Notes under the pieces: model-generated
The model's input: only the letters and a program-made list of their open reading frames with translations
Database searches by the model: none
Told to the model about the DNA's origin: nothing
Origin: Gordonia jinghuaiqii
GTDB lineage: Bacteria > Actinomycetota > Actinomycetes > Mycobacteriales > Mycobacteriaceae
Length of the DNA: 64,000 bases
Assembly: GCF_014041935.1 (NCBI RefSeq)
Contig: NZ_CP059491.1
Coordinates: 4,650,001 to 4,714,000 of the forward strand
Reading direction: 5' to 3'
Shown here: in pieces, positions 1-64,000 of the stretch
Position numbering within the stretch: position 1 is the first letter of the stretch
Layout of the letters: each line of letters begins with the position of its first letter
Position numbers and translations under genes: made by a program

Positions 1-1119
1 GGACTCGCCCTGTACCGCGCCAACATCCGGCAGAAGTTGCTGCGCCCGAATCCGCGGATCACGAATGTGCCCGTGCTGCAGGTCGTCAACGAGCGCGACG
101 TCGCACTCCGTCCGGCGATCTATGAGAACACCCCCACGTATGCGGCGAAGCTGTGGCGCCGCGACACCCCCACCGGTCACTGGCTGCCGTACACCCACCC
201 GGACTACCTGACCGATCTGGTCCTGGACTTCCTTGCCGTGCAGACGAACAGCGGCGCACCGGCGCCGACCATCGATCGCTCCCGGCTGTTCAGCGACCCG
301 AAGCCGCTGGCCGGGAAACTCGTCGTGATCACGGGCGCGGGAAGCGGTATCGGGCGCGAGACCGCCCTCGCGCTGGCCGCACGCGGGTGCGAGCTCGTCC
401 TCGCCGACCTCGACGCGGAAACCGCCGACGAGACCGCACGGGAATGCAAGATCGCCGGCGCGACCGCGCATGCCCACCGCCTCGACGTCTCCGACACCGC
501 GGGCTTCACCGAGTTCGCCGACAAGGTCCGCACGACCCACGGCGTCCCCGACATCGTGGTGAACAACGCCGGGATCGGTCTTGCCGGTGGAGCTCTCGCG
601 GCGACCGATGAGCAGGTGGACCGGCTGCTCGACGTCAATCTGCGTGGCGTCATCACCGGCAGTCGCGCATTCGGCAGGCAGATGGTGGAACGCGGGGTCG
701 GCGGCCACATCGTCAACATCTCCTCGGCGGCGGCATTCACCCCGTCACGAAGCCTGGGACTGTATTCCGCGTCCAAGGCAGGCGTGCTGCTGTTCTCCGA
801 GTCGCTGCGGGCCGAGCTGGCCGAACACCACATCGGCGTCAGCGTTATCTGTCCGGGACTCGTCGACACCAACATCGTCTCCTCGACCCCGATCGCCGGG
901 CTCGACGCCGATGACGAACGGGCCCGACGTGAGCGGCTCGACCGGTTCTATCAGCGCCGCGGCTTCACCCCGGACCGGGTGGCGAGTGAGATCGTTTCGG
1001 CCATCGAAGGCAACAAGGCAGTGGTGCCGGTGACCATCGAGGCGAAGGTGGGATATCGCATCTACCGGTTCGCGCCCTGGCTCTCGCGTATCGGCGCGCG
1101 CCAGAAGGTCACCGGGTGA
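1..1119 (+). CDS. SDR-family oxidoreductase, C-terminal part of an EphD-like hydrolase-SDR fusion (5' partial)
   Basis: The frame is open from base 1 with no start codon in the window, so the gene begins upstream. The first ~70 residues resemble the end of an alpha/beta-hydrolase domain (GHWLPYTHPDYLTDLV, with the His expected near the end of that fold). A classical short-chain dehydrogenase follows: the cofactor motif TGAGSGIG near base 331, NNAGIG near base 562 and the catalytic YSASK near base 763. An epoxide-hydrolase-like domain fused to an SDR is the architecture of mycobacterial EphD, which acts on lipid substrates. The stop overlaps the GTG start of the next gene, which implies co-transcription with the two downstream redox genes. 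The substrate cannot be read from the sequence. Confidence 0.8.
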   Translation, partial: GLALYRANIRQKLLRPNPRITNVPVLQVVNERDVALRPAIYENTPTYAAKLWRRDTPTGHWLPYTHPDYLTDLVLDFLAVQTNSGAPAPTIDRSRLFSDPKPLAGKLVVITGAGSGIGRETALALAARGCELVLADLDAETADETARECKIAGATAHAHRLDVSDTAGFTEFADKVRTTHGVPDIVVNNAGIGLAGGALAATDEQVDRLLDVNLRGVITGSRAFGRQMVERGVGGHIVNISSAAAFTPSRSLGLYSASKAGVLLFSESLRAELAEHHIGVSVICPGLVDTNIVSSTPIAGLDADDERARRERLDRFYQRRGFTPDRVASEIVSAIEGNKAVVPVTIEAKVGYRIYRFAPWLSRIGARQKVTG

Positions 1120-2036
1120 ACGTCATGACGTCCACCGATCCCACCCGTGCGCGGCCCGCCGCAGACGATCCGGCCGACCCGGGGCCCGTCGAACTCCACG
1201 CCCGGAACGTGGAATTCGACTGGGACGACGTTCCGCTGCACTGGATTCCCGGTCACCCGGTGGCGTCGAACTTCATCAGCGTGCTCAATCTGTTGCTGCC
1301 CGAGGGTGAGCGCTGGTTCGTGCAGACCTACAACGAGGCGCTGCCGCTCGTCGCCGATGACGAACTCGCCTCCCGCATGCGCGGATTCATCGGACAGGAG
1401 GCAATGCATGCCGAGGCTCACGACCGCGTGCTGTGGGAGTTCCTGGACCATCACGGCATCGACCCGCGCCCCTATCAGCTCCAGATGGAGTGGATCTTCC
1501 GCAAGGTGCTCGGCCCGCTCGACGGCGGATCGCGGGAGGCTCGACACAAGCACCTCATCGAACGCCTGTGGCTGATCGCGGCGCTGGAACATTACACCGC
1601 GATCCTCGGCGACTTCGCCTTGAACAACTCCTGGACACGGCTCGGTGCGCATCCGACCATGGCCGACCTCTTCATGTGGCACGGCGCCGAGGAGGTGGAA
1701 CATCGCGCGGTGGCACATGACGTCGCCGCATACTTCGGCGACGGTTACCTTCGGCGGGGCCGGGCGATGTTCGCGGTGCTGCCGATGCTGCTCATCCTGG
1801 TACAGCGCGGATACCGTTTCATCATGAGTCAGGACGCATCGTTGTCCTACAACTACTTTCAGAAGTCCTGGCACTACCACCGCGGCGTACGCGCGGGGGT
1901 CCTACCCAGGATGCGGACGATCATCTTCTCCACGTTCAGTTACTTCCGGCCGGGTTTCCGGCCCGAACACATCGGCAGTACCGCGCAGGCCGTCGCCTAC
2001 CTGGCGAGCTCGCCGGCCGCCCGCAATGCCGCGTGA
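1116..2036 (+). CDS. Predicted metal-dependent hydrolase, ferritin-like di-iron fold (PF10118 type)
   Basis: This 306-residue protein resembles the bacterial family annotated as predicted metal-dependent hydrolase. Three carboxylate/histidine clusters fit a four-helix di-metal site: QEAMHAEAHD (about residues 90-99), ALEHYT (about 155) and AEEVEHRAVAHD (about 190). This spacing is typical of ferritin-like oxygenases as well as of the named family. The GTG start overlaps the upstream stop by 3 nt; an in-frame ATG at 1125 is equally plausible. It is followed 9 nt later by a 2Fe-2S reductase, so an oxygen-activating enzyme served by that reductase is a reasonable inference. Family membership is moderately sure; the reaction is unknown. 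Confidence 0.7.
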   Translation: MNVMTSTDPTRARPAADDPADPGPVELHARNVEFDWDDVPLHWIPGHPVASNFISVLNLLLPEGERWFVQTYNEALPLVADDELASRMRGFIGQEAMHAEAHDRVLWEFLDHHGIDPRPYQLQMEWIFRKVLGPLDGGSREARHKHLIERLWLIAALEHYTAILGDFALNNSWTRLGAHPTMADLFMWHGAEEVEHRAVAHDVAAYFGDGYLRRGRAMFAVLPMLLILVQRGYRFIMSQDASLSYNYFQKSWHYHRGVRAGVLPRMRTIIFSTFSYFRPGFRPEHIGSTAQAVAYLASSPAARNAA

Positions 2037-2045
2037 AGGCCTGAC

Positions 2046-3173
2046 ATGAACCAACGCGCACACCCGCATTCGACGGCGCTGACCCAGCCGCCGCCGCACC
2101 TGTATGGTCGGTGGCGACGCGATCCCCTGATCACGCTGGGCACCATGGTGTTCCGGGCGTGGTGGCCGGTCTGGCGACCACTCTCTCCGCTGCACGACGG
2201 ACCGGTGAACGACGGGATCACACAGGTGCGCATCGTCGGCCGCGAGTGCGTCGCGCGGGACTCCAACGTCATCGCACTGACCTTGGAGTCCCCCGACGGG
2301 GGCCCCTTGCCGCCGTGGCACGCCGGTGCTCATCTCGACGTGCTGTTGCCGTCTGGGCGCATGCGCGAGTACTCACTGTGCGGCGATCCCACCGACCGGG
2401 AGCGTTACCGCATCGCGGTACGGCGAGTACCCGATGGCGGAGGCGGATCGGTCGAGGTCCACGACGTCCTCCGCGTCGGCGACATCATCTCCATCAAGGG
2501 GCCGCGCAACGCATTTCCGCTCGCGGTTCCGGGGCACGGGTCACCGGCGCGCCGCGTCCGCTTCGTCGCCGCGGGTATCGGGATCACGCCGATCCTGCCC
2601 ATGCTCGCGACAGCCGAACGGTTCGGATTGGACTGGTCGATGATCTACACCGGCCGTAGCGCCGACTCGATCCCGTTCCTCGACGAGGTAGCCCGGTTCG
2701 GTGAGCGCATCACCATCCGCACCGACGACGATCACGGGCTGCCGACCATGACCGAACTGCTCGGCCCCGTCGACGACACGCACGCCGACCTCGCCGTGTA
2801 CTGCTGTGGGCCGGTGCCGATGCTGGAAGGTCTGCGACGGCATCTCGCCGGGCGCGCCGACATCGAGCTGCACTATGAGCGCTTCAGCCCGCCGCCGGTG
2901 GAGAACGGCACCGAGTTCACGGTCACCCTGGCCTCGACCGGCGTACAGATCCCGGTGGCAGCCGACGAGTCCGCGCTCGCCGCGATACGCCGGGTGCTGC
3001 CGTCCGTCCCGTACTCGTGTCAGCAGGGTTTCTGCGGCACCTGCAAGGTCGCGACATTGTCGGGCGACATCGATCACCGCGACAACATCCTGACCGAGCC
3101 CGAGCGCGAGGCCGGGACCATCCTCACCTGCGTGTCACGCAGTGCCGGTGGGAATCTCACCCTCGACCTCTGA
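2046..3173 (+). CDS. PDR/VanB-type ferredoxin reductase with C-terminal 2Fe-2S domain
   Basis: A 375-residue three-domain electron-transfer protein. Order: a flavin-binding barrel with the REYSLCGDP motif (about residues 108-116), an NAD(P)H-binding domain beginning with FVAAGIGITPILPM (about residue 176), and a plant-type ferredoxin domain with the cluster ligands CQQGFCGTC (about residue 325) and a further Cys near the C terminus (ILTCVSRS). Such proteins move electrons from NAD(P)H through a flavin to an oxygenase. The preceding ferritin-like protein is the obvious partner. The 3' end overlaps the convergent MFS gene by 39 nt, an unusually tight arrangement. Confidence 0.88.
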   Translation: MNQRAHPHSTALTQPPPHLYGRWRRDPLITLGTMVFRAWWPVWRPLSPLHDGPVNDGITQVRIVGRECVARDSNVIALTLESPDGGPLPPWHAGAHLDVLLPSGRMREYSLCGDPTDRERYRIAVRRVPDGGGGSVEVHDVLRVGDIISIKGPRNAFPLAVPGHGSPARRVRFVAAGIGITPILPMLATAERFGLDWSMIYTGRSADSIPFLDEVARFGERITIRTDDDHGLPTMTELLGPVDDTHADLAVYCCGPVPMLEGLRRHLAGRADIELHYERFSPPPVENGTEFTVTLASTGVQIPVAADESALAAIRRVLPSVPYSCQQGFCGTCKVATLSGDIDHRDNILTEPEREAGTILTCVSRSAGGNLTLDL

Positions 3174-4775
3174 GGCCCCTGCTCCCTGAGGGGCGTTCGG
3201 AGTTTGCGGAGGATGCGTCACAAGGGGCCCCTGCCCTTCCACCGAGCTCGGCACCGCGTGGCGGCCCGCGACGGTACCGCGCAACAGGAACGACGCCGCG
3301 ACACCGGCTACCGCGGTGATCGCCACCGCAGCCCACACGGCGTCGTGGAGCCCGTCCATGAAGACCTGCTGCACGGCTGCCCGTACCGGATCGCCGAGCG
3401 CAGCCGGTGACTGCGCGGCCACCTCGACTCCGGCCATCACCGATTGTTCCGCGGCGGCGACCGCCTCGCGAGGTAATCCGCTGCCGGACAGTCGATCCCC
3501 GACTCCGGCCACGTAGGTGGAGGTGAGGATGGACCCGAGGACGGCCACACCGAGTGTGCCGCCGAGCTCGCGGGTGGTGTCGTTGACCGCGCTGCCCGCG
3601 CCGGCCTGCTCGGGTCGCAGCGCATTCATGATGAGCTGGGTGCAGGGCCCGGAGATGAAGGCCAGACCTGCTGCCATGAGTGCCATCGACCAGACGATGA
3701 GTTCCCAGTACCCCGAAGTGCGCGACGCGGTTTCGACGAGGGCGAACCCGCCCGACATCAGGAATGCTCCGATCACGGCCACCGGTCGCGGACCGAAACG
3801 ATGCGACAGCGCCATCGCGACCGGGGAGAACACGGCCATCACCACCGCGAACGGTAGCGTTCTCACGCCGGCTGCGAGAGGTCCGTAACCCTTCACCGCC
3901 TGGAAGAACTGGGTGATCAGGAAGATGAAGCCGAACAGCGCGAAGAAGGCGACGCTGATCATCCCGGCCGCGGTTGCGAAGTGACGGTTGGTGAACAATC
4001 TGACGTCCAGGATGGGATTGGTGATGCGCAGCTGCATCATCACGAACGCGGTCAGGATGGACAGTGCCACAACCACACCCGCGATGGTTCGCGGTTCACC
4101 CCAGCCGACGTGGGGCGCCTCGATGAGCGAGTAGGTGAGCAATCCCAGCCCGACGACCGACAGCACGACGCCCACGATGTCGAATCTCGGCACCGCCAGC
4201 GGCCGTGTGCCGGGCACCACCGCCAGGATCAACGTCAGTGCCACCACGCCGAACGGTACGTTCACCCAGAAGACCGACGTCCACGAGAAGTGTTCCAGCA
4301 GCCAACCGCCGAGCACGGGGCCGATGGCCACCGCGATACCGGAGATCGCGGCCCAGATCCCGACGGCCATTGCGCGTTCCCTGGCCTCGACGAAGATCGT
4401 CGTGATGATGGCGAGAGTGGCCGGGAACACCAGCGCCGCAAAGAGTCCCAGTGCCCCTCGGCTCGCGATGAGCTGACCGATGTTCTGCGACGACGCCGCG
4501 AGCACCGACACCACCATGAATCCGACGACGCCGGTGAGCAACATCCGGCGATGACCGAAACGGTCGCCGAGATAACCGCCGGTCAACAGCAATCCGGCAA
4601 AGACGAGGGTGTAGGCGTCGACGATCCATTGCAGGCTCGAGATCCCGGCGTCGAGATCGCGGGCCAGCGTCGGCAACGCGACGTTGACGATCGTGTTGTC
4701 GATCATGACCAGTAGTTCGGCGAAGCTGAGAGCGCCGAGCGCCCACCAGCGAGAGTGTGTGCGTAAAGCGTGCAT
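3135..4775 (-). CDS. MFS drug:H+ antiporter, DHA2 (14-TM, EmrB/QacA-like)
   Basis: A 546-residue hydrophobic protein with the 14-helix layout of DHA2 efflux pumps. The N-terminal region has the DNTIVNVALPTLARDL stretch of helix 1, the motif A loop GYLGDRFGHRRML between helices 2 and 3, and the motif C segment GPVLGGWLLEHFSWTSVF in helix 5. It probably exports toxic small molecules across the inner membrane by proton antiport. It is divergent from a TetR gene 112 bp away, the usual repressor-pump pair, and operator-like repeats lie between them. An RBS (TGGAGA) sits 6 nt before the ATG. Its C-terminal dozen codons overlap the end of the reductase gene on the other strand. Confidence 0.9.
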   Translation of the reverse strand: MHALRTHSRWWALGALSFAELLVMIDNTIVNVALPTLARDLDAGISSLQWIVDAYTLVFAGLLLTGGYLGDRFGHRRMLLTGVVGFMVVSVLAASSQNIGQLIASRGALGLFAALVFPATLAIITTIFVEARERAMAVGIWAAISGIAVAIGPVLGGWLLEHFSWTSVFWVNVPFGVVALTLILAVVPGTRPLAVPRFDIVGVVLSVVGLGLLTYSLIEAPHVGWGEPRTIAGVVVALSILTAFVMMQLRITNPILDVRLFTNRHFATAAGMISVAFFALFGFIFLITQFFQAVKGYGPLAAGVRTLPFAVVMAVFSPVAMALSHRFGPRPVAVIGAFLMSGGFALVETASRTSGYWELIVWSMALMAAGLAFISGPCTQLIMNALRPEQAGAGSAVNDTTRELGGTLGVAVLGSILTSTYVAGVGDRLSGSGLPREAVAAAEQSVMAGVEVAAQSPAALGDPVRAAVQQVFMDGLHDAVWAAVAITAVAGVAASFLLRGTVAGRHAVPSSVEGQGPLVTHPPQTPNAPQGAGASEVEGEIPTGTA

Positions 4776-4818
4776 CGGCGGTCTCCAGTTCTCGGATAGG
4801 TCTGCCCCGTGCTCTTGC

Positions 4819-4873
4819 AGAACGCCGTACCACCGCTATAGCACGTCGTTCTATTCAAGAAGAACACCGTTCT
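4819..4873. promoter_or_regulatory. Operator cluster between the MFS pump and its TetR regulator
   Basis: The 112-bp divergent region holds three related elements. AGAACGCCGT (4819-4828) faces ACGTCGTTCT (4843-4852) as an imperfect inverted repeat. AGAACACCGTTCT (4861-4873) is a perfect 5-bp-arm palindrome with a 3-bp spacer, 15 bp before the TetR start. GTTCT/AGAAC half sites thus recur four times in 55 bp. This is the pattern expected for a TetR dimer that represses both genes. Confidence 0.6.
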
Positions 4874-4887
4874 AGTATGTTGTCAAT

Positions 4888-5478
4888 ATGTCCCCCGCCA
4901 AACCGCGTACCCGCACCTCCGCCGCCGAAGTCCGCTCCGCACTCCTCACGGCCGGTCGCACGATTCTCGAACGCGACGGCGAGTCCGGGTTGACGGTGCG
5001 CGCTGTCGCTGCGGAGGCGAAGGTCGCACCGATGGGCGTCTACAACCATTTCGACGGCCGGGACGGGCTACTGGACGCACTGGTCACGGACGCTTTCGTC
5101 GAGTTCGGCCGAGCGGTGGCAGCCACCGACGACGACCCCGTCGCACGACTACGGAACTCCGGCCGGGCCTACCGCGAGTTCGCGATGTCCAACCCGGTCA
5201 TCTACGGGCTGATGTTCTCCGCACACTGCACCCCCGAGCCCGAGGCGGCGATCAACGCGTTCGCGGTGCTCGTCGACGTCATCCGGTACGGCCAGGTGGC
5301 AGGGGTCATCATGGCCGGAGACCCTTCCGACCTCGCGGTGCAGGCATGGTCGGCCGTCCACGGCGCCGTCAGCCTGGAACTCGCCGGTACCCACCCACCA
5401 CAGGTCGATGCGCCGCAGAGCTACGAGAAAGTCCTCGACTTCGTGGCCCGGGGGTTCGCCCCGCCACCCCGGGCGTAA
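4888..5478 (+). CDS. TetR/AcrR-family repressor of the divergent MFS pump
   Basis: A 196-residue protein. The N-terminal HTH covers about residues 12-58 (GRTILERDGE, then VRAVAAEAKVAPMGVYNHF), followed by a ligand-binding helical domain. The recognition helix has the usual VYNHF form. The gene is divergent from the DHA2 pump, so autoregulation plus repression of the pump, relieved by a pump substrate, is the likely role. The ATG at 4888 follows the palindromic operator directly, which suits a short leader. The gene converges with the next one at 5514. Confidence 0.85.
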   Translation: MSPAKPRTRTSAAEVRSALLTAGRTILERDGESGLTVRAVAAEAKVAPMGVYNHFDGRDGLLDALVTDAFVEFGRAVAATDDDPVARLRNSGRAYREFAMSNPVIYGLMFSAHCTPEPEAAINAFAVLVDVIRYGQVAGVIMAGDPSDLAVQAWSAVHGAVSLELAGTHPPQVDAPQSYEKVLDFVARGFAPPPRA

Positions 5479-5513
5479 AGGGCAGGCGTTCCACCGGCCA
5501 CCGGTTGGGTGCG

Positions 5514-7124
5514 CTAGGGCAGCACGATCGGCGGAAGTCCGGGAATGGGATTCGGAATCGTCACGCCCCGTTGCGGGCGCGGAGCTCGCTGACGTGGCTG
5601 CTGCCGCGGCGTGCGCGCCTCCGGCGTCGACGTCTCCGGCGGCGGCGGTGGCGGTGGCGGCGTGTACCGGCGCGCGGGCTGGCGCGCCTCGGCAAGGATC
5701 GCCGGGTCCGCATACTCCGGACCGGTGGAAGCTGTGGTGGTCTCGGCAGGAGGTGCGGCGACGGGCGCCGGAGACTCATCGTTGCCCACCGCCAGCGCGG
5801 TGGCCACGCCGACGATCGCAAGCGCGCACATCAACGCAAGACCCACGAGAATCCGCTTGGCGCCGGACCTACGACGCGGACCGTGCGGAGTGATCGCATG
5901 TGGCCCCGGAAACAGCCCGGACATCGGTGCCGGACCTGACTGTGTATATGCCTCGTGAAGAGCAGGATTCGAGGCGACGGTGGCGTCGAGACTTCCGGCG
6001 TCGAGACTTCCGGCGCCGAGACTGCCGGAGTCCAGACCCCCGGGGCTCGTGCCGCTCAGATTTGTGCCGATGGTGTTCGGCGTGGGCGAAAGAGAGTGTG
6101 CCTCGGGTCGGTGTGCAGCCACCGGCGCGACGCGGATCGGCATGTCGGCCGCCGGGAGATACGACGCCAGCGCACCGAAAGCCGTTGCGGGCGAGGGCGG
6201 AACGTTCGATGCGACCGGGACCGCGGGTTCCCCGGCGCGGATCAGGTCCGTCACCTCAGCGGCAATCGGCGGAAGATCCTGCGTGAGAACAGACCCTGGC
6301 TCTACGACAGCCTCGGGAACCGGTACCGCGACAGGCCGTTCTTCTCTCACTGCTCCCGGCTCAGCCGGCGCTGCGTCGGTTGATGTGTGATCTGCTGGCG
6401 CTGTGTCGATTTCGGCTGTGTCGATTTCGGCTGTGTCGATCAGGGCCGCGTCGACTGGTGCTGGGTCGACTGGTGCTGGGTCGACCGGCGACGCGGCGAC
6501 AGGCCCGGCGTCGATGACAGGTACCTGGACGGCTCGTGCGACGGCGTCGCGCAGGCCCGGCCACACGCTCACACGGTCGGCGATCACCACCGCGGGGGCC
6601 TGCGTTCCGGCGACGGCGGCGCGGGCCAGTTCTTCGGCGCGCGCGGTGAGCGATCCGCCGGCCTCGGCGACATCGCGTCGGGCCATACGGAAGAGGCGGA
6701 TGTGGCGTCGACCCATCAAGAATGTGCCGTCGGAGTCCTTGAGCCGCCCACGGCCGCGGGAGATGAGGTCGAAGAGCTCATCGCGCCATTCGGGGGTGGT
6801 CGGCGACCCGACGCGGGCGATGCCGATGAGGTGGTCGGCGATATCCCGATCGAGTGCGGTGAGCGTGAGGGCCGGGTCGGTATAGGTGTCAGCGATCGCG
6901 CCGCGGCCCGGGTCCAGTCGGGACACCGCGACGCCGGTCTGCGGGTCGAGATCAAGGAAGACCACTTGTGGACACTCGGCGATCCCGCGCTGCAGCAGCT
7001 TGTGCCGCACGGCCTCGAGCGCGGCGCGGTCGAGCACGGCGGGGTCGAGCACGGCGGCATCGACCGCGGCCTCTGCATTCGCGGAGGTCGGTGTCACCGC
7101 CGAATCGGCTACCGTGTCGGTCAT
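5514..7124 (-). CDS. Alanine/proline-rich single-pass membrane protein with 5-residue repeats, function unknown
   Basis: About 536 residues. The ATG at 7124 is preferred to an upstream start at 7172 because AGGA lies 10 nt ahead of it. The first ~190 residues form a globular domain (PQVVFLDLDPQTGVAV, ELFDLISRGRGRLKD, HIRLFRMARRDV) that I do not recognise. A long low-complexity region follows, carrying two 5-residue repeat arrays. One transmembrane helix (RILVGLALMCALAIVGVATAL) lies near residue 430, and a Pro-rich outer tail ends the protein. A cytoplasmic N-domain, a disordered linker, one membrane pass and an external PPPPPPP tail suggest a cell-envelope role. It lies 97 bp downstream of ugd on the same strand and may be co-transcribed. 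Confidence 0.6.
   Translation of the reverse strand: MTDTVADSAVTPTSANAEAAVDAAVLDPAVLDRAALEAVRHKLLQRGIAECPQVVFLDLDPQTGVAVSRLDPGRGAIADTYTDPALTLTALDRDIADHLIGIARVGSPTTPEWRDELFDLISRGRGRLKDSDGTFLMGRRHIRLFRMARRDVAEAGGSLTARAEELARAAVAGTQAPAVVIADRVSVWPGLRDAVARAVQVPVIDAGPVAASPVDPAPVDPAPVDAALIDTAEIDTAEIDTAPADHTSTDAAPAEPGAVREERPVAVPVPEAVVEPGSVLTQDLPPIAAEVTDLIRAGEPAVPVASNVPPSPATAFGALASYLPAADMPIRVAPVAAHRPEAHSLSPTPNTIGTNLSGTSPGGLDSGSLGAGSLDAGSLDATVASNPALHEAYTQSGPAPMSGLFPGPHAITPHGPRRRSGAKRILVGLALMCALAIVGVATALAVGNDESPAPVAAPPAETTTASTGPEYADPAILAEARQPARRYTPPPPPPPPETSTPEARTPRQQPRQRAPRPQRGVTIPNPIPGLPPIVLP
5985..6044 (-). repeat. Four 15-bp tandem units inside the repeat-rich membrane protein gene
   Basis: Consecutive units start at 5985, 6000, 6015 and 6030. 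The first two are identical (GTCGAGACTTCCGGC on the plus strand) and the others are degenerate. On the coding strand they read as the pentapeptide AGSLD and variants. Being in-frame, copy-number change would lengthen or shorten the linker without a frameshift. Confidence 0.85.
6400..6489 (-). repeat. Six 15-bp tandem units inside the same gene
   Basis: Units start at 6400, 6415, 6430, 6445, 6460 and 6475. The first two are identical (GCTGTGTCGATTTCG on the plus strand), and units 4-6 share GCTGGGTCGACTGGT with one or two changes. They encode DPAPV and IDTAE-type acidic pentapeptides. Two sub-families side by side suggest stepwise slippage expansion. Confidence 0.88.
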
Positions 7125-7221
7125 CTGATTGAATTCCTGCACTTCGCGTGCACCCCGCCCCAATGCCCCCACCGGCGAGAAGGTGCCACCTGATCAGTCG
7201 CGAAACTCAACCTAGCACGAA

Positions 7222-8643
7222 TCAGCGCACCACCGTCGTCGATGCAAAACCGTTCACCTTCTTGGACGAATCCCCTCGTGAGACCGCCCGAACGGGCACC
7301 GGACCGCCCAGCGCCCGGTAATCCCAGCCGGCGTCGCGCCACATGTGGGGGTCGAGACAGCGCCGGCCGTCGACGATCCGCTTGCCGCGAACCACCTCGT
7401 CGAGTTCATCCGGAGCCATGTGGACGAACTCCGCCCACTCGGTGGCGATGACCACCACATCGGCGCGGTCGCAGGCCTCCCGGGCTGACGTGGCGTATCC
7501 GAGGCTGGGCTGCACTCGACGCGAGTTGTCCATGGCCTTGGGGTCGAACACGGTGACCGACGCGCCTTCGAGTGCCAGTCGACTCGCGACGGTGAGCGCG
7601 GGCGAGTCCCGGACGTCGTCGCTCTCGGGTTTGAATGCGGCGCCGAGTACCGCGATGTTGCGCCCGAGGACGTCCCCGCCGAGTGCCTCGTAGACGAGTT
7701 CCACGGCGGCGGACCGTCGGCGCATGTTGATGGCGTCGACCTCGCGGAGGAATCCGACAGCGCGTGGCGCGCCCATGTCGTCGGCACGAGCTGTGAGTGC
7801 GCGAATGTCCTTGGGCAGGCATCCGCCACCGAAGCCGAGCCCGGCGTTGAGAAATCGACGGCCGATGCGCGGGTCGTAGCCGATGGCGTCGGCGAGGGTG
7901 TTGATGTCGCCGCCGGCGATCTCGCACAGCTCGCTGATCGCGTTGATGAACGAGATCTTGGTCGCCAGAAACGCGTTGGCCGAGACCTTGACGAGCTCGG
8001 CTGTCGCCCAATCGGTCTCGATCAGCGGCACGCCGGTCTCGAGGATCTCGCGGTAGATCTCGCGAACGGTCTCGCCGGCCGACGATTCTTCCTGCGGGTC
8101 CTGCGAACCGTCGTCGAGCAGTCCGGTACCGAGGACGAGGCGGTCGGGTTCGAGCGTGTCCTCGACGGCGAAGCCCTCTCGCAGGAACTCCGGGCTCCAG
8201 GACAGTTCGACGTCGGCGCCGGGCTGGGCGAGCACCGAGATACGTTGCGCGAGTTCGGCACAGGTTCCGACGGGAACGGTGGATTTGCCGATGATCAGGT
8301 GCCGTCCGCGCAGGGTGGGGACGAGCGCGTCGACGGCGGCGTAGACGTGTGACAGGTCGGCGCGGTGCCCGCGCACTTCTTGCGGGGTTCCGACGCCGAG
8401 GAAGTGGACCGAGGCGTGGTCGGCTGCGGCCGGCTGGTCGGTGGTGAATCGAAGACGCCCGGCGTCGATGTTGCGGCGGAGGATGTCGGCGAGCCCGGGC
8501 TCGAAGAACGGCACCTCACCGGCCTGGAGGCGTTCGACCTTGTGTGCGTCGACGTCGATGCCGACGACGTCGTGCCCGAGCTCGGCCATGCAGGCCGCGT
8601 GGGTGGCACCGAGGTAGCCGCATCCGATCACCGTGAGCTTCAT
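7222..8643 (-). CDS. ugd: UDP-glucose 6-dehydrogenase
   Basis: A 473-residue enzyme that oxidises UDP-glucose to UDP-glucuronate with two NAD+, feeding envelope polysaccharide synthesis. It opens with the Rossmann motif VIGCGYLGATHAACMAELGH. The catalytic-loop sequence LGFGGGCLPKDI contains the active-site Cys. A C-terminal UDP-binding domain follows (GAAFKPESDDVRDSP). The ATG at 8643 is chosen because the Rossmann fold begins there; an 80-codon upstream extension is open but unlike the family. It lies directly downstream of dcd, as in M. tuberculosis (dcd-udgA). Confidence 0.95.
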   Translation of the reverse strand: MKLTVIGCGYLGATHAACMAELGHDVVGIDVDAHKVERLQAGEVPFFEPGLADILRRNIDAGRLRFTTDQPAAADHASVHFLGVGTPQEVRGHRADLSHVYAAVDALVPTLRGRHLIIGKSTVPVGTCAELAQRISVLAQPGADVELSWSPEFLREGFAVEDTLEPDRLVLGTGLLDDGSQDPQEESSAGETVREIYREILETGVPLIETDWATAELVKVSANAFLATKISFINAISELCEIAGGDINTLADAIGYDPRIGRRFLNAGLGFGGGCLPKDIRALTARADDMGAPRAVGFLREVDAINMRRRSAAVELVYEALGGDVLGRNIAVLGAAFKPESDDVRDSPALTVASRLALEGASVTVFDPKAMDNSRRVQPSLGYATSAREACDRADVVVIATEWAEFVHMAPDELDEVVRGKRIVDGRRCLDPHMWRDAGWDYRALGGPVPVRAVSRGDSSKKVNGFASTTVVR

Positions 8644-8732
8644 GATGCAACGCTCACCCGCGGTTGCGGCCGGCAACCGTATGCACTGTTGCGTACGGTG
8701 ATCGGTCGGGTGAACTCCGGGAGGAGCGCCTT

Positions 8733-9302
8733 TTAGTCTTTGACGAAGTTCAGGTACGCCTTCGACGGGGTGGGCCCGCGTTGTCCCTGGTATTTCGATC
8801 CGACCGCCGCGCTGCCGTAGGGCTGCTCGGCGGGGCTGCTGAGCCGGATGAGGCACAGCTGCCCGATCTTCATACCCGGCCACAGGGTGATCGGGAGATT
8901 GGCCACGTTGGAGAGTTCCAGGGTGATGTGGCCGGAGAAGCCGGGATCGATGAAGCCCGCGGTGGAGTGGGTGAGCAGCCCGAGCCGGCCGAGGGAGGAC
9001 TTGCCTTCGAGGCGTCCGGCCAGGTCGTCGGGTAGGGAGCAGACCTCCAGGGTGGACCCGAGCACGAATTCTCCCGGGTGCAGCACAAACGGCTCACCGT
9101 CGGCCGGTTCGACCAGCGAGGTGAGTTCGTCTTGTCGTTGGGCCGGGTCGATGTGGGTGTATCGGGTGTTGTTGAACACCCGGAACATTCTGTCGAGCCG
9201 GACGTCGACGCTGGAGGGTTGGACGAGGGCGGGATCGAACGGATCGATGGCGAGGCGCCCGTCCGCGATCTCGGCGCGGATGTCGCGGTCGGATAGCAGC
9301 AC
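8733..9302 (-). CDS. dcd: dCTP deaminase (probably dUMP-forming)
   Basis: 189 residues, the usual length. It has the trimeric dUTPase-like fold motifs [26 protein letters not shown] and [17 protein letters not shown]. Dcd deaminates dCTP; the close mycobacterial homologue also hydrolyses the dUTP formed, giving dUMP for thymidylate synthesis, and the same is likely here. It lies 20 bp downstream of the DUF222-HNH gene and 89 bp upstream of ugd, all on the minus strand. Confidence 0.96.
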
Positions 9303-9322
9303 GTGTCGAGGTTATCGAATGG

Positions 9323-10822
9323 TCAGGGCGGGTCTGCGCCCGTGTCGCCCGACGGGGGCGTCCCGGCACGGTGCGCGCCCGCCGACCTGCGTCGGTGGAC
9401 GTCGGTGCGCATCCTGTCGAGGACCTCGTCGGTGCGATGCGCGTGATTGACGCGCGGGGTCGACGACGGATGCGACTTCGGTGGGTGCCAGACCGCACGA
9501 CCTGCGTCGACGCCGTGGGTCTCGATGGAGGTGGCCCACTGATCGTCGCCTCGACCGACCGCGCGGTTGTGGGTTCCGCAGGCGGTGGCGAGGTTGTCGA
9601 TGTCGGTGGGTCCGAGGTCGGCGAACCATTCTTCGTCGTGGTGGATTTCGCAGTCGAAGGACGGCCGCGTGCAGCCGGGGTGGGTGCAGCCGCCGTCGCG
9701 GGCGAATGCGGCGAGGCGTTGCGCGCGGGAGGCCAACCGCTGGTCGCGGCCGAGGTAGAGGACTTCGCTGGTGTGGTCGCGGAACACCGCGAGGTGCTGC
9801 TGCGATTCTGCGGCGAGCTCGACGGCGTCTTTGATCGGCAGCAGTGTGCCGGTCGCGGTGCGAGCAGGATCGCCGGCGCGATCGCGAAGCGACGACTCGG
9901 AGATCGTGATGATGAGGTGCGGCGGCAGCCCGTGGTGAGAGGCGCCGAGCGCTCCACCGTCGAGAATCGTGCGCAGCAGTGCCGCGAAGGCGTCGTGGTT
10001 GCGCTGCTCGTCGGACCTGTGGTCGCGGTCGGCGGCTGCGGCCAGTGCATTCGGGTCGGCTGTCGATGGATCGCCTGTCGGGGACGCGTCGTCGTCGGGG
10101 TTGTTCATGCCCTTGGCCGCCCACACCGCGAGTACGACGTCGAGCATGGCGCGCGTCTTGGGGTCGAGGGTGGCCGTCAGCTTCGACATCATCTGCGCGT
10201 CTTGGGGTCCGAGGCGCATCCCGCGGACGCGGGCGCGGTCCCGGTCGTCGGTGATGCTGCCGTCGGGGTCGAGGTGGGCGAGGATGCGTTCACCGAGCTG
10301 TCGAAGCGAGCGCGGGTCGTATTCGCGTGCGTAGTGCGCGAGTGCGGCCTCGGCGGCTTCTTTCTCGGTTGCGTCGACCGCGGCCGGGATCTTGTTCATC
10401 ACGTCGATGATCACGTCTACGTGCGACGACGAGATGTCGCCGTCGGCAACGGCATTCGCGGTCTCCGGGAACTTCGGCTCGAGGCGGCTGCCCTGCATGT
10501 CGGCCCACTTGCCGAGAACTCTCACCTGCCTCAGGCGGCGTGTGGTCTCGCCACTCAGCCGCAGGACCGTGGTCATGAAATTGTTGATCGATTTGCAGCC
10601 GGCCTTGCGGAAGGCCCCACGCTCTTCGACGTCGACGATGTGACGCACGGACAACGAGAGCATCCGCCGCGTGGCGCGTTCGTGCTCGTAGGCAACCTTC
10701 AGCAGCTCGGCATCGGTGCATCGAGTCGACGCCGTCTGGCTGATCTCATCGATCAGCGCATGGAGACGGTCGTACTGCTCGACCAGCTCTGGTTGTGGTG
10801 CGAATGGCTCCTCGAAAGCCAT
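9323..10822 (-). CDS. DUF222 / HNH endonuclease-like protein (13E12 repeat family)
   Basis: About 499 residues. The long helical N-terminal domain (about residues 20-330) matches the DUF222 region of 13E12-family proteins. The C terminus carries an HNH-type zinc/nuclease module: DGGCTHPGCTRPSFDCEIHH, then DNLATACGTHN. These proteins are multicopy in mycolic-acid actinobacteria and their job is uncertain. In M. tuberculosis some REP13E12 copies are phage attachment targets. The ATG at 10822 is chosen because GGGGGA lies 6 nt upstream. The gene is intact, with no flanking direct repeats seen. Confidence 0.85.
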   Translation of the reverse strand: MAFEEPFAPQPELVEQYDRLHALIDEISQTASTRCTDAELLKVAYEHERATRRMLSLSVRHIVDVEERGAFRKAGCKSINNFMTTVLRLSGETTRRLRQVRVLGKWADMQGSRLEPKFPETANAVADGDISSSHVDVIIDVMNKIPAAVDATEKEAAEAALAHYAREYDPRSLRQLGERILAHLDPDGSITDDRDRARVRGMRLGPQDAQMMSKLTATLDPKTRAMLDVVLAVWAAKGMNNPDDDASPTGDPSTADPNALAAAADRDHRSDEQRNHDAFAALLRTILDGGALGASHHGLPPHLIITISESSLRDRAGDPARTATGTLLPIKDAVELAAESQQHLAVFRDHTSEVLYLGRDQRLASRAQRLAAFARDGGCTHPGCTRPSFDCEIHHDEEWFADLGPTDIDNLATACGTHNRAVGRGDDQWATSIETHGVDAGRAVWHPPKSHPSSTPRVNHAHRTDEVLDRMRTDVHRRRSAGAHRAGTPPSGDTGADPP

Positions 10823-11003
10823 GATCAATCCCCCATCATCATGGCTTTACTCGAAACTATGTTCGATGCTACGCGCGTTCCTGCCGGTGCGCAACCCCTA
10901 TCGGACAGAGAATCCTCTTCTGCCGCAGCAGGATTGCACTGTTGCAGCTCCCGAGTCTAGTAGCTTCCCCCGACACAAACCGCGTCATCTCCCGACGCAT
11001 GGG

Positions 11004-11015
11004 CCACAGCTGTGG
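11004..11015. repeat. Perfect 12-bp palindrome upstream of tRNA-Gly
   Basis: CCACAGCTGTGG is a perfect palindrome ending 42 bp before the tRNA. A TACGCT hexamer at 11024-11029 could be the tRNA -10 element, which would place the palindrome near the -35 region. Otherwise the 235 bp between the HNH gene start and the tRNA show no gene. Confidence 0.4.
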
Positions 11016-11057
11016 ACAGATTTGCTACGCTGTCGTTCGCGAGTCCAGCACTCGCAC

Positions 11058-11131
11058 GCCGATGTAGTTCAATGGCAGAACATCAGCTTCCCAAGCTGAA
11101 TACGCGGGTTCGATTCCCGTCATCGGCTCCA
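11058..11131 (+). tRNA. tRNA-Gly (anticodon CCC)
   Basis: A complete cloverleaf. The acceptor stem is GCCGATG / CATCGGC, with a D arm (GTTC..GAAC), an anticodon stem TCAGC / GCTGA around loop TTCCCAA, and a T arm with GGTTCGATTCC. Discriminator T is followed by an encoded CCA at 11129-11131. The anticodon CCC (11090-11092) reads GGG glycine codons. Confidence 0.97.
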
Positions 11132-11269
11132 CCATCACCGCGGATACGTCTCACGCGCGGCCTGGGCCGATGCGTGGCCGCCTTCGCCCGACCGCCGTCC
11201 CGCCCCCTGAACCCCGGATACAGGGACATCACGATCGGCCGCATCGCCCGGTGCCATCTGTCACAGTGA

Positions 11270-14023
11270 ATGAAGAGCACCAGAACTCAATCGAGCGGAC
11301 ACCTCATGGCATCGTCCGACACTGCACTCGCGTCACTCCGCGAGGTCGATCCCCAAGAGGACATCGATCGTCTCCTGCAGGATCTGAAGACTTCGACCGA
11401 CGGCTTGTCCGGCCGCGAGGCCGACCGCCGCCGCGTCGTCTTCGGCCCCAACGAGATCGTGCGACGACACGGCAGTCAGTGGGCGAAGCAGATCCTGGTC
11501 CAACTGACACACCCGCTGGCCCTGCTGTTGTGGCTGGCGGCGGTGCTCGCGTGGGTCGGCGACTCCCGGCCGCTCGGTATCGCCATCGTCGTGGTCATCC
11601 TGATCAACGCGGCATTCGCCTTCTTCCAGGAGCGACACGCCGAGCGGGCGGTCGAGGCCCTCTCGGACATCATGCCGCCCACCGCACGGGTCGTCCGAGA
11701 AGCCCCTGAAGACACGATCGCGGCGATCGATCTCGTTCCCGGCGACGTCATCCACCTCGGTGAGGGCGATCGGGTGTCCGCCGATGCGCGCTTGATCGCC
11801 GGTGCGGTCGAGGTGGACCTGTCCGCCCTGACCGGCGAGTCGGCGCCGGTGCACGTGCAGAGCGACTCGGATGCGCGATCCGGCCCCATCCTCGAGGCCA
11901 CCGACATCGTGTTCAGCGGCACCAACGTCGTCGGCGGCGACGGTCGGGCGGTGGTCTTCGCAACCGGGATGCAGACCCAGCTCGGACACATCGCGGCCCT
12001 CTCGCAGACGGGCGTGCGGGACGAGAGTCCTCTCGAGCAGAAGGTGAAGCGGGTCGCCTGGTTCATCGCGGCGGTCGCGGTCGGACTCGGCCTCGCGTTC
12101 ATCCCGCTCGGGACCCTGCTGGCGGGGCTCTCCCTGCAGGACGCGGTGAACTTCGCCATCGGCCTGCTCGTCGCCAACGTCCCCGAGGGCCTGCTGCCGA
12201 CCATCACCCTCGCCCTCGCGGTGGGCGTGCGGGTACTCGCCCGCAAAGGGGCCCTGGTCAAACGCATATCCGCGGTCGAGACCCTGGGGTCGACCTCGGT
12301 GATCTGCACCGACAAGACCGGGACCCTCACGCAGAACTCGATGCAGGCGATGCGGATCTGGGCGTCCGACGGGGTCGTCGACGACGTCCGAGCGGGATAC
12401 ACGCCGACCGAGGGGATGCGGCGCCTGGCCCGGTCCGTCGTCGACTGCTGCACGGCCAGAATCGAAGTCGACGACGACGGCCAGACCCGTGAGTACGGTG
12501 ATCCCACCGAGATCGCCCTGTTGCGCGGGGTCGCCGCGGCGAGGACAGGCGATGCGGTCGATCCGAAACCGGACCGGGTCTTTCCCTTCGACTCAGAACT
12601 CCGACGGATGTCCACGGTCGTCTTCGATCCCGACGGCGCCAGGATCAACGTCAAGGGCGCACCCGAGGACATCCTCGGCCGGTGTACGACGATCGCCGGA
12701 AGACCCTCGGACCGAGTCGATCTCGACGAGCTGCGCAACCTGGTGTCGGGATGGGCCGCCGACGGCCTACGCCTGATCGCCGTGGCCTCTCGCGACGTCG
12801 ACACCGACACCGGACGCACCATCGACCGCGGGAGCGCCGAACAGGACCTGACGCTGCTCGGTGTCCTCGCGCTGCTCGACCCGCCGCGTGAGGGGGTGGC
12901 CGACGCCGTCGCGACGTGCCACCGGGCCGGCATCCGGGTGGTCATGGTGACCGGCGATCACGCGCTGACCGCGCAGGGCATCGCCCGCAGCGTCGGCATC
13001 GGCTCCGAACTCGGCCTGCAGGTGATCACCGGCCTCGAGCTCGACGGCATGTCCGAGGCACAGCTCGACGACATCCTGGGGCAGGGCAGCGAGCTCGTCT
13101 TCGCGCGCACGTCCCCGGAGGCGAAGGTACGCATCACCGACGCCCTGCGCGACCTCGGCGCGGTGGTGGCGATGACGGGCGACGGCGTCAACGACGCCCC
13201 TGCACTGCACCGGGCCGACATCGGGGTCGCCATGGGACGCAACGGCACCGACGTCGCCCGGGAGGCGGCGACGATGGTGCTCACCGATGACAACTTCGCC
13301 ACCATCGTCAGCGCGGTCGAAGAAGGCCGTCGCGTCTACGACAACGTCCAGAAGTTCATCGTCTACATCTTCGCCCACGCCACCCCCGAGGTGATCCCCT
13401 TCCTGATGTACGCACTCTCGGGCGGCAACATCCCGCTACCCCTGACGGTGATGCAGATCCTGGCGATCGACCTGGGTACCGAGACCCTGCCCGCACTGGC
13501 GCTGGGACGTGAGCGAGCCGAACCGGGCCTGATGGACCGCGCACCGCGACCCCGTCGCTCGAGCGTGGTGACCGGACCACTGCTGATCCGCGCGTGGCTC
13601 CTCCTGGGCGGGGTCTCCGCGGTGCTGGTGATCGCGTTGTTCCTCGGCACGCTGTGGCGCGGTGGCTGGACCTACGGCACCTCGGTGAGCAGCGGCGACA
13701 TGCACACGACCTGGCAGCTCGCCACCACGATGACATTCCTCGGGATCGTCGCATGCCAGATCGGTACCGCGATGGCGGCGCGAACCCAGCGGGCGTCGTT
13801 GTCCTCGATAGGTGTGACGACCAACCGTTTCCTGCTGTGGGGCATCGCATTCGAGATCGTCTTCGCGGTGATCGTGGTGACAGTTCCGGTCCTCAACGAC
13901 GTGTTCGGGACGATCCCACCGCCCCTCGAACTCTGGCTGTGGCTGTTACCGCTGCCCCTGATCGTGTGGGGCGTCGACGAGTTCTATCGCCGGGTGCTGC
14001 GTCGCGTCGGATCACCCGCATGA
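11270..14023 (+). CDS. P2-type cation-transporting ATPase
   Basis: A ~917-residue P-type ATPase in the Ca2+/Na+-pump-like class. It has a cation-ATPase N-terminal domain, the actuator TGES motif ([12 protein letters not shown]), helix M4 with NVPEGLLPT, the phosphorylation site [11 protein letters not shown] (Asp about residue 347), a nucleotide-binding KGAPED, the hinge [12 protein letters not shown] and six C-terminal helices. The PEGLLPT form is closest to Na+/K+- and Ca2+-type pumps, but the ion cannot be assigned. The start is ambiguous: ATG 11270 or ATG 11306 (MASSDTA), neither with a strong RBS. It was probably the first gene of an operon with pfkB, of which only a remnant remains 17 nt downstream. 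Confidence 0.92.
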
Positions 14024-14039
14024 CATCGAGAGGATCGGC

Positions 14040-14247
14040 ATGTCCCACATCCTGTCCGTGCCGATGAATCCCGCCCTGGACATCCACACCGCCGTCCGCC
14101 ATGGCACCGCGGCCGGCGCGGCCGCCGTCATCACGCCCGGATAGGGAACCGTGTCGCCGCGACGATTTCGAACGACTCCTCTCCCAGGCCCCCGGGACGA
14201 CCGTCCACGACTGCACACCGATCCGTGACCTCGAAACCCGATATTGA
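14040..14247 (+). pseudogene. pfkB-type 6-phosphofructokinase remnant with internal deletion and +1 frameshift
   Basis: A GAGAGG RBS and ATG stand 17 nt after the ATPase stop. The first 19 codons read MSHILSVPMNPALDIHTAV, the normal PfkB start (mycobacterial PfkB has ITLTMNPALDITTSV). Without a break the frame continues RHGTAAGAAAVITPG, matching the C-terminal PfkB segment (VRLGNAAGAAMLLTPG in M. tuberculosis), then hits TAG at 14142. One frame over, from 14146, EPCRRDDFERLLSQAP continues the family's C-terminal helix to a TGA at 14247. About 265 central codons, including the substrate and ATP sites, are missing. Removing one base at ~14142 would restore the C-terminal frame. It cannot make an active kinase. 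Confidence 0.82.
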
Positions 14248-14380
14248 GGGGCCGGAGGGTCAACCATGGGCAGTACGACGCCGTGAAGAGGATGGGTGAT
14301 CTCCGGATTCGCCGGACAAGGGGTTCTCGGGGTCGAACGGCCCGCGGATGTGCGGGTTCGCCCACCACAGGAGAATCACG

Positions 14381-15394
14381 ATGAAAGCAGCAGTCGTCAC
14401 CGACTTCACGGCACCGCTCGAGATACAGGACCTGCCCGTTCCCGAGCCCGGCCCCACCGACGTGCTGGTGAAGATGGAGACCAGCGGCCTCTGTCACACC
14501 GATATCCATGCCGCGCACGGTGATTGGCCGGTCAAGCCGTCGCCGCCGTTCGTACCGGGCCACGAGGGCATCGGCCGGATCGAGGCGATCGGATCAGAGG
14601 TGACCGATCGGGCCGTCGGCGACCGGGTCGCCATCGCCTGGCTGGGGTATGCGTGCGGTGCGTGCCGGTACTGCATCTCCGGCTGGGAGACGCTGTGCGA
14701 ACAGCAGCGCAACTCCGGATACTCCGTGAACGGCAGCTTCGGCGAGTACGCCGTTCTCCCGGCCGCCTTCGCCAACCCGGTTCCCGACGCTGTGTCCTCG
14801 GTGGATGCGGGCCCGCTGACGTGCGCGGGTGTGACGACCTACAAGGCGGTACAGGTGGCGGATGTGCGCCCCGCGCAGACGGTGGCGGTGTTCGGGATCG
14901 GCGGACTCGGACACCTGGCGGTCCAGTATGCCCGGATCGCCGGGGGTTTCGTGGTCGCTGTCGACGTCTCCGACGAGAAGCTCGAGATGGCGCGCAGGCT
15001 GGGCGCCGACCACGTGGTCAACGCCAAGACCGAGGACCCTGTGGAGGCGATCGCCGGACTGGGCGGGGCAGATGTGGCCCTCGCACTGGTCGCCTCGGCC
15101 GCCTCCTTCCAGCAGGCATACGCCTCGTTGCGTCGCGGCGGCCGACTCGTCTGCGTTGCACTGCCGGCCGGTGATGCGACGTTGCCGGTGCCGATCTTCG
15201 ACACCGTGCTCGGCGGCAAGTCCGTCATCGGATCCATCGTCGGCACCCGGAACGACCTCGCCGACGTCTTCGCCTTGCACGCGGCCGGCCGCACCGAGGT
15301 CATCGCCGAGACACGGCCCCTGGAGACGGTGAACGAGTCGATCAGCGACGTGCTGAGCGGCGCCGTACCGGCACGCGTCGTCTTCGAGTTCTGA
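14381..15394 (+). CDS. Zinc-dependent alcohol dehydrogenase (AdhP-like)
   Basis: A 337-residue medium-chain dehydrogenase. Catalytic zinc ligands lie in SGLCHTD (about residue 38) and PGHEGIG (about residue 60). The structural zinc has four Cys in YACGACRYCISGWETLC (about residues 90-106). The NAD-binding motif is GIGGLGHLAVQ (about residue 168). It probably interconverts primary alcohols and aldehydes. The ATG at 14381 has AGGAGA 8 nt upstream; an earlier in-frame ATG at 14348 would add 11 unlikely residues. Its position behind an ATPase and a pfkB remnant suggests an anaerobic or stress locus, though no DosR-type box was seen. Confidence 0.92.
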   Translation: MKAAVVTDFTAPLEIQDLPVPEPGPTDVLVKMETSGLCHTDIHAAHGDWPVKPSPPFVPGHEGIGRIEAIGSEVTDRAVGDRVAIAWLGYACGACRYCISGWETLCEQQRNSGYSVNGSFGEYAVLPAAFANPVPDAVSSVDAGPLTCAGVTTYKAVQVADVRPAQTVAVFGIGGLGHLAVQYARIAGGFVVAVDVSDEKLEMARRLGADHVVNAKTEDPVEAIAGLGGADVALALVASAASFQQAYASLRRGGRLVCVALPAGDATLPVPIFDTVLGGKSVIGSIVGTRNDLADVFALHAAGRTEVIAETRPLETVNESISDVLSGAVPARVVFEF

Positions 15395-15401
15395 CCGCTT
15401 C

Positions 15402-15423
15402 ACGGGTGCGCCGCATCACCCGT
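15402..15423 (+). terminator. Hairpin after the alcohol dehydrogenase gene
   Basis: ACGGGTG (15402-15408) and CACCCGT (15417-15423) form a perfect 7-bp stem with an 8-nt loop, 8 nt after the stop codon. There is no T-tract, so termination is plausible but not certain. Confidence 0.45.
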
Positions 15424-15518
15424 CCGGCGGCTGGAGGAATGTCCCGGCACCCCCGTGTCGTTGGCCGAGAGGTCGGCCGAAGACCGATGAGAACACGGTT
15501 CGGAACAGAGGTGCTGTC

Positions 15519-16178
15519 ATGAAGATCGGAATCATCGGTGCGGGATTCATCGGCGGGACGCTCACGCGTCGGCTCACTGCCCTGGGCCACGACGTGCGGG
15601 TCGCCAATTCGCGCGCCCCGGAAACACTTGCCGATCTGGCGTCGGAGACCGGTGCCACGGCGGTGTGGGCCGCGGACGCAGCTCAGGACGCCGACCTGGT
15701 GATCGTCAGCATCCCGCAGAAGAACACCCCCGACCTGGCCGCGGGCATCCTCGACGCCCGCAAGCCGGGGGCGCCGGTCATCGAGACCAACAACTACTAC
15801 CCGCAGCAGCGTGACGGGAAGATCCAGGAGATCGAGGACGGCACCCCGGAGAGCGTCTGGGTCTCCAAGCTGCTCGGCGTGCCCGTCTACAAGGTCTTCA
15901 ACGGGATCTACTGGAAGCACCTGCTGAACAAGGGTGTCCCCGCCGGCACCGAGGGCCGGATAGCACTGCCGATCGCCGGTGACGACGCGGACGGAAAGAA
16001 GATCGTGTTCGCCCTCGTCGACGAGCTCGGCTTCGACCCGGTCGACGCGGGACCGCTCGCCGAGTCGTGGCGCCAGCAGCCGGGAACGCCGGTGTACGGC
16101 AAGGACTTCGGCGTCAAGGACACCATCGAGGCACTCGCCCAGGCCTCGCCGGAGCGCACCCCGGAGTGGCGCGCCTGA
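15519..16178 (+). CDS. NAD(P)-binding protein, F420-dependent NADP reductase-like
   Basis: A 219-residue single Rossmann domain opening with KIGIIGAGFIGGTLTRRLTALGHDV. It has the NSR motif that reads the NADP 2'-phosphate and the later VVSIPQKN strand. It resembles the short bacterial relatives of F420H2:NADP oxidoreductase, but F420 use cannot be confirmed from motifs. A good RBS (AGAGGTG) precedes the ATG. It lies downstream of the alcohol dehydrogenase, separated by a hairpin and 124 bp. Confidence 0.75.
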   Translation: MKIGIIGAGFIGGTLTRRLTALGHDVRVANSRAPETLADLASETGATAVWAADAAQDADLVIVSIPQKNTPDLAAGILDARKPGAPVIETNNYYPQQRDGKIQEIEDGTPESVWVSKLLGVPVYKVFNGIYWKHLLNKGVPAGTEGRIALPIAGDDADGKKIVFALVDELGFDPVDAGPLAESWRQQPGTPVYGKDFGVKDTIEALAQASPERTPEWRA

Positions 16179-16205
16179 GTCCTGCCCACTTGTAGCGGCG
16201 AGGGG

Positions 16206-16952
16206 TCAGCGCCGCCTGGGGCGCCTGGCGCTCTTGGCGGCGCCCTTGCGCGGCGTCTTTCCCGCCGCCTCACGTGCCGCCTTCTTGGCAGCGGCCTTCT
16301 CCTTGGCCGAACGCTTCGGCGCCGGTTCGGAGCGCCCGCGAGATGACGTTGCCTTCCGGCCCCGGACTATGCCGACGAACTCGTCGGCCAAGTCGGTGGT
16401 CGGGGCCGGCCACAGTAGGCCGACGGTCTCGGTGGGGGCGTCGGTGATCGGGCGAAAGACCAGATCCTTGCGGTGGTGCAACCGCGCCAACGACTGCGGG
16501 ACCAGCAGCAGGCCCACCCCGGCGGCCACGAGTTCGATTGCGTCGCCGAGGGTTTCGGGTCGATGTTCCACCGCGGCGCCTGGCCGGTCGGTCATGATGA
16601 TCGGTTCGTCGAGGGGCCAGAGGAATTGTTCGTCGGCGAGGTCGGACAGCGTCAACTCGTCGCCTGCGGTGAGCACGTGGTCCTTCGGCACCACCACGAC
16701 GGTGGTCTCCTCGTACAGGTCGATCGTGTGGTGCGGCCCGGCGTCGCCGTGCCGGAGCGCGTCGGGGAGTCGTGTGATGGCCGCGTGCACGTCTCCTTGT
16801 CCGACGGCATCCGCGCAGGCTGCGACGTCGAGGGCGACGAGCTCCAGCGGCACCTCCGCTCGACGGTCCGCCCAGATCCGGACCCACTTTCCCGGGGTCA
16901 CGCCGGGGACATACGCCAGGCGGAAAACGGGGGCGTCGTCGGGCGTGGTCAC
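16206..16952 (-). CDS. Stand-alone LysR-type effector-binding domain with Lys/Ala/Arg-rich tail, no HTH
   Basis: About 248 residues from a GTG at 16952. Residues ~8-205 resemble the periplasmic-binding-like effector domain of LysR regulators (FRLAYVPGVTPGKWVRIW, VVVVPKDHVL, VAAGVGLLLVPQSLA). The ~70-residue LysR HTH is absent. Upstream open codons overlap the divergent DUF5997 gene and encode nothing HTH-like. The last ~35 residues are strongly basic (SAKEKAAAKKAAREAAGK, then further Arg/Lys), like histone or HupB tails, and could contact nucleic acid. It is divergent from DUF5997 with only 33 bp between the starts, a pairing that suggests linked function. Confidence 0.78.
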   Translation of the reverse strand: MTTPDDAPVFRLAYVPGVTPGKWVRIWADRRAEVPLELVALDVAACADAVGQGDVHAAITRLPDALRHGDAGPHHTIDLYEETTVVVVPKDHVLTAGDELTLSDLADEQFLWPLDEPIIMTDRPGAAVEHRPETLGDAIELVAAGVGLLLVPQSLARLHHRKDLVFRPITDAPTETVGLLWPAPTTDLADEFVGIVRGRKATSSRGRSEPAPKRSAKEKAAAKKAAREAAGKTPRKGAAKSARRPRRR

Positions 16953-16985
16953 GGGACAGAGGCTACCGCCCGATACCCTCGAGGA

Positions 16986-17390
16986 ATGAGTTCGCAGTCG
17001 ATGAAGCCGGCCACGGCCGCCAAGAAGCTGGACGTATACCTGCCGGCCACTCCTGCGGAGTTCCGGGACGGCCCCATCACCCGATCCGAGCTCGCCGCCC
17101 TCGAGGCGGACCCGCCGGAGTGGCTGCGCACCCTGCGCGCGAACGGACCGCACCCGAAGAATCTGGTGGCGGCCAAGCTCGGCATCTCCAACTCCGGCCT
17201 GGTCAGAGGCGGGATCACCGAGGCGCTGACCACCGCGCAGATCGACGAACTGCTGGCCGAGATGCCGGAATGGCTCGTCGCCGAACGCGCCACCCAGGTG
17301 GAGGCACGCCGCGAGGAGCGTCGGGTCAAGTCACTTCACGCCGACCGGCGTCGTGATCGCGAAGAGGCAGAGGCGGACCGCAAGTCCTGA
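16986..17390 (+). CDS. DUF5997 family protein
   Basis: A 134-residue soluble basic protein. The core reads KPATAAKKLDVYLPATPAEF, then TLRANGPHPKNLVAAKLGIS and a helix ending RREERRVKSLHADRRRDREE. VAAKLGISNSGLVRGGITE looks like a small HTH-type segment, so DNA binding is possible. The ATG at 16986 has GAGG close upstream. No function is known to me. It may supply the DNA-binding part missing from the divergent LysR-effector protein; that is inference only. Confidence 0.7.
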   Translation: MSSQSMKPATAAKKLDVYLPATPAEFRDGPITRSELAALEADPPEWLRTLRANGPHPKNLVAAKLGISNSGLVRGGITEALTTAQIDELLAEMPEWLVAERATQVEARREERRVKSLHADRRRDREEAEADRKS

Positions 17391-17474
17391 GCCTCGGCCG
17401 TCGGGTCGCAGCGGTTAGGCAGATCGCGCACGGGGTACCCGTCGAACACCCATTGTTCGATCGAGGAGTAGTCC

Positions 17475-18035
17475 ATGGACACCGCAGTCTGGATCATCAT
17501 CGCCGTCGTCGTCGTGATCGTCGTCGTGGCCTTGTTGCTGTTGCTCCTGCGCCAGCGCAGAACCCACCAACGAGCAAAGGCCCAGGACATCCGCCAGAAC
17601 GCCGCCCAGGAGGTCTCCGCGGTCCGTCACCGTGAGGCGATCGCCGAGGAGGCCGACGCCAAGGCTCGCCAGGCGAAGGCAGAGGCAGATGCCAAGGCCG
17701 CCGAGGCCAAGCGGCTCGACGAACTGGCCCGCACCCACAAGGGGCAGGCTGCCGAGTCACGGCACGAGGTCGAGAGCGAGTTCGCCCGGGCCGACAAGAT
17801 CGATCCCGACGTCAGACGCAACAACGGCGGCGGCGACGGGGCCCACAGCCGCAACCCCGACCAGCACCCCGATCCTCGACAGCACCAGGGACCTGCCCAA
17901 GGCGATCAACCGCCCCTGAACGCCGGCCCGCGCGGAAACACCGGTCGCCACACCAACATCGACCCCCGGACCAACATCGACGCGCGTGGCAATGCCGACC
18001 CACGCGGCCACCAGGCCCCGCCGAACGCCCGCTGA
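17475..18035 (+). CDS. Membrane-anchored coiled-coil protein with Gly/Asn/Pro-rich tail
   Basis: A 186-residue protein. An N-terminal transmembrane helix (residues ~5-27, WIIIAVVVVIVVVALLLLLL) has no cleavage site. An Ala/Glu/Lys/Arg helical segment (about 30-105; AEEADAKARQAKAEADAKAA) is a likely coiled coil. A low-complexity hydrophilic tail follows, with near-repeats NIDPRTNIDARGNADPRG. The topology suggests a small membrane anchor with a cytoplasmic coiled coil. No enzyme motif is present. Confidence 0.6.
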   Translation: MDTAVWIIIAVVVVIVVVALLLLLLRQRRTHQRAKAQDIRQNAAQEVSAVRHREAIAEEADAKARQAKAEADAKAAEAKRLDELARTHKGQAAESRHEVESEFARADKIDPDVRRNNGGGDGAHSRNPDQHPDPRQHQGPAQGDQPPLNAGPRGNTGRHTNIDPRTNIDARGNADPRGHQAPPNAR

Positions 18036-18063
18036 CCGCGGACCGGCCGGACGAGGACTCGCG

Positions 18064-18465
18064 TCAGCAGCGGGCCGTGGCGTGCGGGCCGCGCGCGATG
18101 TCGTGCGCGACTCGCTTTCCCGCGATCCACGTCTCACACTCGATCCACCCGAGTGCGTCGGTGTTCTCGGTCCGGGCGACGATCCGGGCCTCGCGCGCGC
18201 CCTTGGCGCGGTAGGTCCATTTGGCGTAGTACCACTGCTCGGCCCGGTGGGCGAAGTCCTGGTCGGTCCAGGTGAGGCGGTTGCCCGCGACGTCGTTGAT
18301 CTCCAGGTAGTCGATGCCCTGCGTGCTCGACCTGAGCACGTAGTGCACCTCCTGGCCGTCCTTCGCGTCGACCGCTCCGGCCTCGGAAGTGCCGGCACCC
18401 AGCATGATGCCGACGGCACTCGAGAACGCCATCGTGCCCAGCACGAAACGCCTTGTGATTCCCAT
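18064..18465 (-). CDS. MmpS-like exported accessory protein
   Basis: A 133-residue protein from the ATG at 18465, with GGGGGAGA upstream. A signal/anchor helix (residues 4-30, RRFVLGTMAFSSAVGIML) leads into a small beta-domain. Its pattern matches MmpS proteins: VHYVLRSSTQGIDYLEINDV near the start, and paired Cys in GWIECETWIAG and the final ATARC. MmpS proteins work with MmpL transporters at the outer face of the membrane. The gene is divergent from an MmpL gene across 321 bp, which supports the call although overall similarity is modest. Confidence 0.6.
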   Translation of the reverse strand: MGITRRFVLGTMAFSSAVGIMLGAGTSEAGAVDAKDGQEVHYVLRSSTQGIDYLEINDVAGNRLTWTDQDFAHRAEQWYYAKWTYRAKGAREARIVARTENTDALGWIECETWIAGKRVAHDIARGPHATARC

Positions 18466-18786
18466 TTGTATCTCTCCCCCTGACGGCGCCCTCCCCAGGC
18501 GCAGGCCGTCACTGCGCAGAAAAATACCCCACGAGCCGGAAAAGTCCCAGGACCGGTGTCTCGGCGGTCGTATCTGGTCCCAGATTTTGCGTTCGTTTGT
18601 CACGCGAAAGAGGGTTCGGTCGCAGAGGCTGACCGATGGTGGCGATCTCAGTTCGCCAAGTGATACTCGTAACCAGTGTTAGCGACTAACATTTGTGTCG
18701 CTTTTGTCGGAGTCGCTCACTGATGCTCGACGTCGCTGAGACAGTGCCGTACCTGCGCATTCTGAACCGGAAAGGTTTCACACACC
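18466..18786. promoter_or_regulatory. Divergent mmpS/mmpL control region with 15-bp palindrome
   Basis: These 321 bp hold no gene. The clear signal is TGTTAGCGACTAACA at 18677-18691, a perfect 6-bp-arm palindrome around CGA, 96 bp before the mmpL start. It is a good candidate operator for the TetR gene downstream of mmpL. An AAAGG purine stretch lies ~12 nt upstream of the mmpL ATG. Confidence 0.6.
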
Positions 18787-21006
18787 ATGGCGTCGTATCT
18801 GTTCAAGCTCGGAAGGTTCTCCTTCCGGCACAAATGGGCCGTGATCTCGGTCTGGCTGGCCGCGCTGATCGCCGTCGGCGCGCTGGTCGGCGCGCTGCAG
18901 CCGAAGTTCGCCACGGACTTCAGCCTGCCGGGTACCGACTCGGGCATCGCCACCGATCAGGTCCAGGAGTACTTCCCCCAGGTCATGGCACAGCAGGAGC
19001 GGGCGTCGACCAGCATTCTGATCGCCGCCGACGACGGCCTCCAGAACCACGTCGAGCAGATCAACAAGCTCACCGAGGACCTGCGCACCCTCCCCGACGT
19101 GATCGAGCCGCAGACCGTGGTCAACCCGCTGGTCGTCGCGGCAGCCGATCCGGCCCTCGCGCCGTCGGTCGTCGGCGACAACGGCCGCGTCGGCCTGATC
19201 CAGGTCCGTCAGAACATCGAGGTGCTCGACCTGACCGTCGAGAACAAGGACCAGCTGGTCAAGATCCTCGAGGAGAACCGGGGTGACGGCCTGCAGGTCG
19301 AGGCCACCGGCTCGCTCATGCAGGTCATGGAGCCCGGCGGCGCCTCCGAGATGATCGGTTTCGCCGTCGCATTCGTGGTCATGATCGTCGCCTTCGGCGC
19401 TCTCGTCGCCGCCTTCATCCCGCTGGTCACCGCGATCGTGGGCGTGGCGATCACCATCATGCTGCTCAACCTGTCGGCAGAGGTGCTCTCGATCAACCAG
19501 TCCGCGACGGCCATCGTGACGATGCTCGGCATCGCGGTCTCCATCGACTACGCACTGTTCATCGTCTCGCGCTACCGAGCCGAATTGCGAAGGGGCGGCA
19601 GTCCCGCGGATGCCGCGGGCAGAGCCGTGGGTACCGCGGGATCGGCCGTGGTGTTCGCCGGCCTCACGGTCATCATCGCCGTGGTCGCGCTCGTGGTCAT
19701 CGGCATCCCGCTCATCACCCAGATGGGTGCCGGTGCGGCCGTGGCCGTGCTGATCGCGGTCCTGGCCGCGCTCACGCTCATCCCCGCGATCCTCAGCGCG
19801 TTCGGACGGTTCGCGTTCCTGCCCAAGATCCCGTGGATCAAGCACGCCGAAGAATCCGAAACCGACACCATGGGAATCCGCCTCGGGCGCACCGTGGTCA
19901 AGTGGCCGATCCCGTTCATCGTCATCGGCCTGCTCGCCCTGGCCGGCGCCGCAATCCCGGCCACCAAGATGGAACTCGGACTCTCGCTGACCAGTGGGGA
20001 CGAGATTCCCGCCCAGCAACTGCTCAGCCGCGGCTTCGGTGAGGGCATCAATGGTCCGCTGCTCGTCGTCGTGCACACCGACAACGGCCAGATCAAGACC
20101 GCCGCAGACGAAACGGTCAAGCACATCGCCGGCCTCGACGACGTCACCAACCCCCAGGCGCTGACCTGGATGGGGAACGCCGGTGGCCAGAACGGTGACA
20201 CCGCGCTCATCACGGTCACCCCGCGGAGCGCGCCGTCCTCGCCCGCCACCCATGAGCTGATGGAGCAGATCCGCGAGTTCGCGCCGACCGTCGAAAGCCA
20301 AGGCGCGCAACTGCATGTGGGCGGTCAGACGGCGATCATGTCCGACCTGTCGTCCAAGCTGGACAAGGCGCTGATCCCGTACCTGATCGTGGTCGTCGGT
20401 CTCGCCTTCCTGATCATGATCGGGGTGTTCCGCTCGCTGTGGGTCCCGCTGGTCGGCACGATCGGATTCATCTTCTCCGTGCTGGCGACCTTCGGCATCA
20501 CCGTCGCGATCTTCCAGGAGGGATGGGGCGGGCTCATCTCGCAGACGCAACCGATCATCTCCTTCCTGCCGATCTTCCTCATCGGCGTGGTGTTCGGACT
20601 GGCCATGGACTATCAGGTGTTCCTGGTGACCCGAATGCGCGAGGAGTATCTCCACGGCATGACGGCCAAGGAGGCGATCGTCGCCGGCTACAAGCACGGT
20701 GCGCGCGTGGTGACGTCGGCGGCGATCATCATGATCAGCGTCTTCGCCGCGTTCATGCTCTCCCCGGAGACAACCGCCAAGATGATGGGTTTCGCGCTCG
20801 CGGCGGCAGTCCTGTTCGACGCCTTCGTGATCCGCATGCTCGTCGTGCCGGCGGTCATCGCGCTGCTCGGCGACCGCGCCTGGGGCCTGCCCCGCTGGCT
20901 GGATCGCTTCGTTCTCAACTTCGACATCGAAGGCGAGTCGGTCCGCCACCTCGGACTCGAGGATTCTCGGGACGAGGACTCCAAGACGCCGGTGCCGGCA
21001 TCCTGA
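18787..21006 (+). CDS. MMPL-family RND transporter
   Basis: A 739-residue inner-membrane protein with two MMPL repeats. TM1 is near residues 17-36, a large external domain spans ~40-180, and a block of five helices (~185-345) includes the proton-relay region ITIMLLNLSAEVLSI and VSIDYALFIVSRYRAELRRG. A second external domain (~390-515) and a second helix block follow, with FGLAMDYQVFLVTRMREEY. These transporters export lipids or drugs; the shorter ~740-residue class lacks the long loops of MmpL3. An MmpS-like gene is divergent and a TetR gene follows 16 bp downstream. The substrate is unknown. Confidence 0.92.
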   Translation: MASYLFKLGRFSFRHKWAVISVWLAALIAVGALVGALQPKFATDFSLPGTDSGIATDQVQEYFPQVMAQQERASTSILIAADDGLQNHVEQINKLTEDLRTLPDVIEPQTVVNPLVVAAADPALAPSVVGDNGRVGLIQVRQNIEVLDLTVENKDQLVKILEENRGDGLQVEATGSLMQVMEPGGASEMIGFAVAFVVMIVAFGALVAAFIPLVTAIVGVAITIMLLNLSAEVLSINQSATAIVTMLGIAVSIDYALFIVSRYRAELRRGGSPADAAGRAVGTAGSAVVFAGLTVIIAVVALVVIGIPLITQMGAGAAVAVLIAVLAALTLIPAILSAFGRFAFLPKIPWIKHAEESETDTMGIRLGRTVVKWPIPFIVIGLLALAGAAIPATKMELGLSLTSGDEIPAQQLLSRGFGEGINGPLLVVVHTDNGQIKTAADETVKHIAGLDDVTNPQALTWMGNAGGQNGDTALITVTPRSAPSSPATHELMEQIREFAPTVESQGAQLHVGGQTAIMSDLSSKLDKALIPYLIVVVGLAFLIMIGVFRSLWVPLVGTIGFIFSVLATFGITVAIFQEGWGGLISQTQPIISFLPIFLIGVVFGLAMDYQVFLVTRMREEYLHGMTAKEAIVAGYKHGARVVTSAAIIMISVFAAFMLSPETTAKMMGFALAAAVLFDAFVIRMLVVPAVIALLGDRAWGLPRWLDRFVLNFDIEGESVRHLGLEDSRDEDSKTPVPAS

Positions 21007-21022
21007 CGAGTTAAATGTTCAG

Positions 21023-21661
21023 ATGCACGTGAGCGACACCCTCACCGACGCCCCGGGAGTTGTCCCGGGGCGTCGGATGGGGTTGCGCGAGCAACACAAA
21101 CAGCGCACCCGCAACACCATTCGACATGCGGCGATCGCCCTCATCGCCGAGCAGGGGTACGCCAAGACGACCGTCGAGCAGATCGCCGAGGCAGCCGGCG
21201 TCTCGCACACGACGTTCTTCCGCTACTTCCCCACCAAGGAGCTGGTCGTCGTCGGCGACGAGCATCTGCACGACGAGGCCCGGTCCATCGTGGCGTCCAT
21301 GCCACCGGGTTTGAGCCATTTCGACCTCATCCGACGGCTCCTCTCCGAACTGCACAGACTGACCGTCGACGACCCCTGGGTCGGAAACCCGTTGCGCATG
21401 AACCTGATCCGTACAGAGCCGCTGCTGCAGAAGACCTTTCAGATCGAGTCGGAGCGGATGCTCTCCGGCGTGACCCAGCTGGTCGCCGACTACCTCGGGA
21501 TCGACGCCGACGACTTCGGACTCAAAGTGTTCCTGGACGCCGTGGCCGGAGTGGCATGCCAGCTCTCGGCCGACCCGGACAACGTGTGCGGCCCGCCGCG
21601 CATCGAGGCGACCCTGCGTGCCATCGACCTCCTCGAGCAGGGACTCCCACTCGGGAGATGA
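21023..21661 (+). CDS. TetR-family regulator, probably of the MmpS/MmpL pair
   Basis: A 212-residue protein with an HTH at about residues 30-65 (IALIAEQGYAKTTVEQIAEA, then SHTTFFRYFPTKE) and a helical C-terminal domain. ATG 21023 gives a 212-residue product; an internal ATG at 21077 (MGLREQHKQ) would begin closer to the HTH. It lies 16 bp after mmpL, so it is co-transcribed and likely acts at the palindrome at 18677-18691. Confidence 0.85.
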   Translation: MHVSDTLTDAPGVVPGRRMGLREQHKQRTRNTIRHAAIALIAEQGYAKTTVEQIAEAAGVSHTTFFRYFPTKELVVVGDEHLHDEARSIVASMPPGLSHFDLIRRLLSELHRLTVDDPWVGNPLRMNLIRTEPLLQKTFQIESERMLSGVTQLVADYLGIDADDFGLKVFLDAVAGVACQLSADPDNVCGPPRIEATLRAIDLLEQGLPLGR

Positions 21662-21782
21662 TGGAGCGTGATCGCCTCTGTACGAGTCGTTTTGGTTGGC
21701 GAAGGAAACCTCTGACCGATTCGACTCGGGCAGCCCGCCCTGCTGAGGCAGTACGCCGATGCGAGGTAGAGCGGCTGTCGGT

Positions 21783-22565
21783 CTAGTCGGCGAGGTGCGA
21801 CCCGACGCCGGACTCGTCCTCGACGTACAGCAGCGCCCTCACCCGCACATCCCGGGTGCGCTGCAGGTGGCGGGTGATCAGGTCGCGGGCCGTGACAACG
21901 TCCCGGGCGCCCATGGCGTCGATGATCTGCAGATGCTCGTCATGACTGTGCGTCAGGTTCCCCGGCTCGGCGAGTGACCGCGTCTCATAGGTTGCAAGTT
22001 GAGAATTCAAGCGCTCCAACACTTCACAGATTGTGTCGTTACGCGACGCCGCGGCCAACACTCGGTGCCACCGGGCATGTAGCTGACGGGCCCGGGCCGG
22101 ATCGGTCTCAGCGACAGCATTCTCGTGGACCAGCGCCAGCCGCGCGAAGTCGAGTTCGGTCGCATGCCGGATCGCCGACTCCACCGCCTCGGCCTCGAGC
22201 GCGATTCGCACCTGGTAGATGTCGAAGATCTCGTCGGGGGTCCGTACCCGGACGACCGCTCCGCGCGGCCCCCGTTCCACCAGACCGTCGGCCTCCAGTC
22301 GTAGGAGCGCGTCACGGACCGGCGCACGCGAGACCCCGTGCCGACTGCTCAGCGCGACCTCCTGCAGCGCCCCGCCCGGGGGCGGGTTGCCGGCCAGGAT
22401 CTCCTGCCGGATGACCTGATACAGAGCACCCTTGGCACCGCCCGCGTCGACGCCGGGCTCCCCGGCTCCTCCCGAGCCGGACACCGACTCCAGGTCTTCT
22501 CGTGGCACAGGCGCTCCTCGGGCGGCGATGGTGGTTACGGCTCGGCGGCACGGCAGGTCGTTCAC
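21783..22565 (-). CDS. GntR-family regulator, FCD (FadR-like) subfamily
   Basis: About 260 residues from a GTG at 22565. The winged HTH spans ~45-110 (ALYQVIRQEILAGNPPPGGAL, then GVSRAPVRDALLRLEADGLV). An FCD effector domain follows, with metal/acid-binding residues in RIALEAEAVESAI and the paired His of SHDEHLQIIDAM. It is divergent from the two-monooxygenase catabolic operon and is the obvious repressor, with an intermediate of that pathway as inducer. The start is uncertain because no strong RBS is visible. Confidence 0.85.
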   Translation of the reverse strand: MNDLPCRRAVTTIAARGAPVPREDLESVSGSGGAGEPGVDAGGAKGALYQVIRQEILAGNPPPGGALQEVALSSRHGVSRAPVRDALLRLEADGLVERGPRGAVVRVRTPDEIFDIYQVRIALEAEAVESAIRHATELDFARLALVHENAVAETDPARARQLHARWHRVLAAASRNDTICEVLERLNSQLATYETRSLAEPGNLTHSHDEHLQIIDAMGARDVVTARDLITRHLQRTRDVRVRALLYVEDESGVGSHLAD

Positions 22566-22655
22566 TGCTCGTACCGGATCGACACACTCTCCACGAACTC
22601 TCTGTCGGTGAAAAGTTCACGCTGCGCGGAACTCTTGCACCAGGCCAGCATACAG

Positions 22656-22697
22656 CCGTATGAATACGTCCGTCGACACTTGTAGACATCCGTCGAC
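22656..22697. promoter_or_regulatory. Candidate operator for the GntR regulator
   Basis: CGTATGAATACG (22656-22667) is a perfect 5-bp-arm palindrome. It abuts TCCGTCGACA (22668-22677), which repeats exactly at 22688-22697, 20 bp or two helical turns away. Between them TTGTAGACAT (22679-22688) fits 9 of 10 positions of the FCD-type TnGTnnACnA operator. All lie in the 204-bp divergent region. Confidence 0.5.
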
Positions 22698-22769
22698 ATC
22701 GCCGTTGACCATGATTTTCCGGCGGTTGCCCGCCCTGGGTCGGCGACCCGAACCGAGCAGAGGATCCCC

Positions 22770-24110
22770 GTGAGTGCACTGCGCGACGATCGCACCTCCG
22801 CGGACAGTCCCATCCTCATGACCACCGCGATGGGCGTGGGAATGCACCTCGGCGCCTGGCGACATCGTTCGGGTGACCCGTTCGACTACCTGACCCTGGA
22901 CTTCTACGAGCACATCGCCAAGACCGCCGAGCGAGGTGTGCTCCACGGACTGTTCCTGGCCGACACCCTCGCCCTCTCGGAGGAGAACCTCGAGCGGCCG
23001 AACCTCGGTGCGCTCGATCCGATCGTCGTCCTCTCCGCGCTCGCCGCGGTCACCGACCGGCTCGGCCTGGTGGCCACGTCGTCGACGACGTTCAACGAGC
23101 CGTTCAACCTCGCGCGCCGCTTCTCCGCCCTCGATCACCTCAGCCGAGGCCGCGCGGGATGGAACGTAGTCACCACCTTCGTGCCCGATGTCGCGGCGAA
23201 CTTCGGGGCGAGTGACCTTCCCCGGCACGACGACCGCTACGCCCGCGCCGAAGAGGCGATGGACGTCGTCACAGCGCTGTGGCACAGCTGGGGCGACGGT
23301 GCGCTCACCGGCGACAAGGACGGCGGGCAGTTCGCCGACCGCAGCCAGGTGACGCCGATCGACCACGTCGGAACCCACTTCTCGGTCCGCGGGCCACTCA
23401 CGCTTCCCCGCACCCGACAGGGCCGGCCGGTGGTATTCCAGGCCGGCGCGTCGGAGTCCGGCCGCCGGCTCGCAGCGCGCACGGCCGATGTGGTCTTCAC
23501 TGTCCAGAACACCCGCGCGGCCGCCACCGAGTTCCGCGCCGACATACGACGCCGTGCAACGGAGTTCGGCCGTGACCCGGATTCCGTCAAGATCGTGCCC
23601 GGGCTCGTGCCGGTCATCGGTGCCACCCGGGACGAGGCCCGCGGTCGCAAGCGCGCACTCGACGACCTCAGCGCCGACGCCGAGCTGCGCAAACTCGCGC
23701 TGCGGATCGGCGTCGGTGTCGACGACCTCGAACTGGACAAGCCACTTCCCGCCGACCTTGTCCGGGCGAACTCGTCGTTCAATGCCTCACAGGGTTTCCG
23801 CGACGCCGCGGTCCGGCTCGCCACCGAGGAGAACCTGACGGTTCGAGAACTGCTGTACCGCAACGGCGGCGGCCACGTTCAGGTCGTCGGTACACCTGAC
23901 GACGTGGCCGATCTGATCGCCGACTGGTACGGCGCCGGCGCCGTCGACGGCTTCAACCTGATGATCGACGTCCTGCCCGACGGTCTCGAAGACTTCGTCG
24001 ACCAGGTCGTCCCCCGGCTCCAGGATCGCGGACTCTTCCGCACCGAGTACCAGGGCAATACATTCCGCGACGATCTCGGCCTCGCCCCTGCCACCCGACC
24101 CGTCGCCTGA
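22770..24110 (+). CDS. LLM-class flavin-dependent monooxygenase (NtaA/SnaA/DszA family)
   Basis: A 446-residue TIM-barrel FMN/F420-type oxidase. Family sequence is visible in MHLGAWRHRSGD, YEHIAKTAERGVLHGLFLAD, SRGRAGWNVVTTF and PVVFQAGASESGRRLAA. NtaA-type enzymes use reduced FMN supplied by a separate reductase to oxygenate amines, sulfones and heterocycles; no reductase gene is in this operon. GTG 22770 has AGAGGA upstream. It is the first gene of a six-gene unit divergent from a GntR regulator. Confidence 0.9.
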   Translation: MSALRDDRTSADSPILMTTAMGVGMHLGAWRHRSGDPFDYLTLDFYEHIAKTAERGVLHGLFLADTLALSEENLERPNLGALDPIVVLSALAAVTDRLGLVATSSTTFNEPFNLARRFSALDHLSRGRAGWNVVTTFVPDVAANFGASDLPRHDDRYARAEEAMDVVTALWHSWGDGALTGDKDGGQFADRSQVTPIDHVGTHFSVRGPLTLPRTRQGRPVVFQAGASESGRRLAARTADVVFTVQNTRAAATEFRADIRRRATEFGRDPDSVKIVPGLVPVIGATRDEARGRKRALDDLSADAELRKLALRIGVGVDDLELDKPLPADLVRANSSFNASQGFRDAAVRLATEENLTVRELLYRNGGGHVQVVGTPDDVADLIADWYGAGAVDGFNLMIDVLPDGLEDFVDQVVPRLQDRGLFRTEYQGNTFRDDLGLAPATRPVA

Positions 24111-24155
24111 CCGACATACCCGTCCAGCAACAACGCCACCGCCCCAGGAGAACCC

Positions 24156-24611
24156 ATGCTGCAGATTTCCCGTATCGACCTCGCCGAGGCCAAGGCGCTG
24201 ATCGCCTCCGCCACCGAACGTTCACTCGAGATCGATGTGCCGATGTGCATCGCCGTCGTCGACGAGAGCGGCTACCTCGTGGCCTTCGACCGCATGGACA
24301 CCGCCAAGATCACCAGCGTTTCCCTGGCGGTCGACAAGGCGTTCACCGCGGCCGGCGCCCGCAACCACACGTCCTTCTACGGCACGGTGTCCCAGCCCGG
24401 TGGCCCGGCCTGGGGCATCAACCAGACCAACGACGGGCACTTCAACGTCATCCCGGGCGGTGTCCCGATCATCGTCGACGGCAGCGTGATCGGAGGCATC
24501 GGGATCAGCGGCGGCAACTCCGCCCAGGACGACGACGTCGCCGCCCACGCCATCAACCGCGCCGGCGTCGGTCAGCCCGTCGAGGTGCCGGCCACCGCCG
24601 GAACACACTGA
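24156..24611 (+). CDS. GlcG/HbpS-family (DUF336) protein
   Basis: A 151-residue protein with the family layout: LAEAKALIASATERS, VAVVDESGYLVAF-type strand, a central THTS-like region (NHTSFYGTV) and the C-terminal VIGGIGISGGNSAQDDDVA. Members bind heme or cobalamin or lack known ligands. They recur in catabolic operons, where their role is unclear. It sits between the first monooxygenase and the DapA-like gene and overlaps the latter by 1 nt, so it belongs to the pathway. Confidence 0.85.
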   Translation: MLQISRIDLAEAKALIASATERSLEIDVPMCIAVVDESGYLVAFDRMDTAKITSVSLAVDKAFTAAGARNHTSFYGTVSQPGGPAWGINQTNDGHFNVIPGGVPIIVDGSVIGGIGISGGNSAQDDDVAAHAINRAGVGQPVEVPATAGTH

Positions 24612-25558
24612 TGTCGCACACGCTCCCACCCACCGGCATCATCGGCGCCGCCCTGACCCCGTTCACCGAGGACAACGACGTCGACCAGGCGCGGCTCGAT
24701 TCGCTGCTCGACATCATGGTCGGGCACTGCGACGCGATCTCGCTCCTCGGCGCGGAGGTCTCCGAGTACCAGATCCTCGACGAAACCACCCGTCTCGCGA
24801 CCCTGCGTGCCTCCATCGACACCGTCGGCAAGCGTGTCCCGGTGCTGGCTGGCGCCTCGCACTCCGACGTCGCAGGCGTATTGCGACTCGCGGAGTCCGC
24901 AGCCGACGCCGGCGCCGACTTCATCCAGGTCCTGATGCCGCGTCATCCCGGCGGCAACCCGGCGGGTATCGGCGACCTCACCGCCTACTTCGAGCGGATC
25001 GCGGCGTCGAGTCCGTTGCCGATCATCGCCTACCACAACCCATCTCAGGGAACCGACACCGATGCACCGACCATGGCCGAACTCGCCCGCATCGACGGCG
25101 TGGTCGGCTTCAAGGAAAGCTCACGCGACCTCACCAAGATCGGCCGGCTGTGCGCCGAGATCGACTCGGCCGGGCACGCCCGGTACTACACCACCATGCA
25201 GGCCCTGCAGACGACACTTCTGCTCGGCGGCTCGGGCGCGATGATGCCGCCACCGGGCACCGCAATCGGTGCGCAGGTCGTCGCTGCACATCGCGAGGAC
25301 GACCACACCCGGGCCGCACAGTGGCAGCGCCACTTCCGTCAGTTCCCCGGCCTCTGGGGCAAACACGGCCTCACCACCACCATGAAGGCGGCGATGGCGG
25401 CCCTCGGCCACGATCTCGGCGGCCCCGCCGCACCCTTCCGCCCGATGCCCTCGGCCGACTCCGAACACCTTGCACAACATCTGGATTCACTCGATCTCGA
25501 CACCCTGTTCCCGGTCTCCGCGTCCGCCGGAACCACCTCGAAAGGCCACGGCTCATGA
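24611..25558 (+). CDS. Dihydrodipicolinate synthase-family lyase/aldolase with altered GTTGE motif
   Basis: A 315-residue TIM barrel. The Schiff-base Lys is in GVVGFKESSRD (K168) and the catalytic Tyr in PIIAYHNPS (Y141). The usual GTTGE substrate motif is replaced by SLLGAEVSEY (residues 44-53), so it is unlikely to make dihydrodipicolinate for lysine. Family members cleave or form C-C bonds in 2-oxo acids or decarboxylate and dehydrate sugar acids. ATG 24611 overlaps the upstream stop and its own stop overlaps the MFS start. A pyruvate-releasing or hydratase-aldolase step in the operon's pathway is the likely role. Confidence 0.85.
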   Translation: MSHTLPPTGIIGAALTPFTEDNDVDQARLDSLLDIMVGHCDAISLLGAEVSEYQILDETTRLATLRASIDTVGKRVPVLAGASHSDVAGVLRLAESAADAGADFIQVLMPRHPGGNPAGIGDLTAYFERIAASSPLPIIAYHNPSQGTDTDAPTMAELARIDGVVGFKESSRDLTKIGRLCAEIDSAGHARYYTTMQALQTTLLLGGSGAMMPPPGTAIGAQVVAAHREDDHTRAAQWQRHFRQFPGLWGKHGLTTTMKAAMAALGHDLGGPAAPFRPMPSADSEHLAQHLDSLDLDTLFPVSASAGTTSKGHGS

Positions 25559-26934
25559 CACAGACAGTCACACCACCGGAGAAAGAGACCCCTGAACAGC
25601 GCAGCGGTCGACGCCACGCCTTCGCCGGCGCCTACCTGGGCTGGATGTTCGACGGCTATGAGACGTTCGCGACCGTCCTCGTCGCGTCGTTCATCGTCAG
25701 CGACCTCGTCGGTCCCGACGCCTCCGCGTACTACGTCGGCGGCATCCTCGCGATCACGCTGCTGTCCTGGGCGATCGGCGGCCTGGTATCGGGCGTTCTC
25801 GCCGACCGGTACGGGCGTCGCCGGGTCATGATCGTGTCGATCCTGTGGTACTCGGTGTGCGCCGGACTCACCGCCCTCGCGCCGGCCTACGGCGTGCTGC
25901 TCCTGCTGCGCTTCCTGACCGGACTCGGCATGGGTGCCGAATGGGGCGGCGGCAGTTCACTTGTCGCCGAGACCGCACCGCCCAAGCGTCGTGGCCTGCG
26001 GATCGCACTGCTGCAGAGCGGCTTCGGCGTCGGCTTCCTCATCGCCACCGGCGTCTGGCAGCTCGTCAATCAGGGCAACCCGGGTGACTGGCGCTGGATG
26101 TACGCACTCGGCGTCGTCCCCGCTCTGCTCGTCCTGTATATCCGCCGTGCCGCTTCCGACTCGCCGCTGTGGGTCAAGGCCGATCAGCAGCGCCGTGCCG
26201 TCACCGCCGCCCTGGCGTCAGGTGCACTGCGCACCGAGCAGGCCGTTGAATTGATCAAACCCACCATCAGCCAGGTCTTCTCGCACCCGGTCTACCGCCG
26301 CCGTGTCGTGATGCTGTCGACCGGGGCCCTCGCGTCGATGATCGGCTGGTGGGCCGTGTCCACCTGGATTCCGGCCCAGGCCCGCAGCATCCTCGTCGGC
26401 ACGGTCGACGACGTGCCCAGCGCCGTCACCCTCGTGGTCCTCACCTACAACGCGGCCGGTGTGGTCGGCTACCTCGTCAACGGCTGGCTGGCGGATCTGG
26501 TCGGACGCAAGCCGGTGATCTTCACCTTCTTCCTCGCCTCGGTCGCCGTCACCCCCTGCATGTTCCTGCTGCCCGACAGCAAGAATTCGCTGGTCTTCTG
26601 GGCCGCGGTCAACGGTTTCTTCACCCTCGGCCAGATGACCTGGCTGGCGCTGTACCCGAGTGAGCTGTTCCCGACCAACGTCCGGGCCACCGGCATGACC
26701 CTCGTGTTCAACCTCGCCCGGTTCCCGGCCGCCATCGGCGCCCTCATCAGCGCTTCGCTGATCACCGCGTTCGGATCGATCTCGAGCGCCGCGGTCATCA
26801 TCGGCTGCGCCGGTTACGGTCTCGGGGTCCTGGTCACCTGGTTCATGGGACCGGAGACCCGCGGCACCACCCTGCCCGCACCCGCCCAGATAGACGAGAA
26901 GCTCGACGCCGCCCCGGAAGGAGCCACCCGATGA
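25555..26934 (+). CDS. MFS transporter, metabolite:H+ symporter type
   Basis: A 459-residue 12-helix transporter. Helix 1 carries GWMFDGYETF, which includes the D-G-Y/F signature of aromatic-acid and sialic-acid symporters. Motif A is GVLADRYGRRRVM, and a second copy is GWLADLVGRKPV after helix 7. The loop PKRRGLRIALLQSG and the pair LYPSELFPTNVRATG are typical of this group. Unlike the two DHA2 pumps in the window it should be an importer, bringing in the pathway substrate. It overlaps both neighbours by 4 nt (ATGA). Confidence 0.88.
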   Translation: MTQTVTPPEKETPEQRSGRRHAFAGAYLGWMFDGYETFATVLVASFIVSDLVGPDASAYYVGGILAITLLSWAIGGLVSGVLADRYGRRRVMIVSILWYSVCAGLTALAPAYGVLLLLRFLTGLGMGAEWGGGSSLVAETAPPKRRGLRIALLQSGFGVGFLIATGVWQLVNQGNPGDWRWMYALGVVPALLVLYIRRAASDSPLWVKADQQRRAVTAALASGALRTEQAVELIKPTISQVFSHPVYRRRVVMLSTGALASMIGWWAVSTWIPAQARSILVGTVDDVPSAVTLVVLTYNAAGVVGYLVNGWLADLVGRKPVIFTFFLASVAVTPCMFLLPDSKNSLVFWAAVNGFFTLGQMTWLALYPSELFPTNVRATGMTLVFNLARFPAAIGALISASLITAFGSISSAAVIIGCAGYGLGVLVTWFMGPETRGTTLPAPAQIDEKLDAAPEGATR

Positions 26935-28166
26935 CGAGTTCCACCGACGCGGTCGGGGCACTGCACCGGCCCCCGTCGCCACTGGAGGACCCCACGAGCC
27001 CGCTGTCGCGGATCGCGCAGCAGCCCCTCATGCTCGGTTTGTTCCTTCCCACGCAGACAGGCGGCTTCTCACAGTCGACGTATCCGCGCGACACCCGCTG
27101 GGACTTCAAGTACAACCGGGACCTCACCCTGGCGGCCGAATCACACGGACTCGACTTCGTCTTCGGACTCCAGCAGTGGGTGAAGAAGGGCGGATTCGGC
27201 GGTGAGACGAACTACCGGGAGAACTTCCTGGACCCGTTCATCTCCACGGTCGCACTCGCACCGCTGACCTCGCGGATCGTCACCATCTCGACGGTGCACG
27301 TACTCTACGGTTCCTGGCATCCGCTGCACCTCGCCCGCTTCGCCGCGACCGCCGATCACATCGCCGACGGCCGCTTCGGTCTGAACATCGTGACCGGTTA
27401 CGACGCCCGCGAGCCGCTCATGTTCGGCATGGATCGCATCGAGCACGACGAACGATACGCGCGCGCAGACGAATTCGCCTCGATCATGGAAGACCTGTGG
27501 GCGGGCGAGGAAGACCTCACCCATCACGGCAGGTGGTACGACCTCGAGTCGGCGTACGTGTCTCCGCGTCCGGGGTTCGGCCGCCCGATCATGGTGTCGG
27601 CCAGCGCATCTGCGGCGGGATTCGAGTACGCCGCCAAGCACTCCGACATCGTCTTCACCTCGAGTCGCTCGGGCGCTCCGTACGCGGACGCGATGAAGTC
27701 GATCCCCGACATCACCAAGGAGATCGACGCCGCCTTCGATCGGACCGGCCACCGTCACAAGACGATCGTGTTCCCGATGGTCATCTGCAAGGAGACCCGC
27801 GAGGAGGCCTATGCCTATCGCGATGCCATCACCGGCGCCGCCGACACCGCATCGATCGTGAACTACGACGCCCGCCATCGTGCCGGCGACGCCCAGGGCT
27901 GGCCCGAACACGTTCCGGCGGACCGGGTTCTGGGTGGACACGTCCAGATCATCGGCAGTCCCACCGACGTGGCGGACCAGCTCGAGGGCCTCCACTCAGC
28001 CGGTGTCGACGGCGTTCAGCTCGGGTTCTACGACTACGGTCCTGAGCTCGAATTCTTCACCGAGGCCGTGCTCCCCATACTCCGGTCGCGCGGGCTCCGC
28101 GTGCCCGACCCCGTGGTCGGCGATGCGGCACTGCACGACTCGAGAGAAGCGGCGACCGTCCGATGA
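26931..28166 (+). CDS. LLM-class flavin-dependent oxidoreductase (alkanesulfonate-monooxygenase-like)
   Basis: A 411-residue TIM-barrel flavoprotein of a different branch from the first gene of the operon. Signatures include LGLFLPTQTGGFSQ, the FGLNIVTGYDAREPLMFG phosphate-binding region, ERYARADEFASIMEDLW and GGHVQIIGSPTDVADQL. SsuD-like enzymes use FMNH2 and oxygen to break C-S or C-N bonds or to insert oxygen. ATGA overlaps on both sides show translational coupling. Two distinct LLM enzymes in one operon imply two successive oxygenations. Confidence 0.88.
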   Translation: MTSSTDAVGALHRPPSPLEDPTSPLSRIAQQPLMLGLFLPTQTGGFSQSTYPRDTRWDFKYNRDLTLAAESHGLDFVFGLQQWVKKGGFGGETNYRENFLDPFISTVALAPLTSRIVTISTVHVLYGSWHPLHLARFAATADHIADGRFGLNIVTGYDAREPLMFGMDRIEHDERYARADEFASIMEDLWAGEEDLTHHGRWYDLESAYVSPRPGFGRPIMVSASASAAGFEYAAKHSDIVFTSSRSGAPYADAMKSIPDITKEIDAAFDRTGHRHKTIVFPMVICKETREEAYAYRDAITGAADTASIVNYDARHRAGDAQGWPEHVPADRVLGGHVQIIGSPTDVADQLEGLHSAGVDGVQLGFYDYGPELEFFTEAVLPILRSRGLRVPDPVVGDAALHDSREAATVR

Positions 28167-28927
28167 CCGTCGACGCATCCACCGAGACCGACCGGCCTCC
28201 GCTGGTCCGGGCCGACCACGACGGACCGGTCACGACCGTGACACTCGCGAACCCGGACCTGGCCAACGCGCTGACCTACGGCGCCATGAAGCAGTTCATC
28301 GACGCACTGCGCTCGGCGCACACGCAGGGTTCGTTGCTGCTGGTGGTCCGGGCCGAGGGTGACGACTTCTGCATCGGCCGGGACCAGAAGGAGAAGGTTC
28401 CCGGCGTCACCAAGGCGCAGTCGCTGGGACTCATTCTCGAGGCCAACACGGCGCTCCGGGACTTCCCCGGTGTCAGCGTCTGCGTGATCCGCGGTCGGGC
28501 GTTCGGCTTCGGTAGCGGCGTGGCAGTTCAGTCCGACCTCACCATCGCCGCCGACACCGCGACACTCGGCTTCGACGAGGTGCGCCACGGTCTCGCTCCG
28601 CTGGTCGTCGCGGAGTACCTGCCCGAGCTCATCGGTCCCAGGGCCGCGAGCGACCTGGTCTACACCGGCCGCGAGGTGTCCGCCCGCGAGGCGTTGTCGA
28701 TCGGCCTCGTGAGCCGTGTCGTCGCCGAGGCGGAGCTCGACGCCGAGGCGCAGCGGCTCGTCGACGGTCTCGTGAACACCGAACCGGGCGCGCTGCGATT
28801 GCTGAAGAGCTACTCGACACGATTGCGCGCGGGGGCGATCACCAATCCGCGGAGCTCCGCCGTCGCCGAGCTCGATGCGTGGCTGACGGCCGGGCGCCCC
28901 GAGTACCCGTCGCCGCCCTCGGGGTAG
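28163..28927 (+). CDS. Enoyl-CoA hydratase/isomerase-family protein (crotonase fold)
   Basis: A 254-residue crotonase. Oxyanion-hole segments are GDDFCIGRDQKE (about residue 70) and GRAFGFGSGVAVQSDL (about residue 112). The active-site strand is LGFDEVRHGLAP (about residue 135). Crotonases hydrate enoyl-CoAs or cleave and rearrange C-C bonds. No CoA ligase lies in the operon, so the substrate may be activated elsewhere or the enzyme may act on a non-CoA substrate. It is the last gene of the six-gene unit. Confidence 0.88.
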   Translation: MTVDASTETDRPPLVRADHDGPVTTVTLANPDLANALTYGAMKQFIDALRSAHTQGSLLLVVRAEGDDFCIGRDQKEKVPGVTKAQSLGLILEANTALRDFPGVSVCVIRGRAFGFGSGVAVQSDLTIAADTATLGFDEVRHGLAPLVVAEYLPELIGPRAASDLVYTGREVSAREALSIGLVSRVVAEAELDAEAQRLVDGLVNTEPGALRLLKSYSTRLRAGAITNPRSSAVAELDAWLTAGRPEYPSPPSG

Positions 28928-29045
28928 ACCGCCGCTGGTCGACACTCGTTCGGTTCCGCCGCCTCCGCGATCGGCGCCGTGTAGTCAGCGGCCCGGCCGC
29001 GGCGGCTGCCGTTCGTCCGGCGAACTTTCGCTCTAGGATCGTGGG

Positions 29046-30305
29046 GTGACCACGGATGGCAACGCCCGGCCTCGCACCACATCGCCGCGCCGGGCGACTC
29101 GGCAACCTCACCGCCGCCTCCGCTCGCGACTGACCACCTCGCTGCTCGGCACCGTGACTGCGGTCGCCGCCACCGTCGCGCTGGTGGCTCCCGCGCAGGC
29201 CGCACCCGCCAAGCCGACACCCGCGCCGTTCCCGGTCACCGACCTCGCCCGCCTCTACGCTTCCGACATCTCGTCGCATCCCGGCGGTGTCTACCTGCAG
29301 CCGATCGACTCGTTCACCGCGCTGCGTCGCGACCACCCCGAGGTGATGGCGCGCAACCTCGAGACCGCTGTCGCCGTCAACCAGGCAGCTGCCGACAAAC
29401 CGGCCCTGCAGCGCCGCGCACTCGCCGATGCTCACGACGATCCGCTGTGGACGATGTCCGACGCGTTCGGCGAGCAGCTGGGCCGACACTTCCGCGCCGC
29501 GCTCACCGCCGGCCGGCTGCCCAAGACCACCGCCCTGTTCAGCGACTATCTGGCCCGGGCGGGCGGCCTGGCCAACGCGACCTTCGTCGAGAAGTACGTC
29601 TTCGGCTACGACCGCCCCTTCATCGTCGCACCCGAACGTATCCGGAAGTACATGCGCGCCGGGGCCAGCGAGTACGACGCGCTCGGCAGCAGCCCCTCCT
29701 TCCCGTCCGGCCACACGAGCCTGTTCTTCTGGCGCGGCACCCTTCTCGCCTCGATGCTGCCCGAGCTCGGACCGCAGTTCCTCACCCGCGCCTCCGAGGG
29801 CGGATATCACCGCATCGTTCTGGGCGTGCACTATCCGCTCGATGTGATCGGCGGGGCGATCGTCGGCCAGGCCGCGGCCGCCGATCGACGGAACGATCCG
29901 GCCTTCCGCCGGCTGTTGGACGAAGCGTCCACCGAGATCCGTCGTGAGCTCGAATGGCGTTGCAGTGCAGCGTTGTCCACGTGCATCGGCAAGGACACGC
30001 CCTATGCGTCCGACGCCGACGCCCAGCGCATCTACGAGCAACGGCTCACCTACGGCTTCGGCCGGGTCTCGTCGGCGGCACATCCCATGGCCGTGCCGCA
30101 ACAGGCCATCGATCTGATCGCGACGGCGTTCCCGCGGCTCACCGTCGAGCAGCGGCGACAGGTGCTCGAACAGACCGCTCACGCGGCCGGATACCCGCTC
30201 GACGACCAGCGCCCGGGGCGCTCGTCGTGGCAGCGCCTGGATCTCGTGCGTGCCTACAACGCCGAGGTGACGGTGAATCGGGACGGCAACGTCACAGTAG
30301 GCTGA
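29046..30305 (+). CDS. Secreted PAP2-family acid phosphatase
   Basis: A 419-residue protein from GTG 29046. An Arg-rich N region and hydrophobic helix end in the signal-peptidase site AQA|A (about residue 51). The PAP2 signature follows in order: KYVFGYDRP (KX6RP-type, about residue 185), FPSGHTS (about 220) and YHRIVLGVHYPLDVIGG (about 258), giving the two catalytic His residues and the nucleophile-relay Asp. Class A non-specific acid phosphatases release phosphate outside the membrane. The ~120 C-terminal residues are an extension beyond the core. It stands alone, with 117 bp upstream and a long leader region downstream. Confidence 0.88.
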   Translation: MTTDGNARPRTTSPRRATRQPHRRLRSRLTTSLLGTVTAVAATVALVAPAQAAPAKPTPAPFPVTDLARLYASDISSHPGGVYLQPIDSFTALRRDHPEVMARNLETAVAVNQAAADKPALQRRALADAHDDPLWTMSDAFGEQLGRHFRAALTAGRLPKTTALFSDYLARAGGLANATFVEKYVFGYDRPFIVAPERIRKYMRAGASEYDALGSSPSFPSGHTSLFFWRGTLLASMLPELGPQFLTRASEGGYHRIVLGVHYPLDVIGGAIVGQAAAADRRNDPAFRRLLDEASTEIRRELEWRCSAALSTCIGKDTPYASDADAQRIYEQRLTYGFGRVSSAAHPMAVPQQAIDLIATAFPRLTVEQRRQVLEQTAHAAGYPLDDQRPGRSSWQRLDLVRAYNAEVTVNRDGNVTVG

Positions 30306-30420
30306 CCGTCCTGGGCGCTGCCGAGACCGGAGTGTTTGTCCACTGCGCGTTGCCAACTCGCTGCGACCCGGCACGACCGCCGGCGTTCCGTCGACTGTGT
30401 GTCCATTTCGCCGGAACAGC

Positions 30421-30450
30421 TTGACACCGACGTAAGGGTATCGCTAGTTT
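30421..30450 (+). promoter_or_regulatory. Promoter of the livJ-type ABC operon
   Basis: A perfect TTGACA (30421-30426) stands 18 bp from TAGTTT (30445-30450). This is the strongest sigma-70-like match in the region and implies a leader of about 190 nt before the ATG at 30645. The 339 bp between the phosphatase and the ABC operon hold no gene. Confidence 0.6.
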
Positions 30451-30534
30451 TCGAGTGGTCCACGTCACACCCGAGGTGGACTCAGCGCCGTGACCTCGGC
30501 GGACTGTGCCGAACCTGGGACTCAGCCAGAACAC

Positions 30535-30574
30535 TGAGTTAGCGAACTCACTCACCTCGAAGCCCCGTCGGGGC
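30535..30574 (+). promoter_or_regulatory. Palindrome and hairpin in the leader of the ABC operon
   Basis: TGAGTTAGCGAACTCA (30535-30550) has perfect 6-bp arms around AGCG and is a candidate TetR site. Just downstream, GCCCCGTCGGGGC (30562-30574) is a perfect GC-rich hairpin. Both lie within the predicted transcript between promoter and start codon. Confidence 0.5.
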
Positions 30575-30644
30575 GATGTCGCCATGCCCTCGTGCGGGGC
30601 TCTCGGCGTCGTGCCCGGAGAACATCGGGAAAGGCAGTCGAAAC

Positions 30645-31919
30645 ATGCGTTGGTCGAATTCTCGCAGGAGAGCCGGACGGTTGGCGGCGGTCGCCGTCGC
30701 CGCGGCATGCATCTTCTCGGTCGTGTCGTGTAGCAGCGACGACGGCGGATCGTCGGACGGCTCCGCCGCCGATGCCAGCGGCTCCAAGGCCTCCGGCGAA
30801 GCGATCAAGGTGGGGTTGTTCAACCCCAGCAAGGGACCCGCGACCCAAGCCGGTGTGACCACCGGCAAGCAGGCCGCCGTGGACTACATCAACAACCAGA
30901 TCGGCGGCATCGGCGGCCGGCCCATCGAGATCGTCGACTGCGGGATCGATCAGACCGCCCCTGAGTCGACGGTGTCGTGCGCCAACCAGTTCGTCGAGGC
31001 AGGCGTGATCGCCGCCATCGACGGATTCAACGCCGAATCCGCCTCAGCGGTGCCGATTCTCACCTCCGCGGGTATCCCGTTGGTCGGCCAGATCCCGTTC
31101 AACACCTCGACCGGCGCATCGTCGGAGAACCGCGTGTACTTCGGTCCGCCGCCCGCCGCCTTCCTCGTCGGATTCATGCAGCAACTCAAGGCAACGGGCA
31201 AGGCCTCACTCACGCTGGCCAACGCCGATCTGCCACAGGCACATCAGGTGTTCGACGGCCTGATGAAACCGCTCGGCGCACAGCTCGGCATCGAGGTGAA
31301 GTCCGTCTACTACCCGCCGGCCGGCCCGAACTTCACCTCGCTGGCGACCACGCTCGCCGAGGGTAGTCCCGCGGCGGCCGGACTGATGACCGCAGCCAAC
31401 GACAACATCTGCACCAAGCTGGCGCAATCGCTGCGCTCGGTCAAGTACGAAGGCACCATGTTCATGGCCGCCTGTACCGACTTCATCGACACCCTGGGCG
31501 CCCAGGCCGTTGGCGCACAGACCTATTCGCCGATCTGGCAGCCGCCGGCCATCGACTCCGCACCGGAGCCGGCCAAGGCGAATCTCGAGCTCGCCCAGAA
31601 GTTCGTCGAAGAGCAGGGCGGCACCGGCGGCTTCTACGCCTACGGCACCTTCGCCACCCTCGCCGACTTCGCGATCACCGTCGGCAATGCGAACCTGACC
31701 GATTACACCGGGGCGAGCGTGCTCGGTGCGCTGAAGGCCGTCACGGACTACCAGTCCTTCCTCGGCCCGAAGCTCAACTGCGGCAAGCCCACGACCCCGA
31801 ACTGCACCACCGAGATGCTGCTGTTCGACGTCATCGCCGAGAAGAAGACCGAACCCGCCACCGGCGGCTTCATCACCCCGCTCCCGGCTGCGCTGCAGCG
31901 CATTCCGGGCGCCTACTGA
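30645..31919 (+). CDS. Branched-chain-amino-acid-type ABC transporter substrate-binding lipoprotein
   Basis: A 424-residue type-1 periplasmic-binding lipoprotein. The signal peptide ends in the lipobox FSVVSC (Cys at about residue 29), followed by a Ser/Asp/Gly-rich linker and the mature domain IKVGLFNPSKGPATQAGVTT. A VDYINNQIGGIGGRPIEIVD segment is typical of LivJ-like proteins. ATG 30645 is chosen because the signal peptide starts there. The ligand could be branched-chain amino acids, amides or another small carboxylate. A strong hairpin separates it from the permease gene, consistent with higher expression of the binding protein. Confidence 0.9.
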   Translation: MRWSNSRRRAGRLAAVAVAAACIFSVVSCSSDDGGSSDGSAADASGSKASGEAIKVGLFNPSKGPATQAGVTTGKQAAVDYINNQIGGIGGRPIEIVDCGIDQTAPESTVSCANQFVEAGVIAAIDGFNAESASAVPILTSAGIPLVGQIPFNTSTGASSENRVYFGPPPAAFLVGFMQQLKATGKASLTLANADLPQAHQVFDGLMKPLGAQLGIEVKSVYYPPAGPNFTSLATTLAEGSPAAAGLMTAANDNICTKLAQSLRSVKYEGTMFMAACTDFIDTLGAQAVGAQTYSPIWQPPAIDSAPEPAKANLELAQKFVEEQGGTGGFYAYGTFATLADFAITVGNANLTDYTGASVLGALKAVTDYQSFLGPKLNCGKPTTPNCTTEMLLFDVIAEKKTEPATGGFITPLPAALQRIPGAY

Positions 31920-31927
31920 CACGGCCC

Positions 31928-31965
31928 GATGTGGCGGGGTGGGTTCGCACCCACCCCGCCACATC
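31928..31965 (+). terminator. 17-bp perfect hairpin between binding-protein and permease genes
   Basis: Bases 31928-31944 are exactly complementary to 31949-31965 with a 4-nt TCGC loop, 8 nt after the binding-protein stop. No T-run follows. It can act as a partial terminator or as a 3' mRNA stabiliser, raising binding protein over the downstream transporter genes. Confidence 0.8.
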
Positions 31966-32049
31966 CCGCTCTTCTCCATCCGCACACCCGACCTGCGCTC
32001 CGCACCGCGTGAGATGTCGCCGCACGCGCCGATCGAATGAGTACGCCAC

Positions 32050-34053
32050 ATGGGTCAGTTCCTCCAGTTCGTCTTCCTCGGACTCTCTACCGGCGCCATC
32101 TACTCGGTGCTCGCCTCATCCCTGGTGGGTATCTACGCCGCCACCGGGATCATCAACTTCGCGCAGGGCGCCATCGGTCTCTACTCGGTGTATCTCGTTG
32201 CCGCACTTCGCACAGAAGGCAGTCTCGTCCTCCCGATCGGCACCATCGCCCTCGGCAGCGAGGACAACCCCACCTCGATGGAACTCGCGATCGTGCTCGG
32301 CGTGCTCAGCGCAGTGGTGTGGGCACTGCTCGCGCACCTCCTCGTGTTCCGACCGCTGCGTCACGCGCCTGTCCTGGCACAGGTGGTCGCGTCCGTCGGC
32401 CTCATGCTGTTCATCCAGGCGCTCGTGCACCTGCGCTTCGACACCCAGAACCTCTTCGCCGAGTCGATCCTGCCCGAGAGCACCGTGGACATCGCCGGTG
32501 CGGTCGTCAACGTCTCCGACCTGATCCTGGCCTGCGTCGCCATCGCGATCTCGCTGACGCTCTGGGCCTACTTCCGGCTGACCACCCTGGGAGTGGCCAC
32601 CCGGGCCGGCTCCGAGGACGAGCTCGCCGCGCGATTGTCGGGCTATTCCCCCGATCGCCTCGCCGGGATCGTGTGGGCACTCACCGGCGCCGCGACCGGG
32701 CTCATCGTGATCCTCGCGTCGTTCACCATCGGCCTCACCGAGACCAGCTACACGTTCTTCGTCATCCCGGCCCTCGCCGTGGCTCTCGTGGGGCGGCTGA
32801 CCTCATTCGGGATCGCCTGTGCCGCAGGCCTTGTCCTGGGCGCCTTCCAATCGGTCATCACGTGGCTCACCACCAAGGACTGGTGGCCGGAATGGGCACA
32901 GGCCGGGCTCGGCGACGCGCTGCCGTTCGTGATCGTCGTCATCGCGCTGTTCCTCCTCGGCGGCCGAATCCCCTCCCGCGGCTCGATCGGCGAGGTGAAG
33001 ATGCCTGCGGTCCGCATCCCCCGCATCCGCCTCGTCCCGACCCTCGCGGTGGTCGGCGTGGTCGTCGTGGCGATCCTCCTCACTTCCGGTTCCTGGCGGT
33101 TCGGCGTGGTGACGTCGGTGATCCTGTCACTCATCGCCTTGTCCCTGGTCCTGCTGACCGGCTACCTCGGCCAGATCTCCCTGGCCAGCATGGCCTTCGC
33201 CGGCGCCGCCGGATTCGCCCTGTCCAAGTTGACCGCCGACTGGGACGTGCCGTTCCCGTTCAGCATGCTCTTCGCGGCCCTCATCGCGACCGCCCTCGGT
33301 GTGCTCGTCGGCGTCCCGGCGCTCCGCATCCGCGGTGCACAGCTGGCCGTCGTGACCCTGGCTGCGGCCCTGGCCATCCAGAGCTTCGTCTTCAACAATC
33401 CCGCCATCACCTCCTACGAGGGCAACCTCATCGCCGACCCGACGATCTTCGGGCTCGACCTCGGCGTGCGCGACGGCACCAACCTCGTCACCGTCCGGTT
33501 CTCGCTGATGGTGCTCATCGTCGTCGCCATCGCCACGCTCGTGGTGCTGCGATTCATGGGCGGCTCCACCGGCCGCGCATTCCTCGCGGTGCGCTCCAAC
33601 GAACGAGCGGCCGCATCCGTCGGGATCAACGTCGCGGCAACCAAACTCCTCGGTTTCGCGTTGTCGGCCTTCCTCGCCGGGATCGGCGGTTGCCTCATCG
33701 GCTACAGCCGCGGACAGCTCTCCGCCGGCTCGTTCACCGTGATGATCGGACTCACCCTGCTCGCGATGACCTACGTCGGCGGCATCACCTCGTTCGCCGG
33801 TGCGGTCATCGCCGGAATCATCGGCCCGCTCGGCGTCGGATATGTGTTCCTCAACCAGACACTCAGTCTCGGTGAGTATTACGAGCTGTTCGCCGCCGGC
33901 AGCCTGCTGCTGATGGCGGTGTTGAACCCGGTCGGCGTCGCCGGTGCGATGTCCGAGCTGGGCGAACGGATACGCGGCCACCGACACCGACGCGCCCCTC
34001 ATCCGGAGGCGCCCGGCGCGGCGCACAACGCACAGGCGGATACCCATGTCTGA
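32050..34053 (+). CDS. Fused LivH-LivM-type ABC permease
   Basis: A 667-residue double permease. Residues ~1-300 match LivH (FLGLSTGAIYSVLASSLVGI, FAQGAIGLYSVYL, and the coupling-loop-like FRLTTLGVATRAGSEDELAA). A linker near 310-335 leads to a LivM half (LSLVLLTGYLGQISLASMAF, GRAFLAVRSNERAAASVGIN). The two membrane subunits are usually separate, so this is a natural fusion that fixes 1:1 stoichiometry. The stop overlaps the ATPase start by 8 nt. Confidence 0.9.
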   Translation: MGQFLQFVFLGLSTGAIYSVLASSLVGIYAATGIINFAQGAIGLYSVYLVAALRTEGSLVLPIGTIALGSEDNPTSMELAIVLGVLSAVVWALLAHLLVFRPLRHAPVLAQVVASVGLMLFIQALVHLRFDTQNLFAESILPESTVDIAGAVVNVSDLILACVAIAISLTLWAYFRLTTLGVATRAGSEDELAARLSGYSPDRLAGIVWALTGAATGLIVILASFTIGLTETSYTFFVIPALAVALVGRLTSFGIACAAGLVLGAFQSVITWLTTKDWWPEWAQAGLGDALPFVIVVIALFLLGGRIPSRGSIGEVKMPAVRIPRIRLVPTLAVVGVVVVAILLTSGSWRFGVVTSVILSLIALSLVLLTGYLGQISLASMAFAGAAGFALSKLTADWDVPFPFSMLFAALIATALGVLVGVPALRIRGAQLAVVTLAAALAIQSFVFNNPAITSYEGNLIADPTIFGLDLGVRDGTNLVTVRFSLMVLIVVAIATLVVLRFMGGSTGRAFLAVRSNERAAASVGINVAATKLLGFALSAFLAGIGGCLIGYSRGQLSAGSFTVMIGLTLLAMTYVGGITSFAGAVIAGIIGPLGVGYVFLNQTLSLGEYYELFAAGSLLLMAVLNPVGVAGAMSELGERIRGHRHRRAPHPEAPGAAHNAQADTHV

Positions 34054-34929
34054 AACATCGGTTGTGACACAGACTCCCGAGACCACGACGCTGCTCGAGA
34101 CCGGCGGACTGTCGGTTCGATACGGCGGTGTGAGCGCCAACTCCGACGTCGATCTCACCGTCTGCGCCGGCGAGATCGTCGGCCTCATCGGCCCCAACGG
34201 CGCGGGCAAGACCACCTTCGTCGACGCCGTCACCGGATTCACCAGATCCACCGGGACCGTGTCGCTGCGCGGTGCGCGACTGGAGAAGGCCACGCCGCAC
34301 CGCCGGCGCCGCGCGGGCATGGCCCGCACCTGGCAGGCGGGCGAGTTGTTCACCGACCTGACCGTCGCGCAGAACCTCGCCGTCGCCGTGCAACCGGTGG
34401 GCCTGCGCGCCATGCTCGCCGACGTCGTCAACGGCTCGCGCCCACCCGCCGACGTCATCGACAAGGCGCTGGGCCTCGTCGGGCTGGGTGACGCCGCCGA
34501 TGCCCTGCCCGGCGAACTCACTCTGGGACAACAGAAACTGGTCGGCGTCGCGCGCGCCCTCGTCGGCGGGACCCAGCTGGTCCTGCTCGACGAACCGGCC
34601 GCGGGCCTCGACACCCATGAGAGCCGCGACTTCGGCGCCGAACTGCGGCGGATTGCCGCGACTGGTATCGGGATCCTGCTCATCGATCACGACATGTCCC
34701 TGGTCCTCGACGTCTGCGACCGGATCTACGTCCTCGACTTCGGGCGTGTCATCGCCAGCGGGTCACCCGCCGCGATCCAGGACGATCCCGCGGTGGTGTC
34801 GGCTTACCTGGGCAGCCCCGAGGTGGACCCCTCGGCGGCCGCCGGCGCCGGCGACCCGCCCCGACCCACACCCGAAACACACGCCCCCGCAACCGACTCG
34901 CCCGCGCCGGTCCCGCCGAAGGAGAACTC

Positions 34930-34933
<4 letters not shown>
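34046..34933 (+). CDS. ABC transporter ATP-binding protein, LivG type
   Basis: A 295-residue ATPase. Walker A is GPNGAGKTT (about residue 50), the signature is LTLGQQKL (about 157), Walker B is LVLLDEPAAGLD (about 178) and the switch His is LLIDHDM. The LGQQ form of the signature is usual for LivG. A Pro/Ala-rich tail of ~40 residues after the core (DPSAAAGAGDPPRPTPETHA) is not typical. It overlaps both neighbouring genes, so the five-gene unit is translationally coupled. Confidence 0.92.
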
Positions 34934-35727
<794 letters not shown>

Positions 35728-35810
35728 AACCGCCGCCTCCTAGGACCGCCACCTCCCAGGACACCGGCCGACCAACAGCCCGACGAGACGCACCAGCAAA
35801 CGGGGACGAC

Positions 35811-36470
35811 GTGGGCACCAACGAAGACGAGAACCCCGGACGGCGGCGACGCAGCACCCGCAATCGGCCCTCCGACGACGATCTGCTCGACGCCGCATGC
35901 GCGGTCATCGCCGAGGTGGGCGCCGAACGCGCGACGATGACCGCGATCGCCGAGCGCGGCGGCACCACACGCGTGACGCTCTACGCCCACTTCGGGTCCC
36001 GCGACGACCTCGTCGGTCGCGTCATGGCCCGGGAACTCGACACCTTCACCTCGTTCATGTTCGCCGTATACGACGAGGGTGAGGACATGCCGTATGGAGC
36101 CCGCGCGCGCTATTCGGTGCGGTGCCTGTTCGACTACGCCCGACGCCATCCGGCCGGCCTGCGCGTACTCATCGGTCACCGGGAGGGCGGCGACAGCGAC
36201 CGTCGCCTCTACGCCGCGCTCGAACCGCGGATCGCCGCACGCCTGCGCGACAACTACGCCGCACACGGCGCGCGAATCGCCGCCAGCGCCGACACCCTCG
36301 CCTCGCTGCTGCTGCGCATGAGCCTCGACGTCGCCCACCGCGCCCTGATCGTCGACGGTGCCGGCGTCGACGAGGCCTGTGACCTCGCGATCACCGCAAC
36401 CCTCGCCGTACTGCGCGACGTGCGGCCAGAACAGCTCCAGGCGCTCGACGCCTCTCTCGAAAAGCGCTGA
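35811..36470 (+). CDS. TetR-family regulator at the end of the ABC operon
   Basis: A 219-residue protein from GTG 35811, with GGGGA 5 nt upstream. After a basic tail (GRRRRSTRNRPSDDD) the HTH spans ~22-68 (ACAVIAEVGAERATMTAIAE, then TTRVTLYAHFGSRDDLV). It follows livF by 83 bp on the same strand. It is the best candidate to act at the palindrome 30535-30550 in the operon's leader; direct evidence is lacking. Confidence 0.82.
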   Translation: MGTNEDENPGRRRRSTRNRPSDDDLLDAACAVIAEVGAERATMTAIAERGGTTRVTLYAHFGSRDDLVGRVMARELDTFTSFMFAVYDEGEDMPYGARARYSVRCLFDYARRHPAGLRVLIGHREGGDSDRRLYAALEPRIAARLRDNYAAHGARIAASADTLASLLLRMSLDVAHRALIVDGAGVDEACDLAITATLAVLRDVRPEQLQALDASLEKR

Positions 36471-36479
36471 TCGGCGGCC

Positions 36480-36501
36480 GGTTTCACGGCCGGCCGAAAC
36501 C
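36480..36501 (+). terminator. Weak hairpin after the TetR gene
   Basis: GGTTTC (36480-36485) pairs with GAAACC (36496-36501) around a GGCCGGCC-containing loop, 10 nt after the TetR stop. It is a plausible end for the five-gene operon, although there is no T-tract. Confidence 0.35.
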
Positions 36502-36640
36502 CGCTCCAAGAACCGGACAAGCCGACCCCAAGTTTCCGCCAAGCTGCCCGCGGGATCGTTGCGAGGCCTCACACGAACAGCAACGCCTCGAGAGCCCCGG
36601 GAACGGGCGCTCACCCGATACCCACGACAGGAACCCCACA

Positions 36641-37267
36641 ATGTCACGCATCACCAGCTCGACCGCTCATCCGTCTGATCCCGACACGGACGACACCATC
36701 CCGGCCATCGGCAATCCCTACTGGCAGCTGGGCCGCCGCGCCGCCGTCGTCGTCGCCTGCATGGGATTCACGGCACTCGCGGCCTGCAGCTTCAGCGTCG
36801 GCACCCAGTCCGTCGAGGAGGCCTCCGACATCGAGGTGGGCGAATGCCTGCAGATCGGCGAGGAGACCGGCGACGGCAAGGTGACGGCCACCAAGGCCAA
36901 GTGCGAGGGCACCGAAGGCCTCACCTTCTACACGGCAGGCAAGGTCAGCACCTCGGCCGAATGCGGCACCCCCAACACGTCGTCGCTCACCTTCGGTGAA
37001 GGCGACCAGAAGCTCTGCCTGACACCCAATTTCGTCGTCGACACCTGCTACCAGATCCCCATCAGCGGCGGCAAACTCGCCGACTACCGGGAGGTCGAGT
37101 GCAACGCGGCTCCGGTCGAGAGCACCATCCTGGCCAAGTCGGTGAGCCGTGGCGACGAGTCGGTCACGTGCACCGAGGACGAGACGAAATGGGCGTTCTC
37201 CCAGCCGAGTTCGATCGGCTACTGCCTGACCGAGGATGTCACGCTCGCCGGCCGGTTCGACGGCTGA
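36641..37267 (+). CDS. LppU/SCO3897-like lipoprotein
   Basis: A 208-residue protein with ~30 cytoplasmic residues, then a hydrophobic helix ending in the lipobox ALAAC (Cys near residue 50). The mature domain has eight further Cys residues and starts VEEASDIEVGECLQIGEE, the VGxCL pattern of actinobacterial LppU-like proteins. Even Cys numbers suggest disulfide bonding outside the membrane. The stop at 37267 directly abuts the 3' end of the convergent MFS gene at 37268, leaving no intergenic base. Confidence 0.62.
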   Translation: MSRITSSTAHPSDPDTDDTIPAIGNPYWQLGRRAAVVVACMGFTALAACSFSVGTQSVEEASDIEVGECLQIGEETGDGKVTATKAKCEGTEGLTFYTAGKVSTSAECGTPNTSSLTFGEGDQKLCLTPNFVVDTCYQIPISGGKLADYREVECNAAPVESTILAKSVSRGDESVTCTEDETKWAFSQPSSIGYCLTEDVTLAGRFDG

Positions 37268-38848
37268 TCACAGGCTGCGTTGCTCCGCATACTCCGCCAT
37301 CACAGCCCGCTCGGCGTCGCGCTTGGGATAACCGAAGAACACCACGGCGGCACCGAACGCCACGATCGCCGCGGCCGCGGCATATGCGGTTCGGTCGCCG
37401 TGCACAAACGCGTCGCGGGCCGCGGCGATGATCTGTTCGGCATCCTGCGGGTAGCGCTCGGCAAGGACTTCCGCACTCGAGAACGACTTGGTCAGCGCAC
37501 TCTCGGTCTGCTCGGTGACCTGCCCGGCCTCCGGTGAATCAGCGATCGTCTCACGCAACTGCGATGCGTATCCCGCTGTGAGGATGGCACCGAGGATGGA
37601 CTGCATGATCGCGCCACCGAGGTCACGCTGCAGATCCGACATGCTCGACGCCATGCCCGCGCGCTGCACCGGCACCGACCCGGTCAACGCGCGTGAGGCG
37701 GGTGTACCCGCCAGACCGACTCCGATGCCGACCAGCACATACATCAGTGCCACAACCCCATACGTCGCGTTCTCGTCCCACGTGAACACGGCGACGAGCA
37801 ACGCGGCGACGATGAACGTGTACCCGGCCAAGAGGGTGAACCTCGAACCCATCCTCTCGACGAGCAGGGCAGACCTCGGGGCCACGACGACCATCGCGAT
37901 CGCCGCCGGCAGACCCGACGTCCCGGCCTGCAACGTCGAATACCCGAGCACGTTCTGCATGTACTGCTGGCCGATGTACATCGCCGCCATGAGCGACCCG
38001 AAGACGATCAGTCCGCCCACGGCCGCGACCCAGAAGGTGCGTCGAGCCGCGATGCGGAGATCGAACAGCGGGACACGTACGCGTAGTTGGCGCATCACGA
38101 ACCCGACGCCGGTGAGGATCGCGATGCCGCCAAGAATGTAGACCTGGAGCCGCTGATCGGAATTGGGTGCGAAATTGATCGCGAGTACCAGCGACCCGAC
38201 CATCAGGATCGACACGACGCCGCCCAGATTGTCGACGACCGCCGCGCTGTCGCCGTCGTCGGCGGGCACCAGCCACCACGCGGCGAGCAACGCGGTCACC
38301 GCGAGCGGCAGCGTCGCAAGGAACACCGAATGCCACGTGAAGAACTCCAGCAGGACCCCGGACATCAGCGGACCGAGTGAGGAGATCGCGGCGCCGAACG
38401 CCGACCAGGCCGCGATCGCGTGGGTGCGCTTGGAGCCCGACCAGAGCGCGGTGATCACCGCGAGGGTCGTCGGGAAGGCCAGCCCGGCCGAGATCCCACC
38501 GAGCAGCCGAGCCCCGAAGAGGACTTCGAAGTTGGGTGCGAACCCGGCAATGACCGATGCCGGGATCGACAGACACATGCCGATGACCAGCAACCGTTTA
38601 CGGCCGTACCGGTCTCCCAGGGCACCGAAGTAGAGGACCGACGCCGCCAGACCCAGCGAGTATCCGACCGCGATCAGGTTCAGCTGGGTGGAACTCGCGT
38701 CGAGGTCCTTGCCGATGTCCGGCAACGCCACGTTCGCGACCGCGAGATTGATGTTGGCGACCCCGGCGACCAAGATCAGCGCGACGAGAATGGCCCGCGC
38801 ACGTTCCGGAGCCTTGCCCTCTTCGACCACGTGCGTCGTCGACGTCAT
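37268..38848 (-). CDS. MFS drug:H+ antiporter, DHA2-like
   Basis: A 526-residue 14-helix transporter, the second of this class in the window. Helix 1 ends INLAVANVALPDIGKDLDAS, motif A is GALGDRYGRKRLL, and the antiporter motif C region is GPLMSGVLLEFFTWHSVF. It probably expels drugs or metabolites. Upstream on the same strand lie a tiny secreted protein gene and an ATP-grasp gene, while the divergent regulator usual for such pumps is missing, so what controls it is unclear. Confidence 0.9.
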   Translation of the reverse strand: MTSTTHVVEEGKAPERARAILVALILVAGVANINLAVANVALPDIGKDLDASSTQLNLIAVGYSLGLAASVLYFGALGDRYGRKRLLVIGMCLSIPASVIAGFAPNFEVLFGARLLGGISAGLAFPTTLAVITALWSGSKRTHAIAAWSAFGAAISSLGPLMSGVLLEFFTWHSVFLATLPLAVTALLAAWWLVPADDGDSAAVVDNLGGVVSILMVGSLVLAINFAPNSDQRLQVYILGGIAILTGVGFVMRQLRVRVPLFDLRIAARRTFWVAAVGGLIVFGSLMAAMYIGQQYMQNVLGYSTLQAGTSGLPAAIAMVVVAPRSALLVERMGSRFTLLAGYTFIVAALLVAVFTWDENATYGVVALMYVLVGIGVGLAGTPASRALTGSVPVQRAGMASSMSDLQRDLGGAIMQSILGAILTAGYASQLRETIADSPEAGQVTEQTESALTKSFSSAEVLAERYPQDAEQIIAAARDAFVHGDRTAYAAAAAIVAFGAAVVFFGYPKRDAERAVMAEYAEQRSL

Positions 38849-38947
38849 CGGTGAAGCGTACGCGCCGGAATACCGGCAGATGCCGGTTCAGGCGCGGGCG
38901 GAACCGGCATCGTCGCGCCGCACAACCCGGCGGGACGAGCGGAGGTC

Positions 38948-39142
38948 TCAGATGCAGATGCTGAACGACACCGGGCCGATCGGTACGCCGAAGCAGATCG
39001 CCAGCGAACCCACCGCCTGCACCGGCTGCACCTGTTGCGGTGCGGCGGACGCAGTCGGCGCGGTGGCCAGTCCCAGCGTGCACGCGGCACCCACCGCGGC
39101 CACGCCGACGGCCAGACGACGCTTCACAATTGAAGTCTTCAT
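38948..39142 (-). CDS. Tiny secreted protein with two cysteines
   Basis: 64 residues. A classic signal peptide (KRRLAVGVAAVGAACTLGLA) has a cleavage site ASA|A near residue 33. The ~31-residue mature peptide has a QQVQPVQAV stretch and a hydrophobic end, SLAICFGVPIGPVSFSICI, whose two Cys could form one disulfide. GGGAG stands 6 nt before the ATG. Small secreted proteins with a similar CF-P-GPVSF-C tail occur in related genera as I recall, with unknown function. It sits between an ATP-grasp gene and an MFS exporter on the same strand. Confidence 0.7.
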   Translation of the reverse strand: MKTSIVKRRLAVGVAAVGAACTLGLATAPTASAAPQQVQPVQAVGSLAICFGVPIGPVSFSICI

Positions 39143-39239
39143 GAGTGGCTCCCCTCGAGCTCAAGTCCCTCCCCGGACTCACCTGCGTGATCGCCAACGC
39201 TCAGATCGCAAGTGAAGGTGAGTGCAGAGCATACGCCGG

Positions 39240-40436
39240 TCAGAGGCTGATGCGCAGCCCGTCCCACTCGTGATCGTGCATGAAACCCTCGGCCAGACCG
39301 ACGCGATACTTCAGACAGCTCCGCAGGATTCCGGCGTAGGCGAACGGCAGCATGAGCGCGGGTTTCTGGTCTCCGCGGCGGGTGACCACGTCCGACGCCC
39401 CGCGGAAGTCCCGTAAGAAGTCGCGAACGGTCCGGTCCTTGCGCGACGACGAACGCCACCCGTAGAGCAACATGCCCAGGCCGATCATCTTGTCGACGCC
39501 GGACCCCGGCGTGATGACCCCGGCGTCGGGGTCGGAGGTCCCCAGGATGGCGCGGTCGACGCCGTCGGCGGGGGTGAACATCATGATCCCGCTCGTGGCC
39601 CGCGGATTGCACTCGATGCAGAACAACTCGGCGCCGGCGCCGGTGCTGTCCCGGTCTTCGATGAAGTCGAAACCGATCTGCCCGGTGAAGTTCACCCGGC
39701 GCACGAAGTCGCTGACCCACTCGAAGATCCGCGGGTGGTCGACGGAACGGAAATTGAGACAGGAACTGCCGTCGATGGCGTAATCGACCGGATAGGTGGC
39801 GTGGGCGTACACGCGTCCCTCATGACAGACCGAATAGGTGCAGTAGTTCTTTCCCGACGCCCATTCCTGGGCGATCCACGGGTTCAGCTCGTCGTGTTCG
39901 AGCCACGTCAGCGGGTCACCCGGGTTCACCTTGTGCACCTTCTGCGAACCCCGCGAGTAGCAGCGTTTCAGCGCGAACGGCTGCTCGAAATCGAGTGCCG
40001 CTGCATCCTCGGGCCCGGTCACGCGTGCGAATTTCCGTGTCGGGATGCCGAGTTCGACGAGCAGTTCCTGGAACTCGTACTTGTTGTGCAGCCGATTCTC
40101 GATGGAGAAGTCGGAGAGGAACAGTCGACATTCGGGCGGGAACGTCTCGGCGAGCATCGCGATGATGTCGGTCTCCTCGTGGACCGGGATGACCATGTCG
40201 ACGTCGTTCTCGGCGACGATGCGCGCCAGTGCGCGGCAGTACGCCAGCGGTTCGAACTTCGGGGGCGGAACACGATGGAAACCGTCCACGGCGTTGGAGA
40301 ACCGGCCGATCCCCACGGGAATGGAGTCGGCGATGCTCACGCGATGGCCGCCCGCGGCCATCAGCCTCGCGAGTTCCAGTGTCAGGAAGGATCTGCCGAA
40401 TGTGATCAGTACATGAGCTCGGCCGGCGCTGTCCAC
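39240..40436 (-). CDS. ATP-grasp-domain ligase-like enzyme
   Basis: About 398 residues from GTG 40436. The N-terminal pre-ATP-grasp fold starts AHVLITFGRSFLTLELARLM. The central and C-terminal regions have ATP-grasp features: FALKRCYSRGSQKVHKV (nucleotide-binding Lys), AQEWASGKNYCTYSV, and the metal-binding ELFCIECNPRATSGI (E and N ligands). ATP-grasp enzymes join carboxylates to amines, thiols or other carboxylates through acyl phosphates. It is divergent from a DMT-like membrane protein gene 216 bp away. The substrate is unknown. Confidence 0.8.
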   Translation of the reverse strand: MDSAGRAHVLITFGRSFLTLELARLMAAGGHRVSIADSIPVGIGRFSNAVDGFHRVPPPKFEPLAYCRALARIVAENDVDMVIPVHEETDIIAMLAETFPPECRLFLSDFSIENRLHNKYEFQELLVELGIPTRKFARVTGPEDAAALDFEQPFALKRCYSRGSQKVHKVNPGDPLTWLEHDELNPWIAQEWASGKNYCTYSVCHEGRVYAHATYPVDYAIDGSSCLNFRSVDHPRIFEWVSDFVRRVNFTGQIGFDFIEDRDSTGAGAELFCIECNPRATSGIMMFTPADGVDRAILGTSDPDAGVITPGSGVDKMIGLGMLLYGWRSSSRKDRTVRDFLRDFRGASDVVTRRGDQKPALMLPFAYAGILRSCLKYRVGLAEGFMHDHEWDGLRISL

Positions 40437-40652
40437 GCGAGCGAGTGTAGTCAGACAACGCCAAGACCGATCACACGACCACGACGCCGACAGCTGTCGG
40501 GTAAAGAGCCGACCGGGCGGGAATATCGCTACCGATCTGTCGGTTCGTCCTGTTAGTTTCTGCACGACCGGTACATGCCGGTGGGATCGGTAGGCAGTCG
40601 GCGGGTTCGGACGCTCTCCCTGGTGGGACCTCCGAGCTGGGTTGGAGGAGGC

Positions 40653-41762
40653 ATGCAGCTGTTCGTGGTCGGCGTCATCGCCGCATGTCTCGCCGCCGTC
40701 GCCTACGGGATGTCGACCGTCCTGCGTGCGCTCGGGGCCCGGCGCGTGGCCGAGGCCGCAGCCGAAGAGGGCGAGGGCATCACCACCGAGACCGGCGCAC
40801 CGACTCTCTCCTCGACGATGTCCACCTTCGTCGATCCGGCCTTCATCCTCGGCACCACGATGGTGGTCTTCGGCTTCGCCGGTGGCGCACTGGCGGCACG
40901 ATTCCTCCCACTGTTCCTCTCGCAGACCATCGTCTCGGCCAACCTCGTCATCACCGCGCTGCTCGGCACGATCATCCTGAACATCGCGCTGCACACCCGA
41001 GAATGGGTCGCCATCTGGCTCGTGGTCATGTCGCTGTGCCTGCTGGGTGTCTCCTCCTCGCACCACACCGGCGGCGGCGAGGAGGTCGGCTTCCACTGGG
41101 GACTGTTCATCGCGACCCTCGCACTGTGCGCGCTCGCCCTGGTGGGTGTCTACAACCTCGGCCCTGCGGGTGCCATCGTCGGTGGCGCGTCGGCGGGCCT
41201 GCTGTTCGGCATCATCGCCATCGCCGTCCGCATCCTCGACGGCGTGCAGCCCTTCGACGCGGTCGCGCTGCTGACCGATCCCGCCGCGTGGACCATCGCG
41301 GTCGCCGGCGCGGTCGGCTTCTATGTGCAGACCGTCGCCCTGCAGCTCGGCGCGGTCAACGGTGTCACGGCGGTGCTGGTGGTCGGTGAAACCGCCGGCC
41401 CCAGCCTGGTGGGTGTGGTGTTCCTGGAGGACACGGCAAAACCGGGTCTCGGCTGGCTGGCGATCCTGGGATTCTTCGGCGCGGTCGTGGGTGCGGTGCT
41501 GGTGGCCTGGTACGGCTCGGTCGACCCCGACCATCTCGGTGAGGCACCGCCGATGAAGGGCGGCTGGCGACGCGGCAGGCAGGAGCCCGACACCGAAACC
41601 CTCACCACGCAACCGACCACGACCCCGGCCCGGACCGACATCATCGAACCGGCATCGGACTCATCGCCACCGCCTGCGCCCGACCCGACCCCGCAACCGT
41701 GGCAGTCCGACGACAACTCCGACGACAACTCCGTCGGCACCCGCGACGCGCGCCGGCCCTGA
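40653..41762 (+). CDS. DMT-superfamily-like membrane transporter
   Basis: A 369-residue protein from ATG 40653, preceded by GGAGGAGG; an upstream in-frame ATG at 40575 lacks an RBS. It has about nine or ten transmembrane helices. Helix 1 is VVGVIAACLAAVAYGMSTVL, an acidic loop lies at ~35-50, and the final pair includes AVLVVGETAGPSLVGVVFL. That pattern resembles EamA/DMT transporters and magnesium-transporter-like NIPA proteins. A ~75-residue hydrophilic C-terminal tail rich in Thr, Pro and Asp is cytoplasmic. The substrate is not evident. Confidence 0.7.
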   Translation: MQLFVVGVIAACLAAVAYGMSTVLRALGARRVAEAAAEEGEGITTETGAPTLSSTMSTFVDPAFILGTTMVVFGFAGGALAARFLPLFLSQTIVSANLVITALLGTIILNIALHTREWVAIWLVVMSLCLLGVSSSHHTGGGEEVGFHWGLFIATLALCALALVGVYNLGPAGAIVGGASAGLLFGIIAIAVRILDGVQPFDAVALLTDPAAWTIAVAGAVGFYVQTVALQLGAVNGVTAVLVVGETAGPSLVGVVFLEDTAKPGLGWLAILGFFGAVVGAVLVAWYGSVDPDHLGEAPPMKGGWRRGRQEPDTETLTTQPTTTPARTDIIEPASDSSPPPAPDPTPQPWQSDDNSDDNSVGTRDARRP

Positions 41763-41825
41763 ACCCGATCGGCGGACAGCGTCGAGGGTGTTGACAGTCG
41801 GGGTCCCGGTCGCGAGGGTGGGTTG

Positions 41826-42692
41826 ATGACACCGACCAGCACGGGCTCCGCTGCCCGGCGCGCCTACGAAACACTCGAGCCCTTCCACATCCTGGCCTAT
41901 TTCAATCCGGGACTGGGTGCGGCGCAGTCGGACACCGGCCTCGATCCATACGCCTTCTACTTCGGCGCGCGCGGGGCCCCCTTGGGGGCGTGCTCGGCCC
42001 CGGTCGTCTCCTCGGCGTTCTACAACTTCAATCCCGAACTGGTCTCCAAGAGCTGGGATGCCGCGGTGAAAGCCGGTCTCGATCGGGTCCACGAGCGCCG
42101 CAACCGGATGCTCGACGACTCGCTGCGCGAGATCCTGGGCGGGTCGGCCGACGACGCCGCCCTTGACGAACTGGCCTCGGGCTACGCCGATCTCGCCGCG
42201 GGGTTACCCCTCGGCGGCCGTCCGCTCGCCGCCGCGTGGGCGGCACTGCCGGCCCCGGACACCGCTCGTCTCCGCTTGTGGCAGGCCGTCGCGGTGCTGC
42301 GGGAGTGGCGCGGCGACAACCACATCGCGGCGCTCGTACTCAACGGGCTCGACGGATTCGACGCCGCTGTCTTCCACGAGGCACAACTCCCCGACCCGAC
42401 GGTCCGGCGCCGCACCATGGGCAAGCGTGTCGTCCTGCTGACCCGCGGCTACTCCGAGCAGGACTGGGAGGACAGCGTCGACCGCCTCGTCGAGGCGGGA
42501 CTCGCCGAGCGCGTCGACGACGGCCACCGGCTCACCGCCCAGGGGGCCGCGGTCTACGACGACATCGAGGCCACCACCGACGCCGCGGGCGAATCGCTGT
42601 GGGCCGGAACCGATGACCTCATCGACCGGACCCGCCCGATCGTGAAGGCCGTCATCGACGCCGGCGTCCTCCCGGGCACGAGGCACAAGTGA
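41826..42692 (+). CDS. SCO6745 family protein
   Basis: 288 residues from ATG 41826, with GAGGGTGGG upstream. The sequence matches the actinobacterial SCO6745 family: RAYETLEPFHILAYFNPGL at the start, FYNFNPELV, LRLWQAVAVLREWRGDNHIA and a winged-helix-like C-terminal part (DSVDRLVEAGLAERVDDGHR). The C-terminal part suggests MarR-like DNA or ligand binding, but no regulated target is apparent. It overlaps the next gene by 4 nt. Confidence 0.8.
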   Translation: MTPTSTGSAARRAYETLEPFHILAYFNPGLGAAQSDTGLDPYAFYFGARGAPLGACSAPVVSSAFYNFNPELVSKSWDAAVKAGLDRVHERRNRMLDDSLREILGGSADDAALDELASGYADLAAGLPLGGRPLAAAWAALPAPDTARLRLWQAVAVLREWRGDNHIAALVLNGLDGFDAAVFHEAQLPDPTVRRRTMGKRVVLLTRGYSEQDWEDSVDRLVEAGLAERVDDGHRLTAQGAAVYDDIEATTDAAGESLWAGTDDLIDRTRPIVKAVIDAGVLPGTRHK

Positions 42693-43162
42693 GCACGGCC
42701 GACGATCTCCGCGCGATCGAGAACCTCAAGTACCGCTACCTCCGGGCACTCGACACCAAGGACTGGGCCGCCTTCGCCGAGACCCTGACCGAGGACGTCA
42801 CCGGCAACTACGGTGAGGGACTGTCGTTCTCCGACCGCGACGAACTGGTCGGGTACATGCGGACCAACGTGGGCCCCGCGGTCATCACCGAGCACCGGGT
42901 GGCCCACCCCGAGATCGAGATCCACCCGAACCCGGACGGTGCGGACACCGCACGCGGACGCTGGTATCTGCAGGACCGCGTGATCGTCGCCGAGTTCTCG
43001 TTCATGCTCATCGGCGCCGCCTTCTACGACGACACCTACCGCCGCACCGCAGATGGCTGGCGTATCAGCGCCACTGGCTACGACCGCACCTACGAGGCGA
43101 CGATCGGGCTCGCGGATCTGCCGAGTTTCGCGCTCAAGGTCGGGCCCGCGGTGAACCTCTGA
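42689..43162 (+). CDS. SnoaL/NTF2-like domain protein
   Basis: A 157-residue cone-shaped NTF2-like fold: IENLKYRYLRALDTKDWAAF, then LTEDVTGNYGEG, HRVAHPEIEIHPN and RTADGWRISATGYDRTYE. Members include ketosteroid-isomerase-like and ring-hydroxylating-dioxygenase-beta-like proteins. The GTG start overlaps the SCO6745 stop, so the two are coupled. It could be an isomerase or dehydratase; nothing narrows the substrate. Confidence 0.82.
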   Translation: MSTADDLRAIENLKYRYLRALDTKDWAAFAETLTEDVTGNYGEGLSFSDRDELVGYMRTNVGPAVITEHRVAHPEIEIHPNPDGADTARGRWYLQDRVIVAEFSFMLIGAAFYDDTYRRTADGWRISATGYDRTYEATIGLADLPSFALKVGPAVNL

Positions 43163-43174
43163 CGGCGGTGCCCG

Positions 43175-43861
43175 ATGGCCCCACGCATCTTCGCCGACCG
43201 GCTCGACGCCGGGCGTCGCCTGGGGGCGCGGGTGGCCGCCGTGCTGCGCTCCCGGTCGCCGGCACCGGGGACGGGCCCGACACCGCTCGTCCTGGGTCTG
43301 GCCCGCGGTGGTGTCCCCGTCGCCCGGGAGGTTGCCGACGCGATCGCCGACGCATCCGGCGCCTGCGATCTGGATGTGCTGGTGGTCCGCAAGATCGGGG
43401 CGCCCGGGCACGAGGAGTTCGCGATGGGAGCACTGACCGCCGACCACCTCGTGGTCAACGACGACATCCCACGCCGTCTCGGCGTCTCGGCCGCCGAGTT
43501 CGACTCGGCGGCCGACCGCCAGCGGCGCATCCTGCACGACAGGGAACGGCTCTATCGCGGTGACCGGCCGCGGCTCGACGTCCGCGGCCGGCCGGTCGTG
43601 CTGGTCGACGACGGACTTGCCACGGGTTCCACGATGGCTGTGGCGATCGACTCGGTGCGGGAGGCAGGAGGGGCGGCGGTGATCGTCGCGGTGCCAACAG
43701 CACCCTCGGATTCGATTGCGCCCCTGCGTGATCGAGGTGTCAGCGAGGTGGTCGTCCTCAGCACACCGGAGCCGTTCCACGCCGTCGGTCTCTCCTATGA
43801 GGACTTCACACAGGTCGACGACGCCGCCGTCATCGCAGCGCTGGACCAGTCACGGGAGTAG
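43175..43861 (+). CDS. Phosphoribosyltransferase-domain protein
   Basis: A 228-residue type I PRTase fold. The PRPP-binding motif is VVLVDDGLATGSTM (about residues 140-153), preceded by VVRKIGAPGHEEFAMGA (about 71-87), a hallmark of the erythromycin-esterase-associated/actinobacterial PRTase-like family. A purine base substrate is not indicated by the hood region, so it may not be a salvage enzyme. It starts 12 bp after the NTF2-like gene, as the third gene of a small operon. Confidence 0.82.
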   Translation: MAPRIFADRLDAGRRLGARVAAVLRSRSPAPGTGPTPLVLGLARGGVPVAREVADAIADASGACDLDVLVVRKIGAPGHEEFAMGALTADHLVVNDDIPRRLGVSAAEFDSAADRQRRILHDRERLYRGDRPRLDVRGRPVVLVDDGLATGSTMAVAIDSVREAGGAAVIVAVPTAPSDSIAPLRDRGVSEVVVLSTPEPFHAVGLSYEDFTQVDDAAVIAALDQSRE

Positions 43862-43874
43862 CGGCCCGGCACCC

Positions 43875-46493
43875 TCAGGAGTCCGAACCATCCTGACCCC
43901 GAGAGTCTTTGAGCAGGAGTGCGGCGAGGCCGGCGCGGTCGTTCACGTCGAGCTTGGCGTACGCCCGCAACAGATGTCCTTCGACGGTGCGCACCGAGAC
44001 GGTGAGCCGTTGCGCGATCTCCTTGTTGGACAGGCCCGCTGCGGCCAGGTTCGCGATCTCGCGTTCGCGTGAGGTGATCGGCAGGGGTTGCGCCGCGGAG
44101 ACGAGGGCAGGTGTGCGCAGTCCGCCGCACTGCGAGGCCAGCCGGTTGGCCACCGCGGCCGAGGCGACCGTCGCCGACCGTTTACCTGCCGCGTCGTGCA
44201 GGACACTTGCCTGTGCCGCCGCATCGGCGGCCGACAGCCGCACCCCGCATTCCTCGAAATCGGCTGAGCACAGGTCGAGTTCGACGGCATCGCCATCTCG
44301 CAGCGCCGCGGCGTGGCGCGCATAGATGTCCGAGAGCGGGCCGTCGACGACGAGGGACAACTCGGCGAGCCGCTCCGCGACGCCGGTGTCCCCGAAGCGC
44401 GCGGCGGTGTGCAGCGCCTCGGCCTCGATCGCGAACTGCGCGGTTTCCCGCGCGTCCCCGGCGGCTCGATGGGCGAGTTCGACGGCAGGGGTGATCGTGC
44501 CGGCGGAGGCCACCTGCCAGGCTTCGGCGATCGAGAGCATCGGCCCGAAGACCGCCACATGTTTCCCGGACTTACTCTGCGCCTTGGCCAATGCCTCCGC
44601 GGCGCGATCGGACAACCCGAGTGCGCTGAGGGCCTGGACCAGGAATATGTGGGCCGGGAAGTTCCATGACTCGGAGAACTGTCCACTGTCGAGGATGGCC
44701 AGCGTCTGCTCCATGCGGCGGATGACCGTCGCGCACGATCCGCGCGCGAGTTCCACGGCCGCGACCAGGACCCCGGACATGGCCCACCCGAGATACTGGG
44801 CGGTCTGCGCCGCGGTCGCCAGGCGGTCGGCGGCAGCTGCCGCGTCGTCGAGCCGGCCGGTGAGCGTGAGGGCCAGTGTCTCGCCGAACCCGGTGGGAAA
44901 CCGCAGCAATCCGTCGACCTCGACCTCGCGCGCGTGTGCTGCCAGCACGCTGACCTCGCCACCCCGGCCCGCGACCGCACGTGCGAGGCTCCCGCCGAAG
45001 ACCGCCCACTCGACCGCCCAGGGCAACGACGTCTTCTCGTCGAAGATGTTGTTGGAGAGAGCGATCGCCTCGTCGACGCGGTTCTCGAAGAGAGCACAGG
45101 CCGACGCCATCCCGGTGACGATGGGCCTCAGACCCGGATCGGTGACCCGCTCGCCGACGAGCCGAAGGAACTCTTCGGCGCGGTCCGCGTCGCCCAGCGC
45201 CCAGAACGTGTTGCCGATGATGAGCGTTCCCCACCGCACGAGTTGCACCTCGTCGAGATCGTCCGGGGAGAACCGCGACAAGATCTCCTCGGCCTCGTCG
45301 GGGTGGCTCTGCCACATCAGCGCTCGCGCAAGGAGTTCTGCCTCGTCCAGGCCACCACCCTCGGCCAGTGCGGCGCGGGCGAACCGCTCCCCCAGGGCAG
45401 TCTGTGCCAGGTTCAGCGCGTCACGGGCCGCGGTGCGCACCAGTGCGAGGTCGATCTCGACGTCGCTCTCGATGGCGAGGTCGGCGAGCCGAATCCGTTC
45501 GGCAGGCGTGCGCGTCGGACGTGACCGGAGTGCTTCGACGAGCCGTCCGCGGAGTCGCCGGGACGACAGCTGCCCGAGTCGCCCGCGGATGACCTCGCCG
45601 AACAACGGGTGGTGGAATGCGACGTCGAGGCGGCGGCCGTCGCGTGTGATGCGGACCAGGCCGGCGATCTCGGCTTGCTCGACCGCCTCCTCGCCGGCGA
45701 GTTCGGCGAGGACATCGATGTCGAGCGGTTCGCACAGGCTCAGGTACTTGAGAGCATCGAGCACCGAGGCGTCGAGCTGTTCGATGCGTCCCTCGAGCAA
45801 CGACGCGAGCTCCGAGGTGATCGCGGCGCGCCCGCGTAACTGCCAGACCCCGTTGACCTGTCGCAACGTGTTGGCCTGCCGGGCGCCGTCGACCAGGTGC
45901 CGCAGGAACAGCGCGTTGCCGCCCGAGGCGTCCCACATCAGAGTGGCCGAATGCTCCTCGAGCTGGCCGCCGAGTACCGACTCGATGAGATCGACGCTCT
46001 GGTCTCTGGTGAACGGCGACAACGTGATCCGGGTGAGATGGTGGTCCTTCCACAACGACGTCACGGCATCGGGGACCGTTTCGCCGCTGCGGACGGTCGC
46101 CACGATGTGCACCGCGCGATCGATCGCGAGTTGATGCAGCAGAGTGGCCGAGAGCTCGTCGAGCAGGTGAGCGTCGTCGACGCCGATGACCACGTCGCCG
46201 GCGGCGAGCAGTGATTCGCGGGCCGCGGCCAGGTAGGTGACCGGATCACTCGACGTCGCCGGGCCGACGAGGTGGGCGAACACCCCGAGCGGAATCGAGC
46301 GCGCGGATTCCGTGCCGGCCACCCAGCGCACACCGGTGGGCAGTTCGGCGGTGACATGTCGGGCGAGCGTCGTCTTGCCGACTCCCGAATCGCCGGTCAG
46401 GACAACACCACAACCACTCGTCTGACCACTGAGGGCGGCCTGGATCGTGCGGAACTCCCGCTCGCGCTCGACAAGCGGCCAATTCGTGGACAT
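43875..46493 (-). CDS. Large AAA-ATPase LuxR-family (LAL-like) regulator
   Basis: 872 residues from ATG 46493. An N-terminal STAND/AAA ATPase has Walker A LTGDSGVGKTTLARH (about residue 35) and Walker B VVIGVDDAHLLDEL (about residue 115). A long helical, TPR-like middle follows. The C-terminal LuxR HTH is ITSREREIANLAAAGLSNKE, then QRLTVSVRTVEGHLLRAYAK. Such regulators sense a metabolite or partner through the ATPase module and activate transcription. It lies downstream of a two-gene ABC transporter on the same strand, separated by 78 bp. Confidence 0.9.
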   Translation of the reverse strand: MSTNWPLVEREREFRTIQAALSGQTSGCGVVLTGDSGVGKTTLARHVTAELPTGVRWVAGTESARSIPLGVFAHLVGPATSSDPVTYLAAARESLLAAGDVVIGVDDAHLLDELSATLLHQLAIDRAVHIVATVRSGETVPDAVTSLWKDHHLTRITLSPFTRDQSVDLIESVLGGQLEEHSATLMWDASGGNALFLRHLVDGARQANTLRQVNGVWQLRGRAAITSELASLLEGRIEQLDASVLDALKYLSLCEPLDIDVLAELAGEEAVEQAEIAGLVRITRDGRRLDVAFHHPLFGEVIRGRLGQLSSRRLRGRLVEALRSRPTRTPAERIRLADLAIESDVEIDLALVRTAARDALNLAQTALGERFARAALAEGGGLDEAELLARALMWQSHPDEAEEILSRFSPDDLDEVQLVRWGTLIIGNTFWALGDADRAEEFLRLVGERVTDPGLRPIVTGMASACALFENRVDEAIALSNNIFDEKTSLPWAVEWAVFGGSLARAVAGRGGEVSVLAAHAREVEVDGLLRFPTGFGETLALTLTGRLDDAAAAADRLATAAQTAQYLGWAMSGVLVAAVELARGSCATVIRRMEQTLAILDSGQFSESWNFPAHIFLVQALSALGLSDRAAEALAKAQSKSGKHVAVFGPMLSIAEAWQVASAGTITPAVELAHRAAGDARETAQFAIEAEALHTAARFGDTGVAERLAELSLVVDGPLSDIYARHAAALRDGDAVELDLCSADFEECGVRLSAADAAAQASVLHDAAGKRSATVASAAVANRLASQCGGLRTPALVSAAQPLPITSREREIANLAAAGLSNKEIAQRLTVSVRTVEGHLLRAYAKLDVNDRAGLAALLLKDSRGQDGSDS

Positions 46494-46571
46494 ATCCGGG
46501 GATTTTAGTCTGCTGAGGCGCCACCGCGGGCGTCGCCGACGGACCAATATGTGTCGGACAGGCCTACCGAA

Positions 46572-47318
46572 CTACGCATCCCGGGCATCGGTGACCACCG
46601 CGGCGACCACGAGGAGCACAACGGTGAACACCGCGAAGTAGAGCAACGATCCGTAGGCGTTCCAGTGGAAGGAGTCGTCACCACCGGCGAGAAAGTTCCA
46701 GCCGTTGAGGAACGGCAGGAACGGCGCGATGTGCTCGCCCACGCGAGGCAGCACCGAGACGATGCGTTCGAGCGCCAGCATCCAGACGAGCACGATCGCG
46801 ACGGCCCCGGCCGAATGTCGCACGAGGGCACCCACGGCCAGACCGACCAGTGCGCACAGCATCGCGAAAACCGGGGTGCCCCACAGGTGTCGGGCGGTTT
46901 CCGGACCACCCAGTGCCATACCGTGTCCCGCGAGTGCCTGTGCGAGAACCACACCGACCAGCGCGACGACCGCGGTGACGACCAGGGCGAGTCCGCCGAA
47001 GACCACCGCTTTCGCGATCAGCACCGACGGCCGCCCGGGTACGGCGGCGAAGGTGGGACGGATCGTGCCGAAGCGATATTCGCTGGTGATCCCGAGGACG
47101 GCCATGATGGCGAGTACCGCCACCCCGAACTGGTCGAGTCCGATCAGAAAATCGTCGGTGAGACTGTCGATCTCACCGGGTTCGCCGTGCCCGCCACTCA
47201 GAAGGGCACCCAGCAGCGCGGCGAAGCCCACCCCGAGGACGAACACGACGCCCAGACACCAGTACGGCGACCGGGTACTGGCGAGTTTGATGCGTTCGGC
47301 GTTGACGGCGGCGATCAT
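46572..47318 (-). CDS. ABC transporter permease (ABC-2 type)
   Basis: A 248-residue six-helix permease. It starts MIAAVNAERIKLASTRSPYW, a typical amphipathic lead-in of ABC-2 permeases, then has helices such as LGVVFVLGVGFAALLGALL and VAVLAIMAVLGITSEYRF. SEYRFGTIRPTFAAVPGRPS is the coupling-loop signature of bacitracin/lantibiotic-export-like permeases. Its ATG overlaps the ATPase stop by 4 nt, so the two form one exporter. Confidence 0.86.
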   Translation of the reverse strand: MIAAVNAERIKLASTRSPYWCLGVVFVLGVGFAALLGALLSGGHGEPGEIDSLTDDFLIGLDQFGVAVLAIMAVLGITSEYRFGTIRPTFAAVPGRPSVLIAKAVVFGGLALVVTAVVALVGVVLAQALAGHGMALGGPETARHLWGTPVFAMLCALVGLAVGALVRHSAGAVAIVLVWMLALERIVSVLPRVGEHIAPFLPFLNGWNFLAGGDDSFHWNAYGSLLYFAVFTVVLLVVAAVVTDARDA

Positions 47319-48328
47319 CGGCGCTCTCCCCCGGTTCGCACCGGTCCGGGCTGGGCTGCCGCGGACTGGGCTGGCGCGGACCGGGCCACCGCGGGTTGCC
47401 CTCCGCCGGCCGGGTTTCCGCCGTGATAGTCGACGGCATGTGCGGTCATCGACATGAACACCTCTTCCAGGGAGGCCGACTCGGCGGTGAGTTCGTGCAG
47501 AGCGACACCTGCGGCGGCTGCCACGTCGCCGACCTGATCTGTCGTCGCATCGGGCACCCGCATCACCGGACGCCCCTGTGGATCCGGGTCGCCGGGAGCG
47601 GGATTCAGCCCGGCCGCGACGAGCGCGGTGTGCAGCACCTCGAGCTGCGGGCCGCGCACGCGCACCGAGTGCCGCGCCCGGCCGGTGAACTCGGTGACCG
47701 AGCAGTCGGCGATCAGGCGTCCCCGGCCGATGACCACGAGATGGTCAGCGGTCAGCGACATCTCGGTGAGCAGGTGGCTGGACACGAGAACGGTGCGGCC
47801 CTGGGCGGCGAGGTCGCGCATGAAGCCGCGAATCCAGACGATGCCCTCGGGGTCGAGGCCGTTGACCGGCTCGTCGAACAGCAGGGTGTGCGGGTCGCCG
47901 AGGAGCGCGCCGGCCAGCCCGAGACGCTGCGACATCCCGAGCGAGAACCCGCCGGCACGCTTCTTGGCCACCGCCGACAAGCCGACGGTCTCGAGCACTT
48001 CGTCGACTCGGGCGACGGGGATCTGGTTGCTGGCAGCCAACCAGCGGAGATGGGAGCGCGCGCTGCGATTCGGGTGGACCCAGCGGGCGTCGAGCAGCGC
48101 ACCCACCTGACGGAGAGGATGGTCGAGGTCCCGGTAGCGCCGGCCGTTGACCGTGGCCGATCCCGACGTCGGACGGTCGAGGCCGAGCATCATTCTCATC
48201 GTTGTCGATTTACCCGCCCCGTTGGGCCCGAGGAATCCGGTCACACAACCCGGCCCCACCTCGAAGGTGAGGTTGTCGACGGCGCGATGACCGCCGAAGT
48301 CCTTCGTCAGATTCTCTACCCGCAGCAC
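47315..48328 (-). CDS. ABC transporter ATP-binding protein (ABC-2 exporter type)
   Basis: 337 residues from GTG 48328, where the domain begins (LRVENLTKDFGGHRAV). Walker A is GPNGAGKSTT (about residue 36), the signature is FSLGMSQRLGLAGAL, Walker B is TLLFDEPVNGLDPEG and the switch His is VSSHLLTEM. The FSLGMSQR signature marks the drug/antibiotic-export branch. A ~120-residue C-terminal region with a DATTDQVGDVAAAAGV motif precedes a Pro/Gln/Ala tail. It forms a two-gene exporter with the overlapping permease. Confidence 0.9.
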   Translation of the reverse strand: MLRVENLTKDFGGHRAVDNLTFEVGPGCVTGFLGPNGAGKSTTMRMMLGLDRPTSGSATVNGRRYRDLDHPLRQVGALLDARWVHPNRSARSHLRWLAASNQIPVARVDEVLETVGLSAVAKKRAGGFSLGMSQRLGLAGALLGDPHTLLFDEPVNGLDPEGIVWIRGFMRDLAAQGRTVLVSSHLLTEMSLTADHLVVIGRGRLIADCSVTEFTGRARHSVRVRGPQLEVLHTALVAAGLNPAPGDPDPQGRPVMRVPDATTDQVGDVAAAAGVALHELTAESASLEEVFMSMTAHAVDYHGGNPAGGGQPAVARSAPAQSAAAQPGPVRTGGERR

Positions 48329-48368
48329 GCCTCGACCATAGCCGTCGATCGTCGATGGGCCCGGTGTG

Positions 48369-49388
<1,020 letters not shown>

Positions 49389-49392
<4 letters not shown>

Positions 49393-50471
49393 CGGTCTTC
49401 TCCTTCCAGAATGGACAGAACAGTCTCCGCGGTCCCGGGCGCGAGCACGATGCCGTTGCGGCCGTGTCCGGTCGCGACCACCGTCCGCGCGTCGACGCGT
49501 CTCACGACGGGCAGTCCGTCGGCCGTGCAGGGTCGCAGACCGGCGGCGACCTCGGTCAGCTCGTAGGTGCGCAGACCGGGCATGACCTCGATCGCGTCAG
49601 CCAGCAGGTCGGCGACGCCACCCGCCTGGGGTTGCCGGTCCGCACTCCCCTCGGGTTCGTATTGTGTTGCGCCGACCACGATTCCGTCGTTCCGGGGTAC
49701 CAGGTAGACCGCTCGGCCGTGCAGCCGCGCGCGGATGACGTGCTCGGGCGGCGGCACCGACCACCGGGTTCGGCGAAGTCGCAGGATCTCTCCCTTGGCC
49801 GCGTGCAGACGGGCGTCGGGCCACAGCGCGGGGGTCCCGAGGCCGGCCGCGAGCAGGACCTGGGTGTCGGGGCCGGCGAGGGCGTCGAGCTCGGCGCGGG
49901 AGTCGACACGGGCGTCGACCAGCTGCACCCCGGCCGCGGTGGCCGCCGACCGCAGGGTGCTCAGGAGCCGCCGGTTGTCGACCGACCACTCCCCCGCGGC
50001 TCGGTAACCCCCGACGAGACGCGAGCTCAACGACGGTTCGAGGGCGCGGATGTCGCGGGCGGTGACGGCCTCGAGCGTGGCGTCGGTCTGCGGCCGGCGT
50101 GCCCAGACGAAGTCCGCGAGATGCCGGAGGTATTCGGCGTCTGCCGCGGCTGCCGCGACGAACAGCGAATCCGTCGCCGTCACGACGCCGGGATCGCCGA
50201 GACGTGTGATCAGTGCCGGCCAGCGGCGGACCGAGTCCACCGACAGCGCGAGCGCCGCCTCCTCGCCGGGATGTCCCTCCCCGAGGGAACCGAGCATGCC
50301 CCCGGCGACCCACGACGCGCGCTCGGCGGCACCGGCGTCGAGCACGCGGACCTGCCAGCCGGCGTCGGCCGCGACGAGTGCGCAGGTCAGCCCGATGATT
50401 CCGCCGCCGACGACGATCAGGCCGCGGCCGGTAGAGCTGCCGACGGCAGGACGACGGTCGGGATGGCTCAC
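49389..50471 (-). CDS. thiO: Glycine oxidase
   Basis: A 360-residue FAD enzyme of the DAO family that turns glycine into iminoglycine for ThiG. The dinucleotide motif is [19 protein letters not shown] (about residues 20-38), the central region includes [11 protein letters not shown], and the C-terminal FAD clamp is [21 protein letters not shown] 50471 follows a TPP riboswitch. The RBS, GGAAGG about 9 nt upstream, lies in the riboswitch 3' end, so TPP can block translation directly. Confidence 0.95.
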
Positions 50472-50480
50472 GTGGAATCA

Positions 50481-50568
50481 CCTTCCTTCGCCGGAATGAC
50501 CCGGATCAGGTTCGACGGTCAGCGGAGGGGTCCCGCACTCTCAGCCCGGCCGACCCGGGCTCCCGTGT
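50481..50568 (-). promoter_or_regulatory. TPP (THI-box) riboswitch controlling thiO-thiS-thiG
   Basis: Read on the minus strand, the conserved THI-box pieces appear in order: a P1/P2 strand GGGTCGGCC, the CTGAGAG core (538-544 of the 50-kb block), GACC, GAACCTGATC, the GGGTCATTCCGG bulge region and the closing GCGAAGGAAGG. The 3' end overlaps the thiO RBS. TPP binding would therefore repress translation initiation, and possibly transcription. A -10-like TAGGGT lies just upstream, at 50586-50581. Confidence 0.95.
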
Positions 50569-50610
50569 GTTCGTACGATCACCCTACCTCCCGTCCGTGC
50601 GGCGGGCGGC

Positions 50611-50624
50611 TAGCCTTGGCGCCG
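50611..50624 (+). promoter_or_regulatory. Leaderless-type promoter of thiE
   Basis: TAGCCT at 50611-50616 fits the TANNNT -10 pattern and ends 7 bp before the GTG at 50624, the spacing of leaderless mycobacterial genes. No RBS precedes the GTG. The minus-strand -10 for thiO (50586-50581) is only 25 bp away, so the two promoters interleave. Confidence 0.5.
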
Positions 50625-51346
50625 TGACGACCCCGCCCCACGATTCCCGGTCCGCAGATTCCCGACTCCCTGAACACGGCGTGGGCGCCGACCGCCGTCG
50701 GCGCCTCGACTCGGCGCGGCTGTACCTGTGCACCGACGCCCGGCGCGAGCGGGGCGACCTGCTCGACTTCGTGGACGCCGCACTCGCGGGCGGCGTCGAC
50801 GTGGTGCAGCTGCGCGACAAGGGTTCGGCCGGTGAGCGGGAGTTCGGAACCCTCGAGGCGGGTGAGGAACTCGCGATCCTCGCCGGGATGCGGGAGGTCG
50901 CACAGGCGCACGGCGCGCTGCTGGCCGTCAACGACCGGGCCGACATCGCGGCCCTGTCCGGGGCGGACGTGCTCCACGTCGGCCAGGGGGACCTTCCGCC
51001 GCGGGCCGCCCGGCGGGTCGTCGGGCCCGATGTCGTTCTCGGATTGTCGACGCACGACCCCGCTCAGGCCGCCGCCGCCAACGCCGACCCCGACGTCGAC
51101 TACTTCTGCGTCGGACCGTGCTGGACGACGCCGACCAAGCCGGGGCGCGCCGCCGCCGGCCTCGATCTCGTGACCTCCACTGCCGCGGCGCAACCCACGA
51201 AACCATGGTTCGCCATCGGCGGGATCGATGCCGCGCGCGTACCCGAGGTCACCGTCCGAGGCGCACGGCGCATCGTCGTGGTCCGTGCGATCACCGCGGC
51301 CGACGATCCCGCGGCCGCCGCCCGGGAGCTCCTCGGCCGGCTGTAG
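50624..51346 (+). CDS. thiE: Thiamine-phosphate synthase
   Basis: A 240-residue TIM barrel joining HMP-PP with thiazole phosphate to give thiamine phosphate. Motifs: VVQLRDKGS (pyrophosphate Lys), [45 protein letters not shown] and [11 protein letters not shown] 50624 is chosen; 19 upstream codons are open but would overlap the riboswitch. It is divergent from thiOSG, as in M. tuberculosis. Unlike thiO it has no riboswitch and appears leaderless. Confidence 0.94.
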
Positions 51347-51347
51347 G

Positions 51348-51423
51348 AAACCGCCCCTGGAAACCACCCCGGTCGGGTGGACCGGACACATATCGTCGTC
51401 GACGCCCCTCCTGAGGGCGGTTT
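51348..51423 (+). terminator. Nested inverted repeats after thiE
   Basis: AAACCGCCC (51348-51356) pairs with GGGCGGTTT (51415-51423). Inside lies a compact hairpin, CCACCC/GGGTGG (51364-51380). The outer pair begins 2 nt after the thiE stop and ends in TTT. This probably ends thiE transcription and insulates the downstream leader. Confidence 0.5.
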
Positions 51424-51474
51424 ACGGGGCCAGTTTTCGGCCGGGGCGGTCGGCGAGGGCGGTGCGGAAGTCGT

Positions 51475-51503
51475 TTGCCTGCGTTCGAGGCCGGGTCTAA
51501 GCT
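51475..51503 (+). promoter_or_regulatory. Promoter of the attenuator leader and LeuA-domain gene
   Basis: TTGCCT (51475-51480) and TAAGCT (51498-51503) are separated by an ideal 17 bp. The leader peptide ATG begins 10 bp after the -10, so the transcript would be almost leaderless. Confidence 0.6.
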
Positions 51504-51512
51504 GGACCGATC

Positions 51513-51560
51513 ATGTCGTACATCTCGAGCGCACTCGTAGCCCGCCGCAGCGGGGTCTGA
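51513..51560 (+). CDS. 15-residue leader peptide
   Basis: The short frame reads MSYISSALVARRSGV and then TGA. Its last five codons and stop lie on the 5' strand of the first of two competing hairpins (51545-51555), the geometry of a ribosome-sensing attenuator. Candidate sensed codons lie upstream of that strand: Ile ATC, Leu CTC, Val GTA. The peptide shows no run of one amino acid, so which residue is sensed is uncertain. Confidence 0.6.
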   Translation: MSYISSALVARRSGV

Positions 51561-51589
51561 ATCTGACCGACCCCCCGCTGCGGGTCGGT
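51545..51589 (+). promoter_or_regulatory. Attenuator: two mutually exclusive hairpins
   Basis: Hairpin A pairs CCGCAGCGGGG (51545-51555) with CCCCGCTGCGG (51573-51583), 11 perfect base pairs. Hairpin B pairs ACCGACCC (51566-51573) with GGGTCGGT (51582-51589), 8 perfect base pairs. They share 51573-51583, so only one can form. A ribosome at the leader stop covers the 5' strand of A, letting B form; early stalling frees it, so A forms instead. B is followed by a pyrimidine-rich stretch (TGCGCTCTCTC) but no T-run. Confidence 0.65.
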
Positions 51590-51638
51590 TGCGCTCTCTC
51601 GTCGGTCATCCTCTCTTCGACCGGAATCGACTCACGAG

Positions 51639-52175
51639 ATGCACACACGTCCTCAGTCCTCCCACTCCTGTTCGTGCGATGAGCACCGTTCACGGAATGA
51701 CGTCCGCGCCCAGCCCGCGAGCGACACCTTCGCCGCTCGCTTCGGCGGCCCGCTCCCGACGGGATTGCGCGAGGAGACCACCGGCATGACCTGGCAATCG
51801 TTCACCGACGCATACGCGTCGAGCGGCACGATCCGGCTGGGTTCGTGGTCGGTCGAACGGTGCAGGCAGGACCTGGTCGAATGCCGGGCGACCCTCGCGG
51901 TCGCCGACCGCATCATCTCGATGTCGGCCGTCGCAGCGGGCCCGGTCGGCGCGATGACGTCGATCCTGCACGGCATCGGCGCACCGGTGCAGATCGTCCG
52001 CCTGCACCAACGTGAGGTCGACGGCCTGATCACCACATTCCTGCTCTGCGAAAACGACGGCCGCCAGGCGTGGGCGATCGGCGAGGGCACGAGCGGCGAC
52101 GAGGCGAATGTCCACGCACTCATCGCCGGAGCCAACCGGCTCGACGCCGGCCGCGTCAGCTCATCTGCGCGCTGA
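51639..52175 (+). CDS. Stand-alone LeuA-type allosteric (LeuA_dimer-like) domain protein
   Basis: A 178-residue protein without the TIM-barrel catalytic domain of 2-isopropylmalate synthase. Residues ~40-175 follow the C-terminal leucine-binding regulatory domain pattern: GPVGAMTSILHGIGAPVQIV, a central strand VDGLITTFLLCENDG, and AWAIGEGTSGDEANVHALIAG then ANRL. A conserved-looking lead-in is FAARFGGPLPTGLREE. Only the ATG at 51639 lies in frame upstream of it. The attenuator-like leader 50 nt upstream fits control by amino-acid supply. It interrupts the thiE/mutT3 neighbourhood seen in M. tuberculosis. Function is unknown; a regulatory subunit or amino-acid sensor is possible. Confidence 0.68.
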   Translation: MHTRPQSSHSCSCDEHRSRNDVRAQPASDTFAARFGGPLPTGLREETTGMTWQSFTDAYASSGTIRLGSWSVERCRQDLVECRATLAVADRIISMSAVAAGPVGAMTSILHGIGAPVQIVRLHQREVDGLITTFLLCENDGRQAWAIGEGTSGDEANVHALIAGANRLDAGRVSSSAR

Positions 52176-52192
52176 GCACGCGGGCCGACGGG

Positions 52193-52690
52193 TCAGCCCT
52201 GGGGGTCGAGCATCGCGATGCGTGCCCGCAGCGTCGGCCAGGCCAGCCCGAACGCCGGATGCAGCGGGAGCTGGTCGACGCGCTGCTCGTCGACCCAGCG
52301 GAGCTCCGTCGACTCGAAGTTGGCGACGGTGCGCACCGGCTCGTCGGTCTCGGCGATCACCGTGGTGTAGGTCCAGCCGCCGGGGGACTCATGCGTGACG
52401 ACCGCGGCGACCACCCGGAGGTCGTCGCCGGTGATGCCCGCTTCCTCCTGGGCCTCACGGATCGCGGTGTCGATCGCGCCCTCATGCGAGTCGCGGGCTC
52501 CGCCGGGCAGCGCCCAGGTTCCGCCCTGGTGTGACCATGCGGCGCGATGCTGCAAGAGCACACCCGTCGAACCCTCGGGCAGCGGCGCCCGCAGGAGGAG
52601 CCCGGCCGCACCGTGGACACCCCAATACCGTGAGCCGTCGGGATCGATCACCCAACCGTCGCCGTCTCCGCGCACCACTCCTCCTCGCAC
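52193..52690 (-). CDS. mutT3: NUDIX hydrolase MutT3-like
   Basis: About 165 residues from a GTG at 52690; GTG 52678 or 52675 is also possible, with AGGAGGA just ahead. The Nudix box runs from the Gly of LPGGARDSHEG through AIREAQEEAGI (about residues 62-84). The N-terminal VRGDGDGWVIDPDGSRYWG and LLQHRAAWSHQGGTW match mycobacterial MutT3, which hydrolyses oxidised or non-canonical nucleotides. It is divergent from glnX, as in M. tuberculosis. The 297 bp to glnX hold no further gene that I can support. Confidence 0.88.
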   Translation of the reverse strand: MRGGVVRGDGDGWVIDPDGSRYWGVHGAAGLLLRAPLPEGSTGVLLQHRAAWSHQGGTWALPGGARDSHEGAIDTAIREAQEEAGITGDDLRVVAAVVTHESPGGWTYTTVIAETDEPVRTVANFESTELRWVDEQRVDQLPLHPAFGLAWPTLRARIAMLDPQG

Positions 52691-52987
52691 ACCCCGTCCC
52701 CGTCTGCCCCTGTGTCGGGTCGAGTGACGGGTTGGCTTCCACCGTAAGTGAGTGGCGCACGACCTGCCAGGAACACGGCAAACCACGAGGCGACACCGCG
52801 GCGCCGATGAACCCCGGAGGAACCCATACCTATGGCCTAGGCTGAAACACGCGCAACCCGGTGATCGATGACCCAGATGACACGACACCTGGCGTTGATC
52901 GCCCGGCCACGGAACTCCGGAACGTGCAACCGGTGACCGTAGAACTCCCACCGGAGACGATCCAGCGTTCGAGAAGGGATCAGGTAG

Positions 52988-54435
52988 GTGACCGGCGACG
53001 CGTCCTCGGTGCGGACGGCACTCACCCGTGGCGGCCGCACGATCCGCCCCGCCCAGGCCACCCCGCCGATCCGTCAGGTTCTCGCCGATCGCCGCGCACT
53101 CGTCGCCACGGCACGCGAACGCGCGCAGTCCCCCTTCCAGACCCTCCGGCACTACGCCGTCACGACGCCCGGCAAGCTCATCATCATCTGTACGATCCTC
53201 GCGCTCGGATGTCTGGGGACCGGCTTGTACGCCTCGACGGTCCTCGAAAACCGCACCCAGACCCTGCAGCGGCTGATCGACCGGACCGAGCCGCTCGCGG
53301 AGGCCGCCCAGGTTCTCTACAGCTCGCTGTCCATCGCCGACGCCTCGGCCAGCGCCGCGTTCATCTCGGGCGGTCTGGAATCGCCGGAGCTGCGGCAGCG
53401 CTACTCCGATGCACTCGCCACGGCGGCGTCGTCGTTGATCCTGGCGACCGGGACCTCCAGCGAACCCGGTTCCGGCATGGCCGCGAACAGGACCGAACAG
53501 GCGCTCAGTTCCGACCTCAAGACCCTGTCGACGTCGATCCCCGTCTACAGCGGACTCATCGAGACCGCGCGCACCAACAACCGGCTCGGCAATCCGGTCG
53601 GCTCGGCATACCTCGGGCAGGCGTCGTCGATGATGCAGGACCAGATCCTGCCCGCCGCGCAACGCCTGTACGAGCGCCGTTCGATGGCCATCGCCGATCC
53701 GCAGCGCTCGCTCACCCGCCCGCCGTGGACGGTGTACACGGGCCTGCTCTTGCTGCTCACCGCGCTGGTGCTGACGTCGCGCTACCTCGCCCGCCGGACC
53801 CGACGCCGCTTCAACATCGGCATCGTCTCGGCCGTCATGGCGCTGGCCATCGGCACGCTGTGGCTGCTGGCGTCGGGCCTGCTGTCGGTCGCGGCGACCA
53901 GCGATGCACGCACCGACGGCGCCGACCCGCTGCGCGAACTCACCGCCGCCCGCATCCTCACCCAGCAGGCGAGATCGGCCGAGACGCTGTCGCTGATCCG
54001 GCGTGGGGACCAGGGCGGCCTCGAGCGCACGTTCTCCGCGGCGACCAACGAGATCGGCAAGATCGTCGACGAGGTGCGCGCGACGACCGAGGACGGGGAC
54101 AGTGCGGTGTCCACCGAGCAGCTCGACGCGGTCACCGCCGAGCTCAGGGAGTGGCAGCGAACCGACGCCGCCGTCCGGCGCTACATCCAGATCGGCGACT
54201 TCAGCCGAGCCCGCCTGCACACCGTCGGCGACGGACCCGACAGCTCGGCGAGCGCGTACACCGCCGTCGACACCGGTCTCGTCGACGCGATCACCACCGC
54301 GCGCACCTCGTTCCGGGACGACATCAACACCGCTCAGCGCGTGCTGGGATTCACCGGCACGGGCATCTTGCTGCTCACCCTCTTCGCCGCCATCGCCGTC
54401 GTCGGCGGCCTCATCCCGCGGATACGGGAGTACCG

Positions 54436-54439
<4 letters not shown>
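52988..54439 (+). CDS. glnX: Membrane sensor GlnX of the GlnX-GlnH-PknG module
   Basis: 483 residues from GTG 52988 (AGGTAGG upstream). Four transmembrane helices: one at ~63-84 (KLIIICTILALGCLGTGLYA), two close together at ~238-295, and a last one near 455-475. Two external helical sensor segments lie between them, as in chemoreceptor-like four-helix domains. In M. tuberculosis GlnX passes the amino-acid-bound state of GlnH to cytoplasmic PknG. The TGA overlaps the glnH ATG, and pknG follows glnH by 4 nt, so all three are co-expressed. Confidence 0.88.
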
Positions 54440-58069
<3,630 letters not shown>

Positions 58070-58126
58070 GGGCGGCCGACCGGAACTCTCAGAATCGGAT
58101 CTGTTGCCCCACAGGAGCCCACACTC

Positions 58127-58167
58127 TTGCGGCAGTTTGAACCGCATACCGGACCATACTGCCGCAA
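58127..58167. terminator. 10-bp inverted repeat between convergent pknG and ackA
   Basis: TTGCGGCAGT (58127-58136) and ACTGCCGCAA (58158-58167) are perfectly complementary around a 21-nt spacer in the 187-bp convergent gap. It could be a bidirectional terminator or a protein-binding site. It lacks T-tracts. Confidence 0.5.
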
Positions 58168-58256
58168 CAAGCGATCGGAGAAACCCGAGACCGCGCACGA
58201 CCATTGGCAACTCCACAGCGTGAGGTTCCCGGGGCCGAGCTCGGGTTCCCCTCGGT

Positions 58257-59471
58257 TCAGCGAGCGGACAGCGACGCCACCACCGCTGCGGACTGGCGCG
58301 CGATGGCCAGCTCCTCGTTGGTCGGCACCACCAGCACCTCCACGGCGCTGTCGTCGGCGGATATCCGTCGAGCCGCCTTGTCGCGCACTTCGTTTCGTCC
58401 CGGATCGACGCGGATGCCGAACCCTTCGAGTCCGGCGAGGGCCTCGGACCGCACGCGCGCCGAGTTCTCGCCGACACCCGCGGTGAAGGTGATCGCGTCC
58501 AGCCGGCCCAATGCGAAGGTGTACGCCCCGAGATAGCGACGCAGCCGGTGGATGTAGACGTCGAAAGCGCGCCGGGCCGCGGCGTCACCGGAGTCCATCA
58601 GTTCGGTGATGGTCCGGAAGTCGTTCTCACCGCACAGACCCTTGAGCCCGGCACGCTTGTTGAGCAGGGTGTCGATCTCGTCGACGCTGAGGTCGGCGAT
58701 CCGGTTCAGGTGCAACACCAGACCTGGATCGATGTCACCGCTGCGCGTGCCCATCACCAGTCCCTCGAGCGGCGTCATGCCCATCGACGTGTCGATCGGA
58801 TGTCCACCGGCGATGGCCGACGCCGACGCCCCGTTGCCCAGGTGCAGCACGATCTGGTTGAGGTCGGCGGGATCGCGCCCCAGGAACTCGGCTACCCGAC
58901 CGGAGACGTACTCGTGGCTCGTGCCGTGGAAACCGTAGCGCCGGATGGCATGTTCGACGGCGACCTCGCGGTCGATGGCGTACGTGGCGGCCGCGTCGGG
59001 CAGGCCGTGGAAGAAAGCGGTGTCGAACACCGCGACCGACGGCACGTCGGGCAGCAGGTCCTGGGCGGCCAGGATCCCGACGAGGTTGGCCGGGTTGTGC
59101 AACGGTGCGAGCGTGGAGATCCGCTTGATCTCGGAGATGACGTGCGGTGTGACCAGAGTCGGCTCGTGGAACGATCGACCGCCGTGTACCACCCGGTGAC
59201 CGACCGCGGTCAGACCCGCGCTCGCCAAGTCGGTACCGTTGTCGGCGAAGAACTGCTCGGCGCGCTGTACCGCGGCGAGATGGTCGTCGAGAACCAGTGT
59301 CTCGGTGACCGACTCACCGTTCTGCTCATGAGTGATCGATGATCCCGCGTCCCCGATCCGTTCGGCGATGCCCTCGGCCAGGACGGTACCGTCGTCCGGT
59401 TGCACGAGTTGGTATTTCAGCGACGACGAACCCGCATTGAAGACGAGGACGGCACCCGTGGTGTCGGCCAT
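58257..59471 (-). CDS. ackA: Acetate kinase
   Basis: 404 residues. ASKHA-fold kinase motifs: VLVFNAGSSSLKYQLV, GHRVVHGGRSF, FDTAFFHGLPD, RRYGFHGTSHEYVSGR (catalytic and substrate residues) and AGVGENSARVRSEAL. It interconverts acetyl phosphate and acetate with ATP. It lies downstream of pta with a 1-nt overlap, forming the acetate overflow/assimilation operon. Orientation and position next to pknG match M. tuberculosis. Confidence 0.97.
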   Translation of the reverse strand: MADTTGAVLVFNAGSSSLKYQLVQPDDGTVLAEGIAERIGDAGSSITHEQNGESVTETLVLDDHLAAVQRAEQFFADNGTDLASAGLTAVGHRVVHGGRSFHEPTLVTPHVISEIKRISTLAPLHNPANLVGILAAQDLLPDVPSVAVFDTAFFHGLPDAAATYAIDREVAVEHAIRRYGFHGTSHEYVSGRVAEFLGRDPADLNQIVLHLGNGASASAIAGGHPIDTSMGMTPLEGLVMGTRSGDIDPGLVLHLNRIADLSVDEIDTLLNKRAGLKGLCGENDFRTITELMDSGDAAARRAFDVYIHRLRRYLGAYTFALGRLDAITFTAGVGENSARVRSEALAGLEGFGIRVDPGRNEVRDKAARRISADDSAVEVLVVPTNEELAIARQSAAVVASLSAR

Positions 59472-61657
59472 CAGCGTTCCTCCTCGCCGCCGGTTTCCGC
59501 GGGCGCGACGGTCTGCTCGGCCTGCGCCTGTTGCGCCTGGATCGCGGTGATGGCCACGGTGTTCACGATGTCGGAGACCAGCGCTCCCCGGCTGAGGTCG
59601 TTGATCGGTTTGTTCAACCCCTGCAGCACCGGCCCGATCGCGACCGCCCCCGCACTGCGTTGAACCGCCTTGTAGGTGTTGTTGCCGGTGTTGAGGTCCG
59701 GGAAGATCAGCACGGTCGCACGTCCGGCGACCGGGGAGTCGGGCATCTTGGTCTCGGCCACCGAAGGCTCGACGGCGGCGTCGTACTGGATGGGCCCCTC
59801 GACGAGGAGCTCCGGCGCCCGCTCACGCACGAGTTCGGTTGCGGTCTTCACCTTTTCGACGTCGGCTCCCGATCCCGAGGTACCGGTGGAGTAGGACAAC
59901 AACGCGACCCGCGGATCGATCCCGAAAGCGGCGGAGGTCCGGGCGGAGGAGATCGCGATGTCGGCGAGTTGTTCGTCGGTCGGATCGGGCACGATTGCGC
60001 AGTCCCCGTAGGCGAGTACCTTGTCGGCGAGACACATGAAGAACACACTCGACACCGTGGACACCCCCGGCTTGGTCTTGATGATCTCGAATGCCGGACG
60101 GATCGTGTGTGCGGTGGTGTGCGACGCACCGGACACCATGCCGTCGGCACGGCCGGTGTGCACCATCATCGTGCCGAAGTAGGAGACGTCGCGCATCTTC
60201 TCCTGTGCGCGTTCGAATTCCATCCCCTTGTGTTTCCTGAGTTCGGTGTAGATCTCGGCGAACTCGTCGAGATACCCGGAGGCGGCCGGGTCGATGACGG
60301 ACACGTCGCCGAGGTCGAGTCCGAGCTCGACCGCACGCGCGCGAACGTCGTCGGGATCGCCGAGGAGCGTGAGGTCGGCGACCCCGCGCCGGGCGAGGCG
60401 ATTGGCGGCACGCAGGATACGGTCGTCGTCGCCCTCCGGCAGCACGATGTGCTTGCGGTCGGCACGCGCCCGGGAGACGAGTCGGTACTCGAACATCTGC
60501 GGGGTCACGACCGTCGGCGTGGCGACGTTGAGGCTGTGCAACACCTGTTCGGGATCGACGTGGGTGTCGATGAGCGCCAGGGCGGCTTCGATCTTGCGGG
60601 CCGATCCCGCGCCCAGCCGACCCCGGGTGTGGGCCGCGGCGCGTGCGGTGTCGTAGGTGCCCTGCTGGCAACTGATGATCGGCAGAGTCGGCTTGAGTCC
60701 GCTGACCAGGGCCTCGATCATCGGATGCGGTTTGAGCCCGCCGTTGAGGATGATCCCCGACAACCGTGGGAAGCCCTGCGCAGTGTTCGCATTGACCAGT
60801 GCCAGCAGGACATCGGAACGGTCTGCCGGGGTGATGACGACGGTGCCGTCGGTCAGCCGCTCGAGGATGTGCTCCACCGTCATGCCGCCCACCATCACCC
60901 GCAGTGCCTCGCGGTCGAGCAGCTCCTCGTCGCCGCTGTACATGGTCGCGCCGAGGGCTTCCTTGAGCTCACCCATCGTGGGCGCGAACAACACAGGCTC
61001 CTCGGGCAGGCACAACGCCGGTATCCCGGTGCGCACCAGCTGGGCATGGATCTCGTCGAGCCGGTCGGGATCGCATCGGTTGGCGACCAAGGCGATCGGG
61101 GTCGCGTGGGCGGCGGTGACCTCGGCGATCGACGCCTCGGCGAGCCCGCGCAGCTCGGCGGGTGAACGATCGATCGCCCTGAGCGCCAACACCATCGGCG
61201 CCGACAGATTCGCCGCGATCCGGGCGTTGTAGCTCAGCTCCGACGGGGTGCCGACATCTGTGTAATCCGAGCCGACGATGACCACACGATCGCAACGGGA
61301 TCGGAGTGCGTGGTAGCGGGCGACGATCTCCGCGATCGCACCTTCCGGATCTTCGTGGACCTGCTCGTAGGTGACGCCCAGGCAGTCCTCGTAGGGGATG
61401 TCCACCGAGTCGTAGTCGATGAGCAGGTCGAGGACATGGTCCCGCTCACCGGCCGCCGCGCGTGAGATCGGGCGGAAGACGCCCACCCGGCCGCCGGTCG
61501 CCGACAGCAGGACCAGCAACCCCAGCGCGACGATCGACTTGCCGGTCTCCCCCTCCGACGAGGCGATGTAGATGCTGGTCGTGGCCTCGGCGCCGGGTGC
61601 CGGTTCGGCGTTCCCGACGGGATCGGCATTGGCGGCGTGCTCTGCATCCGTGGCCAT
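59471..61657 (-). CDS. pta: Phosphate acetyltransferase, long BioD-like form
   Basis: 728 residues. The N-terminal P-loop/BioD-like domain has SEGETGKSIVALGLL (about residue 35). A DRTGG domain spans ~240-360, and the C-terminal catalytic PTA domain runs from MFEYRLVSRARADRKHIVLP, with MVSGASHTTAHTIRPAFEI and VLIFPDLNTGNNTYKAVQR. It converts acetyl-CoA and phosphate to acetyl phosphate. ATG 61657 appears leaderless. It overlaps ackA by one base. Confidence 0.96.
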   Translation of the reverse strand: MATDAEHAANADPVGNAEPAPGAEATTSIYIASSEGETGKSIVALGLLVLLSATGGRVGVFRPISRAAAGERDHVLDLLIDYDSVDIPYEDCLGVTYEQVHEDPEGAIAEIVARYHALRSRCDRVVIVGSDYTDVGTPSELSYNARIAANLSAPMVLALRAIDRSPAELRGLAEASIAEVTAAHATPIALVANRCDPDRLDEIHAQLVRTGIPALCLPEEPVLFAPTMGELKEALGATMYSGDEELLDREALRVMVGGMTVEHILERLTDGTVVITPADRSDVLLALVNANTAQGFPRLSGIILNGGLKPHPMIEALVSGLKPTLPIISCQQGTYDTARAAAHTRGRLGAGSARKIEAALALIDTHVDPEQVLHSLNVATPTVVTPQMFEYRLVSRARADRKHIVLPEGDDDRILRAANRLARRGVADLTLLGDPDDVRARAVELGLDLGDVSVIDPAASGYLDEFAEIYTELRKHKGMEFERAQEKMRDVSYFGTMMVHTGRADGMVSGASHTTAHTIRPAFEIIKTKPGVSTVSSVFFMCLADKVLAYGDCAIVPDPTDEQLADIAISSARTSAAFGIDPRVALLSYSTGTSGSGADVEKVKTATELVRERAPELLVEGPIQYDAAVEPSVAETKMPDSPVAGRATVLIFPDLNTGNNTYKAVQRSAGAVAIGPVLQGLNKPINDLSRGALVSDIVNTVAITAIQAQQAQAEQTVAPAETGGEEER

Positions 61658-61663
61658 GCGCCC

Positions 61664-61669
61664 AGCATA
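61664..61669 (-). promoter_or_regulatory. -10 element of a leaderless pta promoter
   Basis: On the minus strand TATGCT ends 6 bp before the pta ATG, so transcription would start at or next to the start codon. No RBS is present in between. Confidence 0.5.
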
Positions 61670-61714
61670 GTGGCGTCGCTGCCGTTCAGGATGCTTCCCA
61701 GATCAGGTGCCCCG

Positions 61715-63349
61715 TCAGATCAGGATGCCCGGGTTGCACACCCCATCGGGGTCGAGATGCGCTTTCACCGCGCGGAGGGCTTCGAGCGCGAGGGGCCCGA
61801 TCTCGTCGTGATAGGCGTCGCGGTGATCGCGGCCGATCCCGTGATGGTGTGTGATGCTCGCCCCGGCAGCCCGAATCGCGTTGTTTGCGGCGGTTTTCGC
61901 GGCTCCCCAGTCGGCCAGCGGATCGGTGCCGAACGGTGCGACGACCGTGAAGTACAGCGATGCGCCGGATTCGTAGACGTGGCTGACGTGGCACATCACG
62001 AGCGGCGGGGTGCCCGAGGCGGTGAGGGAGCCGGTGATCGCCTCGGTGACCGCCGCCCGCAACCCGTGCAGCTTCGACCATAACGTCACGGTCTCCAGCG
62101 TCTCGACCAGGACCCCCGCGTCGAGGAGCGGATCCCGGAGGTACGGTCCGGCGAAACGTCCTGTGCGCCAGGCCTCGCCGGGTTCGGTACCCAGCGCTGT
62201 GCCACCCGCGTCGGTGAGTACCGCCGACGCCGCGTCCCGGCGGCGGCGGACCTCGTCCGCCTCGCCCTCGTAGCCGGCGATGACCAGACATCCCGACGAC
62301 TCGCCGCCGAGCTGATCGGGGTCGGCGAGGTTGATCGCGGTCTCCACCTCGTCGGAGAGCCGGATCACCGTCGGCAGCGGCCCGTCCTGGGCGAGTCGTC
62401 GCAGAGCGGTCGCACCCTGCTCGAAGGATGCGAAGCGCCAGCCGTCGAAGACGCGGCCGGCAGGCGCCGGGCGGATGCGGACGCGCACGCTCGTGATCAC
62501 CCCGAACACGCCCTCCGACCCGAGGATCAGCTGACGCAGGTCGGGGCCTGCCGCCGAGCGCGGGGCCGTGCCGAGTTCGACGGTCCCCCGCGGGGTCGCG
62601 AGGACGAGTCCTTCGACCATCTCGTCGAAGCGTCCGTAACCCGCCGACGACTGCCCCGCCGACCGGGTGGCCGCATATCCGCCGATCCCCGCGCCCTCGT
62701 AGGACTGGGGAAAGTGCCCGAGTGTCCAACCGCGTTCGCGCAGAAGCGTTTCCGCGGCGGTCCCGCGCAGCCCGGCCTGCAGCGTGGCGAGTCGAGAGAT
62801 CTCGTCGATCTCCTCGATCCGGTCGAGCCGCCTCAGATCCAGGCTGACGACACCGTCGTGCCCGGTTGCGTCCGGGGCGAGCCCGCCGACCACCGAGGTG
62901 CCGCCGGTGAACGGCACCACCGCCACGTTGAGTCGCGCGCAGGCGGCCAGGATCTCGACGACCTCGTCGTGATCGCCCGGGTAGACCACGAGATCGGGTG
63001 CGTCGACTGCGTTCCCTGCGCGAAGTCGCAGCAGGTCCGGCATCGAGAAGCCTCGGGTGTGCTGCACCCGGGCCGTGTCGGCGTCGGTGAGGTTCTCCGC
63101 ACCGACGATGGCCGCCAGCCGGGCGCGGACGGCGTCGGACATCGCCGGACCGGGCAGCGTGATGGTGTCCGGGTCGACCCCGTGATGCGGTGCCGACTCA
63201 CCCGCGAGTGTCGCGGCCGCACCGGGCAGCTCGGTGGTTCGCGCGGGATCGCCCCAGCGCGGGCGGTGCATCTGGATGACCGGCAGAAGGGTCTCGTCCC
63301 CGGGGTGCTCCCCGGCTCGCTGGTCACCGGGTCGCTGGTCGCCGGTCAC
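61715..63349 (-). CDS. FAD-linked oxidase, alkyldihydroxyacetonephosphate-synthase-like
   Basis: A 544-residue PCMH/VAO-type flavoprotein. The FAD-binding part includes DLVVYPGDHDEVVEIL, VVPFTGGTSVVGG, SYEGAGIGGYAATRSAGQSS and GSEGVFGVITSV. The C-terminal cap has the His-rich THHHGIGRDH motif typical of alkyl-DHAP synthase, and ends HLDPDGVCNPGIL. Mycobacterial relatives sit in ether-lipid-like or glycerolipid loci beside a TetR gene, as here. Electron acceptor and substrate are unknown. It starts 7 bp after the TetR stop, with a GTG at 63349. Confidence 0.88.
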   Translation of the reverse strand: MTGDQRPGDQRAGEHPGDETLLPVIQMHRPRWGDPARTTELPGAAATLAGESAPHHGVDPDTITLPGPAMSDAVRARLAAIVGAENLTDADTARVQHTRGFSMPDLLRLRAGNAVDAPDLVVYPGDHDEVVEILAACARLNVAVVPFTGGTSVVGGLAPDATGHDGVVSLDLRRLDRIEEIDEISRLATLQAGLRGTAAETLLRERGWTLGHFPQSYEGAGIGGYAATRSAGQSSAGYGRFDEMVEGLVLATPRGTVELGTAPRSAAGPDLRQLILGSEGVFGVITSVRVRIRPAPAGRVFDGWRFASFEQGATALRRLAQDGPLPTVIRLSDEVETAINLADPDQLGGESSGCLVIAGYEGEADEVRRRRDAASAVLTDAGGTALGTEPGEAWRTGRFAGPYLRDPLLDAGVLVETLETVTLWSKLHGLRAAVTEAITGSLTASGTPPLVMCHVSHVYESGASLYFTVVAPFGTDPLADWGAAKTAANNAIRAAGASITHHHGIGRDHRDAYHDEIGPLALEALRAVKAHLDPDGVCNPGILI

Positions 63350-63356
63350 GCGCAGA

Positions 63357-63914
63357 TCACCGCTCCGTCTTGACGATGGCCCGCACCACGAGTTCGGCGA
63401 TCTCCTCGTCGGAGAGAAAGCTGTCGGGGATCAGCATCAGCGAATAGATGGTCCGCACCAGGAACTCGGCGGCTCCGCGCGGATTGGGCAGCAGTTGATC
63501 ACCGATCTCCGGCTCCAGATCGGGCAGCGTCTCCGCCACGATCTGATGGATGAGACTGGGGCCTGCGGAGTCGCTGGTCGACACGAGGGCCCGCACGATC
63601 TCCTCGGGTTCCTTGTGCAGGACGTACTGCAGTGCCTCGTGGCCACGGATGTAGGGCAACACGTTGACCACCTGGGCGCGGACCTTGCCGGCCGCGTCGG
63701 GCGCGGTCTGCGCCCACTCGGTCAGCTTGACGCGGAGCAGGGAGACCTCGCGTTCGACGATCGCGGCGACCAGCGCGTCGCGACCGCCGAACATGCGGTA
63801 CGCGGTGGCCCGTGCGACCCCGGCGTGACGTGCCACCGAGGTCAAACTCAGCGTCTTGGCGCCGAACCGGGACACCAGCCCCACTCCGACGTCCACCATG
63901 CGGTCACGATCCAT
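63357..63914 (-). CDS. TetR-family regulator
   Basis: A 185-residue protein with an HTH at about residues 8-50 (VGLVSRFGAKTLSLTSVARH, then VARATAYRMFGGRDAL) and a C-terminal domain resembling long-chain-ligand TetR proteins. It precedes the FAD-linked oxidase on the same strand by 7 bp and is likely its co-transcribed regulator. Its start lies 18 bp after a probable stop codon of another minus-strand gene. Confidence 0.85.
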   Translation of the reverse strand: MDRDRMVDVGVGLVSRFGAKTLSLTSVARHAGVARATAYRMFGGRDALVAAIVEREVSLLRVKLTEWAQTAPDAAGKVRAQVVNVLPYIRGHEALQYVLHKEPEEIVRALVSTSDSAGPSLIHQIVAETLPDLEPEIGDQLLPNPRGAAEFLVRTIYSLMLIPDSFLSDEEIAELVVRAIVKTER

Positions 63915-63932
63915 GCAAGAAACCGTAGCGAA

Positions 63933-64000
63933 TCACGTGGGGCGGGGAACTGTCGTGGTGGTCGTTGTGGTGTCCGGCGGGGAGATCTTCGACGCGCCGT
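63933..64000 (-). CDS. Possible 3' end of a further minus-strand gene (partial)
   Basis: From the window edge the minus strand is open in one frame, reading SKISPPDTTTTTTTVPRPT and then TGA at 63935-63933. GC-rich third positions and the 18-bp gap to the TetR start fit an upstream operon member. A plus-strand frame from GTG 63938 is also open but would leave only 23 bp for two divergent promoters. The product cannot be named. Confidence 0.3.
   Translation of the reverse strand, partial: GASKISPPDTTTTTTTVPRPT

Follow-up and report, generated by a model that had tools for sequence, protein, structure and literature searches.

Organization of the locus

The window analysed here is a stretch of 64,000 nucleotides from Gordonia jinghuaiqii (NZ_CP059491.1, positions 4,650,001 to 4,714,000), whose genome measures 5.18 Mb. 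Within this stretch a plus-strand gene encodes a small protein that resembles the allosteric domain of LeuA standing alone. Between a pair of promoter-like boxes and the start of this gene lie a short translatable frame and a series of RNA arms that can pair in mutually exclusive ways (Table 1). The initial annotation interpreted the region as an amino acid attenuator, with a promoter, a leader peptide and two exclusive hairpins placed ahead of a gene for an amino acid-binding-type domain.

The promoter-like boxes are present in the sequence where that annotation put them, and direct reading gives the 17-base spacer between TTGCCT and TAAGCT that it reported. A scan of 51400-51800 with a strict sigma-70 consensus found no promoter. 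A TANNNT box is found 6-10 bases 5′ of the leader start codon in all 64 aligned leaders, a position that suggests a near-leaderless transcript beginning at or just before the leader ATG. The gene at 51639 lacks a clear Shine-Dalgarno sequence. On the minus strand, Rfam identifies a TPP riboswitch (RF00059) at 50465-50576 with 57.6 bits, upstream of a minus-strand gene opposite thiE which we take to be thiO-like.

Table 1. Features of the leader and of the gene behind it; positions are those of the window.
Feature	Position	Strand	Basis or remark
-35-like hexamer TTGCCT	51475..51480	+	sequence; TTGCC in 16/24 Gordonia rows
-10-like hexamer TAAGCT	51498..51503	+	9 bases before leader ATG; TANNNT in 64/64 rows
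Leader peptide ORF MSYISSALVARRSGV*	51513..51560	+	open frame in 64/64 rows (63 distinct); shuffled control 69/3,200
Helix P0, 5′ arm (leader codons 5-7)	51527..51533	+	fold; own vs swapped partners, 36/5000 as low
Hairpin A, 5′ arm CCGCAGCGGGG	51545..51555	+	99.3% of cells paired in A8, 5 pairs changed on both sides
Shifted form of A, inner 5′ arm GGGGTC	51552..51557	+	pairs with 51569-51574; -24.6 vs -24.3 kcal/mol for A
Pseudoknot helix, 5′ arm (within loop of A, overlaps 5′ arm of B)	51564..51571	+	4 pairs changed on both sides in A8
Hairpin B, 5′ arm ACCGACCC	51566..51573	+	traps at least 4 pseudoknot-arm bases in 22/22 representatives
Hairpin A, 3′ arm CCCCGCTGCGG (common to B)	51573..51583	+	sequence; covariation
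Hairpin B, 3′ arm GGGTCGGT	51582..51589	+	sequence
Helix P0, 3′ arm	51590..51596	+	fold; own vs swapped pairing
Outer start-masking helix, 5′ arm	51597..51602	+	pairs with 51634-51639 in minimum-energy folds; prediction for the window
Pseudoknot helix, 3′ arm (51602-51607 double as 5′ arm of hairpin C)	51601..51608	+	comparative
Hairpin C, 3′ arm	51619..51624	+	ends 14 bases before ATG; 5′ arm is 51602-51607
ACGAGA, running into the ATG	51634..51639	+	pairs with 51597-51602 in the predicted fold
Stand-alone LeuA allosteric-domain-like protein, 178 aa	51639..52175	+	fold and profile comparison

A stand-alone relative of the LeuA allosteric domain

The protein is predicted to have the fold of the LeuA allosteric domain, a view that rests on a Foldseek search with the predicted structure and on profile comparison. 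The AlphaFold2 model (mean pLDDT 86, pTM 0.78) contains two strand-strand-strand-helix units. Its eight best PDB matches are LeuA chains of Mycobacterium tuberculosis (1sr9 and 3fig), followed by the regulatory domain of LiCMS; the best match has an E value of 5.8e-10 and a TM score of 0.69 over 156 columns, which probably take in part of the linker. Comparison of profiles with four LeuA ends gives E 8.6e-14. These two lines agree with the initial annotation that the gene consists of an amino acid-binding-type domain alone, here of the LeuA kind. Matches to the fold of the dsRNA-binding domain (E 5.8e-4 and worse, TM near 0.2) were judged meaningless and give no sign of RNA binding.

Compared with the known LeuA allosteric domain (PF08502; 1sr9, 3fig), with which it has the fold in common, the protein differs in standing alone, in scoring below the Pfam cut-off and in an altered loop motif. 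PF08502 (LeuA_dimer) reaches 15.0 bits against a gathering cut-off of 24.9, Pfam and NCBIfam give no match to the protein at 0.001, and a sequence profile of 23 Gordonia proteins finds no PDB chain at the same threshold. In the protein the LeuA motif LDYxEHALxxGGDA appears in a shorter, altered form, which leaves no ground for taking leucine binding for granted. A homologue search that started from the 168-aa mycobacterial copy returned 1,408 proteins. Among the best 120 of these 1,408, two carry PF08502, five are named homocitrate synthase and most others are hypothetical or nameless; the copies called homocitrate synthase are just about 160-180 aa long, too short for a catalytic domain. The likely role of the stand-alone protein is to tune LeuA or to sense one of the branched-chain amino acids.

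Distribution of the gene and its leader

The gene and its leader recur together well beyond the window. A protein-alignment scan yielded 32 named loci, 30 from Gordonia and two from Mycolicibacter, and an orthologue of the gene is encoded in each of the 24 genomes sampled from the genus. The Gordonia set comprises 25 loci including the window's own; one is cut by a contig end, and the 24 that are readable upstream all contain a leader with an almost invariant core. In one of them (L010) the orthologue is frameshifted after its 43rd codon behind an intact leader, which is either real or a sequencing error.

At a broader scale, the profile of 23 Gordonia proteins has matches in 118 of 397 genomes of the order. 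When these were sorted by hand, a stand-alone copy was found in 74 of 80 genomes of the same family; one of the remaining six matches through LeuA alone and five have no match. No stand-alone copy was found at E 0.001 in 317 genomes of other families, where the 43 matching genomes do so through frames of at least 591 aa, that is, through LeuA itself. Thus a conserved LeuA regulatory domain without its enzyme is present in most of the sampled family.

A covariance model (R1) was built from 37 leaders of 37 loci, all of them preceding stand-alone genes. Among the matches listed, R1 detects the leader before 66 of the 74 stand-alone genes, at -32 to 118 bases upstream of the matched part. The model itself incorporates the leaders of 24 of these 74 genomes; in the other 50 it finds 43, again among the matches listed. 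All eight stand-alone genes that have no leader among the matches listed belong to a single genus, g22. Two of these eight genomes (G267 and G374) have weaker R1 matches, and the leader in G267 (L085; R1 E 2.7e-7) is heavily changed with arms that are still complementary. In g22 the stand-alone gene is retained and the leader is either rewritten (MQTNILKRVAKATNPGGGRQD*, L085) or absent among the matches listed.

Genomic context points the same way. The thiE gene lies within about 1.5 kb of the gene in 24 of 27 loci of the genus, compared with one of 24 loci of other genera; leader and gene thus remain a pair where the neighbour differs. Rfam recognizes no family at its gathering score in the leader, and a lax search of 51400-51800 returned nothing below E 0.47. 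Nine loci of leuA and its relatives likewise matched no leader family in Rfam, the TPP riboswitch alone being found.

The leader peptide

The 15-codon leader is as the initial annotation described it, opening at ATG 51513 and closing at TGA 51558-51560. The conserved leader peptide to which that annotation attached weight was looked for in the aligned rows and found in all of them (Table 1), with ATG as start codon in 37 rows and GTG in 27. For the control, the 49 bases from -60 to -11 were shuffled, and the frame stayed open in the small fraction of the 3,200 trials given in the table. In all 64 rows (63 distinct) the frame enters or crosses the 5′ arm of hairpin A, and in 59 rows it stops 13 bases past the start of that arm. 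Judged by eye in the Gordonia alignment, insertions and deletions between the start codon and arm A come in whole multiples of three bases; the exception is the clade of L017, L018 and L024, which has one extra base and stops early at a TAG. Early-ending leader peptides occur in these three loci and in L077 (LVTSP*, LVASP*, LVFRP*), with the stop three bases inside arm A.

Two codons stand out just upstream of this arm. A Val codon, GTA, occurs 8-17 bases 5′ of arm A in all 64 rows, and a Leu codon lies no more than 20 bases 5′ of it (-20 to -6) in 49. In the window these are Leu8 (CTC, 51534-51536) and Val9 (GTA, 51537-51539). GTA is a rare codon, accounting for six of 299 Val codons across eight regions of the window that are presumed to be coding. 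Within Gordonia the Leu codon preceding GTA varies between CTC, CTT and CTG, and GTA is constant. The earlier remark that the leader has no run of one codon holds: the window leader contains a single Leu, and some relatives carry two or three. Of the sensed residues then considered, Ile falls out, and Val and Leu are retained by the codon counts. The sequences thus point to Leu or Val as the sensed amino acid; GTA may instead be conserved for pairing rather than for sensing.

Alternative folds of the leader RNA

Both perfect hairpins of the initial annotation are present at the expected positions, with 11 of 11 pairs in A and 8 of 8 in B on direct reading, and they exclude each other through 51573-51583. 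The leader also has a pseudoknot helix, a helix P0, a hairpin C and a shifted form of A, all absent from that annotation.

The strongest comparative evidence concerns A together with the pseudoknot. It was assessed in 67 leaders, namely 43 of the 64 stand-alone rows and 24 of the 30 leuA loci, with near-duplicates and one leuA locus without a match omitted by hand. In this set 95.0% of cells are paired, and nine pairs and 66 cells are changed on both sides; shuffles average 5.0 pairs and 27.6 cells, with 1 and 0 of 500 as high, and slid versions give at most 3 pairs and 14 cells. Two pairs supply 25 and 26 of the 66 cells; their changes mostly separate the leuA branch from the stand-alone one, so that they count few events. 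In the 37 stand-alone leaders 94.7% of cells are paired, and changes on both sides affect six pairs and 16 cells (2.7 pairs and 5.1 cells in shuffles; 1 and 0 of 500 as high); the 64 rows give 95.9% with six pairs and 17 cells. Hairpin A, and not the pseudoknot, guided the fitting of alignments A6 and A8. Of the 65 cells with letters at the outermost pair of the pseudoknot in the 67-leader alignment, 48 show no pairing. When own partners were compared with swapped partners in 22 dissimilar leaders, 7 of 5000 permutations were as low for A, 8 for the pseudoknot and 36 for P0. The initial annotation made its attenuator depend on covariation, which is seen across genera for A and the pseudoknot; inside Gordonia (24 rows) no pair of either helix is changed on both sides, and ten of the eleven A pairs are invariant.

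The remaining helices are conserved to different degrees. In the 24 Gordonia rows hairpin C is paired in 93.1% of cells, hairpin B in 81.2% and helix P0 in just 58.5%, its register differing between clades. In several representatives B gains no stability over shuffled bases, with a z above -1 in five of 22. Hairpin C stands before the start codon and competes with the pseudoknot for 51602-51607. By eye, 21 of 22 representative folds have the 3′ arm of the pseudoknot paired with bases that reach as far as the start codon or lie at it; the exception is L082, whose fold past the pseudoknot arm is not hairpin C. Shine-Dalgarno-like stretches are paired in the 3′ side of C in L081 (GGAAG), L088 (GAGGA) and L085 (AAAGGA). 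Pairing between leader and gene start, CUCGU with ACGAG, is present in 67.5% of cells of the 24 Gordonia rows.

In the shifted form of A the outer seven pairs of A are retained, and GGGGUC pairs with GACCCC; this inner helix is complete in 58 of 64 stand-alone rows and in 22 of 24 leuA rows. Because the shifted form occupies the final three bases of the pseudoknot arm, it is incompatible with a complete pseudoknot helix; it could represent an intermediate or a further, third state. The predicted free energy of the 131-nt leader is -56.4 kcal/mol, compared with -43.4 (sd 4.1) for shuffles, one of 200 being as good. This minimum-energy fold combines P0 with the pairing of 51552-51557 to 51569-51574 and contains neither A nor B as the initial annotation drew them.

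Comparison thus supports two alternative folds, as far as sequences can tell. One would consist of hairpin A with its loop segment 51564-51571 paired to 51601-51608 as a pseudoknot. In the other, B would trap 51564-51571, leaving 51602-51607 to pair with 51619-51624 as hairpin C, which would mask the gene start and may extend to the ATG. We infer that A with the pseudoknot is the open state and B with C the closed one.

Relation to the LEU element of leuA

A known counterpart of this arrangement is the LEU element before actinobacterial leuA, described as a leader with a run of Leu codons, a pseudoknot, an alternative hairpin and a base stem between the Leu codons and the Shine-Dalgarno sequence (Seliverstov et al., 2005; PMC1262725). 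The genome of the window has one LeuA_dimer match, in full-length leuA, and the leader of this leuA (MQRALLLGCRGGV* from the inner ATG; L033/L041, G000:C1:484713-484816, minus strand) has the same layout as the leader before 51639. Its pseudoknot pairs GACCGGC with GCCGGTC, and the published description fits it by eye. R1, built exclusively from leaders of stand-alone genes, finds this leader with E 4.1e-10 in a search of the whole genome and detects 29 of 30 leuA leaders in fetched upstream regions. On this sequence evidence the leader before 51639 is homologous to the LEU element before leuA. The two share a leader peptide, a conserved pseudoknot, an exclusive alternative hairpin and homology by covariance model; that the pseudoknot of the window corresponds arm by arm to the published one appears probable.

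There are also differences. The LEU element is located upstream of leuA, whereas the element of the window precedes a stand-alone gene for a LeuA regulatory domain. A run of Leu codons is replaced by one Leu and an invariant Val GTA. The base stem of LEU involves the Shine-Dalgarno sequence, whereas the base helix of the window pairs with the stretch after hairpin B and less clearly with a Shine-Dalgarno sequence. The leader-gene pair looks like an uncharacterised copy of the switch before leuA that recurs in Gordonia, mycobacteria and their relatives. Ribosome profiling of M. abscessus has revealed upstream ORFs before leuA and ilvB, as stated in passages of the 2016 uORF paper; the gene studied here is not mentioned in the passages checked of that paper or of the 2015 paper on leaderless transcripts. 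The listings and passages retrieved from the open-access literature contain no description of the pair or of the protein.

How the LEU element works was left open in 2005, because mutants of leuA did not fit classical attenuation (PMC1262725). Mutations in the Streptomyces coelicolor leuA leader are reported not to have behaved as in classical attenuation (Craster, 1999, as cited in PMC1262725). A second copy of LEU, with another target, another codon set and a clear layout of pseudoknot and start masking, makes the mechanism directly testable.

Mode of control

The initial annotation proposed that the position of the ribosome on the leader chooses between A and B to attenuate transcription. 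The translated leader and the competing hairpins with covariation are supported; transcription attenuation is not. A scan of 51400-51800 found no terminator-like site, and the longest T-run between hairpin B and the pseudoknot arm is at most 3 in 61 of 64 rows, which argues against an RNA ending near 51590 and makes translational control the better reading. Our preferred interpretation, held with slightly better than even confidence, is that a LEU-type leader controls translation of the 51639 gene and is opened by Leu or Val starvation through A and the pseudoknot. Transcription would begin at the leader ATG or immediately upstream of it, and a ribosome translating the leader would select one of the two folds. 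A ribosome waiting at Leu8 or Val9 would leave most of the 5′ arm of A free and would break P0, so that the start opens. A ribosome reaching the leader stop would cover the 5′ arm of A, allowing C to form and the start to close. A shortage of charged Leu- or Val-tRNA would thus switch on production of the protein. Several observations weigh against this reading: the shifted form of A, which is conserved and matches A in stability, the lack of a clear Shine-Dalgarno sequence at the gene, the invariance of A and the pseudoknot inside Gordonia, the incomplete pairing of P0 and of CUCGU with ACGAG, the deviating fold of L082 and the behaviour of the S. coelicolor leuA mutants.

That starvation opens the gene, rather than closing it, is held with modest confidence. 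In a simple ribosome scan, codons 2 to 4 give the shifted form of A, Leu8 or Val9 give B, and the stop gives neither. If the ribosome is taken to occlude 14 bases beyond the first base of the A site, the best fold with a ribosome at Leu8 is B instead of A. The gene start is masked at all five ribosome positions tried with a folding program that forms no pseudoknots. The ribosome footprint from the A site to the front edge is smaller than this 14-base occlusion, and with the smaller footprint nine pairs of A stay available when the ribosome is at Leu8. The fold at each ribosome position therefore turns on the occlusion, and the sign of the response depends on about three bases.

The other readings differ in what the folds are taken to do. 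One is a protein-bound element: a regulator would bind to the pseudoknot, and the leader peptide would matter less. Seliverstov and colleagues favoured a protein-bound element for leuA from the mutants and the phylogenetic pattern (PMC1262725), and here the core is conserved far beyond coding need. However, the leader frame is open in every row, and the GTA and Leu codons lie immediately upstream of arm A, a place at which a ribosome would make a difference; we consider this explanation unlikely. Classical attenuation, as first proposed, would have B act as a terminator that lacks a U-tract, with A as its antiterminator, and it accounts for the leader, the shared arm and the exclusive hairpins. 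It also has precedents in related organisms: in passages of the respective sources, transcription attenuation by leucine is described for leuA of Corynebacterium glutamicum, for which a leader peptide has been predicted, and ilvB1 of M. tuberculosis is likewise said to have an attenuator. The ilvB leaders of Actinobacteria resemble that of the window in their branched-chain codons and competing hairpins, but their terminators are followed by U-runs (PMC1262725), and neither was found here. The window leader has no run of regulatory codons either, and the conserved pseudoknot arm 3′ of B and hairpin C at the start codon would go unexplained, which makes classical attenuation rather improbable.

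Rho-dependent attenuation would do without a terminator. The translated leader would shield a Rho-loading stretch whose exposure is set by the folds, as proposed for terminator-less mycobacterial cys leaders (PMC1262725), and leader translation is well supported by the open frames. Conservation of A, B, the pseudoknot and C, however, is not required by such a mechanism, and we regard it as quite improbable. A parallel for control of translation is found in the cysteine genes of M. smegmatis, for which translation attenuation is mentioned in print (PMC13236596). The likeness lies in an upstream ORF and a masked downstream start; the window differs in having no single-codon run and in a pseudoknot helix that competes with the masking hairpin. 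A ligand riboswitch was set aside, as the translated frame and the varying yet pairing arms fit an element read by the ribosome better.

Origin and possible role of the pair

Leader and gene probably derive from a duplicated leuA, of which the leader and the regulatory domain were retained and the catalytic domain was lost. A more tentative and rather doubtful extension is that the two form one unit cut from leuA, a free allosteric subunit under branched-chain control that acts in trans on LeuA or on LEU elements; action of a free subunit on LeuA has a model in IlvN/IlvB. If true, this subunit would be the kind of protein partner that was proposed in 2005 for LEU elements (PMC1262725), and it would add, in most of the family, a level of leucine control that has gone unstudied and that some records hide under the name of homocitrate synthase. 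A third R1 match occurs in several genomes; in G243, G110, G362 and G283 it is situated some 1.5 kb upstream of the matched end of a frame as long as LeuA.
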